In this document: positions 1 through 64,000 of the stretch, piece after piece
Layout of the letters: each line of letters opens with the position of its first letter
How positions within the stretch are numbered: the first letter of the stretch is position 1
Origin: Cerrena zonata
Lineage: Eukaryota > Basidiomycota > Agaricomycetes > Polyporales > Cerrenaceae
Direction: 5' to 3'
Length of the DNA: 64,000 nucleotides
Assembly: GCA_038087015.1 (NCBI GenBank)
Contig: JASBNA010000096.1
Location: forward strand, 1 to 64,000
Notes under the pieces: generated by a model
What the model was told of the DNA's origin: nothing
Database searches by the model: none
The model's input: only the letters and a program-made list of their open reading frames with translations
Translations under genes and position numbers: made by a program

Positions 1-116
1 TGTTGGGCTCAAGGAGTTGGGTCGCGAGGCGAGGCGAGTGCATGCATGGACCCGCTGTACTAGTGTAATAGCGAGTAGTGTATTTTGGTGGCGGGGATCG
101 GTTACATGTAGTCGCT

Positions 117-121
117 ATTAC
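117..121. repeat. 5-bp target site duplication, left of copy 1 (ATTAC)
   Basis: ATTAC lies directly before the 5' LTR and again directly after the 3' LTR at 6975-6979. A 5-bp duplication is usual for Ty3/gypsy integrases and shows that this copy entered by integration, not by recombination between copies. Confidence 0.95.
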
Positions 122-268
122 TGTCATGAACTTACTGTTTTTGGCAATACTTCTACTTTCATAACTAAGCATGTCTAAGGTTCTCACGATATAAGTGGAA
201 TGACTAAGCTCTCGATAATCACATGCTTACCAATGTACATAGCTTACTCAGCATTCTCTGAGCTCTTT

Positions 269-462
269 ATGCTATTGGCTTGTGCAATAGTGTATTACCA
301 AGCAGCCTTTGAGGCTTTTATGCTATTGGTTAGTTTGGCGGTTTAGCTTACTTATCATCAAGTCAGCTGACTCGTGACTAGTGAGGCTTTAATGCTATTG
401 GTTGGTTGCAGATATTGGATTGGTAATCTAGCATAGGGCGTGGGAAGGAGTGATCTGATTGG
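269..462 (+). promoter_or_regulatory. CCAAT-box cluster in the LTR U3 region
   Basis: ATGCTATTGG occurs at 269-278, 320-329 and 392-401, the last two inside a longer repeat that begins GAGGCTTT. Further ATTGG words lie at 414-418, 419-423 and 458-462. ATTGG is the reverse of CCAAT, the site of the HAP/NF-Y complex. Role inferred from motif and position upstream of the TATA box only. Confidence 0.5.
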
Positions 463-497
463 TTAGAAGGACATGTGCACAGCCACAGGCCGATTAG

Positions 498-505
498 TAT
501 ATATA
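498..505 (+). promoter_or_regulatory. TATA box of the LTR promoter
   Basis: TATATATA lies 35 nt upstream of A533, the first base of the 12-nt segment that matches the primer binding site. This spacing fits a transcript that begins at or near 533. Confidence 0.65.
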
Positions 506-724
506 GACCTTGTTTTCAGCAATACATCCCCCAGACTTGAGATACTACTCAATAGGAGTATTCAACTAAGACAGTTCCTACTCTTAGTCACCTGATTCAA
601 GGTGGTTGCCTGAATCTCCTAACTGAGACTTATCTGGGTTTTAACCTCTTAACATTGTTACTTAAGTATTAAGACAGAGTTCTTGTGGCAACCTAGGCAG
701 GTAAGTTTAGTTAGTCGCTGACAT

Positions 725-736
725 TATCTCAAGTCT
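725..736 (+). other. Self-priming primer binding site, copy 1
   Basis: The 12 nt TATCTCAAGTCT just after the 5' LTR are the perfect reverse complement of AGACTTGAGATA at 533-544, the predicted 5' end of the transcript. No tRNA-type TGG start is present. In the Tf1/sushi group the folded-back, cleaved 5' end of the element RNA primes reverse transcription; this arrangement fits that mechanism. Confidence 0.8.
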
Positions 737-770
737 CTCTACTGCCTACTTTACCCTCTTATACCTTTAC

Positions 771-1114
771 TCCTTTGGTTATAAAGGAAGTGTCTTTGTG
801 GTCAGATATAGAATTAGTTGGAATTCTATTAGTCTGAGTTTATTGAATAAAAGCACGGAGCCAAGAGTCCTCTAGTGGTATTCAATAAGTTTGTGATTAG
901 AACAATAGCACGGAGCCAAGAGTTCTCTAGTGGTGTTCAATCATTGTTTTAGTTTTGACAAAAGCACAGAGCCAGGAGTCCTCTAGTGGTGTCAAACTGT
1001 TTGTTTACTTGGTTATCATCAGAAGATAACAAGTAGTGTTACCTAGTTATTGTTACCTTGGATTCGGAATTGTGTGTGACTTGATTTATCAAGGAGCAAG
1101 CCTTGGTAAATAGT
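771..1114 (+). ncRNA. Structured retroelement leader: chain of hairpins with three repeated stem-loops
   Basis: Between LTR and gag I find successive potential hairpins: 771-788 (TCCTTT/AAAGGA), 803-836 (ATAGAATT/AATTCTAT), three repeats (below), 1007-1034 (stem with one bulged G) and 1079-1114. The three repeats are 840-888, 895-942 and 951-998. Each has exactly a 29-nt loop (850-878, 905-933, 961-989) with nearly constant sequence including GAGCCA/GAGCCAG and CTCTAGTGG. The closing stems differ in sequence but stay complementary: TTATTGAATA/TATTCAATAA, GATTaGAACA/TGTTCAATC, AGTTtTGACA/TGTCAAACT. Packaging, dimerisation or translation control are possible roles; none is proven. Confidence 0.7.
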
Positions 1115-1382
1115 CTCATTTGTGATACAGTGATCTTTGATACCGAGTTATTAAGGATCCCACTGTGGGCGGAAACCAGAAAGGTACTGGTGGACCAGTG
1201 TATCATCTTTTCCTAGTTATATTATTGTCATCGTGGATTACTTTGTGTATCGCTCAAGACCTTCAACACCTTCTTCAGAAGCACATTCAGAAGAACCCTC
1301 TACACCCTCAGTCAATCTATCACCTCAGTATCCCTCTACCCCACTTCTCTCACCAATAGTCAAACCTTTACAGTTACTCAGT

Positions 1383-2345
1383 ATGATGAATGACTCTGAC
1401 ACCAAAGTTCAGGGTGCTAAGCCAGCAGTCTTTGATGGAAGCAAAGCTAAGTATGCTTCATGGAGAAGACAAGTTATTCTATTCATTGCTGAAAAGAGAG
1501 ATAGGTTTGCAACAGACCAAGCTAAGATTCTGTTTACCTTATCTTATATGAAAGAAGGGTTTGCTGACAAATGGGCTCAGAACTATTTGGAAGCTAAGAT
1601 AGATGATGTTGGAGATGTTACTGTTACAGATACCTGGAAGGAGTTCTTGGAAGCATTGGACAAGTCCTTCAAGGATGCCAACTTCAGGTTGAATGCACAA
1701 GCTAAGTTGGAAGCTCTTAGGCAAGGACCTCGCACTGCAGATGAATACTTTGTAGAGTTTGAACAACTTATGGTTCAAGCAGGATTCAGGACTGGAGGAG
1801 ATCATGAGCAGTATTTGATCTCTAGGATTGAGCAAGGGCTCAGTTACCGCCTGATAGAAAGAGTCTATGATAGTGATTCTTTACCTACAAGTTATGAGAG
1901 CTACAAAGAGAAGGTTATCAGGATTGATAACATGCAGCGTAGACTTCAAGGTCGTATGAAGTCAGGACCTTTAGTGGTGAAACCCAACACCACAGTCACA
2001 ACTAACATGGGGCGGTTTACAAGATCTGAAGGATATCACACAACTGTACCTGCACGTAAAGATGGTACTGGTGTTACCTTTGGTGGTCATGGTCAGCCTA
2101 TGGACATAGATAGGTTGAGAAAGGAAAGACTCTGCTACAGATGTGGTCAGCCAGGACATATCAGTCGTAATTGTCCAATAAAACCACAGGTTGTTAGACA
2201 AGTTGAACAAGCAGATATTCCACAAGTGGATGTTGCAGATATGGCAAAGGAATTGACATGGGATCAGGTCAGAGAGCTGGTACATGCCAAGATGCCAGAG
2301 AATCCAACTCAAATGGATTTGGATTTTTGCAACGAGTCTCAGTAG
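1383..2345 (+). CDS. gag: Gag polyprotein, copy 1
   Basis: Structural protein that coats and packages the element RNA. The open frame reaches back to 1155, but its first ATG is at 1383 (second at 1386), giving 320 aa. No ATG occurs anywhere between the inferred transcript start at 533 and 1383, which supports this start. The middle of the protein looks like a retrotransposon Gag capsid domain (WRRQVILFI and following helices), and a CCHC zinc knuckle, CYRCGQPGHISRNC, lies near the C-terminus. The last 88 nt overlap pol in the -1 frame. Identical in copy 2. Confidence 0.92.
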   Translation: MMNDSDTKVQGAKPAVFDGSKAKYASWRRQVILFIAEKRDRFATDQAKILFTLSYMKEGFADKWAQNYLEAKIDDVGDVTVTDTWKEFLEALDKSFKDANFRLNAQAKLEALRQGPRTADEYFVEFEQLMVQAGFRTGGDHEQYLISRIEQGLSYRLIERVYDSDSLPTSYESYKEKVIRIDNMQRRLQGRMKSGPLVVKPNTTVTTNMGRFTRSEGYHTTVPARKDGTGVTFGGHGQPMDIDRLRKERLCYRCGQPGHISRNCPIKPQVVRQVEQADIPQVDVADMAKELTWDQVRELVHAKMPENPTQMDLDFCNESQ

Positions 2346-5300
2346 CTTCCCAGCTGCAGACTCAAATCAGTCAACATGCTGTTGAAATAGTATCTAAAAT
2401 TCAGGCTAGGGCGTCTCCTCAAGATAATGAGCGCGGTGGTGGTTCAGAGCCATGCTTAATTCCCTGTAATGCCCAGAATGAGGAGATTATTTTAGACAAG
2501 CCTGAGGATAAACCTAAGGAAGAATATGCAGAACCTTTTGGTAGTGTGTGGACTCTCAGGCGTATGCAAGAGAACAACTGCAGAAGTATTGGTATATTCA
2601 GAATGTGGGTACATCCAAAGAAACAGCATGAGGCTACTTGGGAAGAACTTCATAGGATTATTGGTTTGAATGATGAGCAAGCAATAGCAGAGCTAGAGGA
2701 ATATGCAAGACCTAAAAGTATCATCAGGGAAGGTCGTGGTAATCAATTGGATGTGTCAGCTGTACTTCAGACACTAGACAATTTGAACACCTTCACAGTA
2801 CAAGCACTTATTGATAGTGGCTGTATGGGATCTTCTATTGATACAAAGTTTGTCAAGAAACATGGTCTTACAACTAGAAAGTCTCCTCGACCTATACCAG
2901 TTTATAATGCAGATGGAAGTCGTAATAAGGCAGGACCAATTACTGAATTTGTTGAACTTGTTATGAAGATTCAAGATCATAGAGAAGTTATTGAACTTTC
3001 TGTGACTGATCTTGGCAGGTCTGACTTATTTATTGGTTATGACTGGCTGAAGTTACATAACCCTTCTGTTAACTGGCAGGAAGGAACTATCAAGTTTGAT
3101 CGCTGTCCCTCTCAGTGTGGCTATATGATGCGTATTTTGGAACCTGATGAAGATGAGGAAGAAGACTGTCAAAATCCCTTGGAGGAAGGAGACAGGCTTT
3201 TTCTTATGGATTACAGATCTTATCTTGGTCTAGATAAGTTACATGTTCGGGCAAAGGCAACTATATCTTCTAAGTTAGCAGAAGCAAGTAATGCTGACAA
3301 GATTAAGAAGGACTTTGAGAGTATAGTACCAGAGCACTATCAGGACTTTGCTGAGGTATTTGCAAAGCAGGAATTTGATACTCTGCCTGAACATAGACCA
3401 TGGGATCATGTGATTGAGCTGACTCCAGGTGCAAAGCCTTTAGATTGCAAGATCTACCCTTTGAACCTTGAAGAACAGAAGATGCTTGATGAATTCTTAG
3501 AAGAGAATTTACGCTCTGGACGTATCAGACCTTCAAAATCTCCTATGGCTTCACCATTCTTCTTTGTCAAGAAGAAAGATGGAAGTCTTAGACCTGTTCA
3601 GGATTATCGGAAGCTTAATGAGATGACTATCAAGAATAGGTATCCTATACCTCTCATCCCAGAGCTAGTGAACAAGTTGAAAGGAGCAAGGTATTTTACA
3701 AAGCTTGATGTACGTTGGGGATATAACAATGTTCGTATCAAGGAAGGTGATGAATGGAAAGCTGCTTTCAGAACCAACCGGGGACTATTTGAACCTCTTG
3801 TTATGTTCTTTGGACTAACAAACTCACCTGCTACTTTCCAAACTCTGATGAATGACTTGTTTAAGGATTTGATTAATCAAGGTGTAGTTGTTGTATACCT
3901 AGATGATATTATGATCTTCACCAAGACTCTGGAGGAACATAGACATATTGTTCGTAAAGTGTTACAGATTCTCAGAGAGCACAAGTTATATCTCAAAGCA
4001 GAGAAGTGTGAGTTTGAAGCAACTCAAGTTGAGTATCTTGGAATGATCATCTCTGAAGGACATGTTGGAATGGACCCTGTCAAAGTCCGTGGTGTATCTG
4101 AATGGCCTGTGCCAAAATGCAAGAGAGATGTTCAAGCATTTTTAGGATTTACCAATTTCTATCGCCGCTTTATACTAGGATATGGAGATATTGCAAGACC
4201 ATTGACATCTCTGACTGGAAAAGCAGATTGGACTTGGGGAGATTCACAACAGAAGGCTTTTGAGCAGATCAAAGAAAGCATTATCACAGCACCTGTTCTT
4301 GTTATTCCTACAGATGATGAACCCTATCGGGTGGAATGTGATGCATCTGATTATGCAGTTGGAGCAGTTTTGTCTCAAATGCATGATGGGAAGTGGCATC
4401 CTGTTGCCTTTCTGTCTAAATCTATGACCGCTGTTGAGCGCAATTATGAGATTTATGACAAGGAACTTTTAGCTATGATGACTGCATTAGATGAGTGGAG
4501 ACACTATCTGATGGGTGCAAAGCATGAGTTTGAGATCTGGACAGACCACAAGAACCTTGAGTACTTTAGGAAACCCCAGAAACTCAATCGCAGGCAAGCT
4601 AGATGGGTAACAGAGTTAGCAAACTATCATTTCAGTTTACATCATAAACCTGGGAGATTACACACTAAGCCAGATCTTCTGTCAAGGCGTGTAGACCATT
4701 ATCGAGGTCAAGATGATAATGAGAATGTGGTACTGTTAAAGCCTTACTGGTTCAGAGCTATGGAATTTGAGATTGTTCAGGATAATAGTCTTCTAGAACG
4801 AATCAAGAAACTTGGAAGGGGTCGTGACAGTGCAGTGGAAAAAGCACTGGTCAATCAGGAGAAGGGATGGGAAGAATCTGATGGAATTATCACCTGGCAT
4901 GGTCGTATCTATGTACCAAGAGATAAACAACTTCGTGAAGAGATCATTCAAATACATCATGATTCTATAATGGCTGGACATCCTGGTCGTTATAAAACTC
5001 ATGAGCTGATTACTCGCAATTACTGGTGGCCAAGGATCCGTGCAGATGTCCAAGCTTATGTGACTGGATGTGAGGTTTGTCAAAGAACTAAACCCCATCA
5101 TGAGAAGCTTGCAGCACCCTTGCAACCTAATGAAGTTCCATCTCGGCCTTGGGAAATTATCTCTGTTGATATGATTGGACCTCTTCCAGAGTCACAAGGA
5201 TATGATGCAATTCTGGTAATAGTTGATGTTGGTGGAAAGCAGATTATACCTCTTCCAACTAATATTGAACTTACATCAGAAGGTTGGGCTAAAATACTAC

Positions 5301-6361
5301 GTGATCATGTATTTGTATATCATGGCCTTCCACACAAGATTATCAGTGACAGAGGACCTCAGTTTGTATCTAAGTTCATTAAGGCTCTTTATGAACTACT
5401 AGGTATTAAAGGAAATCCATCCACAGCATATCATCCTCAAACTGATGGACAGACTGAACGTGTTAATCAAGAAATTGAGCAATATCTTCGTGTGTTTGTA
5501 AATCACAGACAAGATGATTGGGCTGAGTGGTTACCAATGGCTGGTTTTGCTTATAATGACAAAACTCAGTCTTCCACAGGATTTTCTCCATTCTATGTTA
5601 ACAAAGGTTTTCATCCTTGGAAAGGTCATGAGGCAAGACGTGAAGTCAAGAATGTGACAGCTGAGCAATTTGCAGATCGTATCAAGGAAATTCAATCTGA
5701 GGCTGCATCTGCAATGAAAGCATCACAAGAAATGATGAAACGATACTATGATCGTACAAAGAAGGAATCCAGGAAATATGATGTTGGAGATAGAGTATGG
5801 TTAGAAGGATACAATATCAAGACCAACAGACCAATGAAGAAACTGGAAGACAAGCGGTATGGACCATTTAAGATTACAGAGAAAATAGGAAAGTCTGCAT
5901 ATCGACTTCAATTACCAAGTACTTGGAGGTCAATACATCCTGTTTTCAATGAAGTAGTTCTAACTCCATATGTTGCACCTATTTATTCCTCACAACAGAA
6001 GCCACTCCCTCCCCTACCTGAGATCATTGAAGGTAAAGAGGAGTACAATGTTGAAAGTATTTTAGATTCAAAGGTTGAACGAGGAATATTAAAGTACCTT
6101 ATCCACTGGGAAGGCTATCCTAGATCAGAGGAAACTTGGGAACCTGCATCACAGTTGACAAATGCTCAGAAAGCTGTCAAGGACTTTCATAAGCGTCATC
6201 CAAGTGCACCCAGGCCTAAGCCTAAACAGCTGAGATTTGTAGAACTGGACCATTTAACTCGGCCAACTAAACCATCTAGAATGTACCCATCATGGCTTTT
6301 TAACTGGGAAGATGGTGTATATGAAAGAACTCTTGCAAGATCACGAGGACGTGATCCTTAA
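2258..6361 (+). CDS. pol: Pol polyprotein (PR-RT-RH-IN-chromodomain), copy 1
   Basis: Open frame of 1367 codons, expressed by frameshift from gag; the first Met is only where the open frame has an ATG. Order: aspartic protease (ALIDSGCMGSS, about residue 185), reverse transcriptase (LDVRWGYNNVRI; active site YLDDIMIF), RNase H (ECDASDYAVGAVL; TDHKNLEYF), integrase with HHCC zinc finger (CEVCQRTK) and a DDE core (VDMIGPL, ISDRGPQF, HPQTDGQTERVNQ), then a C-terminal chromodomain (YLIHWEGYPRSEETWEP). All catalytic motifs look intact and there is no stop. The chromodomain probably directs insertion to methylated-histone chromatin. One codon differs from copy 2: Met (G4513) here, Ile (A29611) there, in RNase H. 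Confidence 0.96.
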   Translation: MGSGQRAGTCQDARESNSNGFGFLQRVSVASQLQTQISQHAVEIVSKIQARASPQDNERGGGSEPCLIPCNAQNEEIILDKPEDKPKEEYAEPFGSVWTLRRMQENNCRSIGIFRMWVHPKKQHEATWEELHRIIGLNDEQAIAELEEYARPKSIIREGRGNQLDVSAVLQTLDNLNTFTVQALIDSGCMGSSIDTKFVKKHGLTTRKSPRPIPVYNADGSRNKAGPITEFVELVMKIQDHREVIELSVTDLGRSDLFIGYDWLKLHNPSVNWQEGTIKFDRCPSQCGYMMRILEPDEDEEEDCQNPLEEGDRLFLMDYRSYLGLDKLHVRAKATISSKLAEASNADKIKKDFESIVPEHYQDFAEVFAKQEFDTLPEHRPWDHVIELTPGAKPLDCKIYPLNLEEQKMLDEFLEENLRSGRIRPSKSPMASPFFFVKKKDGSLRPVQDYRKLNEMTIKNRYPIPLIPELVNKLKGARYFTKLDVRWGYNNVRIKEGDEWKAAFRTNRGLFEPLVMFFGLTNSPATFQTLMNDLFKDLINQGVVVVYLDDIMIFTKTLEEHRHIVRKVLQILREHKLYLKAEKCEFEATQVEYLGMIISEGHVGMDPVKVRGVSEWPVPKCKRDVQAFLGFTNFYRRFILGYGDIARPLTSLTGKADWTWGDSQQKAFEQIKESIITAPVLVIPTDDEPYRVECDASDYAVGAVLSQMHDGKWHPVAFLSKSMTAVERNYEIYDKELLAMMTALDEWRHYLMGAKHEFEIWTDHKNLEYFRKPQKLNRRQARWVTELANYHFSLHHKPGRLHTKPDLLSRRVDHYRGQDDNENVVLLKPYWFRAMEFEIVQDNSLLERIKKLGRGRDSAVEKALVNQEKGWEESDGIITWHGRIYVPRDKQLREEIIQIHHDSIMAGHPGRYKTHELITRNYWWPRIRADVQAYVTGCEVCQRTKPHHEKLAAPLQPNEVPSRPWEIISVDMIGPLPESQGYDAILVIVDVGGKQIIPLPTNIELTSEGWAKILRDHVFVYHGLPHKIISDRGPQFVSKFIKALYELLGIKGNPSTAYHPQTDGQTERVNQEIEQYLRVFVNHRQDDWAEWLPMAGFAYNDKTQSSTGFSPFYVNKGFHPWKGHEARREVKNVTAEQFADRIKEIQSEAASAMKASQEMMKRYYDRTKKESRKYDVGDRVWLEGYNIKTNRPMKKLEDKRYGPFKITEKIGKSAYRLQLPSTWRSIHPVFNEVVLTPYVAPIYSSQQKPLPPLPEIIEGKEEYNVESILDSKVERGILKYLIHWEGYPRSEETWEPASQLTNAQKAVKDFHKRHPSAPRPKPKQLRFVELDHLTRPTKPSRMYPSWLFNWEDGVYERTLARSRGRDP
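2325..2334 (+). other. Candidate -1 ribosomal frameshift region (T5 run) in the gag-pol overlap
   Basis: Pol is in the -1 frame relative to gag and overlaps it at 2258-2345. GGATTTTTGC is the only homopolymer-rich stretch late in the overlap; a Phe tRNA on TTT could slip back one base. It is not a perfect X-XXY-YYZ heptamer, so this assignment is tentative. The overlap is the same in copy 2, so it is not a random frameshift mutation. Confidence 0.35.
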
Positions 6362-6369
6362 GGAGGGGG
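6361..6369 (+). other. Polypurine tract, copy 1
   Basis: AGGAGGGGG lies three bases before the 3' LTR and overlaps the pol stop codon TAA (6359-6361). It should prime plus-strand synthesis. Confidence 0.85.
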
Positions 6370-6372
6370 TAA

Positions 6373-6974
6373 TGTCATGAACTTACTGTTTTTGGCAATA
6401 CTTCTACTTTCATAACTAAGCATGTCTAAGGTTCTCACGATATAAGTGGAATGACTAAGCTCTCGATAATCACATGCTTACCAATGTACATAGCTTACTC
6501 AGCATTCTCTGAGCTCTTTATGCTATTGGCTTGTGCAATAGTGTATTACCAAGCAGCCTTTGAGGCTTTTATGCTATTGGTTAGTTTGGCGGTTTAGCTT
6601 ACTTATCATCAAGTCAGCTGACTCGTGACTAGTGAGGCTTTAATGCTATTGGTTGGTTGCAGATATTGGATTGGTAATCTAGCATAGGGCGTGGGAAGGA
6701 GTGATCTGATTGGTTAGAAGGACATGTGCACAGCCACAGGCCGATTAGTATATATAGACCTTGTTTTCAGCAATACATCCCCCAGACTTGAGATACTACT
6801 CAATAGGAGTATTCAACTAAGACAGTTCCTACTCTTAGTCACCTGATTCAAGGTGGTTGCCTGAATCTCCTAACTGAGACTTATCTGGGTTTTAACCTCT
6901 TAACATTGTTACTTAAGTATTAAGACAGAGTTCTTGTGGCAACCTAGGCAGGTAAGTTTAGTTAGTCGCTGACA
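6373..6974 (+). repeat. 3' LTR, copy 1
   Basis: 602 bp, no difference seen from the 5' LTR. Followed by the ATTAC target duplication at 6975-6979. Confidence 0.96.
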
Positions 6975-6979
6975 ATTAC

Positions 6980-8072
6980 CGTTATTTAGAGATACGAAGG
7001 GCAATACGAAACGGACGTTAAAAATGAGAACGTACCAGCGTTGCTAAGCGATGTGAGTGTGGTTCGAGGTGATATGTGCTGTAGGATGATGAGGAGAGGA
7101 TCAATCAAGTCGCGAGTCAGCTCGCACTCGCAAGGATCATACGCAGACGTCACGCGGGATTCGGTATCGCAAGAAAATGATTCAATTCACAGGGGTTTGG
7201 TGATACAAAAAGACCGATCGCGATCGCGATCATCTAAGAAAACATAGGCGATAGATTCCTCGCTCCCATACTCGCTCTATTTCTTCTCTCCATTGGTCAA
7301 ACGAAGGACGCGGCCAATCTTGAGGATGAATTTGCGAATGCGAGAGGTTTGGGGTGGATCAAGGGAGAACGACTAGGAGCGAGCGATCAGGAGCAGCACA
7401 GGAAAGAAAAGAGGAGGCTTACAGATGCACCAGTGTCCGCAGATTCCAACGTAGGAGGTCCGCGTAAACGTTTGGAGACGTCCTAAGTTGCATTAGTGAG
7501 AGGGGAACAATAGCGAAGTAAACATGTACATACCATGGTAGTAACGGTGAATTGGGATGCCTGACCCATGGAAATGGATTGTAATGGGTAGAGTGGATAG
7601 TGTAAGGGCTTGTAGGAAGTGGGAGAGTGTTTGAGTATTGAGTTTGAGGGTGAGTGAAGGTGAAAGACAAGGAGAGTTGAAGTGGAAACCCAAGTACAAC
7701 CAAAGCTCTCGCGCTGTCGATCGCAATAAATGTCGACCCATATATGGTATGTTAGCAATAAATGGGCTGCGAGGGTGGTTAGGGACAACAACCAAACAAA
7801 AATGGACCGTTCGAACTGTAGAAGCGACTGTAGGAAGGCCATGAAAAGTCTACTATTGTTGATGCGAGCGGATTGAACAAGGAGATAGCGAAATTGTGTG
7901 AATCGATCGCAGGCTCAAAGTGCGACAGAAACTGAAAGAAAGTGGTCAAATTGGGACGGTTCTTGTAGATGTGGGCATGCATATGATGGGCTGAAATGCG
8001 GAGATAAAGTAATAGTGAAACAACTGTGTGCCAAATCGATGCGAGGTCAAATGCGAACAAAATATATAGAGA
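6980..8072. other. Noncoding accessory DNA left of the satellite
   Basis: No convincing gene. Open frames here are short, overlapping and without family likeness. The stretch is rich in GCGA and CGATCG words, for example the run of GATCGC units near 7218-7231, like the DNA of the cassette to its right and the 121 bases left of copy 1. Confidence 0.5.
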
Positions 8073-8889
8073 AGAAATACCATAAACGGAAATGTCAATT
8101 TGGCGACATAGCGTGAGGAACGAGCTTTTCGCTGCTCAGGCGAGTTGTCCGAATCGATCGTTTGCATCAACGGTCCTGCTTTGCGACGACGAAATGAGCG
8201 CGAGAGCAATATAGAGGCGAAAACCGATGTTTTAACGAAATACCTTAAATGGTAATGTCAATTTGGCGGCGTAACGTGAGGAACAAGCTTTTCGCTGCTC
8301 AGGCGAGTTGTCCGAATCGATCGTTTGCATCAACGGTCCTGCTTTGCGACGACGAAATGAGCGCGAGAGCAATATGGAGGCGAAAACCGATGTTTTAACG
8401 AAATACCTTAAATGGTAATGTCAATTTGGCGACGTAACGTGAGGAACAAGCTTTTCGCTGCTCAGGCGAGTTGTCCGAATCGATCGTTTGCATCAACGGT
8501 CTTGCTTTGCGACGATGAGATTAACGCGAGAGCAATATAAAGATGAAAAACGATGTTTTAACGAAATACCTTAAATGGTAATGTCAATTTGGTGACGTAA
8601 CATGAGGAACAAGCTTTTCGCTGCTCAGGCGAGTTGTCCGAATCGATCGTTTGCATCAACGGTCCTGCTTTGCGATGACGAAATGAGCGCGAGAGCAATA
8701 TGGAGGCGAAAACCGATGTTTTAACGAAATACCTTAAATGGTAATGTCAATTTGGCGGCGTAACGTGAGGAACGAGCTTTTCGCTGCTCAGGCGAGTTGT
8801 CCGAATCGATCGTTTGCATCAACGGTCCTGCTTTGCGACGATGAGATTAACGCGAGAGCAATATAAAGATGAAAAACGATGTTTTAACG
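8073..8889. repeat. 163-bp tandem repeat, about five units
   Basis: A unit containing GAGGAACRAGCTTTTCGCTG starts at 8115, 8278, 8441, 8604 and 8767, exactly 163 bp apart. A diverged partial unit precedes (8073-8114) and the last copy stops near 8889. Copies differ by only a few bases, mostly transitions. No open frame is kept through the array. It lies at the left side of the KDZ cassette and may be subterminal or satellite DNA. Confidence 0.92.
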
Positions 8890-9223
8890 GGAAAAAAACA
8901 CCGAGACTCGCCTAGATGTGAGTGCGAATGCATAGCTGGCGGCTGGCGGAGCGAAGATGATTGCAGACTTGGTACTCTGCGAAAAACCCAATCAAAATCC
9001 ACATTTATCGAAGCTACATAGGATTAGAATGCGTATTTACATAGAGGTAATGGTGCTACTTGGAGGGCTCAGGTTTCACCGCTGGGCCTAACGATTTGTG
9101 CATCAACGACTGCCAGCGGTTATAGATGTAAAATATCATTCGAATGGATTGCCGAGTGCTTTCGGCTTGAATGGTGGTCGTGTAGCGCACAGTGGTATAC
9201 TTCTAAAGAAATGATATTGCACA
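8890..9223. other. Noncoding stretch between satellite and small gene
   Basis: No open frame or repeat that I can support. It probably holds the 3' end of the minus-strand transcripts to its right, and could hold one terminus of the KDZ element; I found no inverted repeat that proves this. Confidence 0.4.
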
Positions 9224-9768
9224 TTAGCACACCAACGAGGCAACCAACAGTGAAGCAAGTACCGGAACATCAGCCTTGGACACATTCCACCACTTGGGAG
9301 TCTTCATGTAATGGAAATCCTCATTGTACTCCCACCAAAGCGAACGATCGCCGCGGGCGCGTATTTCACGATAGCTTTGAGGTTTGTCCAGATGCGGCTG
9401 AATGTAACCTGGGAAGCGATCCCAGTCTATGGCGAAGGGCGCAGAAGGATCGCATTGAAGCCAGGAATAGTCTTGAGCAAAGTACTTGCCGCCGGTGCAA
9501 CCTGATAGCATAGCATCCCCGATAGCCTGTCGAAGATTGAGCTGATGGCGAGTTAGCACGGGTTGCAGCGAAGAAGCATGATACTGACGAGTTCGTAATA
9601 CAAGCCGATTAGCCAACGCCTTCTGACCAAGGGGACATCGTCAGCGCTGCGAGGGTAGGCATTCACTGCAGAGGCAATACGCCATTGACAATAAAGCAAC
9701 TCAGCACGATGTGAAGCACTTATGTTGCCACAAAACAGGGGGTTAGGATCAGACATGGTGGTTGACAT
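9224..9768 (-). pseudogene. Small unknown protein downstream of the KDZ transposase, one frameshift
   Basis: ATG at 9768 starts 92 bp after the KDZ stop, same strand. The first frame (to 9553) and a second frame (ending 9224) overlap and join into one plausible protein of about 180 aa if one base is corrected, most likely in the GGGG run at 9631-9634. No intron fits. The second part is rich in aromatic residues (SLWWEYNEDFHYM, TPKWWN) and ends with a hydrophobic stretch (VPVLASLLVASLVC) that could be a tail anchor. I do not recognise the family. The frameshift may be real decay or a sequencing error. Confidence 0.6.
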
Positions 9769-9860
9769 GAACGATGTGACAACGTGGCAATGGTCATTTT
9801 GGGTTCAGTTACATAATACAGAATGGTTCGCACAAATACAAATACAAACAACATCACAAG

Positions 9861-12800
9861 CTACTTGGCCGTCATGGACTCCAGCGCAATCGAGGCAGAT
9901 TTCGCAAATCTATCCCATGTGCATGCTTGCCTAAGTGCATGACAAATATGACCCGGTCCGACGCCCACAGAACGCGACCTCCACTGGTTAGCCTGAGTGC
10001 GAAAGTAGTTGCGAGTCCAGGACATCTCCGACATAAGAAGTACTTTCTCCTCCGCCCACCTATCGCAGTGAGCTTTAGCACGAAGCCAATTAACTCGGTA
10101 TACTGATGTGAGATTAGTATGCGAGCGACAGAGAAAACACCGCGCGACTGACTTTCATCAACCAAGGCGGGATCACCTGAGTTGCGAGCAGAGTGCCATA
10201 TCCACGATAGCAGCTCTCGACCCTGATGGGGAGCATTTGAGTCAGCGACGGCGGTGCTGGCTTTAAGATCTTCCTTCTTTAAAGGGTGCAGCTTCTCTAA
10301 TGCAGTGGTTGCACCCAAGGTAATTAATGCGCGACGGGCAGTTGAATAAATCTTGGCAGCGTGGTCGATGGATATCTGAATGGCCTGCACATCACCATAG
10401 CTGCGCAATCGCTTGACATAGTTGTTGGTTGGTGCGTTCTGGCGAACCTTGCTCCGATAAACGAAGGACTTCTTTGCGATCGCGTGACGGAGCGCATGCA
10501 GCATGTCGTTGGCTTGACCCTCGCGGAGTTTCGCTTCACAGTCGGCCAAACGCTTCAAAGAGCCCTGACAAATGTCTGGACCAAAAGACGACGGAAGCGG
10601 GAGTGCCACCCTCTCAGCGGGTACGGGTTCACCAGGATTCGCTGGATTACTAACAGGAGTAACGGGTTCGCTGGTATCAGCCCCGTTCTCGACATCATAC
10701 CAACCAGAGGCAATTGCAGACTCAGGTGTGGCATCGACGATACCAAGATATGGACGGCCTTGGCGGATAAATTTGTCGATCTTGGCTTGCAATCGTTTCC
10801 GTTTGTCAAGCAACGACCGTTCATGATCGCGCTTCGATTTCTTGCTGAGTTTGCGAGCGACTCGCATTAGGGCGATCCTGAAGAGTGTTAGCGAGCAAGG
10901 GAAGACGGAAAAACTAGACTTACTGCTCCTGCTCTAACTGTATACCAAGCGAAATCCAGGCAGTAGAGCCAGAGCTCAGGCCAGAGGACTCTTCACTGTC
11001 CATCAGTTTCGTTTGCATCAGCGCTTTCCCGTTCACTACAACAAAGTGAGGACAACGATGCGAATGCGAGGGGCAAACGAACCTTCGGCTTCGGCGACAT
11101 CGATAGCGTCCATAACAGTGACATCGGTCATCCTACGGATTTGTAAATCAGCTTCAAAGGCCTCAAAGCTCCGGGTCCTCTCCTCTCCAACATTGGTACA
11201 CATCTGCTGGAAGTATTCTTCGGTCTCTATGACCTTGACTTTGCAAACTTTCCATTTGCGTAGAAGGGAGGAGACTGCGAACCATTAGAACGAAGGCATT
11301 GTCAGATGAAGAGAAGCACGAACCCATGCCAGTAAGTTTCTTCCAGTTTGAATCTGCCATGTGAGCATCGAGGAATTCCTGGCGATGGAACCATGACATT
11401 GGGCGAGCGCTCTTCGCAGTATGGTTGAGCGTGCTCCACAAGGTCTCTATAACCTCGCCATCCACCCGACCAGCACCCTGAATGAAGGTGGGGGCGTAGC
11501 GAGGATAGCACTGCTTGATGTGACCATGAACGTGGAATAGACCAATGCCTCGGTTGAAAATCATGCCAGGTGGTAAAGTAAGATGGTTCCCGCAATCGCG
11601 AATACGCTCAATGAAGTGAATCCAGTACTGACACATGATGTCGTACAACATCAGAATCATGACAATGAGCGGAATATAATTAATAGCATTTACAAATGCA
11701 TAGTCCATGTAGCGGTGGCTAGTAAGCAAGCAAATAAGTCGATGGACAGGCCGCGATCGCAATCACTTACCCTTCGCCTTTCTTAAAGTTCACAACGGAG
11801 TGTGGATAAAAGCATCCATGACGACCACACGCCACGCAACCAATACCTGTTGCGTCCAAGTGCGGGCGGCTGACATTCTGACTCTTCACTGCGTCATGTT
11901 CGTGACAGGTAGGGGTCTAAGAACGGTCAGCGGGCGGGACATTGGGATGGTGCCACAAAACATACTTGTTTCGCGGTTGCTGGTGCGTCATGGAGATAGC
12001 GATCAAAATCCGCGTTACCAACCATATAAGCATGCCCATCTGAGAGTGCGACGTCATCAGTGGGGCATTTCATCTTGAGGTGCTCCTGTTTGAAATTGCT
12101 GTCGGCGAGAAGAGTACGCATGTATTTGCGCCTGATAATAATATGAGACATGTGTTAGCGGTCGCGAATAGCGAGCGTACTTATCAGGATCATTTTCCCA
12201 GTCCTCTGGAAGATTGACACCCGGCTGGGGGCAAGCAGGACAAAATATGGCTAGACCTCCTTTCTCGAGAGGGACATCTTGACCATAACCGCAGCCCGCT
12301 CGCTTCCGCGCCTTCAAGTTTCGCCATTCTCGGGTGACTCGCAAGAGCTCCGCGTACCGATGGGGCACTTTGCGCGGAAAGCAATTTTGGGATTGTCGAG
12401 AAAGCTTGTTGAAGTATGACTGGCCAGCACATTTAGTTTCTAAGTTGGTCAGATTGTAGTCGTTAAGGGCGCGAAACGTGAAAACTGTGTTTGGAACGTC
12501 ATGTGTCGCAGGGTACAAGCCCATTCGCACCAGTTCGTCATGGAATGAGTCAGGGTTCGACTTCTCGCAGGCACAACGGCGGACAGGAAGATGATGAACT
12601 CCATTAATGTCCACGATGGTAAGCCACTGGTCGCCGCGCGCAGTCGTTCCTCTTGGATATTTGGATTTGCGAAGCGGGTTGACATCGTCATCATCTTCCC
12701 ACTCATCATCCGACTCATCAGAGTCGTCAACCAGTAAGTCAAGTTCATCTTCTTCCAAGTTAATTTCTTCATCGGTCGCAGCAGCGCTCGGCGCCGTGTG

Positions 12801-13964
12801 CTTCTCGGGAGTTGGTGGACGAAGGGATTCTGGTCAACGTGGAATTAATATTTGTTCAAGCATACTGAAAAACACATACCAAACAAATCGTCGAATGGGT
12901 TACGCTGCGCCGCAGTGACATCTGTCCCAAGATCAAGTGGAGGTACATCATCAACCCCCGCACTCGCAGAACGAGCTCGCGACCCCTCCGCTTCACCGAG
13001 CGATAGACCATCAGCAGCTGGCGGTGTAATGTTATCAGGTGGATTAATCAAAACTGGCGCGACTATTGGGTCAAGTGGAGGTAAATCATCGTCCCCCGCA
13101 CTCGCAGAACGAGCTCGCGACCCCTCCGCTTCACCGAGCGGTACACCATGAGCAGCTGGCGGTGTAATGTTATCAGGTGGATTAATCAAAACTGGCGAGA
13201 CTATTAGGTGTCAGTTCCTGCGGTCACGATCAACGTATTGCGCGTACCATTGCGATCGCTATCCTTGTCGCGGGCTGGAGAGGGCGATCCATATGATGGA
13301 CACTGCTCTGCCACATGCCCAAGATGCAACACCAGGCCCGCAAATCGCAACGAAGAGCGTACGAAGGTCTTGCCGGTCCACTTTGATATGTGATGAAATG
13401 GAGCATGACGATGTTTCTCGACACAACAAGCGGTACACGACACAGGATCACCGAAACAATCGTAGCAGCGCCATCGCATTCGCTCAACGTGACAGTGCGT
13501 GCACGTCATGGAAGGAGGTGCCTCGCGTTCGATCATAAGGTCAAGTAGGGTGTCGCGAATTTGAGAAAATTTTCTCAACTGACCGTTAGCACTCTGCAAT
13601 GATCGCCAGCATTAATGGGACATTTGGAGACAACACATCAACGTCATACCTTTGTCGGACGCTCGACGCGGTAATCGAACGTCTAATTCGCCATGTCGCC
13701 AGTGAGCTCAACGGTCTGAAGCGTAGAAATGTCAGCATCCAACGCATCCAACGCTTCCGCGCGACTCGCTGCTCCCTTGCGAATTGGCTTGTGGGCGGCC
13801 TTTTGTCGCGGGAAACTGTAGACTTTTTCCTGGTACCGATGAACTGTTGCTTTGCGACCCTGGACCCGCGTGTAATCAGCAAGATTGACGATAACAGGTT
13901 CGGGTGTCGTCCGCACACGCTTGCATGAGCGAGCAGAAGGTGGCGAACCTTTTCGCTTCGCCAT
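9861..13964 (-). CDS. KDZ (Kyakuja-Dileera-Zisupton) transposase, one in-frame TAG
   Basis: Cut-and-paste transposase of the KDZ class. Exons: 13964-13650, 13593-13248, 13200-12880, 12829-12181, 12131-11966, 11916-11771, 11718-11324, 11274-11083, 11035-10924, 10877-10153, 10102-9861; all phases match (1203 codons including stop). Seen: basic N-terminus; CxC2-type cysteine cluster (CTHCHVERMRWRCYDC, then GLVLHLGH); acidic linker; the domain with GLAIFCPACPQPGVNLPEDW and LLADSNFKQEHLK; ATGIGCVACGRHGCFYPHS; catalytic core with MLYDIMCQYW (D674), HVHGHIKQC and GRVDGEVIETLW (E736/E739); C-terminal VNWLRAKAHCDRW. Oddity: codon 94 is TAG (13685-13683) in exon 1. It may be a nonsense mutation, or lie in an unrecognised 51-nt intron with weak sites. 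TET/JBP-like gene lies 59 bp upstream. Confidence 0.92.
12933..13208 (-). repeat. 138-bp tandem duplication inside the KDZ gene
   Basis: Copies 12933-13070 and 13071-13208 are nearly identical and encode a 46-residue Pro/Ser/Asp-rich unit (LINPPDNITPPAA, LGEAEGSRARSASAG). The length is a multiple of three, so the frame is kept. The 3' splice site of intron 2 falls at the outer edge of one copy; the same place in the other copy reads CCAATAG instead of CTAATAG. Confidence 0.9.
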
Positions 13965-14023
13965 TGGAGAATGAGTGTAATCTGAGCAGTATAGACCATG
14001 TATAACCTGTCCTCCTACTTATA

Positions 14024-15325
14024 CTACATGTTGAATGGATCACGCGCCATACCAAACATATTCTTCCTCCATTTCTCACCTACCCAGGGCCGGTACACTT
14101 CCTGAGTCATCCAATTTGCAGGGCGAACCCCTAAGAAGTCCTGTATGGACTCGCGCATATAGAATGCATGACAGATTCGATGTCCAGCAGCGTCCGCAAC
14201 ACCGTGGCAGACTGTTTTCCCACTGAAACCCACGATAGTTCCGGGACCATTCAGAACTTGGAAGCCGAGCGAGCGTAAATACATTGGTGCCGTTTTGTAG
14301 GAGCCAATTGACACAAGGATGTCGTACCATGGATATGATCCCTCAGGTTCGCGATGAAGCGGGCATTGCCGGTTAGCCACAATCGTAACCGCATTGAATA
14401 GCGTTGGCCAGGTGTGCAGTGCAGCAAGCGGGCGAACAGATTTCAGTCGCACCATCATCTCCCAAGCCATGCGGTACTGGTCAGGATGCATGACCCTCAT
14501 GATACCGGACATCAATGCACCCGCGTCCGCGAAGTCCTCCATCCATTTCTTTCCCATGTCTTTGTTGAGTAAAGGCAATGTGCGAAGCCCATCAATGAGA
14601 CCCTACATGTTCTAAGCTCCCGAAGGTTGTCAATGAAGGTCAACACACCTTCCAGCCCGTCATGAACCACGCGGGTGAGATATCCAGGACACCCTGAGGG
14701 CATTCTGCGGCTACATCGCTGAACCACTTTTGATCACACCGCCATGTGGCTCGCTCGCTCGGCATTATCTTCTTTCTTAACTCCTGACTGATGTTCTCCG
14801 TGCAGGATTGAATCGCTGCCTGTAAATATTCATAAGTGGTAGAACAGTATGACACATTCATCGCGCACCTGTATTCTCTTAGGTAAAACATTGGGTAATA
14901 CCCACGTCAGGATCCTGCCATATTTGTCGACCACTGTTCGAGGTGTCGTGATGCCCCGTGTTTCTGAGTCATAACATGGGAAGCGTCCCTCAAGTATTGT
15001 TTCGACTGCGGTCATTCCGTTCCGAATGCCTTCACGTTCACATGCTGTGGAATATTTTTGTACATCCCAAGACATCGCCACTAACAGCATGTGTAAGTTC
15101 ATGTTGGAGTAATGATCACTGGGGCTTACCTGGGTGCAAGAAGGCGGATACCAAGTCATCGACAACTGAGCCGCATTCGCTCACGACCGTTCGACTTAGT
15201 TCCGGAGCGCTGACAACGATAGCGGATGCAGATGACGTGCGGCGACATAACGTAGCTCTAAACCTCGCGAGCATGAATGTACTGACCTTGTTGATCCTAG
15301 TAAGCTGATCCTCTTCGTCGTTCAT
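14024..15325 (-). CDS. TET/JBP-like 2-oxoglutarate/Fe(II) oxygenase
   Basis: Likely oxidises 5-methylcytosine (TET/JBP superfamily, expanded in mushrooms and known to travel with KDZ transposons). Exons 15325-15130, 15080-14869, 14819-14649, 14602-14024; phases match, 385 aa. The double-stranded beta-helix is visible at residues 270-345: CPLHRE (H276-x-E278), WYDILVSIG, GPGTIVGFSGKTVCHGV (H326, second Fe ligand) and HRICHAFYMR (R335, 2OG contact). The first Fe motif is H-x-E where H-x-D is usual. No extra DNA-binding domain is obvious. Intron 2 uses a weak GTGCGC donor. It ends 59 bp before the KDZ start on the same strand, which suggests a shared unit. Function is inferred from motifs; another 2OG oxygenase subfamily is possible. 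Confidence 0.75.
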
Positions 15326-15513
15326 GGTGGTCGCAAGCTACACGTCACTAGTGGTAATTGAAGTATTTATGACATGTTACTGCACGAGCCGCCCACGTGT
15401 TCTCGCTTACTATTACTTATTTTACACATGTATTCCATGTTTTTTGATGTCTCGCCAAAAGTGTTGCTCATAAATTGGGACAAGGGAATAACGGCGAGTA
15501 TCCATCCTTCGAC
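15326..15513. promoter_or_regulatory. Divergent promoter between oxygenase and plus-strand gene
   Basis: 188 bp separate two ATGs that point away from each other, so both promoters must lie here or overlap the genes. An AT-rich part spans about 15360-15475. No certain TATA box or operator was identified. Confidence 0.5.
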
Positions 15514-18310
15514 ATGTCTGGCCCCTCTCCTGCTAGTACTGATCCTGCTACTGCGAAATATGTCTGTTTGTCTCCAGCTCAAGAAAAAATCGCGTCTGGG
15601 TACTACCACCGCTATTGGGATGTCCGCACGGACCCCGCTGCCTGCCGCGAGATAGTTCGCGAGATATGTCAGGCTTTTCTCGCTACGGATACATCAAAGA
15701 CTGCAGCGGAAAAGAAAGTACTTGCCGGGGTATGTGCGAAGTTTCTCTTACTCGCAGTCGCTAACATAGGTAGTAGGTGGTTGCTAATCATCTGCGGGAT
15801 CGTGTGGTGAGAGCACGCGAAGGTATGAATGGCCAGAGATGGGGCATTCGTCTGCAAACCGCCTATCAAGAATTCAGGCGTGACAAGGGTAGTTCACACG
15901 AAGAGTTGATCCAAGCGGTCATGAAAGAGGAGAAGAAGGAGCGCCAGGCCGCAGCGAGTAAAGTCGCATCCGCGGAGTTCAAGAAGCTGTCACTTGATGA
16001 ACTGGCGGTCTATGAACGGAGAGCAGCTGATGTCAACCTGGGTCGCGCAGATGCTGCTATGAAAGCGGAGTATGTGATTTATTGCACACCTCACAATCCG
16101 CGAACTGATCATTCCTCCAAGGTATGCGAAGAAGCACCTTACCACATTTCTACATGCCTTCTTTGATACTGCGAGGAAGCGCTTCGATGCATCGCTAATT
16201 GTTGGCGTGCGATTACCAGATGGCGAGGGGGGATTCAACTTTACCATGTACGTTGTTTTTTCGAGCCTTTTCGCTGTCATATGGGCTAACTACGCCCATA
16301 TATTAGAGATGAATCGCCTCCTGTGGATCTTGGACAGCGGCGATTCTTGGACCATCAAAAGAAAACCACAAAGTTCACCCTCACCGAGTGGAGTGCATAC
16401 TACACCGCACTCGATGAAGACCGTGTCGAGGAACCGGACTATGTTATCTTCCACTCGTCTGGTGTCCCACTCATACCCACGTCTCCACAGGAGCTATCTA
16501 CCACGGATCTAAACGATGTGTTTAAACACTACGTACATGCACATGTTCGTAAGTCGATTCGCCATCTTTACACCAGTAATATAGTTGACTAGTCCAATAG
16601 GAATGGCTATGGGCCAGACGACTGCAACTACCCCTTGGCAAGCGCTGAAAAATGATCCATTCAAGTACTGCGATCCTGAAAACTATCCCATCGTCGATGG
16701 TAATCGCACCGCACCCTGGAGCCTAGTCTCTTCGCTTGACAGTGCTCGCATTCGCACCTTCATGATGCATATTTTCGAGCGACAGGTGACGTTCTTGGCA
16801 AATCCGGAGATGGCACCATGGCCCTTCAAGTTTCGCAAGATAACTTCTCGCAAGGGGACCATACAAGAAGCTATTTACAACTCTGACTGGATGTTGGGCT
16901 ATGTTGATAAACATGGCAGATATATTACGGAAGAAGATCTGGTCCCTATCCCGCCCCGAAAGCGTTCCACGCGTGGAGTGTCGCTGACCACCCAGAGCTC
17001 GTCAGTTGCGACAACTTCAACAGCTGGCGCTCGCCCTGTTGATGACGATGAGTTGGGTATCGACTCGCTCCCCGACAGCCTGTTCGGGATCAGTGATCCT
17101 GAAGACTCTGCAGACCCTACCGATGGTCTGGATCATCCATACATCGGCGAACAGAATGGTAGCGAGGAGGATGGTAACAACGATGTTGTGGACACTGACC
17201 AACCTCGCGAACTAGAAGGCGATAGCGATCTCGTTCCATGGGCAATACGCGATGCGGCGGCCGCATCACTCAGAAACATGTCACCATCATCATCCATTGG
17301 GTCTTCATCTCCACCCCCATCCACTGTCCCTAGTAGCGGCCGCTCAACTGCTACACCTGCACCCATGCCACAAGCCCTTCCAACTATCATGGAAGACACC
17401 CTCAGCAACCCATTCGAAGAGCTAGCTGCTGATCCAGTGCCAGAGTCACCCGACAATCCGTTCGCAACGCTTGCTGCCATGGGTGACTTCAGCGAGAATT
17501 TGGCAACGAAGTCACCGTCTTGGGCGGGAGACTCAATGGAGCGTCGCATGAAATTCCTTCGTAGCCTGAGTGTGGACACGGCGTTCCAGGATATCCTGGG
17601 TTGGTTGGATACTCAGCAGGTGTGTCTTCGTTGTCCAATGCCATTGTGGCACAAAACATTTACGGTTGTGACAGATTACATTATCGTACTCGCTCCCATA
17701 TGTACCTTTTCCATGGTATCACTGGGATAGCCCGTATGTCGTGCTTCCCAGCGAGGCACATACTGATTCCGTTAATGTTCGCGAAACATCTGGTTTCTTG
17801 AGCAAATGGATCAACAATCCCGGTGTACTATCTTGTGACCTACCTCACCTTGAAGTAGTGTGTCTCACGTCTGGTTTGCTGCTTCGCGACCTCTCCTTAT
17901 GCGACAAGGAGACAACCGCCGACGTACCATCGTATCTCAAAGAGAGCCGCTTTGGTAAACCCCACCATGACGCACTACTTAAACTGTTTATCAGTATTCG
18001 CAACACCCTTCCCCGACTCGCAATCGCTACCGTACCCTCCATCATACCTACGCCCGCCACTGATGGCCCGTCCAGGAAAAGGGGCTCCGCAAGGGGTCAC
18101 AGTCGGGGTCGCGGTTCTTCAACGCGTCAACAGGCTAATCGTCCAGTTGTCGCCGCTGACGGTATCAGGAAGAGTACCAGACCGCCGACTCCTAACAAGC
18201 AATTCGCAGAGTATACCGCTGTCGCACCGAACAAGGCCAAACCAAAATCGGCCTCGACAACAGACGGCGAGAAGCCAAGTGGAAAAGGAAAGGGTCGTGG
18301 CAAACGGTAG
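15514..18310 (+). CDS. Large unknown cassette protein (843 aa)
   Basis: Exons 15514-15729, 15777-16069, 16122-16247, 16307-16548, 16601-17619, 17675-18310; all phases match, giving 843 aa without a stop. The N-terminal half is a folded-looking region with charged helices (about residues 100-170, many K/E/R) and an aromatic-rich part (KKHLTTFLHAFFDTARKRF; FTLTEWSAYYTALDED). The middle is an acidic Ser/Pro-rich linker with NPFEELA and NPFATLA repeats. The C-terminus is very basic (SRKRGSARGHSRGRGSST; GKGKGRGKR), fitting a nuclear, nucleic-acid-binding protein. I do not recognise the family. It is divergent from the oxygenase and shows no decay, so I take it as a functional cargo gene of the KDZ region. 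Confidence 0.8.
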
Positions 18311-19102
<792 letters not shown>

Positions 19103-19144
19103 TCAAACTACGAACTTTACATACAGAGATATCAGCAATGACGT

Positions 19145-22100
19145 TTACATATCGCGAGCGTGTGCGGTGGAGATACTGTCTGTAGGAGCTACCGATGGCA
19201 ACGTGCGTGGGACATAGGCAAAAGGCGAAGCTAGTGGGGGCTCAGCGACTTCGCCCGCATGTGACCCTTCGCCCCCACTTGCATGCAACAAATGCTGAGC
19301 GAGTCCCGGGTGAACTTCCTTTCCAGAAGGGTAGAAGGTGTCGTCTAGGAGGGAGGCCATATTTAGGATATTGCGATCCGTGTTTGCCTGAGCTTCTTCT
19401 ATCCTTTGCGTCCTGTTCTCGATATTGGTAAGTCGGTGAAAGACCATCGCGTTGGATCTTTTCATCGCAGCGACTGTTTCTTGAAATTCTAGTTGCATGC
19501 CGTTGAATAGACACTGCTGCTCGCGCAAGTTGTACTCCTTGACCTGAACAACAGTTAGCGCTGCGATACCTCTACGACCTGGTTATCTCACCTACCTTGC
19601 TGTTCAGTGCCGCTATCTGTCCCGTCGTGAGCACAGGTTTTTCATCCCTAAGAAACTGGGCGACTGGCTCTTCCAAGTTATTGTTACCTGCGAGGATGGT
19701 TAATTTCAACTGGTGGTTGTGTGTAAAACAATACCAACCCTGTACGGGACCTTTTCTTGGTGATTCGCTGCTCTTGGTTTTCATGGCTGCAACCACACCC
19801 CGCACCATGGTCGCACTCGCAGGTTGCTCGTTATCATCGAGATCAATTTGCATAGGCGCATCTGTGTATCCCTTCGGTCAGCATGGAATCACAAATCACA
19901 GACTCCATCCTACCTTCACTCCCGTCATCGCTGTCGATGATGATGAGGTCTTCAATTGACAATGGTTTGGCTACAATGAAATTTGTTAGCTATCGTCTGA
20001 GACAGCAAGTATCGTCCACAGTACCTGGTGCACGCGAGACAGGAATCATGACCTCGACCCGCTTTCCCGCACGCGCTTTCGGTCGAGGCTTTGGTCGACT
20101 TGGCCCAGCAGTTGGTAACTCGCTCGCCTCCGCTGCCACTTTCTCGCTCGCCTCCGCTGCTTTGTTCTCGTTCGCCTCGACTTCCATATTCTCGCTCGCG
20201 CCCGCCGCTTTGTTCTCGCTCGCCTCCGCTGCCACGTTCTCGCTCGCTCCCGCTGTCACATTCCCGCTCGCGTCCCCTGCTACGTTCTCGCTCGCTTTCT
20301 CTGCGACTCGCTCGCTGCGCTCCATTGCCGCCGGCTCGCTTGCTTCCAACTCCAATGCAGGTGGTTCGGATGGCTCCGCAGGATCATCTTCCACCTCGGC
20401 CTTGCTCTTGTACTGCTTTCCCCTCTTCTTCCGAGTTGTTTGCGGTAGAATCTCTTCTCCCTTCCATGGAATAGTGACTCGGTAGGGTCTTCCTTCGGAC
20501 GTATGGTAGTCGATTCCCTCGACAAAGAAGTCGGTTGCCACCCAGTTTTGCTTCGCTGTGATTCTGTCAAGTTCTCTGTAGTAGTTGTCCAGTACCTCAT
20601 CCAGATCTTCCGGCAACCAAGCATCTAGCGGAAAGAGCACAGCCTGAATTTCTTCAGTGGACGGGTCGCTGTCGTAAAGCTTGTGCAAGAAGTTCGCCCT
20701 CGCGTAAGGTGCTCCGTACCACTTTGCCATGTCCCACCCATTCCTTTTGCCAAGGAACTCACTCCGGAACGCAGTACCCTTTTTCTTCATCGCTGCAATC
20801 TCGGCTTCTGACCTACCATGCCAACTTCCTTTCTCTGGCACCGTTGGAAGCACATTGAACCCGTCGACAGGACCATGGCGTAAATATAGATCGTCCCGAG
20901 TTTGGAACTGATACACGTTCACTGCGAGTAATCGCTTCGCTAGTAGCGATGTATAGAATTTTGGGATAGAGGTGCCCGTAAGCCTTGGTGCAATACTGCA
21001 GTAGACCTTCTTCAGCTCGCAGCGAATGCAGCGATGAGCCACATCGACATGCACAAAACAAGGATTCCCTCCCGCAGCGCAACTTGCGCACGGTACAATC
21101 TGACGAATGTCGTCATCAGACGGTGATAACGTGGAATAGCGTTCAAGACTTACCGCCTGTTGTAATTCACCGAGCCTGCGATGTTTCGCTAGTTGCATCC
21201 ATTTGCTAGGGTCTAATTCCCTCACCTGCTCTTCGTTGTCATCCTCGCTGCTCTGCTTGTCTTCGTCAGCGTCCTCCTCGGCTTCAGCGACCGGGACATC
21301 GGCATGCGAGCCAGATTGTTCAGAGATGCACATAATCTCTTCGTCTTCCGCGACCTCTTGTTCCTCTCCTGCGGGTTGTTGCTCCGGTGTATCCAACCGT
21401 GTTCGCTTTAAAGGTGGGCGATCAGACGGATGTTCGCGCTCCTTCCCCTTGTCGCTGTTCAGCATGGTCGCGGACCTGACTACACTCTCTTGAGGCATGT
21501 TCGCATTCGACTGATGCGGCGAGTTGAGCAGCATATCCTCTTGCACATCATCCTTCGGTGCGCTGCTCCATTGTGAAGGATCGAATGTTCCCACCTTATT
21601 GGGACACACTGGTCTCGCACTCCCTTCTTCCATCGATGAACGACCGTGTTTAGTGCCAACTACATAATTAGGGTACTGCGCGATCTTATGAAGGAGAGCT
21701 ATCTTACCTTGCGCATCCCTGACCGGTATTGCTGCCTGCAACGGCAAGCGGCCTTCATACTCAGTGCGATCGAGGGTTACAAGTGGTAGGCCCTTCTCCT
21801 CTCGAGCGCTGTTCCACTGATTAACTAGGTTTAGAAAAATATGAGTTGAAGGTATCTTGATAAACTTGTTCCACTTACTCAGAGGTACTCGCCAGTCCGA
21901 GGAGAACATTTGAACCGTGCCATTCTCGATGACCGGCTCCAAGTCGTCGTAAATTACCCCCGACTTCGGCTCGCTGATACTGACATTCAGAATGTCTAAG
22001 AGATCACCAACCACCTCTCCTCGCCGATAGCGGGCATAAAACGCGTAAAAGGTGTCTATTATTACCGGGATCCTAGGGCGCCGTTTGGAGCAGTCAAGGG

Positions 22101-22352
22101 CTTTGACAACACCCACCTATCAAAAAGGTGGAATGAGTATGAAAATCTTACTTTGCGAGAGTCGCAACTTACTACATGATGGTAGATCGCTGCTAACCAT
22201 TCGCCCCACTCCTCACGTGTTGTGCCCTGCGGCAAGGAGAATATTGCTTCTCTTAACGCAAATACCAACTTCCACAAAGGTGTTTCGTTGGGCTCGGCGC
22301 GTACACCGCTGTATGTCCCACCCTGTGTGACCTTACCAGTTTGAGTTGACAT
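19145..22352 (-). CDS. 946-aa unknown protein with zinc-cluster-like motif, octapeptide repeats and SIM-like motif
   Basis: Exons 22352-22173, 22116-21879, 21824-21708, 21659-20025, 19970-19914, 19861-19739, 19687-19596, 19543-19145; phases all match, 946 aa. Features: N-terminal helical region (about 1-180); acidic linker; a six-cysteine motif at residues 369-399 with spacing C-x2-C-x6-C-x9-C-x2-C-x6-C (CASCAAGGNPC ... CIRCELKKVYC), the spacing of fungal Zn2Cys6 clusters but with the basic half second; a conserved-looking domain with KGTAFRSEFLGKRNGWDMAKWYG; eight ASEN-type octapeptides; a basic patch (PRPKARAGKR); a SUMO-interaction-like motif EDLIIIDSDDG (about 730-740); and a C-terminal coiled coil (about 815-880). 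Probably nuclear. I do not know the family. Two of the introns are in-frame and were called from splice signals only. Confidence 0.78.
20125..20325 (-). repeat. 24-bp coding minisatellite (ASEN octapeptides)
   Basis: About eight imperfect 24-bp units encode AAEASENV-like octapeptides (AGASENVA, AEASENKA, AGASENME, VEANENKA, AEASEKVA). The unit is a multiple of three and the frame is kept. On the plus strand the units read as repeated CTCGCTCGC blocks. Confidence 0.85.
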
Positions 22353-22620
22353 GTTAGAGGAGGTTTGCTGTTGCGGGAGAACGGGATAAACGAGGATGCA
22401 ATGAGATCTGACAAGAGTCTGTCGCTCGCTTGCTACACTTATGTATAATCGCGCAAGGCATTGTTTATTATTGTTATCGCTAAACGATCGGCTCGCGCTT
22501 TCCCGGAATCAATATTCCTCTACGTATTTATCGACTCACACTTCTCACGAGTCTTGACACGAGGCATTGCATTACTTCGTGTATATAATCCTTCTTTACG
22601 CTCCTCTGTGCGCTCGCGAT
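22353..22620. promoter_or_regulatory. Divergent promoter between the 946-aa and 277-aa genes
   Basis: 268 bp between two outward-facing ATGs. TATATAAT at about 22582-22589 is about 35 bp before the plus-strand ATG (22621) and is a likely TATA box; TATGTATAAT near 22440 may serve the minus-strand gene. Confidence 0.5.
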
Positions 22621-23510
22621 ATGCCTCCCAAAGATCAGAGGGCTACTTCACAGACACCAAGGTCATCGCAGAGGTCAAGAACCTCCCTCCAGAAACCTAG
22701 GGCTTCTTCTATGGGGACCACGACGCCGCCAACTTCTCTGTCCGCCGCCAACCCATTGTTGCAATCTGCGGTACGTGAACTCTTCGAAGCGCACGACTAC
22801 CTGGGTCCTGTATATCTTATCCGGCATGGCCAGGTAATTTCTAAGGTAACTAGAGATGTTGTGATGGATACAAACCCAGACCCTCCTGCTGCCGTCCCCA
22901 ATCCCGCGATGAACATCGCATGCGATCCTGCTCAGGACTCTAGTATGTAATCACATTATTTCTCTCATGGCCACTATCTCACCCGTCATATCGTTTAGAT
23001 CCTACTAAACGCTCTGCGCCTGAGGACAGTGAAGTTCGTCCGAGGAAGTCGGGTCGCTTAGATAGCCCTGCTACCCAGCCATCTCCTAACAATGAAGAAC
23101 ATCTTTTCGACTCGATGAGTCAATACCTTACATTTCTTTACCCAAAGTCCGGCCTACAGGACGAAAACAATCGCAGTACCACCCCGCCTTACCCACCCAC
23201 CCCTACTACACCTCAACAACAGTCGGTTCATAACTCCCCTCCAACTTCTGGTTCTGCCGCTCAACCTGTGTTGAGCCTTGAAGATCTGGCTGGATCTCCA
23301 GTTCAAGGACAATTCGCTCCGGGCAACCCCCACACATCTCTAGCTTCAGCTGGTGATCGCCCGCACACTGCCAACCCTTTTGCGGAGGTGATTGATGAGA
23401 TTCAGGAGTTGCGAATTGAAGCTATGGACATCTTCAATAATATGGCAGCACAGCTAGATGAGGACACAGAGTTTAATACATTTTTAGACAGCATGCTTGG
23501 TCCAATATAG
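22621..23510 (+). CDS. Unknown Ser/Pro-rich protein (277 aa), cassette gene
   Basis: Two exons, 22621-22942 and 22999-23510, separated by a 56-nt intron (GTATGT...TTTAG); phases match. The N-terminus is basic (MPPKDQRATSQTPRSSQRSR), followed by a short compact region (LLQSAVRELFEAHDYLG, VYLIRHGQVISKVTR), a basic patch near residue 120 (RPRKSGR), a Pro/Thr/Gln-rich linker and an acidic C-terminal helix (EVIDEIQELRIEAMDIFNNM). I do not recognise it. It is head-to-head with the 946-aa gene, so the two may be co-expressed. Confidence 0.72.
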
Positions 23511-25214
23511 TATACTGCGACGACAAGTATGATACTTTGCTTTGGGGTACTGTTATCATCGCGGGATTGTTTACTCCTTTGTATGTTTGAGAAGTAATGT
23601 TGCCCTTATAACATGGAACTCATATGGATAGGCAAATACTTGTAAGTTCAATATGCAAAGGTAAAGATGTTAAGTGAACAAAGCAATCTATTATTATTGA
23701 CATACAATAAATATACAGACATGCTGAAGATAGTATGAGTTAAAGTACTTCCCCTTACAATTTACAATTTACATATTTGTCTAATCCGAGCCTGGACATA
23801 TAATCATAACCTATACATTAGCACACCCATTTGCCTACATGGTCCTATGATCGAGCGAGCCCAATCGGAACCAACACGACCACCCGCAACCGATCCCTGC
23901 TAGAGCGAACCAACCGACGGCCTGCACCGCATGCGCAGGCACTAACCCATCCCAATCTCACTGAAAATCCGCCCCAGTGAACTCATACGCCAGTGAAATC
24001 ACCCTACACCACTGAAGTTCGCCATTTCAGTGGGGTCCCGCACCACTGAACACCCCCAATCTCACTGAAGTCCCTCTCCCCCGCTCGCAACCAACCCCCC
24101 CTACACTGGCCTTCACTGAACCGGCGTCTCCGCATTCGGTGAAGCCCACTATGGCGAAGTTTCAGCTTGTCTCAGTGGGCTCCATTCTACCGCGAAGTGC
24201 GCCATTTTCGCGACTTCACTCAATTGCGAATTGTGATCAAAAACAACTGTACTATGTGGGCCCTCAAGACCAATGACAGACTCACCTGTATATCTAGTTT
24301 GGGTAAGGTTCGTCCTCCCGATTCAAGTATGATTCAAATGATTCGAGCAAGTAGTAACAGGTGCCTATCAAGAACTTGGACCAGAGAGTCTCTATGAAGG
24401 AACGACTATCTTCCGAAAGTTGCAGAGGCTGGAAACGAACCGTGACCTACCAGAGAATCATTCTCCGGTTGAACTTGCCACGTGAGAGAGTCGCAAGATG
24501 CTATGCCAAGTCGATCGATCAGTCGTAGTCGAACTTAGAAGTTGTCACGGCTCCTACCACACTGACACATGCATCGCTCTGGTCTACGAGCTGTTTAGTA
24601 TGGGCCACCTTACTATTGACACTCACGATGATGATGTGAACCACAGGCAAAACTGTTAATATCAAACCTAGCACACAACCGCAAGGCGTCATCTGTACTC
24701 TCATCAAGTCTGCCCAGTACCCATGCCTTTCATCCAACATTGCAGTGTTCCTCACAATACGTCCCAGTGCACACATCACTGTCCTGTAGCCAACCCCTTA
24801 GTAACAAACACTACCAACTGCTATTCAAAAAACATGATGTAGCTTACATCACCACAGCTTCCATTAATGTCTCGCTCAATTACCATCTTCCCACCAAGCC
24901 AGACCACTCGACTATCCTGTCGTACCGACCACCTGACACACAATCCATTCATCCGATCCCCCTCATCCTATCTGCTCTGGTGAACTAATCACGAACGAAG
25001 CTGTCATTGGACGAAGTCAAGTATGAATGTTCCAAGAAGAGACTCTTGTCGATGCAAAGTTGAGTATTCGTCCTCCAGATTAAGTCAAACGATATGCCAG
25101 AATTGTGCCATCAACATTCAGTGGTTATACGAAACCCTCAGGCGCTATAGCCTCCCGCTTACTCGCCTAATGGTTTCGTGAGTATCTCTTTCTGTCTCTA
25201 TCATCCCACGAATG
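23511..25214. other. Noncoding DNA right of the cassette
   Basis: No gene supported. It contains the 3' end of the 277-aa gene, the CACTGAA cluster (23959-24180) and, from about 24200, DNA of more even composition that may be the original flank. Copy 2 of the retrotransposon begins at 25220. Confidence 0.45.
23959..24180. repeat. Cluster of CACTGAA / CAGTGAA words
   Basis: CACTGAA at 23959, 24010, 24044, 24063 and 24114; CAGTGAA at 23975 and 23991; the reverse TTCAGTG at 24026; CTCAGTGGG near 24171. CCACTGAA (24009-24016) and TTCAGTGG (24026-24033) form an inverted repeat. I did not see this word cluster elsewhere in the cassette. Possible protein-binding sites near a transposon end. Confidence 0.65.
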
Positions 25215-25219
25215 CAGCC
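25215..25219. repeat. 5-bp target site duplication of copy 2 (CAGCC)
   Basis: CAGCC directly before the 5' LTR and again at 32073-32077 directly after the 3' LTR. Confidence 0.95.
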
Positions 25220-25821
25220 TGTCATGAACTTACTGTTTTTGGCAATACTTCTACTTTCATAACTAAGCATGTCTAAGGTTCTCACGATATAAGTGGAATG
25301 ACTAAGCTCTCGATAATCACATGCTTACCAATGTACATAGCTTACTCAGCATTCTCTGAGCTCTTTATGCTATTGGCTTGTGCAATAGTGTATTACCAAG
25401 CAGCCTTTGAGGCTTTTATGCTATTGGTTAGTTTGGCGGTTTAGCTTACTTATCATCAAGTCAGCTGACTCGTGACTAGTGAGGCTTTAATGCTATTGGT
25501 TGGTTGCAGATATTGGATTGGTAATCTAGCATAGGGCGTGGGAAGGAGTGATCTGATTGGTTAGAAGGACATGTGCACAGCCACAGGCCGATTAGTATAT
25601 ATAGACCTTGTTTTCAGCAATACATCCCCCAGACTTGAGATACTACTCAATAGGAGTATTCAACTAAGACAGTTCCTACTCTTAGTCACCTGATTCAAGG
25701 TGGTTGCCTGAATCTCCTAACTGAGACTTATCTGGGTTTTAACCTCTTAACATTGTTACTTAAGTATTAAGACAGAGTTCTTGTGGCAACCTAGGCAGGT
25801 AAGTTTAGTTAGTCGCTGACA
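25220..25821 (+). repeat. 5' LTR, copy 2
   Basis: 602 bp, no difference seen from the three other LTRs; TATA box, CCAAT words and CAG/GTAAGT donor at the matching places. Confidence 0.96.
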
Positions 25822-25822
25822 T

Positions 25823-25834
25823 TATCTCAAGTCT
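25823..25834 (+). other. Self-priming primer binding site, copy 2
   Basis: TATCTCAAGTCT, the reverse complement of 25631-25642 in the LTR, as in copy 1. Confidence 0.8.
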
Positions 25835-25868
25835 CTCTACTGCCTACTTTACCCTCTTATACCTTTAC

Positions 25869-26212
25869 TCCTTTGGTTATAAAGGAAGTGTCTTTGTGGT
25901 CAGATATAGAATTAGTTGGAATTCTATTAGTCTGAGTTTATTGAATAAAAGCACGGAGCCAAGAGTCCTCTAGTGGTATTCAATAAGTTTGTGATTAGAA
26001 CAATAGCACGGAGCCAAGAGTTCTCTAGTGGTGTTCAATCATTGTTTTAGTTTTGACAAAAGCACAGAGCCAGGAGTCCTCTAGTGGTGTCAAACTGTTT
26101 GTTTACTTGGTTATCATCAGAAGATAACAAGTAGTGTTACCTAGTTATTGTTACCTTGGATTCGGAATTGTGTGTGACTTGATTTATCAAGGAGCAAGCC
26201 TTGGTAAATAGT
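25869..26212 (+). ncRNA. Structured leader hairpins, copy 2
   Basis: The same chain of hairpins as 771-1114 in copy 1, with the three 29-nt-loop repeats at 25938-25986, 25993-26040 and 26049-26096. Confidence 0.65.
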
Positions 26213-26480
26213 CTCATTTGTGATACAGTGATCTTTGATACCGAGTTATTAAGGATCCCACTGTGGGCGGAAACCAGAAAGGTACTGGTGGACCAGTGTA
26301 TCATCTTTTCCTAGTTATATTATTGTCATCGTGGATTACTTTGTGTATCGCTCAAGACCTTCAACACCTTCTTCAGAAGCACATTCAGAAGAACCCTCTA
26401 CACCCTCAGTCAATCTATCACCTCAGTATCCCTCTACCCCACTTCTCTCACCAATAGTCAAACCTTTACAGTTACTCAGT

Positions 26481-27443
26481 ATGATGAATGACTCTGACAC
26501 CAAAGTTCAGGGTGCTAAGCCAGCAGTCTTTGATGGAAGCAAAGCTAAGTATGCTTCATGGAGAAGACAAGTTATTCTATTCATTGCTGAAAAGAGAGAT
26601 AGGTTTGCAACAGACCAAGCTAAGATTCTGTTTACCTTATCTTATATGAAAGAAGGGTTTGCTGACAAATGGGCTCAGAACTATTTGGAAGCTAAGATAG
26701 ATGATGTTGGAGATGTTACTGTTACAGATACCTGGAAGGAGTTCTTGGAAGCATTGGACAAGTCCTTCAAGGATGCCAACTTCAGGTTGAATGCACAAGC
26801 TAAGTTGGAAGCTCTTAGGCAAGGACCTCGCACTGCAGATGAATACTTTGTAGAGTTTGAACAACTTATGGTTCAAGCAGGATTCAGGACTGGAGGAGAT
26901 CATGAGCAGTATTTGATCTCTAGGATTGAGCAAGGGCTCAGTTACCGCCTGATAGAAAGAGTCTATGATAGTGATTCTTTACCTACAAGTTATGAGAGCT
27001 ACAAAGAGAAGGTTATCAGGATTGATAACATGCAGCGTAGACTTCAAGGTCGTATGAAGTCAGGACCTTTAGTGGTGAAACCCAACACCACAGTCACAAC
27101 TAACATGGGGCGGTTTACAAGATCTGAAGGATATCACACAACTGTACCTGCACGTAAAGATGGTACTGGTGTTACCTTTGGTGGTCATGGTCAGCCTATG
27201 GACATAGATAGGTTGAGAAAGGAAAGACTCTGCTACAGATGTGGTCAGCCAGGACATATCAGTCGTAATTGTCCAATAAAACCACAGGTTGTTAGACAAG
27301 TTGAACAAGCAGATATTCCACAAGTGGATGTTGCAGATATGGCAAAGGAATTGACATGGGATCAGGTCAGAGAGCTGGTACATGCCAAGATGCCAGAGAA
27401 TCCAACTCAAATGGATTTGGATTTTTGCAACGAGTCTCAGTAG
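26481..27443 (+). CDS. gag: Gag polyprotein, copy 2
   Basis: Same 320-aa protein as in copy 1, counted from the first ATG. Gag-like capsid region and one CCHC zinc knuckle. Overlaps pol by 88 nt in the -1 frame. Confidence 0.92.
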   Translation: MMNDSDTKVQGAKPAVFDGSKAKYASWRRQVILFIAEKRDRFATDQAKILFTLSYMKEGFADKWAQNYLEAKIDDVGDVTVTDTWKEFLEALDKSFKDANFRLNAQAKLEALRQGPRTADEYFVEFEQLMVQAGFRTGGDHEQYLISRIEQGLSYRLIERVYDSDSLPTSYESYKEKVIRIDNMQRRLQGRMKSGPLVVKPNTTVTTNMGRFTRSEGYHTTVPARKDGTGVTFGGHGQPMDIDRLRKERLCYRCGQPGHISRNCPIKPQVVRQVEQADIPQVDVADMAKELTWDQVRELVHAKMPENPTQMDLDFCNESQ

Positions 27444-30400
27444 CTTCCCAGCTGCAGACTCAAATCAGTCAACATGCTGTTGAAATAGTATCTAAAATTC
27501 AGGCTAGGGCGTCTCCTCAAGATAATGAGCGCGGTGGTGGTTCAGAGCCATGCTTAATTCCCTGTAATGCCCAGAATGAGGAGATTATTTTAGACAAGCC
27601 TGAGGATAAACCTAAGGAAGAATATGCAGAACCTTTTGGTAGTGTGTGGACTCTCAGGCGTATGCAAGAGAACAACTGCAGAAGTATTGGTATATTCAGA
27701 ATGTGGGTACATCCAAAGAAACAGCATGAGGCTACTTGGGAAGAACTTCATAGGATTATTGGTTTGAATGATGAGCAAGCAATAGCAGAGCTAGAGGAAT
27801 ATGCAAGACCTAAAAGTATCATCAGGGAAGGTCGTGGTAATCAATTGGATGTGTCAGCTGTACTTCAGACACTAGACAATTTGAACACCTTCACAGTACA
27901 AGCACTTATTGATAGTGGCTGTATGGGATCTTCTATTGATACAAAGTTTGTCAAGAAACATGGTCTTACAACTAGAAAGTCTCCTCGACCTATACCAGTT
28001 TATAATGCAGATGGAAGTCGTAATAAGGCAGGACCAATTACTGAATTTGTTGAACTTGTTATGAAGATTCAAGATCATAGAGAAGTTATTGAACTTTCTG
28101 TGACTGATCTTGGCAGGTCTGACTTATTTATTGGTTATGACTGGCTGAAGTTACATAACCCTTCTGTTAACTGGCAGGAAGGAACTATCAAGTTTGATCG
28201 CTGTCCCTCTCAGTGTGGCTATATGATGCGTATTTTGGAACCTGATGAAGATGAGGAAGAAGACTGTCAAAATCCCTTGGAGGAAGGAGACAGGCTTTTT
28301 CTTATGGATTACAGATCTTATCTTGGTCTAGATAAGTTACATGTTCGGGCAAAGGCAACTATATCTTCTAAGTTAGCAGAAGCAAGTAATGCTGACAAGA
28401 TTAAGAAGGACTTTGAGAGTATAGTACCAGAGCACTATCAGGACTTTGCTGAGGTATTTGCAAAGCAGGAATTTGATACTCTGCCTGAACATAGACCATG
28501 GGATCATGTGATTGAGCTGACTCCAGGTGCAAAGCCTTTAGATTGCAAGATCTACCCTTTGAACCTTGAAGAACAGAAGATGCTTGATGAATTCTTAGAA
28601 GAGAATTTACGCTCTGGACGTATCAGACCTTCAAAATCTCCTATGGCTTCACCATTCTTCTTTGTCAAGAAGAAAGATGGAAGTCTTAGACCTGTTCAGG
28701 ATTATCGGAAGCTTAATGAGATGACTATCAAGAATAGGTATCCTATACCTCTCATCCCAGAGCTAGTGAACAAGTTGAAAGGAGCAAGGTATTTTACAAA
28801 GCTTGATGTACGTTGGGGATATAACAATGTTCGTATCAAGGAAGGTGATGAATGGAAAGCTGCTTTCAGAACCAACCGGGGACTATTTGAACCTCTTGTT
28901 ATGTTCTTTGGACTAACAAACTCACCTGCTACTTTCCAAACTCTGATGAATGACTTGTTTAAGGATTTGATTAATCAAGGTGTAGTTGTTGTATACCTAG
29001 ATGATATTATGATCTTCACCAAGACTCTGGAGGAACATAGACATATTGTTCGTAAAGTGTTACAGATTCTCAGAGAGCACAAGTTATATCTCAAAGCAGA
29101 GAAGTGTGAGTTTGAAGCAACTCAAGTTGAGTATCTTGGAATGATCATCTCTGAAGGACATGTTGGAATGGACCCTGTCAAAGTCCGTGGTGTATCTGAA
29201 TGGCCTGTGCCAAAATGCAAGAGAGATGTTCAAGCATTTTTAGGATTTACCAATTTCTATCGCCGCTTTATACTAGGATATGGAGATATTGCAAGACCAT
29301 TGACATCTCTGACTGGAAAAGCAGATTGGACTTGGGGAGATTCACAACAGAAGGCTTTTGAGCAGATCAAAGAAAGCATTATCACAGCACCTGTTCTTGT
29401 TATTCCTACAGATGATGAACCCTATCGGGTGGAATGTGATGCATCTGATTATGCAGTTGGAGCAGTTTTGTCTCAAATGCATGATGGGAAGTGGCATCCT
29501 GTTGCCTTTCTGTCTAAATCTATGACCGCTGTTGAGCGCAATTATGAGATTTATGACAAGGAACTTTTAGCTATGATGACTGCATTAGATGAGTGGAGAC
29601 ACTATCTGATAGGTGCAAAGCATGAGTTTGAGATCTGGACAGACCACAAGAACCTTGAGTACTTTAGGAAACCCCAGAAACTCAATCGCAGGCAAGCTAG
29701 ATGGGTAACAGAGTTAGCAAACTATCATTTCAGTTTACATCATAAACCTGGGAGATTACACACTAAGCCAGATCTTCTGTCAAGGCGTGTAGACCATTAT
29801 CGAGGTCAAGATGATAATGAGAATGTGGTACTGTTAAAGCCTTACTGGTTCAGAGCTATGGAATTTGAGATTGTTCAGGATAATAGTCTTCTAGAACGAA
29901 TCAAGAAACTTGGAAGGGGTCGTGACAGTGCAGTGGAAAAAGCACTGGTCAATCAGGAGAAGGGATGGGAAGAATCTGATGGAATTATCACCTGGCATGG
30001 TCGTATCTATGTACCAAGAGATAAACAACTTCGTGAAGAGATCATTCAAATACATCATGATTCTATAATGGCTGGACATCCTGGTCGTTATAAAACTCAT
30101 GAGCTGATTACTCGCAATTACTGGTGGCCAAGGATCCGTGCAGATGTCCAAGCTTATGTGACTGGATGTGAGGTTTGTCAAAGAACTAAACCCCATCATG
30201 AGAAGCTTGCAGCACCCTTGCAACCTAATGAAGTTCCATCTCGGCCTTGGGAAATTATCTCTGTTGATATGATTGGACCTCTTCCAGAGTCACAAGGATA
30301 TGATGCAATTCTGGTAATAGTTGATGTTGGTGGAAAGCAGATTATACCTCTTCCAACTAATATTGAACTTACATCAGAAGGTTGGGCTAAAATACTACGT

Positions 30401-31459
30401 GATCATGTATTTGTATATCATGGCCTTCCACACAAGATTATCAGTGACAGAGGACCTCAGTTTGTATCTAAGTTCATTAAGGCTCTTTATGAACTACTAG
30501 GTATTAAAGGAAATCCATCCACAGCATATCATCCTCAAACTGATGGACAGACTGAACGTGTTAATCAAGAAATTGAGCAATATCTTCGTGTGTTTGTAAA
30601 TCACAGACAAGATGATTGGGCTGAGTGGTTACCAATGGCTGGTTTTGCTTATAATGACAAAACTCAGTCTTCCACAGGATTTTCTCCATTCTATGTTAAC
30701 AAAGGTTTTCATCCTTGGAAAGGTCATGAGGCAAGACGTGAAGTCAAGAATGTGACAGCTGAGCAATTTGCAGATCGTATCAAGGAAATTCAATCTGAGG
30801 CTGCATCTGCAATGAAAGCATCACAAGAAATGATGAAACGATACTATGATCGTACAAAGAAGGAATCCAGGAAATATGATGTTGGAGATAGAGTATGGTT
30901 AGAAGGATACAATATCAAGACCAACAGACCAATGAAGAAACTGGAAGACAAGCGGTATGGACCATTTAAGATTACAGAGAAAATAGGAAAGTCTGCATAT
31001 CGACTTCAATTACCAAGTACTTGGAGGTCAATACATCCTGTTTTCAATGAAGTAGTTCTAACTCCATATGTTGCACCTATTTATTCCTCACAACAGAAGC
31101 CACTCCCTCCCCTACCTGAGATCATTGAAGGTAAAGAGGAGTACAATGTTGAAAGTATTTTAGATTCAAAGGTTGAACGAGGAATATTAAAGTACCTTAT
31201 CCACTGGGAAGGCTATCCTAGATCAGAGGAAACTTGGGAACCTGCATCACAGTTGACAAATGCTCAGAAAGCTGTCAAGGACTTTCATAAGCGTCATCCA
31301 AGTGCACCCAGGCCTAAGCCTAAACAGCTGAGATTTGTAGAACTGGACCATTTAACTCGGCCAACTAAACCATCTAGAATGTACCCATCATGGCTTTTTA
31401 ACTGGGAAGATGGTGTATATGAAAGAACTCTTGCAAGATCACGAGGACGTGATCCTTAA
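27356..31459 (+). CDS. pol: Pol polyprotein, copy 2
   Basis: 1367 codons, no stop; protease, reverse transcriptase, RNase H, integrase and chromodomain as in copy 1. The single replacement is HYLIGAK here for HYLMGAK in copy 1, in the RNase H region and outside its catalytic motifs. Both copies could be active. Confidence 0.96.
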   Translation: MGSGQRAGTCQDARESNSNGFGFLQRVSVASQLQTQISQHAVEIVSKIQARASPQDNERGGGSEPCLIPCNAQNEEIILDKPEDKPKEEYAEPFGSVWTLRRMQENNCRSIGIFRMWVHPKKQHEATWEELHRIIGLNDEQAIAELEEYARPKSIIREGRGNQLDVSAVLQTLDNLNTFTVQALIDSGCMGSSIDTKFVKKHGLTTRKSPRPIPVYNADGSRNKAGPITEFVELVMKIQDHREVIELSVTDLGRSDLFIGYDWLKLHNPSVNWQEGTIKFDRCPSQCGYMMRILEPDEDEEEDCQNPLEEGDRLFLMDYRSYLGLDKLHVRAKATISSKLAEASNADKIKKDFESIVPEHYQDFAEVFAKQEFDTLPEHRPWDHVIELTPGAKPLDCKIYPLNLEEQKMLDEFLEENLRSGRIRPSKSPMASPFFFVKKKDGSLRPVQDYRKLNEMTIKNRYPIPLIPELVNKLKGARYFTKLDVRWGYNNVRIKEGDEWKAAFRTNRGLFEPLVMFFGLTNSPATFQTLMNDLFKDLINQGVVVVYLDDIMIFTKTLEEHRHIVRKVLQILREHKLYLKAEKCEFEATQVEYLGMIISEGHVGMDPVKVRGVSEWPVPKCKRDVQAFLGFTNFYRRFILGYGDIARPLTSLTGKADWTWGDSQQKAFEQIKESIITAPVLVIPTDDEPYRVECDASDYAVGAVLSQMHDGKWHPVAFLSKSMTAVERNYEIYDKELLAMMTALDEWRHYLIGAKHEFEIWTDHKNLEYFRKPQKLNRRQARWVTELANYHFSLHHKPGRLHTKPDLLSRRVDHYRGQDDNENVVLLKPYWFRAMEFEIVQDNSLLERIKKLGRGRDSAVEKALVNQEKGWEESDGIITWHGRIYVPRDKQLREEIIQIHHDSIMAGHPGRYKTHELITRNYWWPRIRADVQAYVTGCEVCQRTKPHHEKLAAPLQPNEVPSRPWEIISVDMIGPLPESQGYDAILVIVDVGGKQIIPLPTNIELTSEGWAKILRDHVFVYHGLPHKIISDRGPQFVSKFIKALYELLGIKGNPSTAYHPQTDGQTERVNQEIEQYLRVFVNHRQDDWAEWLPMAGFAYNDKTQSSTGFSPFYVNKGFHPWKGHEARREVKNVTAEQFADRIKEIQSEAASAMKASQEMMKRYYDRTKKESRKYDVGDRVWLEGYNIKTNRPMKKLEDKRYGPFKITEKIGKSAYRLQLPSTWRSIHPVFNEVVLTPYVAPIYSSQQKPLPPLPEIIEGKEEYNVESILDSKVERGILKYLIHWEGYPRSEETWEPASQLTNAQKAVKDFHKRHPSAPRPKPKQLRFVELDHLTRPTKPSRMYPSWLFNWEDGVYERTLARSRGRDP

Positions 31460-31470
31460 GGAGGGGGTAA

Positions 31471-32072
31471 TGTCATGAACTTACTGTTTTTGGCAATACT
31501 TCTACTTTCATAACTAAGCATGTCTAAGGTTCTCACGATATAAGTGGAATGACTAAGCTCTCGATAATCACATGCTTACCAATGTACATAGCTTACTCAG
31601 CATTCTCTGAGCTCTTTATGCTATTGGCTTGTGCAATAGTGTATTACCAAGCAGCCTTTGAGGCTTTTATGCTATTGGTTAGTTTGGCGGTTTAGCTTAC
31701 TTATCATCAAGTCAGCTGACTCGTGACTAGTGAGGCTTTAATGCTATTGGTTGGTTGCAGATATTGGATTGGTAATCTAGCATAGGGCGTGGGAAGGAGT
31801 GATCTGATTGGTTAGAAGGACATGTGCACAGCCACAGGCCGATTAGTATATATAGACCTTGTTTTCAGCAATACATCCCCCAGACTTGAGATACTACTCA
31901 ATAGGAGTATTCAACTAAGACAGTTCCTACTCTTAGTCACCTGATTCAAGGTGGTTGCCTGAATCTCCTAACTGAGACTTATCTGGGTTTTAACCTCTTA
32001 ACATTGTTACTTAAGTATTAAGACAGAGTTCTTGTGGCAACCTAGGCAGGTAAGTTTAGTTAGTCGCTGACA
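31471..32072 (+). repeat. 3' LTR, copy 2
   Basis: 602 bp, preceded by the polypurine tract AGGAGGGGG (31459-31467) and followed by CAGCC. Confidence 0.96.
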
Positions 32073-32077
32073 CAGCC

Positions 32078-32935
32078 CTGATATACGAAACTTTGAAAGA
32101 ATATGAAGGCGTGATGAGTCTAAGCATCAAGGTGCTGACGACCCTATCTAGGGATGAATTTGGAAATACAGAGGCTCCTCGAGAGTATCTCACTATGACC
32201 ACTCTTTTGATCGCAGACCGACGGTTCAATCGCGGAGTAGGATATTACGACTCATCATCCGGGACGGTCCTGGGGATCTGTGTTTCTAATAAATCGACCT
32301 AAATTGTAAAAGAACGAAACTAGGGATGGAGTATCAGATCTAGACTTGGTACTCCCGGTATCGCCTGCCAGCAATCACTGCATGTGGACGTTGAAGGTAA
32401 CATGAGCTTCGTCCTATCAAGTCGATCAATCAAGTAATCATCATACAACCGTAGCATCCCACTTCGTTTTCCTTTCCCTTCCTCCGTCTTGGGAGGATGT
32501 TACCTAATGCCATCTCATCTCATACCTAGAACTGAATGTCGCAGGGCTACTCAGCTTGGATCTTACTACACTATTTGCTCCTCTACGTCCGATGTGGCGT
32601 ATGGCTACGTTGTAAAGTAAATAAATGCATTCCGTGAGTAGAGACAAATACGTCTACATCGTCGACAAAGCAATGCTCAGACAAATCGAATGAAAACAAC
32701 TTTCAACAAAGCAAGCGGTACGGCAAAAACAAAAACAAAGCGGGCAATACAATGAAAACAGATTACTATTACCTGACGAAAACTAAAAAAGGACAACCTA
32801 TGATCAAACCCCAATCATGAACAATACAGAAACACACCCAAACTCTACTATGATAACGAAATTAAAAACAACAAACAATTATATGAAGGAAATGATACGT
32901 TAGAGGTCCTTGCAGAGGACAGTGTGGAACTAGGA
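32078..32935. other. Noncoding stretch right of copy 2
   Basis: No gene supported. From about 32690 the sequence is A-rich with AAACAAAAACAAAG runs. Confidence 0.45.
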
Positions 32936-34568
32936 TCAAGATCTTGAGAGCTCCTCTCGAGTGCACCCTTTGTACTCCGGTTGAGTAGGACGGGGATCTT
33001 GACGGATGTATGAAACACCATATTGACATTCGGGTTGAGTGGGATAGCGACTAGAGGACGATGCTGGAGATGGTGATGGAGAGTGTGATGACGATGACGA
33101 TGACGATGAGTACGATGTAGCCAGATACTCATGTTCACTAGAGCTGGAGAAGCGTGCTGGTGTAGATGGGTAATAGGAAGATGGCACAGGCGATCCGAAG
33201 TGTGTGTGGAATCCCATAGAATATACATCATGTCGAGGTATGTCACAGTCCGGATATTCGCGGTGTTCCTCAATGAGGTCGCGGTCTGTGGGTATCCTGG
33301 GAAGTGAGGGTTGTCTGTATGCAGATGAAGATAACGGGGGATTCCTAAGTATGCTTTTACCGGGCGTGTGAACTCCTGGGCTACAAGGGCGGTCAGGGTA
33401 GATAGACGTAGAATAGCTGAGGCTAGCGGAAGAGGTTTCCGGTGAAACAGAGGTCGTGGTGAGGGGAGGCGTAGGTGTTGAGTACCACAAGGGGGAAAGA
33501 TGGTTATGCGGGGGAGAGGATGATGAGGAGATAGCCTTGATGGCGTCGAGTTCTTGAAGACAGAAGGTGTGGCGAAGACCGGTCTGGATCTTAACCATGT
33601 CCGCGTAGACAAGGGGGTTTAGTAGATCCTTGAACTTCAAGTCAACCACCAGGTACGGCCACCCATTTGGACTGAAGTCATACACCGAGCCTAATGGGCG
33701 AATCTCTCTTTCCATGAACTTGGCTACATACTCTGGGATACCGCTTTCAAACTGAGCCCAGCAAGCTTGTATTTGTGCTGTGTCGTTGGTCCCTGCAAGT
33801 TTTCATTCCCACTGCCGCTTCGGTTTGGTCGTGTAGAGATTAGGGTGAAGCACGACATGATGTACATTCTGGCGATGTTTGTCCCGATCCTCTGGCGATG
33901 TTTGTCCCGATCCTCTGGCGATGTTTGTCCCGATCCTCTGGCGTCTTGAACGTGATCCCGCAATGGTACCCAGGGGACAAGGGTTCGTTACAAACCATTT
34001 TGAAAGCACAAATGCTAGCACATAACTTAACATCAGAATTGTTTTTTGAAGTCACAATACATGAGACTTACTGATTCAAAATATGGACCATGAGGTTCCT
34101 GAGTTCGCGATCTACATGCATGTCGCAGAAGGGACAGAGATACCAGATACTGATTTGAACGGTATCAACGACAATGACAAGTCTAAGTTGAAATGAAAAC
34201 TCACCCTGTGCATCTGTGCATATGGTCGTAGTGACGAGCATAGTCGCTTGCCCTCTTTAGGAATGCCTTACAGCAGCGACATATCGCTGATGTTGTAGGC
34301 TTTCCCTGGGGGTCAGTTGTTTTGAATTTGTAGGGTTTGGGTATACTTTGGGGACCAGACCCTAACGGCGGATCCTAGAGTGGCAATGTGAGTAGATGTA
34401 TCAACTAACAAGATTGGGATTGCTTACAGTGAGATGGGGCCCAGTACCACCGGAGCAGTTGCAGAGGTGGATGGCATGAGCAACATGCTCGAGATGTTCC
34501 GATATGGTGGCATCCATATTTTGAGTCGTTGTTGAGTCCATTCGCTTCAGTGACAGTGCTTTTGGCAT
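32936..34568 (-). pseudogene. C2H2 zinc-finger gene, broken paralogue of the 55-57 kb gene
   Basis: Exons 34568-34428, 34374-34205, 34149-34072 and 34014 onward match the intact paralogue at 55353-57146 in order, phase and length (exon 3 is 78 nt in both). Finger 1: CRCCKAFLKRASDYARHYDHMH. Finger 2: CPFCDMHVDRELRNLMVH, where the first His is Arg. Finger 3: CNEPLSPGYHCGITF then RDKHRQ. In finger 3 a 23-bp unit is present three times (33871-33939), adding 46 bp and shifting the frame, so translation stops at 33840. A TGA also interrupts the old frame just downstream (about 33820). The remaining part (FSPNGWPYLVVDLKFKDLL and a Ser/Pro-rich tail ending at 32936) is still open. Probably a nuclear protein in the past. 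Confidence 0.8.
33871..33939. repeat. 23-bp tandem repeat, three copies
   Basis: GGCGATGTTTGTCCCGATCC plus TCT is repeated without change at 33871, 33894 and 33917. It lies in the coding part of a zinc finger and 23 is not a multiple of three. Confidence 0.95.
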
Positions 34569-36275
34569 ATTCGAGAGCGTATGAGGTGAGGTGAGAGGGA
34601 GGGGAAGGCTGCAAGGCAGGCCGATGCACTTGTGTTCGAGTTAAGTCGTCAGCGACCAGTCAATTTCACAAGCAACGGAAAAAATACACAGTTATTTCTT
34701 GCTCGTGGACAGGATTAAATCTTATGCGGTGCCACCTTCCAAAGTTCAATCCGTCGGTTCCTAATATCCAGGTATGGGATAGATCGAGGCAACTCGGCGG
34801 CAGCAAAACAACATTCCTTTGTCCCCAATTTCCACAGAACTCTAGAAACGAAAATAAATTACCAGGCGGCGCAGATCTTCGCCATATTTATCTCCGTCAT
34901 CTCCCCGGGTCCCAAGAGACCAGCCAACTCGGACTGCGCTTGCGTCTGCTCATGCGCATCTCGCCTAACACGTCGGAGTTGAATCTAGAATCTCTCCCTA
35001 GTATCGGAACAAGACCACGAGAGCACGTGGGACAAAACTTGGGCAATACGCCACATCCAACATTTCCTTCTACAGTACGCCTCTGCCTTATCCTTGCATC
35101 AGAATCACTGGTTCTTTAGAATTGTACCTTGTATATGGAGGTGAGCTCAACCTGTACTACCGAAAGTGAGGGCTGTCCACTTACCACAGTTCCTTCTCTA
35201 TCAGAAATCACATCTTCGAACCCAGCCGGCTAACACGTTGTGCTTCTTGTACCTAAAAATGTCTGGAGTAAAGGGAAGGCTGCCGGTCTCCGCCGCGATC
35301 ATCCCCGAGGCTCCGAATCTCCCAACGCCAACGCGCATCAATCGATATCACGCGGATTTATGATTTAACCCGAAGTACAACAACAAATACACAAACCTTA
35401 ACAACCGGAGAAAGTCGAGGCTTTGTAAATTGCCATCGAGTGTTCTCAGGGTGTTTGGGTGAAGGGAAATTCGGTAGGGGAAAGGTGAAGGGATTGTGGA
35501 TAATTACGGAGGAATACGCATAGCCAGCGAGGCTATGAAGTATCAGCAGGTTGTCTTTGACTTCTTCATCTGTTTAAGGTAAGGGTTTGTGTGGCGTATA
35601 CATACCTGCCGACTTGCCGTCAGTTCTGCCCTGAAAACATATACATCGCAAGGGTGCAATCAGGGCGACATCGTCATCACGATTGCCCTCCACCCGCATA
35701 ACACACATTTAGTAAGTGTGCACCTATACTTCTGTCAGCGCCATCGCTTCCAAGAAGGAATCCGGGTACAGTATCAATGCATCATAACCCGCATCGCTTC
35801 ACACCGCCGCGCTAGCGGTAGTATTTATCCCTCCAGAACGTGTTGGACACGTTACCAATCCAGTGAGTATCTGTAAAGGGATGTGTTCATTTCATTCAAC
35901 CCGTATACAACCCATCGCCTGTTAGCCACACTTAAAAGGCAACTTAACCCTGAGTCCAATTTTCACTGCTGACCGTATGACAGGATCGTCGCCTTCCGTA
36001 TCAAGAGCGTAATCTCATTATATAGGACCCAGAATCAGAAACTGATACAAGGATTATGTTAAGCATCGCCAATGTAAATTGATACAGAGCCACTTGCCTT
36101 AAGACGAGCATTCCTGAGTTGGTTCATATGACTTTGAGTATTCCCCAGTCCTACCCCCGGTGTTCAATTGTTGACCAATTTTGAATAGACGCTTCATCTT
36201 CATGAATCATCATGATGCTTGCGACAAGTGTGTGAGGTGTATTACGTACCAAGTCTAGAACTATAGATACGATGT

Positions 36276-36318
36276 TAAAGTACGCCTCTCCATTATTGTG
36301 CTGGAGAGGCGTACTTTA
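36276..36318. repeat. Perfect 17-bp inverted repeat with 9-nt loop
   Basis: TAAAGTACGCCTCTCCA (36276-36292) and TGGAGAGGCGTACTTTA (36302-36318) are exact reverse complements around TTATTGTGC. It lies far from any gene. Possible solo hairpin of a small element or a hairpin RNA. Confidence 0.85.
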
Positions 36319-37219
36319 CCTGGTGATTGATTGTATCTTCCTGATAAGCACGTGTGTTATGTAATTAGTAAGGGCGTAGGATGTCACAGATATCATTCAG
36401 ATGCCACAGAATATCATGTACGGATTACAGAAGTGTGTTTCTGTGACAAAAACTCGAAGGCTGCTCGAGTTCTGCCATGTGTTGTACAACGGCAACGCCC
36501 GGATCTCCGCACAACCAAAAAAGGGCTGTTTGGCAAGAGCCTTAGAACCAAACAAAGATTGCACGTGTCGAACGCTCTCCCTCAAGTGGAAGTTGAGCCT
36601 TCGTAACTCACCAGTAAGTCGTAGTACGATGTGTAGGTATAGAGTCAAGCCAGTATTTCTGGTAATGATGGTCTATCCGTGCACGGAGCGATTTCCTCCC
36701 CAGTCATGGTCTCCCAAGTATCTCCCTCAAGATTTATGAATATGTACATATATATACAGATTACGATGGCGAGGTCAAGCCCTCAGATCCCAGAGGTGCT
36801 ACCTAGGCTAGCTTCCACGGAAACAACCTCGATACTATTCAGAAGCAATATATCAGTTGAGAGTGGCAAAGGCTGCAAAGTCACAAGAGAGATTGTGTAC
36901 CTAGAACCTTAGGCACTGGGAGTAGGGTTGGTAGCCTTAATCGACGTGGACGAGAATTTCGACGAGGACCCTGCGGCATGATGAATAAGGGGGAGTTTTT
37001 ATTCTGAAACAAAACTTACCAGATACGAATGCGAGGTCCATCAGGGGACCATCCTCCGATAGAGGGATTAACTTTGTCACTCATGTCGTCGAAGTGAAGA
37101 CAATAATGGGAGGGTTGATTGATGCGGTGTTTTTACCCTCTTCACCTTTAATATGATGCATAGCGACCAAATCCTTGACAGGCCTCGGCCACCGAGCGAT
37201 TGAGTAAAGTTTGCGTCTA

Positions 37220-37600
37220 TCGTTTCTAGGGTGAGAACAACATTGCGGCTTCGAAGAGAACGGCTTCTCCTGTTAAATATAATGAGAACATCAGAACAAC
37301 AGGGCATGTGGGTATCGTGTGTTGATAGATTGAATACGACTTACCGACGCGTCTAGCAAGAACGTCTCATCTGGGGTTAAAATCTGGAAGCGATTAGCGC
37401 GAAGGGGTCCTTCGTTTCTTCCAAACAAGGAACATACAATTCACGGCCTTGTCCGTGTTGGGTGAGGCGCATATCCGTATTTCTGGGCCAGCGTTCGACA
37501 TAACAAATATTCGCACGTAGAGGAGATATCTGTGAAGTCGGAGAAACCAGTTTGTCCAGATTGTCGTCCCAATGAGTCAAGGACCACCTGCCATTGTATG
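37220..37600 (-). repeat. Duplicated gene relic Y, copy 1
   Basis: Related to 48590-48990 and 61850-62190. All three share CGACGCGTC followed on the minus strand by a GTAAGT donor, an intron-like stretch ending CAG, and a coding-like piece (LRANRF ... DAS, then an exon beginning GAGAAGCCG or GAGGAGCCG). Family unknown; all three copies have stops. Confidence 0.6.
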
Positions 37601-39619
37601 ATGAGCTAAGCACATGAGTGAGATGATTGAGAGAGTGCCACTCGAGCGAGTACGAGCTCCAACATATCCCCCATTCCCACCCTCGACCCTTCCACCTTCA
37701 GCCCTCCCGCCTCCCGCCATCCATCCTATCAATGATTACCACCTTTCCTTGCGCTCTCTGCTGTGCATAAACAAAGGGTATCATCACATCGACTTATCTT
37801 TCCCACTGCTGGCGTACCTATTCACAACCTCCACTCTACGGCTACCCACAAGCTCTGTGCTCGTAGCAGGATACGGATGTCGACAAGTGAGTGTCCATTT
37901 CTTCTTCCCGTATTGGAGCGACTTATGTGATTCAATATACGCGGACTAGAGATGGTTGTACAATAGGATACGCCGGGCATAAAAGCTAGGACCCGGATTC
38001 ACCTGGAGTCTGGTGAAAGGCGTGACGGCGTACGAGATGGTACCAGGCAAGGGTGTCCTTGCCATATCGAACATCGGTGGTGATTGTACGCGATGGGAAC
38101 GAGTACGGAGGGATGGGCGAGTAGCTCCTTCTGAACCAGTTGCGGTGTGTGTTGGGCAAAGAAACGGCGATCGTCCTTGGGGAATTAGTGTCGGTATGAA
38201 TGTGCGTACCCTGTTGCGATTTATGACCCTCATCTCTATATCCCTGTTACCGTCTAATTACCCATTCCTAGCATTCCCTGTTGGTCGATCGGTGTACCGA
38301 TGGCCTTGAATGGAGTATGAACCGGTCTGTCGAAATTGCTCTGCACGCGAGAACTGACCGAGCTGCATGTCTATGCCATCGATAGGATAACGATGTTCAA
38401 TCGTGGTGTACTCTAAGCCACAAGTCGGTTGATCTTGGCTCGACCTATACCAGAAGTCTACGCATGGTTAGATTAGATGGGGTGTACGGTACGTGAGTTA
38501 TCGGTTCCTTGAATAGACGATATGCTGATCAAGTTGGTTATAGGTTGGCTACCCAGGGCGCGTCCTCGTGAAACGATGGTAGGGTGTTGAAGGGTGGGAC
38601 AGCGATCGAGAGACGAGTGTCGGTGAGTGCGAGCATGGAGGATGGGCGATAGAAATATTGACTACGATTACAGGCACTGGACGAGATGTACGCATATCGC
38701 CACATCGGAACCGATAGATCATTTTCTATAGCTCGTCTGCATACATTGTTTAGCAAGAATACCAGTATGTTGACCGAGATAGTTTGGCTGTCGTCGAGAA
38801 TACAGTGGGCGATAGCAATCTACAGCTCCTAGAACATCGCGATATTGAGTTCGGCAACGTTTAATCAAGATAAACCCACACTGACCAATGGTTCTACAAA
38901 CAACCAACAAAAGATTCACTACCTTACAGGTGGTGAATCTATTCATGGTTGCTTACCTGGCCTAAAGGTGTGTCAATAACTATAAAGTTACAGGAAAATA
39001 AACTTACTATGGTCAGAAATAGGTGTGGTTCCTCCTTGGCTGATCCAAATCTGTCAGAGGAAAGGTCGGCCCCATATCTGATAGTCAAGTGCTAATATAC
39101 TCCTACAATGTAGCAGGTATGTGTAAGGCCTCGGGGCGGCAGCCAATCATATCTGGTTATCTACAAGGCAAATCCCTGGTTGGACACAATAATGGGGGTG
39201 AAGCCATTCGAGTTACTATGGTCGACGTCTGTCCTCGGTACGTATTATTGCTTCACTTGACTCGGAAATCGCACTGATTGCATGATAGTCTGGGGAAGGT
39301 CGTGTCGTCATCTGCAGAGTAGAAGGAGAGTAGAGACTTGTAGAGTAGATCCAAAGCAGTTGGCAGATTCACCCTTCGAGTCGAGTCCGTTCATTCTACA
39401 GCCTCGGGACGATGTCGAAGGACCTCTTGAATGATCGATCAGCTCAGAGTGACTGTCGTCATCGGCCGACTGGCAGCCTTTCACACAAAACTGGCGCCAT
39501 CGGTTCTCCAACCAACCTGAACTTGCACTGCTCCGCTCATCAGGCTGCTATCTAAGTCTGGCATATTCTCATCCCCAAGCAAGATGACAACATCTGAAGC
39601 GAGCAGAAGACCACGATGA

Positions 39620-40215
39620 AACGTACTGCTAACGACGAGCCCAACCTACACTCGCAAAGCTATCGACGTGCCCTCCGAAAGGATCTCCTTGAAATTGCAC
39701 ACGCTTCCACTATCGCAACATTCTACTATATAGTTTGTCTCAGCGCACCCGTGTCAGTGACTCATCAACGACCTCCTAAGCAGTAAGTGCATTTTTGTTG
39801 TATATCGAAGGAACGTTTGGTAATCATACATACAGATCCTTGGTAGTGAATGCTACTTTAACACCGCGGACTATTTGGCTCTCTCTCCTCCCTTTCTACA
39901 TGCTATCTGACACATATGCTTTACTCCTCTGATCTCACTTCGTCTTTACACTCTCTCGGACTCTCAACTTCAAGCTCACCAAAGCCGGACTGCAAATCCT
40001 GCCTTGATAAAGTTGTTTCGATTGGCGTTGTCTGACATGACGCTGGAGGAAAAACTGTTATTTGGTCTCCATGGCTCAGACCTATCTCAATTCAGGGAAA
40101 AGCCTCAAGTATAGATGAGTTCAAGTATGTTGCATCTTATGTCGCAGCCCGTTTTTGTCTCCTGTAGGGTACTTCTTCGATATCTTTTGAATACCAAATC
40201 TGAATAAGTGTGCGC
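39620..40215 (+). pseudogene. Relic of an MCP1-like membrane protein
   Basis: Aligns by eye with the MCP1-like pseudogene at 50471-51287: pieces coding for LSAP and for KLTKAGLQ, and a common 3' part (CTCCTGTAGGGTACTTC against CTCTTGCGGAAAGGTTC). No continuous frame remains. Confidence 0.4.
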
Positions 40216-41074
40216 TGCATTCGTATGATGCTTTCTTCGTGCGCATGTTCGATAATCACCTATCTCAAATCTAATACTTGCTCACGCTAGCAACAGGATG
40301 CTAAAAGCGAGTGTGAAGTGGGTTATAGTAGTCTCTACTAGTAACAATGGAATCGTTGGAGCGGTACTAGTAATTACTACGAATAATTCAACACGAAGAC
40401 AACATCATAATATAAGTGACGTTGGAATAATTCTGAATATCTGTACGAAGTTCTTCTGAAGCTCTTCATAAGTAGTTTGGCTTGATACCTCATTCCATCG
40501 CTTCGACATTCAAAGACGAGGTTTTACGGTTCATATTTGATCAGCTCGCATAGACCGAGATCGCCGGTGTGAAAACGGCAACACAAGAAAACATATGCAA
40601 ACGATTATAACGAAATAATTGATTCAAGTTGTTCATTATTTCAATTCAAAGTGTGATTAACGTGTATGTTGACAAATGTTGGACGTGATAGGTCCCACTT
40701 CATATGCATAGAGAGTAGACGATTGCGTCAGAAGGCTTCGCCTGTAAGAACACGGTGGATGATATCGAATATCTGAGTGATACAGATGGTCAATGGCGGT
40801 GATATAGTACAAGTTTAGAGTGAATAACAACACAATGGCTAGCGAGACAGGTGCGTGATGAATGTACAATAATAAAATAACAATAGAAACGAGATGTGAC
40901 ACGATGAGAGATATGCGAACCAATGATAACTAGAATTATAACGGGTATGGAGTGGTGATGGGTGAAAGTGTCCGAATAAGTGCGATGCAAATGAGAATAG
41001 AGAACAACCAGTAATGCGTGATGAAAGACAACGTAAGCCCAAAATGGAGGATGGAAGAAAGATGGAATATAGAT
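40216..41074. other. Noncoding AT-rich stretch
   Basis: No gene supported; the 3' flank of the C2H2 gene to the right. Short open frames on the minus strand have no likeness to a family. Confidence 0.4.
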
Positions 41075-42420
41075 CTAGTTAGGGTATTGCTCGGAATAGC
41101 TACTGTAGCCGTATTCCAATGGAGAATACCCTGGGGGTGAGTATGGAGATGATTGTAGGTACATCGGAGCGTTGTATGAATACCAAGTCGAGGCGTCCCA
41201 CAAGCCTGAGGGGCATGAGCCCATGGCTAACCCAGGATAACCTGAGGAGGACTCGGCGACAGAGGTAATTGCAGCTTCGGTGAAGAAGTTGGAGGCGGGT
41301 ATATGAGAAGGATAACCGTATCCTTGGAATGACGATTGGCCGTAGTACAGATTAGCATCAAACAGTGGGAGAGGAGGGGAACGAATCTCCCATGACGACC
41401 CTGTCGACGGAGAGTACGCACTAACTGGCGAGTATGACGTAGAAGCCCTTGAAGACGACGACGACGAAAGGGAAGGTGTAGGGCTATGAGCATTGGAGTA
41501 CGTCCCACCATAATCTGATGCCCAATACGGAGTGGGAGCGGCGGGAGTGAGGTTGTTGTCGACGTTGACGGGATAGGTGGGGACAGGGGCGGCGTAGTGG
41601 TAATCTGAAGTAGAGACGGCATACTCATGAGGTACGCATGCATCAGGTCCGTCAGAGTCAGCGTCGACTGGGAGTTCCGCGTCAAAGATCTCGGGGCTGG
41701 TGGGGACAGGGGTTGGAGGGGTTGGAGGGGTCGGCGGGCGTGGAAGAGGTGCGACCTCGGGTAACCACCTCTCTCCCTTGCCCCTCACCTGCGGTGTAGG
41801 TTCGAGATTCAACTTCTTCTCCTCATGCCTCCGCAATCCTATACTTGCAGCAATCCAATAATCGGAATGACAGTCAGTCCTATGGCGACTGAAACTTGAC
41901 GAGGCCGAATTTCCCGTGTATGTCTTCGCACATCGCGTGAAGACAGTGGGGTACCTTCCGTTGGGAATGTACACGCCACAATGCTCGTAGTGGAAATGTT
42001 CATACTCAACGTGATCGTCGCAATGATCAGCTGTATCGAACTCTTTGTTACAACCGGAGACACCGCATTTGAACCTGATAACAAAGATGCTCAGACTCGA
42101 GTTCTCCTGATACAAAATGATAGGACGTATGGCATACCTGATTCCGAGTTCCAAATACATCTCTCCGGTTTTCCGTTTTTTAGACCGACAACGATTGTGA
42201 TAGTTATGAGCGAGAAATAGCTCCGAGCTGGAGAATCCTCTATGGCAATATCTGCACACCAATGTCTTCTTTCGAAGCTACATGGGCCGCATTAGCTGGC
42301 TTATTGTTGGAGAGTGACAAAGAAACCACATACGCTATTGTCAAACTGTTTTGGTTGCTTTCTCGCAGTGGAACGTTTAGGGGTCTCCGTTGGACCGTTC
42401 GCGGGAGTGACGCGACCCAT
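41075..42420 (-). CDS. C2H2 zinc-finger protein (408 aa)
   Basis: Exons 42420-42334, 42277-42138 and 42074-41075; phases match, no stop, 408 aa. The second intron (63 nt) could also be read through, but splicing restores a clean finger. Finger 1: CRYCHRGFSSSELFLAHNYH (C-x2-C-x12-H-x3-H). Finger 2: CGVSGCNKEFDTADHCDDHVEYEH. A third Cys/His group follows (CGVYIPNGRYPTVFTRC ... HRTDCH). Then a Pro/Thr linker (PRPPTPPTPPTPVPTSP) and a long Ser/Tyr/Pro-rich tail. Probably a DNA-binding nuclear protein; no target can be named. It is the only gene of the right-hand region, with the 55-57 kb gene, that looks intact. Its upstream DNA is duplicated at 53.0-53.8 kb. Confidence 0.78.
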
Positions 42421-42499
42421 ACTGGAGAAGTGGTTGGTGAGAGGGTGGATGGAAGTTGAGATGATGGGGGTTGCAGTAAAGCGTCAGGGTAAGTCAGAG

Positions 42500-43280
42500 A
42501 TGGTGTACACTCCGTCCCACACCCCACCTTAAGTACCCTCACATGTCAATTCCGAGTATCAGCTCCCTCTTGGAGATGCCGTTCCGTGGTTGCTGGGTGA
42601 TACAAACCTAACCAGAGGGTAGGGTGCTGTGAGCCATAACGGGAATCCTAAGATAGTAGGGCGGTGCGATCTGGACGATGATTTACATTCGCTTAGGACA
42701 ACGCATTGACCCTCCATTTCTTCCTACACGAGGCAGCCTGTGGAACATGCCGCGATACCGGGCCTACGCAAAGTTCAAGGTTCAGCTTGTGCCTTCGTCT
42801 GCGCAAAATACCATCTTGGGACAAGGAAATCGAAGCATGGGCCCGCCTAAAATATTACTATTTCAAAGGCTGGTATCCACAAGACCTGTTTAGGGACGCT
42901 ATGGCCATGAAAGGATATATCTTCGGAGACTCGGAAAGGAGAAAACGAAGACCCGGCGACCTAATCTGCAGTGATTGACATTTCTGGTCAGACCTTGTAT
43001 CGAGATCTACCTCAATTTCGTATGGAGCACAATGGGAAAGAAGACTTGCCTTACGGTGCATACGTCAATTACTTTGAGCTCCCCGTTTTCCTCGGCCATG
43101 ATGCATGTTGGTGGCGAATTCGGTCGGCAGCCTGGCAATGACATAGGTGTTTGACCTGTATAGGTATGTCTTCTGTCGATTTGGGTGTGTTAGTACTGCC
43201 TGTTTCGAACTTCGTATCAGAAAGTCCTTCCAGCCACTCAGCTGAAGGCTGTGGTGGGAGCATACTGGTCATCTTTGTAT
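42500..43280. repeat. Segmental duplication, partner of 53035-53790
   Basis: Long stretches match by eye, for example CCCTCACATGTCAATTCCG, TGGTTGCTGGGTG, ATACCATCTTGGGACAAGGA and TACTGCCTGTTTCGAACTTC, in the same order and spacing, at roughly four-fifths identity. It begins just upstream of the minus-strand gene in both places. Confidence 0.8.
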
Positions 43281-43334
43281 CATTCTGAAGCGGTCAATCA
43301 CTTCGCATTTACTTCACAGCTAGAGGCATACGAG

Positions 43335-43849
43335 TCAGTTGCAGAGTTTGTGGCGTATGGGGTAAATAATAATCCGATCTCGATTCAGAAAGAGGGGTAC
43401 AATGGTATTACTCGAAGCTTCCGAGTCTAAACTGAACAAGGTTTGATTGATCAGTACTATATTACGGTCAAAGGATGTCGACAAACGTACACGCAAGTCA
43501 TATTTGAAGCCAGGAAACGGTGGTAGAGGTACGTATGCTTCAAGTGTACCATCACCGTGCAGTGGCGGTAATATCATAGTTCGTCCCCACCTCGTTTGAG
43601 TCTTGTTCTAGGGCTGTCTTGTACCTCAACCCTCCGTACACCGTTCAATGCATGCAGGGATTGTAGGATGTTATCTTTTGACTCGTCCCATAGATTCCGG
43701 GGCACAGAGACGAGTTGGATGTCAGACAACTCCCCGACCTTTCCCTGGTGTACCATGGATGGGTGAACCGCCAAAATGGTCGGATTGTTGGCTACTGTAG
43801 AGCCGGATGTAACAATGACAGTCAGGTATGTGTTCGCACTGAAGTCCAT
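43335..43849 (-). pseudogene. Unknown gene or relic, two joined frames
   Basis: Two minus-strand frames (43849-43574 and 43577-43335) abut near 43575 and could belong to one protein through a one-base shift or a small intron. The first has VTSGSTVANNPTILAVHPS and RNLWDESKDNILQSLHA; the second YVPLPPFPGFKYDLRV. Not recognised. Weak support. Confidence 0.3.
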
Positions 43850-44213
43850 GCTATAAGATAGTCACAACAAGATACACTTCTAAGTAGGGCTCGAGGTGTG
43901 TACAGAGTATAGAATTACGAACTCGGAACTGCCAGTGATGCCAGGTACAGCGGTCGCGTAGCAGTGATTGACCTCATTTTCCCACGCTTTCCGATGTTGT
44001 TTGGCTTCATATTATTGCCTGGGTTTGAAGTATTCTAACTGCCATCGTCGACATTGTAACGAGTACATCTAAATCATGCGATATATTTGACTAGGAGTGA
44101 CCCTTTCTTAACAAGATTGTCTTGTCAGAGTGTCGACCAGTTACCAGTTCAACCATTGGCGCGCAACTTGAACACACCAGTACACTTTCCAATTCTCTTT
44201 CCTCGTTACAATC
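43850..44213. promoter_or_regulatory. Upstream region of the kinase gene
   Basis: Noncoding; CCAAT-like CATTGGCG near 44153 and a pyrimidine-rich stretch (TTTCCAATTCTCTTTCC) just before the ATG at 44214, as is common in fungal promoters. Confidence 0.35.
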
Positions 44214-45329
44214 ATGTCTACATCTTCAACTCTCAATGAAGCTGGCCATGTTCCACTGGAAGCTCAAGTCGGTGGTCATAAAGGTGTGATGACCACCGAG
44301 GATGGATCCCTCCTGATCAAACCAGCACTTCCCGTAGAAGTTGCTTTCTACCAATCAGTTGGCACAGATCCTGCATTCGCACCTCTGCGCCCTTTTATTC
44401 CAAAATTCTATGGAACTTTGACACTCGAGGGTATGGTTGACCCGGAGAAAGGGCTGGATGGAGGTGAAGTGAAGCCAATTCCCGGACAGGATAAAGATAC
44501 GTCTCTTCTACTGGCTCCGCATCTGCATTGGATCCTCATTCCGCATTTGGTCATTACATAGGATCGTGCTTGAGAACCTGTCCCACTCTTTCAAGAAACC
44601 TAATATTCTCGATATTAAAATCGGCACCAGTACTCTACGATGTCGATGCTACACCAGAGAAGAAGGCTAGGATGGAGAAGACTGCTCGGGAAACAACTTC
44701 TCTCGAGACTGGCGTTAGGTTGACCGGATTCCAGGTAGCAGTGCCACTGTGTTTATACCACACAAATGACATTCAAATAACCTTATAGGTATACGATCTT
44801 GCAGCTAACGTCGCTGTGAATACTCCTCGAGAGTACGGGAAATCGATCAAAGCGTCCGAGTTGATTGACGGCATTGGTCGATTCTTCCCAGTTGCTTCCA
44901 GTTCCTCCTCACCACAGCCTACTTCACTCCCATCCTCCGGTACAGGTCTACCTGCACGTCTACTCCTTCCTATCCTAGAGTATCTCCGTGAGGATATCGC
45001 AGAAATCCGTGAAGCTATCGCGGATGTCCATATGCGCATGGTCGGTGGAAGCCTGTTGATCATCTATGAAGCCGACTGGGAACGTGCCGAAGAGGGACTG
45101 AAGTACCTCGAAGAGGATGGTGGCTCGGATGAAGACGAGGAGGACGATGACGATGACGAGGAGGCGAAGCAACGCCCTGGACCTCCTTATGCCGTCAAAG
45201 TGATCGACTTCGCTCATACGCGCATTGTTCCAGGTGAAGGTCCCGACGGAGGGCGTGTTGAAAGGAGTCAATACAATATTGAGTCTGCTGGATCAGCGTA
45301 TCAAACAGGTTAAGGCTGCCGTCGCATGA
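44214..45329 (+). pseudogene. Inositol polyphosphate kinase (IP6K/IPMK/Arg82 family), two frameshifts
   Basis: Family enzymes phosphorylate inositol phosphates. Exons 44214-44500, 44562-44734 and 44789-45329. Seen: EVAFYQSVGTD and LRPFIPKFYGTL; the substrate motif PNILDIKIG; LTGFQVYDL; GGSLLIIYEADW; an acidic insert (DEDEEDDDDDEE); and the metal-binding VKVIDFAHT. The order and length fit the family. Two one-base insertions break the frame: one in CACCAGTAC near 44628, directly after the DIKIGT motif, and one in the GGG run near 45252, after DFAHT. No intron explains either. Either a young pseudogene or assembly errors. Intron 1 has a weak donor (GTCTCT). Confidence 0.85.
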
Positions 45330-45484
45330 TCATCTGATCCATAAGAATGTAACTCGATGTACACTAATGACTTCTTGCGAGTGGTCTAGTTTTGTGATCC
45401 TCAGTAAGCTGCGACTATTAGTAATACACTGTGTTGTGTATCTTTACCAGGAAGTATAGTCCATTAAAATACAATATGGAACTA

Positions 45485-46200
45485 TCAGGCGGCGGCGGCT
45501 GCAGTAGCAGCAGAAGTAGAAGAAGTAGAAGCGGCGGCCTGAGCATCTCTCCTTTTTGTCTCCACATATACCCAGGTAATGACGATGAGATCCAACATGA
45601 ACGTGACTGAATCGTCCACCTCGAGAGCCGGATGTCTTCGTTTAAAGATATTCCCTTGATTCATCTTAACCACAACACGAGCAGGGCTTCGAACCATCGT
45701 CGGTTTTCACCTACACCGTCCGAGTTAATATCATCGACAGCACGCAAAGTCTGCGCAGTGCCGGTGGAATACTCACCTTCGCAGTTCCGCTGCTTGTGCT
45801 CCACCGATAGTTCTTCCCGTCTGGACCCGTGAAGTGCTTTCTTTCTTCGACTCTGTTAGTCTCGCTAAAATGCGTTGCGTGGGTCGTCGGTACTCACTCA
45901 AGCCATGCGTATTTGGGCTTCAATATATCTTGTACGTCATATGCCCTCCCTTCCCATATCAATCGGGAGTTCTGGATATTGTGCCAGTTAATCCTGGCTA
46001 TTTCTTCCTCTGGATTCGGTTCAACGTCATGCATCTTCTTCGCATCCCTGGTATCTCTGAGAACTTGTCTCGGGGATTCTGTATATAGTGGTAGTCTTTC
46101 GTGTGAATAACCCAGGGGTTTTGATGTGGTAGACTGCACGCCCATCAGGAATTCTGAGGACGGTCAAGGTTGTGGAGTTTCTTGTGAGCTCGAGGTGCAT
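45485..46200 (-). pseudogene. DUF6593-like protein, one frameshift
   Basis: Basidiomycete family of unknown function. Exons 46200-46065, 46009-45898, 45852-45777 and 45710-45485. Seen: MHLELTRNSTTLTVL, GRAVYHIKTP, RKTTTIYRIPE, EEIARINWHNIQNSRLIW, KHFTGPDGKNYRW, and a C-terminal strand DSVTFMLDLIVITWVYVE followed by an Ala/Ser-rich tail. Phases match through three introns, but the last exon needs a one-base change near 45690 (AAGCCCTGCTCG) to join its two parts. Could be decay or a sequencing error. Confidence 0.7.
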
Positions 46201-47436
46201 CTGGATATATGAGGTGTAGCCAAGTGATGACATCGTCTCTAGATATAGTCTTATATATGTGTCGAAGTGCATACCAGTGACTGGTGTGATGGCGCACTGC
46301 CTACTGGCATCTCGTGGATACAAGTTGACAGTGGCATACTACTGCGCACTTAGGGGCGATGTTTTGGACACATTCGTTTGCCAAATGTATCGATGATTGT
46401 ATCAATAAATCCATTTGGACTACCGATCGCGGGGAGTCTCTCCAACCGACTCCACAGGTGGTCTGAGCGTTATTTTGTCTGCCATCGAGAGATCGGTTTG
46501 GAATGCACAGTACCTCCTAGACGTGATATGGACCCATTTCATTTGATCAATGTATCAAGCGCATGCTTGGTGCCAGTGTAAGGCCACAGCTTTCGATGCT
46601 GGTAAGAAAATGGTAAGTAACTAAACTCCGGTCGTCCATGACCCCAGAAATGAGTGGTTAATGTCACAGAAAGGTCACACTAATGCGATAATGGCTGTAC
46701 ATAGCGTATACACCATTTCAACAAGGGTCTCTATCGCTCCGCTCCGGCATTCATGATGAAGACCACGGAGAGAGCGCAACTCGCATTCGGTACTCTTGGG
46801 TTGTTTCGCTTCGTAAGGACACCAACTCCGGATGCAGAGGTGATAGTGGTGCACCGGAGAGATTTCAGTAGGTCCCTTACCGAAAGGGGAGAGTAGAAGC
46901 AAGTACTTAGATGCAGGGATGCCGATTTGGTACTGTTTTGCGGACGGCGCCCTCCAGCGAATGACGTCAGAGACATGAGGGAACATGTAATACCAACCGA
47001 TTAAGGAGAAATGATAGGCCAGATATATGCAAAGGAATGTAGGATGAAGTACATTATGATGCAATGGGCCATCCCGTCACCGCAACAACGGTGGAAAGGT
47101 TGTTTGTACATGTTGTTCAAGAGCGTCTTACCTACTGCCTAATCTGGGATATCTCACGTGGGTTTCTCTTCCCGTCTTGCAAACCTAAACCAACCGTTCT
47201 ACATTGGCACTCGCGGGGGATGGGAAATGATGAAATGTCTACGTGCTACAGTACCTATGGACTCTGCGTCGACGAGTCATGGTCACGCAATTAGGCACCG
47301 GCACGGCCCAGAACTGTATTTAAACACATATCCCACTGTGTTCTCAGAAACCTCATCGCTGTCAAGATACTGACATCTAAAATAACGTTTGGTAACATAC
47401 GTGAATGTGATACTGACTTTGTTATCTCCTCCGCAG
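46201..47436. other. Intergenic stretch without a supported gene
   Basis: Short open frames only. Part of 47000-47436 may hold the missing 5' exons of the iminopeptidase pseudogene, which I could not identify. Confidence 0.4.
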
Positions 47437-47940
47437 ACAAGCTATTGTAGGGGATCTGAAACTAGCAACACTCCTCTCGTGATTCTCCACGGAGGGCCAG
47501 GTGCTACTCACCATTACGTCTCTATCCACGACGAACTCTTATCCCTGTCATTCTCTACGACCAGATCGGTAACGGGGACTCCACCTACCTTCCTGAGTAT
47601 AGAGTATATACCGACTTCTGGACGGTGCAGCTGTTCATCGATGAGCTTGGTAACTTGCTCAAGTACCTTGGTATCCAACAGAGATATAATCTTCTCGGAC
47701 ACTTATAGGGAGGCATGTTAGCAGTGTCCCTCCCTATACGCCAAAGAGTCCCAGAAGACTCGTATTCGCTTCCGCCGTTGCACATATGCAGGACTAGGTC
47801 GAATCAGTGAGCTGTTTGAAGTCATTACTTCCTCGAGACGCGCCGGAGATATTGAATAAGCATGAAGCTGCTGGAACGGTAGAGGATCCAGAATATCGGG
47901 TTGCAGCAGACAACCACTGGAGTCTGGCATCGACTCCACC
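47437..47940 (+). pseudogene. Proline iminopeptidase-like alpha/beta hydrolase (S33), inactivated
   Basis: Begins after a good 3' splice site (CTCCGCAG). Seen: PLVILHGGPGATHHYV (oxyanion region HGGPG), then in another frame VILYDQIGNGDSTYLPEYR, FIDELGNLLKYLGI and the nucleophile elbow region, which reads GHL-stop-GG where the family has GHSWGG. Both the catalytic Ser and the Trp are lost, Trp by TGG to TAG. Later QD-stop-VE stands where Trp is expected, again TAG, followed by LKSLLPRDAPEILNKHEAAG and EDPEYR. One more base shift lies near 47548. No function left. Confidence 0.82.
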
Positions 47941-50470
47941 TACCAACACCTGACAGCAGCTCATATCAACTCTCAGAATCTCAATACCATCACGCGGGTG
48001 ACAAAACTTCGGAAGTTTCTTTTATTCTCGGAGCCGGCCTCTATGCTGTTCGGAGGCGGAACGTCAGCTGCAAATAATGGGAGTACAAGTAGGGATACGT
48101 CCGTATAAGAACTCTATGAAAGTCTTAATAGGCCCTTTACAGCTCGAAAAAGGGAGAGGAAGAACGCCGAGGGAGTCTTTCGCGGTCCCTCTTGTGAGGA
48201 TCTGCGTGATTGGTAGAGGTAATTAATCACTGGAGGGTCACAAAGTTATACGCAACACTTACGAAGTTGTTGTGGTGGGTGTAGCTGGGAGTGATACGAA
48301 CTCAGCGTCATCGTGCTTGATTGTCACGGTTTCAATTCTAACGCAGAAATGAGAAATTTAAGATCTATCCTCTAGAATAGTAACATACTGGATTTCCAAC
48401 GATTGCGAACCTGACCTCCCTAGTGGGAATTGTGATATGAACGAAGATTCCGATGGGGTGGTCATGACGGGCTTGGGGGAGCGGGTTGATGTGTCGTTTC
48501 GCCTCTGCAAGTTAAATATGACGAGGTACTAGTGAACGTCCCATGTATTCAAAGTCGAGGCCGCCGAGTGGTTGGGTAAAGTTTTCACCCGCCGTGGTCT
48601 AGGATGAGAAAGCGAGCACATCTTCGAAGACGACGGCTTCTCCTGTCAAGAGAAATCGAGCATCAGAACAACGGGGCATGTGGATACCGTGTGTTGATAA
48701 ATTGAATACCACTTACCGACGCGTCTACTGCTAGGTCCCACTTGAGGTTGAAGCGATTAGCGCGAAGAGGTCCTGCGGTTTCCTACCAATAAGGACAATA
48801 CATTCCGAGGTCTTGTGCACGGCCTTGTCCGCGTTCAGTTAGGCATATCGGCGGAGATCTATGTTGCCGATTCTGTGTCGAAGGTTACGCAATGGTTTGT
48901 ATTCTTGCAGTGTAGAGGAGTGTCTACGATTGTAGACTTGAGAATCCAGTTGGCTCGAAGGCACGTCCGCGTCCGCGTCGGTCGTAGTTGCCTCGAGGGC
49001 AGTCTGAAAAGAACGAGCAAGAGTAGGATATATAGAACTAGCTCAAGGAAGAGGAGGATGAGACTTTGCCACTCAGACGAGGAAAGCCCAAAGGCTTCAG
49101 TGTCCGGCCGATCCCATTCCCACCCATCCCCTCTCCTCTCCTCTTCTCCTTCACGCCGTATTCCTCATTGCTGTCTGCCCTCAGTTCTGTCAACCATGTC
49201 GACGAAGGGCGATGATCACATCCTCTAGCCGTCCTTTCAAAGAGTTCCAGTTACTGTTGGTCGTGATAGCATTGCCAGTGCGAGACAGGCGTCGTATTCT
49301 TGTCAGTCCTGTAGAGGGTCCTGGGTTACATCCACATCGATCCTCTCCTTTCTATAGGGCCTTAACGAGGATCATCTCGTTATCGCATGGATTAAATGTT
49401 TCCTCTCGAGGCTTGAGCTCCAGCTTGGTTAGGGCTAGAGGCGTTGATCATGCTTGTGGGAGGTGACGTCCTAGGTGGGTTTCGACCGTTTGTATACGTA
49501 GTAGAACAGAAGAGCTTACAAGATATCACCCCACCAGAGTATTGACTCTACGGGGTTGGTCGCGATAAATAGCATCGTAGATAATTAGGTATTGTTCAAT
49601 GCAGAACTTAAATCGTTTACCGATTTTGATAGATAACATTCCCCGTCGCGTGAAGACCAAGCAGAGATATGTATAACGAAGATTATCTTAGCCAAAGGCC
49701 CTAGCAAGACGTGCCCATAAGTAGCCAACAACGATGGTCAAAAAAGAACTTGACTCACTAAGTATAAATTACCTCCAAAAGCAACACAAATCATTCAGTA
49801 CCCTGCGGGGTATTGAATACATATGTGCAGCTTACTTTACACATAGGTGCTGCCTGGTATCAAGTCCATCATGGTATATGAGTATCTGCGAGTGCGTATT
49901 TCATCAGAGTCTTTCAGATGATAGCCAAACTTTGCTCCTACATCTTTGTACTAGTAGCCAGAGGACTCCAAGACAACCTGCAACCGGCAGAAAGGTACAT
50001 GTGAGGACAGCATGATACTTTAACAGCAAATTCCGGCCCCGCTAATTGGCACAGTATAACTCGGTGTCGTCCATACGGCCATCCATCCTAGCGCATGACT
50101 GTATGAGCGAGCCACTGTCATGCCATCAGCCGTAGACCGGGGACGCAAAGCAATGTGTTTGCATTGAAGTGAACATCTAGACTGACGAAGATGTCGAATT
50201 TTGACTCGGAGTTCAACCGTGTAGTAAGAACGTTCAGGTTCAGCCACATCTGATCGATCTGTCACTCGCTGCAATAACGAAAGAGGCTGACGAAAGGCTC
50301 AGGCGCCATTGGTTCTTGCTCCCACCTCCCACCACCTACACAACTATTCACACCTAAAATGATACATCAGACTCTCTCGCTCATCCCAATGCACCCAAGC
50401 ATAGTTCTACCCCTGCGTCTTATCTTCCTCCATGAACGCAACGGGCACGATGTGGAAGTAGAAGACGACA
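47941..50470. other. Decayed DNA with relic blocks
   Basis: No intact gene. 47960-48100 resembles 61340-61500 (GGTGACAAARCTTCG, TTCTCGGAGCC); 48590-48990 is relic Y copy 2; 49230-49310 and 49780-49860 resemble 62545-62600 and 63350-63450. The order is the same in both places. Confidence 0.5.
48590..48990 (-). repeat. Duplicated gene relic Y, copy 2
   Basis: Very similar to 61850-62190 (for example GCATGTGGATACC and TACCGACGCGTCTACTGCTA) and more distantly to 37220-37600. Confidence 0.75.
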
Positions 50471-51287
50471 ATGCCGACCGAGAATGAAGCTACCAACGAA
50501 CGTCAGCTTGAAAATACCCAAACCATACACCCTCTCGCTAGGACAGCGACAGCCTATACCTCTACCCCGTTCATCGCAACCTTCGTCATGATTCATCTCA
50601 GCGCACCCGCATTTGCCAAGCTCTGGTTCATCGCTAGTAGCCTCCTAAGTTATGGTCACTATTCCTATCCTCGACGTCTCAAACAAAGGTTTGACCCGCA
50701 CCCATGTAGACTTTTGGCGGGGAATACATACTACCAAACATCTTTCGGTGAGCAATATCTTTTCAAAGTCTCTTTCGCTGCCCACGTCGTTTCAAGTATA
50801 CTTCACCAATGCGTCGCCGATTCACCAGTCTTCTCAGCACCATAGGCCGCTCAGCTCTCCCCTTCTTCCTTCTCGTCCACTACCTAACTCACAGAATCTA
50901 TCCCTCTAATCTCACTCCTCCTATCTATTCTGTCGGACCAGCAGAGCTCGACTTCAAGTTCGTCAAAGTCGGACTGTAGACTTGGCCTAGGCGAAGCTGG
51001 TTCCTCTATATCGGCCTAACGACATGTGTTGCCTGGCATGCTACCGCAGGGGTGAACATCATCTGGTCTACCCGGTTAAGACCTCATCTTGGACCGGGGA
51101 AGAGCCTGAAGTACAGACAAGATTGGCCGTCCTTCCTGCTCTGTCAGGATTCATGTCTCTGGAGCCAATCGCGTTTTCGTCTCTTGCGGAAAGGTTCGAG
51201 AGTGCCCTTTCGACATATTTTGTATATAGAATCTGAATGCAATAGACTTCGATATTATTCCTTAAAATGTTCAAACTTTGTGTGACG
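50471..51287 (+). pseudogene. MCP1-like mitochondrial membrane protein, broken
   Basis: ATG at 50471. Seen: FIATFVMIHLSAPAFAKL (first membrane segment), NTYYQTSFGEQYLF and KVSFAAHVVSSIL, then in another frame SALPFFLLVHYLTHRIYP and, further on, ELDFKFVKVGL-stop-TWP and SWFLYIGLTTCVAWHATAG. This is the order of the fungal MCP1 family (multi-pass membrane protein, mitochondrial lipid homeostasis in yeast). The stop at 50977-50979 replaces Gln (the relic at 39.9 kb still has GLQ). A base shift lies near 50820. Confidence 0.68.
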
Positions 51288-52383
51288 ATGTATACAACCA
51301 TGATCCCTTTCGCTTGGTGGTTTCTTTCGAATCCTCGTTCCATCTGTTCTGCAGCTAATAAGTACAGACGATGAGCGAGCCCATAGACGTCTCCGTTCTC
51401 AGAAGCAATACCGCCACAATCATGTTACTTACCACTGCGACTGTTTATGGCTTACGAAGCTTAATGAAATCGTTCTGTACTTGTGCATGTCAGAGGTTGA
51501 GAATGAAGTATCTATAGTGAAACAAATGCCCTAGGTAAAAACTGAAACATGACGCCAACAAGCCGTCAGTGATGGAATAATACTGATCCTAGGTATTGAA
51601 AATGACAGATACCGAACATCACGATACGAAATATAGAAACTGGAAACAGGCAACCCTAGTCCCGTATATATATATGAGAATCATAGAAATGATAAAGATA
51701 AAAAGTGGGGCCGACAAGGAGACATTTATCCATCCTCCGTCGATTTGTGGATCTGACGAGTGTTCCAAAATGGCATGAGGTGGGTCGTGAATCGTAATGT
51801 GGGGATTGTGCTGAATTATTGTTGACTTTTCGACATGGACCGCCGTACGCTGAAATGTGGTGCGTTCCGGGAGAACAAGGGCGCTTCGAGCGGAATTGTG
51901 CGTAAGTGAAGAAGAAATGGTAGTCAGTCTCTACAGTCTCGGGACTCAGTGAATGGGAGATATCAATGAGGATGGTGTGACGATGTTCCGCGTGCAATAT
52001 GTTGATAATGCGACCGTATGATATGATGAGGACCTATAAAGGGAAAAGATGAGAAACCTGGATGAAAGGACATATGCACGGGTTGTCACGAAACGTACCA
52101 GTGAACGAAGGCAACGGAAGGAGTAGGCGTCATTGTTCCGCTTCCACTCATGCACACTACATCATCGTAGTTAGAAGACCTTGTAGGTGTATGTCCAGGT
52201 GACAGATGGTAGTTACCAGAAGGATTAGGCAAGGATGAAGGTTCTTGGACATTCGAAGCAGAGTGAACGTCGAAGTGCGTCAAGGGGCACATCAAGCATC
52301 GAATCAGATAACGTGTAGAATCAGAGCCTGTGAGAACGAACCGGGTGAGCTTGGACCATGCCACCAGAGCAGAAAGTACGCAC
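51288..52383. other. Noncoding stretch
   Basis: No gene supported. ORFs at 52086-52383 on the minus strand may be the 3' part of the next entry, but no splice pattern was convincing. Confidence 0.35.
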
Positions 52384-52929
52384 CTATTCAAGAACACGAG
52401 GCGAACTCATAGCAGACGAACTCTGTGAGCTCTCGCTATTCGAGCAGTTACTTGGTGTCGACTCTTCACTCCCATCTAGGTAAGTAAGATGCCACTTCCG
52501 AGTCGGTGACAGATACTCCTCTTGAGGTTCGCGGACATTGACAGGAACAGCGGGGCTAGACCCATTGGTAGGTGCGAATGAGTTGTACCTGAAAGTGGGC
52601 TCAGAATGAGGAGCAGGAGGTGTAGACAAGAGAGTCCAGTTAACCCTATCTACTGTGGAGGCAACACCTAAGTCAAAGTATCCGCTCTAGTGGTTTCTCG
52701 GCTGAATGAGACGAGAAAGAACTGCCTGAGGAACGGATGTTCCCTCGGAATCCGAGCCTGTGTAGAAAAGACCTGACGGTGTACTGTCTTCGTTATCTGC
52801 GAGCTTAGGAGAACTACGAGTAATGAACTTCGCGTCGAAAGTTCTCTTGTCAGGTGGAGCCCGACGCGAGAAGGAAGGAAATGTATTTGTCCTGGGACGC
52901 TCCTCCAAGAAAGGCGAACCAGCCCCCAT
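52384..52929 (-). pseudogene. Unknown Ser/Pro-rich gene with internal TAG
   Basis: ATG at 52929; the frame runs to 52384 (182 codons) except for TAG at 52689-52687. A 48-nt in-frame stretch that starts GTTCCT and ends at this TAG could be an intron, so the gene might be alive. Low-complexity protein (RRAPPDKRTF, STPPAPHSEPTF, SSQSSSAMSSP). Its upstream DNA matches that of the C2H2 gene at 41-42 kb, so it may be a much diverged paralogue without fingers. Confidence 0.4.
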
Positions 52930-53034
52930 AGACTCTTTAGGAAGGCAGAGAAATTGTATCTGGACAAGAGAAGAACACCGGGCCGCAAGGTAAAGCTGTC
53001 CGACGCACTGACAGGCGTGGCTCAGGGATAGTAT

Positions 53035-53790
53035 ACACTCCGTCCCGCACCCGACACCGAGTACCCTCACATGTCAATTCCGTATGTCGACTCCCTCTTA
53101 GAGACGCCGCGTCGTGGTTGCTGGGTGGTACGAACTTAACTAGAGGGTAAGGTACTGTGAACCACAACAGGAATGCTGAGAGGCAATGCGATCTGAGCGA
53201 TGATGGATATTCGCTTAAGACATCGCATTAGCCCTCTATTCTCTCCTACACGAGGCAACCCGTGGCACGCGCTGCCATTTCTAGCCTATGCAGAATTTAA
53301 AGTCCAGCTTGTGCCTTCACCCGCGTAAAATACCATCTTGGGACAAGGAAACCGAAGCACGGACCCGCCGAATATATCGTTATTTCAAAGTTGGCGTGCA
53401 CGACTCCGACCATGAGACGTGTATAGGAACACTTTGGTCGCAGAAGGATATGTGGTCGGGCTCGGAAAGGAGAGTAGGTGGGACCCAGTGACCTAATATG
53501 CAGTCATTGACGGCTCTAGTCAGACTTAATATCGAGATCTATATCAATCTCTTATAGAGCACGATGAGAAAGAAGTCTTACCTTATGGTGCCTTTGCCAA
53601 TCACTTTTACCTCCCCGTTTTCCATGACGCATGGTGCGTGTTGGTGGCAAAATCGGTCGGCAGGCTTGTAATTACCCAGGTATTTGACCTATACCGGTGT
53701 TTCTTCTGTCGAATTGTGTGTGTTAGTACTGCCTGTTTCGAACTTCGTATCAAAACGTGCTTTCAGCCACTTACCTTAAGGCTGAGGTGA
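53035..53790. repeat. Segmental duplication, partner of 42500-43280
   Basis: Same order of matching blocks as described for 42500-43280, again directly upstream of a minus-strand reading frame. Confidence 0.8.
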
Positions 53791-55352
53791 GAGGGTGCTA
53801 GTCCGTATATTCTTTGAAAGCGAGATAGACCAGTCAGACGTTTGGGATTCCACTTGTAGCTAGAGGACCGACAAGTTGGTGAGTCTTCGATGTGGTGGAA
53901 TATGCCGATTCTGAAAGATTGAGGTGTAATGGTATGACACGGTGTTTCCCTCCCGGGCCTAATCGAAATATGTTTCGTTGTTTCAGTATGCTAAGGTTAA
54001 GAAGTGATCGAGAAATCTACGTACAAGTGATACTCAACACCTCAAGCGAAGCGAACTCGTATTGACATGGCATTCAGATATCGTGGAGTAGTTATGACAC
54101 TATAGCTCACGTTGCTCTGCAGAGCATGTTCAGAGTCCTATTTTATCCCTGTGAGTTCTATGAAGAGACAGTACGATGAAGAATGATCCTGACCAGAACA
54201 GCGACCGTGAACCAAGCACTTTAATCAATTTGAGGAGCGCGAAGGGATATGTCGTTTCGCAACGGCTCGCATTAGTTTCAAACTTGTGATGCGGACCATG
54301 ATCAGATTCATCTATACAACAGGAGGAAAGACGCACTCCATAAACCTTTGATAATGAAGACTGACACGACAGGAATGGTAGCCAGGACTACCCCTACTTC
54401 TTCAGTTGGTAGAAACGAAGCCGGTTTCGAGGCAGTGTCGGGGTATGCTGTGATGAAATAGAGTCACCAATGCCTAGTAAGTTTGAAAGATATGCATGAA
54501 GTTGATGGAATGTGTCTTGAAACGAGGATAGTATTAGTATAGTACTGGTCGTATCAACAGTTAGAAACTTGAGGAGATCGAAATGCAGCAAGTGCCCGGC
54601 CGGTCACGGACTCACGGTACGATACGGTCCGAGGGTACATCACAATCGATCGCAACACTTCAACAATTCGAACATTCAATTTGAAATTGTTCAAGTAGAA
54701 CTCTTGCCATTGGTATGGTCAATGCTTGCCGGTGCTTCGAGCTCAGGCTTTATCACTGTTGTATACTCTGGGTTTCCACATCCTTACTCTGTCCTATAAT
54801 TCAATGTAGTCAATCTACGTATTCCCGATCCCTCAAATTTCAAACCCCACTGTGACATCATAGTGTCTCGTTAGGTCATTCAAGTTAACGGTGACGGTCT
54901 TCAGGAGTATTTTCGTTATTCTAAATGTACGTAGTATCAAGGAATGAGGGTGAGCCCCTTGCTTACTGCGCAGACCGAGTCACATGTCGATTGTTGGGAT
55001 ATTTGTCACAATCGTTAACCATTACCGAAGGTGAAGAGATGACGTTTAGAGGTGCTCGATATTAAAATAAATGATATAATCTAATAGGGAACGATAGAGA
55101 TTGTGAATATCAAAGATGGTGATGGTCAAATTGGTTCTAGTCGTAGACTTGCAAAAAATACTCTCAAATGTTCAGTTCTCGCACACTTGTTAGAAGACAC
55201 ACAAGTAAATACTGATCATTAAAATATTCGATAGTACACAAAACCCAGAACAAAATAGTGAACCCCAACGTTTTTTATAACCACTAACTTCTAAGTACTG
55301 CGAGAACAAGACGGTAGGAATATAAGAGAAAAGAAACTATAACACGGCCACA
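53791..55352. other. Noncoding stretch
   Basis: No gene or clear repeat. AT-rich toward 55000-55340, where the 3' end of the C2H2 gene should lie. Confidence 0.4.
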
Positions 55353-57146
55353 TTAGGAGCGGGAGTATCCATCATTGCTCGCAGGAACAGTACGGGAGTA
55401 CGGAGAGAATCGAGAGACCGCCTTGGAAGTGTAGCCGTTGTAATGTGGCGAATCACGAACCGCACTCTGTCTGTATCCGATGTGTGGCGGCAGGGATGTC
55501 AATGATGATGACGAGGAATACATTAAAGACGGGGGTGGAGATGGAGACAGAGACGGGGATGGAGACATCGAGTCATACGAGTACTCTCCCCTATCTGGGA
55601 AGTGTGCTGGGACGAGCCTGCAACGAGGATAAGGGTGGCGTACTTTTCTTGAGCCACTCGGCGGAGGTGTGGGTATCCGGAACTGAGAGCGATAGCCTGT
55701 GGTGTACGCATCATATTGGCAACGTACAGTAGAGCCACCCCTCTCCTCTATAATCTCGCGCGCTGCGGTAAGACTGGGATGGGGATAAGAAGTGAACGCC
55801 TCTGTTAAATTACTGGATGAACTTGAAGATGTGGATGTTGGGAATCGAGAGTAGTTAACCGTGGTATGTGGGTCATCCTGGCGACATGTGGTACAATTAC
55901 GCCTCTCCTCGATTTGATGTGAAGGTTCCCGAGGAGATGATGGTAGAGACTGCCCGTAGGACGATGACGGGAATGGAGGATGTCTCATGGGTGCTGCATG
56001 ATAACCGTCAGCACGAAGCTCTCGTGAGCGCATCGGTTGACATGGGCTGGAGGTATTTGAGGGACCCGCTGTTGCTATTGACGAAGGACGGGTGGTGAGG
56101 GGAGGTAGACTAGATGAGTACCTATCAGGGGAGGACTCAGAGGTGGAGGGCGCAGCCTCGGGAAGAAAACGTTGGTCAATAGCCTTCAGCTCTTCGAGGC
56201 AGAAACGATGTCCCATGGATGTTTGGATCCTTGTCATATTAGCACGGAGAGTGGGATCTAAAAGATCCTTCCACTCGGTCTCTACACGAAAGTAGGGCAT
56301 ACCGGCCGGTGAAAAGACGAGAACAGCCCCTCCAATTGGTGGAGTTTCGCGAGAGGCGATGCAGTCACTGAGGGCCGTTGGACACCCTCGCAGAAAATCG
56401 TTGTACACAACCTCGAAGATTTCGGGAGTGTGAGTTGCCCTGAGATTCCGGGCGGATCCCTCCTCAGTGTAGAGATAAGCGTGGTAGTTACGCTGGTGCG
56501 CCTTCTTGCGGTGTGAGTCCCACTCCTTAGGCGAACTGAAGGTCTCGGTGCAAGGGATGCCCGACGGCAACGCTTCAGTGCATTTCATGCGGTGTTTGAC
56601 AAAGCTGAAAATATCATAAAGAGAGGCATAGGTAAAATTCACGAGAAACACTTACTGGCCACTGATGTGTTTGATCAGGTTATGGAGAATTCTCTCGAAC
56701 CTCAAATCACAAAACGGACATCCTACAAATTCACTAGTAAGGGTGTAAGGCGTAGTCACAACTAGTATACTCAACACGAAGACTCACCCAATGTTTGTAT
56801 GGATATTCTTCCAATGACGGGCTTGGTCGCTGACGTTCTGGATGGTTTCATCGCATGTCGAGCACCAAAACATTTTGGCTTTAATCTTTTGAAGAGGAAT
56901 AGAAGGCTGAGGGCCGAACCCTAGAGCATATGCCATATCCTAGAGAGGTGCACGGTGAGAGAGAGAGAATGTCGATAGAATGCAATTTACCACAGTCGTC
57001 AACTGATCGTTGTTGGTGGAAACAGGACACCCTTGCGTCTGTACCAGAGCATCAGTAGACATAGTGTGCAGCCACTCAACCGAGTGGCGTACCTTCGGTT
57101 TGCGTTGACGCTTGGATGGAAGTTTTGTTTGCTGGGCTCGAGGCAT
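55353..57146 (-). CDS. Multi-C2H2 zinc-finger protein (545 aa)
   Basis: Exons 57146-56991, 56939-56788, 56733-56656 and 56604-55353; phases match, 545 aa, no stop. Basic N-terminus (KLPSKRQRKPKVRH). Finger 1: CSTCDETIQNVSDQARHWKN-IH (C-x2-C-x12-H-x4-H). Finger 2: CPFCDLRFERILHNLIKH. Finger 3: CTEALPSGIPCTETF with HRKKAH. Then a conserved block FSPAGMPYFRVETEWKDLL and RIQTSMGHRFCLEELKAID, shared with the broken paralogue at 33 kb, and a long Ser/Pro-rich tail. Probably a nuclear DNA- or RNA-binding protein of a lineage-specific family. The intron 2 acceptor chosen (CTTACTAG) keeps the frame; the next AG would not. Confidence 0.78.
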
Positions 57147-60100
57147 CTGTAAGAGGGAGTAAGGGGAGGATTGGTGAGAGATGGGCTGGGGAATATGAGG
57201 AGGGGTCAGCTTATGATATGGTCGAGTGGTGAACAATTTTCGTTGGAAACAATGGACGAAGATGGGGTGTTGTCTTATTCAAGCCCAGATCTGGATCATC
57301 CTACGCGAGGGATCGTTTCTTCGTTCCCTGATACCTATCTATAGTATAGCGTGAAGAGGGGATGGCGGAAAACAACGTTGCTTCGCGCCCCATTTCTCGG
57401 AGACCAATCGCTAAAAGCGCAGAAGAAAAAACAAGGTATTTAGTCGGGTACAGATCCTCATCAACGATTATCGCCGTGTTCCCTCCCTGGGAGTACTGTA
57501 GTTGGCGGACCTACTAGGTCCAGCCGACCTTGGTTTGTGCGTCTGTCGCATAGGGAATGTGCGAGTCGAGTCCACCGTGTCCCTCTTGAGATCGGAACAG
57601 TGGCACGACCCTAGCACATGGTGATGTAGAGGTGCCACAGAGCTCGCGTCCTCGTATTTTGGATCTCTTCCGTACCGCCTCACTTTCACGTTTCTGCTGC
57701 TCGACTGAAGCCACCAATATCTGTCCACCAAATGGCCTCCTCTCCCCATCTATTCTACTTGCACGCCTCAGCCCTGTTTTGCTCCCTTTTCGCCACTTCA
57801 TCAAGTCGAATATGTTGGATTTGGCTTGGGTCTCCAAGAATCACTCGGGTGGCCCTCTGCCGCATAGAAACAAAGGTCAGTGAGGATAGAATGGGAGCGA
57901 TCTTCAAGTTCATCTTCTCTGCTGGCCCCATTCCGATGTACGACAGTCACTATTACGCGATTCCCTTTCGCGTTACACCGAGGGGTATAGACGGGAAGCT
58001 GGTACGGATGTCCTATTGTGAGAACTGTAAAGGGATTGGGTCTGAAGTGAAGAGGGAACGTTCGGGGATGTCAGGCAGGGCTAGAACGGAATTGGTGAGT
58101 GGCTCACCGTCTGTATTTGAGAGTGGCAATCCAGTGCCACATCCACACACCACAGGTTACCATTGTCATGATCTTCTACACGCGTCCCAAGGTCAGCGAG
58201 GCTACTAGTTGCTCAGTACTCAGTAGCCGATACCAGCGGGAAAGGGTAAGTACATATATCGCTCTTGCGATTAAGTTAGGCCCCGAGGACTATTGCAAAA
58301 TGACCGAAAAAGATTTCTGTCGGTTTGCCCAGGTCAACCAATAACGGTCTTCTCTCGAACATGCTCTGTGAACCACCTGATCAAATAACGTGAAAAGCGG
58401 TATATTATTTTGGTAGGTTCAAGAAATATCTCATTATTTGAGTACAAGACTTGGTATATCTTTCTGCAGAAAACAGAGGATATGTCAATGAAGGTGAGCA
58501 CGCCCACTTGAGAAAATTGCAAAGACAAAACTCAAGTCAAAGTTAGGCTTAATCATGTTCTATGGATATATACGACCCACTACATCCAGTGAAGGTAAGC
58601 CATGTATTCCTCCTAGAAGGAATCCAACGACGAGTCCTTATTCTTTACAGATATTATTTTGTAGTCATCTCGTATATGGTACGAGCAAACTCGATGAGGC
58701 TGGATGTGCACGTACTTTGAACTCTTTGATCTTCGAGAAACCCTCGCCTTTGATACTAACGTGCTGACAGTCGCCTCTTCTCCTACAAGTTGCATCGCAA
58801 AATGGCCCTTCAAAGCGAGCGCGACGACAGTTTGACATTAGGTCGTCAGTGTGGTACTCGCTTCAACCCGCTCATACATTCAGAGGGAGTCGTTTCCTAG
58901 GTAAGTCCTTCATCAGCTCCTCTAGTTTAGGACCAACTCGCAATGACCGACGGTTTAGGAGTAATTTGCCCATCACAAATGGTCCATGAAAGCCTCGATG
59001 GGTAGTCTTCCAAGGGGGATATGAGATGCATGGACTCAGCAAGTATGTATTCCAGTCGATAACTACTATCATGAGTGAGAGAAGTAGTGCATCATGATGC
59101 TTTAGGAGGCTCGACTCGGAGCGTCGAATGTCGAGCCTGGCGGCAGGCTGTCGACGATCGATCGGAGCGCTTCCCACCGCCAGCATCTAAGTACGTTGAG
59201 CTCTTTTTCAATTTGAGCCGGGTGTTATGTACATACTAAAGTATCTCGAGAATTACGTCGAGAACATTGTTACGCTTTTGGGGATACTGTAATAATGCAG
59301 CAGAAGACATTCCGTGTCACCACATGATCCACATCCCAATGACGTTATGTGGAAAGTAACGGTAATACATGGTTTTGACTCGGAGCAGGGAGAAGAATCA
59401 TGGATACTAGTAACGACTACAACATGCCACCCTCCATGGCCAGTCTGTCGGCTCCTGATACTCAGGTATGGGGTACTAGGTCGAAGCAACTCGGCAGCAG
59501 AACAACACTTCTCTTCCTCCTCCCCCCTGTCCATAAACTATTTATGCCACAAAACAGAATACAAATGTCAGCGCGGAGATCCACATCAAATTATCTCCGT
59601 ACTCTCTCTTACTCCCGAGAGACCAGATTGCTCGCGCTGCGCTTGCGCATGCTTGTGCGCTTCTCGCCTGAGAAGTCGACCTCAAATCTATGGTATCGGT
59701 ACCCCAGCATCAGAACAACGAGAACATGTAGCCACAAAACGCGTGGCCACTCGACGGAACTCTACCTCATCTGTGTCGTTTCTTCCCGCGAAACTCTGCC
59801 TTGTCAGTACCGCCATCCCTACCCCCACAAAATATTCTTACCTAAAGGTTCTATCCCGTAATCTTTCCCAATCAGGGATCACATTTCAGGAAACCGCTTG
59901 AACATCAAACTTCTTGGGCTACGGTGTAAGCAGAGAAGATGTCATTCTTTGCCGCCACCAGCGCCAGCGCGTATCAATCGATATCGGACATGCTTGTTCT
60001 GTTTCTCCGAAGTACAACGGTTAGTACATAAACTATGACAACGGAAGAAGGCCGAGGTGGTATATTGCCATCGAACATCTCAACGTGCCTGGAGTAAATG

Positions 60101-61849
60101 AGATGTGAGCAATTCAAAGAAAGGGCCAAAATAACGATGGTGATGGCTAAACGGCTCACGTTCACATGCGCAGTTGGGCATCGTTCTCGACTTCGTCACC
60201 TGTGTGAACGTTCTATTGGCTCAATGCACTTGCCGACTCGCCGTCTTTTTCGCCCCGAACATCGAAACCGTGGCGGTCACAGATAAACCGCACACTTCTT
60301 CACAAGAGTACATCCCATGCTTCTGTTGCGTATCCTATAGAAGGTAAGAAATTGACCCTGTACTTCGGTCAGCATCATATCCAGGCACAGATTATCGTTG
60401 CGTCGCACCTTTGTACTCAATAGTGAGGACCTTTATCTCCACAGGCGTGTACTGGACATATTACCAAGCACGCGAAAAGGGCTTCTATTGATCTCGACTT
60501 CGATTTGGTCCCACTCTATGTGGCCTCCCCTTGGCAGTAGCACATTGAACAGACTTCTAAGAACCCATGATAAAAAGAGTTTGTAGGCTCAAACCTAAGC
60601 GCAGAGTTCATATCCAAAAAGTCCATTTTCATCGTCGAAGGGTCTTCCTACGGATATTGTGAATGTCAGTGTCATGCAAGGGAGTCTCAGAGTTGTCTTA
60701 CATAAACACAGGTCCCGAAGACGAAACTGATACAGAGTCGCCATAAATCGACATGCCAGGGCGATAGCGAAAGCTCTGCAAGTCATAGAAAGGTAAGTGA
60801 TAGATACACGCTCAAGCCTTGGTAATGAACGGCAGGTGCTGGTTAAACGATCCGACATGGGGAACCATAGAAGAATATGGTTTGAAGAGAGGCAGTATGG
60901 TACCCATGTTCGTCATCCTCTGCCGTATCGGAATGTGATACCATAAGGAAGTATCAAGTTTCCATGTTCCAGATACAAACAGGCCCAGTGCTAAACCGTA
61001 TGGACCAAGTCTCGAAAAATATGCTGCAAACGATACGGAGAGAGTTACATGCAATGGATGTCGAATAGCATCCGATTTGCGCCACAGCGGCAATGCCCGG
61101 ACCGGACATCGTGCCGACGTTGACACTTCCGAAAATGGTTTGTTTGGCAAGAGCCTTAGAAACAAACAAACACAACGACTTCAACAAATTACATGTTTAA
61201 CATTCAAGGACAGTGTAAGAGCCATATTCACACGAGATTGTATATTGGTGAAGATTATGCTCATACATGACATAAACCAATCGACCTTTGGTATTCACAT
61301 CATCGGAGTCTAACATCAACTCCACCTCACTAAGGCTCCAAGTATCCTATCAACACCTCCTACAATAGTAGCTCCTACCAACTCTCAATACATGTGGGTG
61401 ACAAAGCTTCGAAAAATCATTTTGTTCTCGGAGCCCGCTTGTACACTGTTCGGAGGTGGTATGTCAATCGCAACTGATGAGAGTACAGGTAGGAATACAT
61501 ACGTTGTAACCACTCTGGGGGTGAGGTTGGCCGGGTGTGGGGCATGAACGGTGACGATTTCGACTACTTGTTTACTGCAATAGATGTGATTAGTTGTAAA
61601 AGTGTATTCTGCGACGAAATCTTACAAGATTATTGCAGGAGCCTTTTCCGTCCATTCCATGACACGGTAGGAGGAGGGATGAAGATCGCTCATGGGGATG
61701 AGAGCAAGGCGAAGGATGGATGCTGGAAGGCTCGATTCACGCGATCTTGCCACTCTCGTCAACCGTTATATAGTGGGACAATGGGGTCGCTCCTGAATGT
61801 TCCATGAGTCTCGGCCATAGGAAGATTGAATAAATTTAGTTTCCGCCGT

Positions 61850-62190
61850 GGTCTAGGGTGAGAACGAGAGTATACCTTCGAAGACGACGGCTCCTCCTGT
61901 CAAAAAAATCGAACATCAGAACAACGGGGCATGTGGATACCTTGTGCTGATAAATTGAATACCACTTACCGACGCGTCTACTGCTAGGTCCCAGTTCAGG
62001 TTGAAGCGATTAGCGCGAAGAGATCCTGCGGTTTCCTACCAATAAGGACTATACCTTCCGAGGTCTTGTGCACGGCCTTGTCCACGTTTGGTCAGGAATA
62101 TCGGCGGAGATCCATGTTACCGGTTCTGTGTCGAAGGTTACGCAACGGTTTGTATTCTTGTAGTGTAGAGGAAGTACCTGCGATTGTGAG
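61850..62190 (-). repeat. Duplicated gene relic Y, copy 3
   Basis: Closest to 48590-48990; same intron-like piece between CGACGCGTC and the exon beginning GAGGAGCCG on the minus strand. Confidence 0.75.
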
Positions 62191-63820
62191 ATCGGAGAAT
62201 CCAGACTGCCTTGAAGGAATGACAACGTCTGCGTCAGTCGTACTTGCCTCAAAGACAGTTTGTAGGAGATGAACGATGAGATGTCGTACCAATGATGAAC
62301 AGAAGGAGGGGAAGGTGTGAGTGAGGCAAATGATTAGCCCTACACCCCCAGTCTCCAGCCGACATTCCCACCCTCCTTCTCACTCTGCCCTCCTCGCCCC
62401 CCTCTCCTCTCCTCCCTATGCTCTCCTCCCTATGGTAGCCTTCCTTGCTGCATGTCCTGGGTTCTATCGAGGAGGCTGGAGAAGAGTCATCACCACGCCG
62501 CTCATCTGACAATTGACCCTTTCTCTAAGGGTCTTTATAAGGACGACTTCCAGTTGCTGCAGCTGGAATAACATCGCGATTCACCCGTACAAGACAAGCT
62601 ATCGTCGGTCTCAATTTCGATGTCATGGCTGAACCGAGCCGGAGAGAAGTAACATCTCCATTTTCAATTAGTCCGTCATGTTCTGCTGGCCTCGATGACG
62701 ACAGGGAGTTCTGATCGATAGAACTGAGGGGATCTGTGTCGCGGGGGATGTGCTTCAGGGCCTGAAGATGGGACTCGATTGTGTTTACGATCTGGAGATG
62801 AGAACAGGAGGTGAGCACGATTGGATGTGTATATATTACAGCAAACCTTATGAGAGACACGAATTATATACCACAGGTTTTCGACGAGGACTTCGAAGGA
62901 TCTGTCATGGTGATAAGCTCTATAAACTTTCAGGATGCTAGTCATCTCTGTGGCCGCACATCGTTCAATCACGATGAGCGATTGTAGACAATGCTTCCCT
63001 CCACTCATATCGGGTACTCGTGCAGAAATACACACCAGGGTACGACTGCAACAGCAAAAGGTCAGCTTTATCGTTTCCTTGCGCATCCGATCAAGGGAAC
63101 TTACGAAAAGAGCTAGGTATTCTATGTTGTGCGGGGACATTGCAGGTTATGGCTTTGGATGTTCATCGATATTATAGGTGGCGTAATGTTGTCGTAGAAG
63201 AATAAAAGACATTCCGTCATATTGCCAAGTCTTATTCCAGTATCAGACGCTATAATCAGCGACCGCAACCCTAGAAACTCTATGTATGAGACGTCGCCAA
63301 CGGTGAAGGATCAATTTTTTCTTACTGACTATCTCCGAATTTTCTAGCAAACAATCACAAATCGATTCAGTACCCCATTGGTATTGAATTGATTAGTGAT
63401 CACTCACATTTCTTGTGGGTAGGCCTCTAAAAAGTTAAGTTGCAGCAGTGGTTAGAATGTGGCTGATACATCCCATCATAGTAGATCTCTGACCTTCCCT
63501 GGCCTAAGCCCAGTGGAGTCAAAAATCAAGGAGGTTGCAGTGAGATCAAATGGTGGATTATTCCCTCTTCATTTCTGGCTGGAGAGAAATAAAGAAGACC
63601 TCTCGACGACAGAGGAAGGTATGTGTGAGTGATGGCCATGGATACTCTGATCAGGCAAGTCCTGCCCAGTGCATCGGTACATGACGGATTGAACATGACG
63701 ATCGTCACTTAACGATGCTTGAAGTCGCAGCAGCAGTCTGCATCGTTACCTGCAGAGCAAAGTTTAGAGCTGAAAGCAGCAGATCCAAGGGACTAAGTCA
63801 GGGGTGATTGAAGAACTGAG

Positions 63821-63891
63821 TCGACACCAGCGGATCATGGGCCAACTTGTGGTTATACGAACTTCGTTCTTCAAGTTGAAGCTGGTGTCGA
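63821..63891. repeat. Nested inverted repeat
   Basis: TCGACACCAGC (63821-63831) pairs with GCTGGTGTCGA (63881-63891); inside it CAACTTG (63843-63849) pairs with CAAGTTG (63872-63878). Could form a cruciform. Not a tRNA by eye. Confidence 0.6.
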
Positions 63892-64000
63892 AGCACTTCG
63901 ATCGATCGCTCCGTCGTCCAGCCTGGCAAGACTGGCGCTATCTCGGCTCTCCAACTTGAAGCAACAAGTTGTCGACTGAACCTCCGAGTCGGTGTATAAG

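Follow-up and report, generated by a model that had tools for sequence, protein, structure and literature searches.

The leader of a Ty3/gypsy chromovirus in the fungus Cerrena zonata carries three tandem hairpin units at 839–998, in which a near-constant 29-nt core is mounted on three different stems. This observation, confirmed here, was made in the window, as we term the whole 64,000-nt stretch of DNA analyzed, which starts on contig C96. As a tentative interpretation, the array would provide repeated sites for a core-reading protein, most likely the element's own Gag, and would thus be a candidate packaging signal. The case for the array derives from covariation, not from stability.

A self-priming chromovirus as host element

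A gag gene, a pol order of PR-RT-RH-IN plus chromodomain, LTRs and a target duplication mark the element at 122–6974 as a Ty3/gypsy chromovirus (Table 1). In pol, Pfam matches to RVP_2, Integrase_H2C2, RT, RNase H and Chromo lay above the cut-off, and rve and two of three protease models matched below it. Named relatives of Gag came from Suillus only, with 30–31% identity; a Gag 83% identical (P0001) is encoded on a 1,871-nt contig. Because 533–544 and the primer-binding site (PBS) at 725–736 are perfectly complementary over 12 nt, the layout is of the Tf1 type and places the element in the self-priming Tf1/sushi group, judging from the cited parts of two reports (PMC4600332, PMC7175516). We infer a transcription start at 533 from a TATA-like box about 30 nt upstream. 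In the Tf1/sushi group, the primer is released when RNase H cuts the RNA.

Two further features were noted. Near the LTR end, a splice-donor-like GTAAGT (701–706) is followed by CTGAC, and leader splicing is possible. At 8074–9025, a tandem repeat with 163-nt spacing was seen; of five 300-nt segments in register, three are 94–95% and the last is 66% identical to the first.

Table 1 Coordinates of the chromovirus, its leader and the hairpin array in the window
Feature	Position	Strand	Details
Target duplication ATTAC	117–121 and after 6974		Flanks both LTRs
5′ LTR	122–723	+	602 nt; identical to 3′ LTR (6373–6974), no mismatch
TATA-like box	498–505	+	28–35 nt upstream of the putative RNA start; read from sequence
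Putative transcript 5′ end, AGACTTGAGATA	533–544	+	Self-primer; 12-nt perfect complement to 725–736
Leader without ATG	533–1382	+	850 nt; 0 ATG versus 10.0 expected
Self-priming PBS	725–736	+	One base past the 5′ LTR
Upstream flanking hairpins	771–836	+	Two predicted; stretch folded alone
Hairpin unit H1	839–890	+	Arms 841–849/879–887 and beyond; core 850–878
Hairpin unit H2	894–943	+	Arms 894–904 (bulged A) and 934–943; core 905–933
Hairpin unit H3	951–998	+	Arms 951–960 (bulged U) and 990–998; core 961–989
Downstream flanking hairpins	1007–1114	+	Predicted; clearest at 1007–1034 and near 1084–1111; stretch folded alone
gag	1383–2345	+	Retrotrans_gag, one CCHC zinc knuckle
pol frame	2258–6361	+	Protease, RT, RNase H, integrase, SH3_Tf2-1, chromodomain
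Second leader copy	25858–26218	+	100% identical over the 361 nt compared; own three units at 25950–26088

Near-constant cores on covarying stems

The three units are spaced 55–56 nt apart. Their cores differ from one another at 2, 2 and 4 of 29 positions (25–27 of 29 identical), in agreement with the initial annotation, which had described near-constant 29-nt loops. It had further described three differing stems that each remain complementary, two of them with a single bulge, and both points held: when no more than one bulge is allowed inside 13-nt flanks, the arms of each unit form 13, 11 and 10 base pairs, compared with 1–9 for arms exchanged between units. Random 13-nt flanks drawn from a dinucleotide model of the leader reached at least 10 pairs in 326 of 300,000 draws. 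With bulges removed, nine pair positions are common to the three stems; all 27 cells hold standard pairs, and at five of the nine positions the pair is changed on both sides. When an equal number of arm differences was placed at random, every pair was kept in ~1% (H1–H2), 0.08% (H2–H3) and 0.04% (H1–H3) of cases, the three figures being mutually non-independent. In the window family, the array evidence comes from three stems, and CpG decay was excluded as the cause of their changes by reading them by eye.

An Rfam search of window positions 1–7500 with E values up to 5 yielded no match in the leader, consistent with the earlier statement that no named element with this loop is known. The sole match (4305–4427) scored below the gathering score and lies outside the leader.

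Predicted folding and array scores

An open 29-nt loop is probably the wrong description for H1 and H3: energy models predict an additional inner stem, CAC-GGAG/CUCU-A-GUG, that closes the core down to a 9-nt loop. Pair probabilities over the seven pairs of this inner stem were 0.56–0.75 in H1, 0.90–0.96 in H3 and 0.10–0.35 in H2. When 837–1002 was folded alone, the outer stems reached mean pair probabilities of 0.91 (H1), 0.79 (H2) and 0.69 (H3). In the longer contexts 771–1114, 760–1120 and 533–1382, H1 stayed at 0.76–0.90, with H2 at 0.10–0.15 and H3 at 0.00–0.03; in the minimum free energy structure of 760–1120, H1 was also missing. Hairpins flanking the array, another element of the initial annotation, were predicted on both sides (Table 1).

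The folding energy of 837–1002 is ordinary (z = −0.20; 76 of 200 shuffles equal or better), and that of 760–1120 has a z value of −2.43. Stems of at least nine Watson–Crick pairs number five in the leader versus a shuffle mean of 3.0 and maximum of 7, which gives no separation. A general array score that allows short loops was 5 for the window, which 4 of 100 shuffles and 1 of 38 control tiles also attained; with loops of 12–32 nt, the window scored above all 300 shuffles (maximum 4), of which 7 were above zero, as was 1 of 38 tiles. The stems covary in this region between PBS and gag, yet the energy of the array is ordinary and H2 and H3 are unpredicted in longer contexts. The proposal of selection on RNA structure accordingly stands in part: compensating changes among the units and in families F and B (below) speak for it, whereas it finds no support in the folding energy or in the longer contexts, where the models form H1 alone.

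The same observations bear on the idea that the hairpin has no function and was duplicated by template switching, its pairing being a remnant or chance. Ordinary energy, the loss of H2 and H3 from longer-context predictions and a window family with three stems only would all fit, as would a variable number of units, which falls from three to two in one copy (C77) and takes the form of differing repeats across the seven copies of family C. A remnant would lose pairs as it diverges, however; here, all 27 cells are still paired although both sides of five of the nine pairs have changed, and families F and B repeat the kept pairing. We therefore regard an absence of function as very unlikely.

Element copies and genomic distribution of the core

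In the genome searched (55.5 Mb, 171 contigs), the leader is present in at least eight copies, of which seven have three units and the C77 copy is without one 55-nt unit. Changes within the array are few: single core transitions, an A-U to G-U change in H3 that stays paired (two copies) and a G-C to A-C change in H1 of C77, where the mismatch breaks the pair and the predicted hairpin is lost. The eight copies are too similar for a covariation test.

LTR pairs are identical in the window copy and in three of the other seven, and the remaining four pairs show 1, 3, 4 and 11 differences. Where there are three or four, one of the LTRs is 51 nt shorter; it is the 5′ LTR in C77 and the 3′ LTR in C25. 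Flank duplications are swapped among C7b (L007/L074), C25 (L003/L075) and C77 (L008/L069): AGTTC is found both 3′ of C7b and 5′ of C25, and GCTGT both 3′ of C25 and 5′ of C77. Either exchange between copies or an assembly chimera would account for this. With 11 LTR differences and swapped flanks, L007 gives no clean age.

A 28-nt core pattern with up to three mismatches matched the whole genome 23 times, always inside the eight copies. A looser pattern gave 28 matches, five of them outside the copies (three mismatches each) versus five for a reversed control. Beyond this genome, a 21-nt core pattern had no exact match in IMG/VR or GTDB contigs, and an RT search of IMG/VR returned no relative.

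This distribution is relevant to a second alternative, in which the hairpins bind not Gag but a host RNA-binding protein involved in localization, stability or silencing. RNA-binding proteins commonly recognize a loop irrespective of the stem that carries it, and loops differ between families, as if each had its own partner. Outside the eight copies, however, the core is absent from the genome at up to three mismatches, so a host protein would lack other targets with this core there, and we know of no host motif in the core. A host partner is quite unlikely.

Hairpins in other families of the genome

Our family survey covers the fetched leaders. By RT, the closest other family has identities of 75 and 74% (L047, L048), and its Gag 37% (L018, L017). 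Its L018 leader is short, with the self-priming complement present and no repeated hairpins. Whether relatives let their loops diverge or their stems come unpaired thus has a mixed answer: the closest other family is without the array, and in one of the eight copies, a unit is gone and a stem is partly lost.

Two more distant, self-priming families, F and B, share the architecture but carry different loops. The family F leader L027 contains eight AACGNAYC loops on differing stems, none with fewer than four standard closing pairs, and its other six ACG sites are closed by 0–3 pairs. Likewise in L026, all seven AACGNAYC loops are closed by at least four pairs, and one of seven other ACG sites closes by four. 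Array scores were 17 (L027) and 14 (L026) versus shuffle maxima of 5 and 4, with 0 of 100 shuffles reaching them in either case. Across the eight hairpins, all five stem changes between L027 and L026 keep pairing and two pairs are changed on both sides; in simulations, P was 0.014 for the absence of any break and 0.0014 for two kept double changes. Family B (L028–L034, L037) was read in 12 copies from 15 listed places, leaving aside L031, where the stretch is interrupted, and the C98 and C77 copies. Its hairpin has 70 of 72 stem cells paired across these copies, five of which are at 72–77% identity, and four of six pairs show a change on both sides; the automated array score, which requires equal loop lengths, is 0. 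In families B and F, CpG decay can look like compensation, since two deaminations turn C-G into U-A; one family B pair changed from U-A to A-U, beyond such decay.

In family C (L020–L025, L036), hairpin-like units with the loops AACGTAG and CACGGA, located around the two repeats of this family, vary in number among seven copies; both copies that were scored gave an array score of 0. Families E (L038) and A (L018) also scored 0. ACGNA was considered as a motif common to the window core and the loops of families C and F and was left as possible chance. Five upstream stretches from other families, L076–L080 (2,401 nt each), showed neither an 11-nt self-priming complement nor a long ATG-free run; their array scores of 10, 10, 4, 6 and 4 were reached by 0, 0, 23, 2 and 24 of 60 shuffles. 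The similar elements L076 (266, 1081, 1154) and L077 (229, 1044, 1117) each have three hairpins with 9-nt GACACCGTC-like loops and differing stems, in a stretch that may be coding sequence. Because these two score above chance although their stretches lack a self-priming signal, arrays may extend beyond self-priming families.

The self-priming complement between the 5′ stretch and the PBS-like site measures 12 nt in the window, 12 nt in family F and 10 nt in family B. It would suit a contribution of the array to reverse transcription, through a leader fold bringing the 5′ end to the PBS or through dimer contacts; for Tf1, the cited part of one report describes RNA structures by which bases 1–11 reach the PBS (PMC7175516). 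Two features run counter to such a role, which we consider decidedly unlikely. The array lies 103–262 nt downstream of the PBS, outside the primer–PBS interval, and no core palindrome exceeds 4 nt. Dimerization through the loops, one of the functions originally suggested, is likewise unfavored: it would call for a loop palindrome of about 6 nt, and among lengths of 4, 6 and 8 nt, each core has CTAG as its sole palindrome.

ATG-free leaders and a possible Gag extension

As few ATGs as in the window leader occurred in 0 of 2,000 and 1 of 1,000 simulated sequences. ATG-free leaders recur in the family C copy L023 (1,355 nt, 9.5 expected) and the family F copy L027 (843 nt, 7.1 expected). Between self-primer and gag, the C copies L021–L024 have no ATG, L020 has one, L025 two and L036 at least five. 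One leader ATG is present in the F copy L026 and two in L007, of which one stems from a C-to-T change within the H1 core. In the B copy L029, positions 612 to 1407 are ATG-free (3.6 expected; 23 of 1,000 simulations equally few), and the equivalent stretches of L033 and L037 contain some ATGs.

Upstream of its ATG, the gag frame is open for 75 codons in the window (1158–1382), 249 in L023 (751–1497) and 193 in L029 (829–1407), with no ATG in any frame of these extensions. Translations of the L023 and L029 extensions are protein-like, with a Pro-rich linker. Between-copy changes at the three codon positions number 12, 20 and 35 in family C, favoring third positions, and 15, 6 and 19 in family B, where the lean is less clear. 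A Gag extension from a non-AUG start is possible on this evidence. Separately, L029 has a small open reading frame before gag at 284–612 (~109 codons, by eye), whose initial hydrophobic stretch resembles a membrane anchor.

Because the leader is ATG free and the open gag frame is protein-like in L023 and L029, translation is the main rival explanation. Ribosomes would scan through the leader to gag, and their slowing at the hairpins would adjust initiation, perhaps including that at a non-AUG codon farther upstream. The ATG counts of the window, L023 and L027, the open frames and the codon-position changes are all consistent with this model. Freedom from ATG accounts for scanning, however, not for a constant core on free stems. 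Moreover, the open extension frame begins ~160 nt past the end of the window array, and leader ATGs do occur in L007, L026, L020, L025 and L036. Stems of 4–6 bp, as in family F, would hardly slow scanning. That the hairpins serve translation is, in our view, unlikely.

Discussion

We tentatively favor packaging by Gag as the role of the array. A core that stays constant while its stems need only pair points to a core-reading protein, and several core copies in one RNA would suit a protein that assembles. Position between PBS and gag, together with the knuckle of Gag, suggests Gag as that protein and packaging as the function. The stems of H1–H3 would need to pair and nothing more, the information residing in the core, probably in its short inner stem and 9-nt loop. 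Repeated units would offer several sites for one core-reading protein, and if this is the zinc knuckle-containing Gag, it could pick out genomic RNA and condense it into particles. What we infer from sequence is that the hairpins fold in the cell, that a protein binds them and that this protein is Gag.

Retroviral packaging signals, which encapsidation requires in cis, lie between PBS and gag, and both the location of the array in this part of the leader and its covarying stems argue for the packaging reading, as do the hairpins of families F and B. Several results argue against it: L018, from the nearest other family, self-primes without such an array; the folding energy does not exceed that of shuffles (z = −0.20), and H2 and H3 have pair probabilities of at most 0.15 in longer contexts; in C77, one unit is gone and H1 contains an A-C mismatch; and family C scored 0 in two tested copies. 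Retroviral packaging signals near the RNA 5′ end are bound by Gag, according to the cited part of one report (PMC8396678), and cis packaging requirements of yeast Ty3 are described, in the part cited here, as imprecisely defined and involving both UTRs and POL (PMC11381356).

More doubtful is a general form of the proposal, in which family-specific hairpin arrays in ATG-free leaders of fungal self-priming chromoviruses constitute a packaging code for the element's own RNA. If true, several families in one genome would each recognize their own RNA through their own constant loop on freely covarying stems. The way in which LTR retrotransposons select their own RNA is poorly understood, and three to eight cores on different stems offer a natural experiment on which bases matter, in a format suited to short test RNAs. 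The leaders also permit asking whether families of the same genome use different loops against packaging each other's RNA. Structured leaders of retroelements are already known; what looks new is the combination of constant cores and covarying stems in arrays whose loops differ among several self-priming families of the same genome. The titles and abstracts searched contained nothing on constant-core hairpin arrays in retrotransposon leaders, which leaves their absence unproven.

Leaders of yeast Ty3 and Ty1 have a structured 5′ end with PBS, dimer and packaging elements, to which the predicted hairpins of the window leader are comparable; they differ in using tRNA primers and palindromic dimer sites, and the cited parts of the reports describe no constant-core array (PMC11381356, PMC8396678). 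Similar in layout are Tf1 and Tj1, self-priming chromoviruses of the Tf1/sushi type, in which, as in the 12-nt match found here, the transcript start complements the PBS: the first 11 bases in Tf1 (PMC7175516), with Tj1 likewise self-priming (PMC4600332), as the cited passages state. These passages do not mention a hairpin array. SH3_Tf2-1 and a chromodomain in the integrase are also shared with the Tf1/sushi group, whereas the window element is set apart from Tf1 and Tj1 by the overlap of its gag and pol frames and by an 850-nt ATG-free leader with an array of repeated hairpins.

In murine leukemia virus, several packaging hairpins lie between PBS and gag, like the array. Their core sequences are unlike those of the window; by position, the array would be a candidate for an analogous signal.
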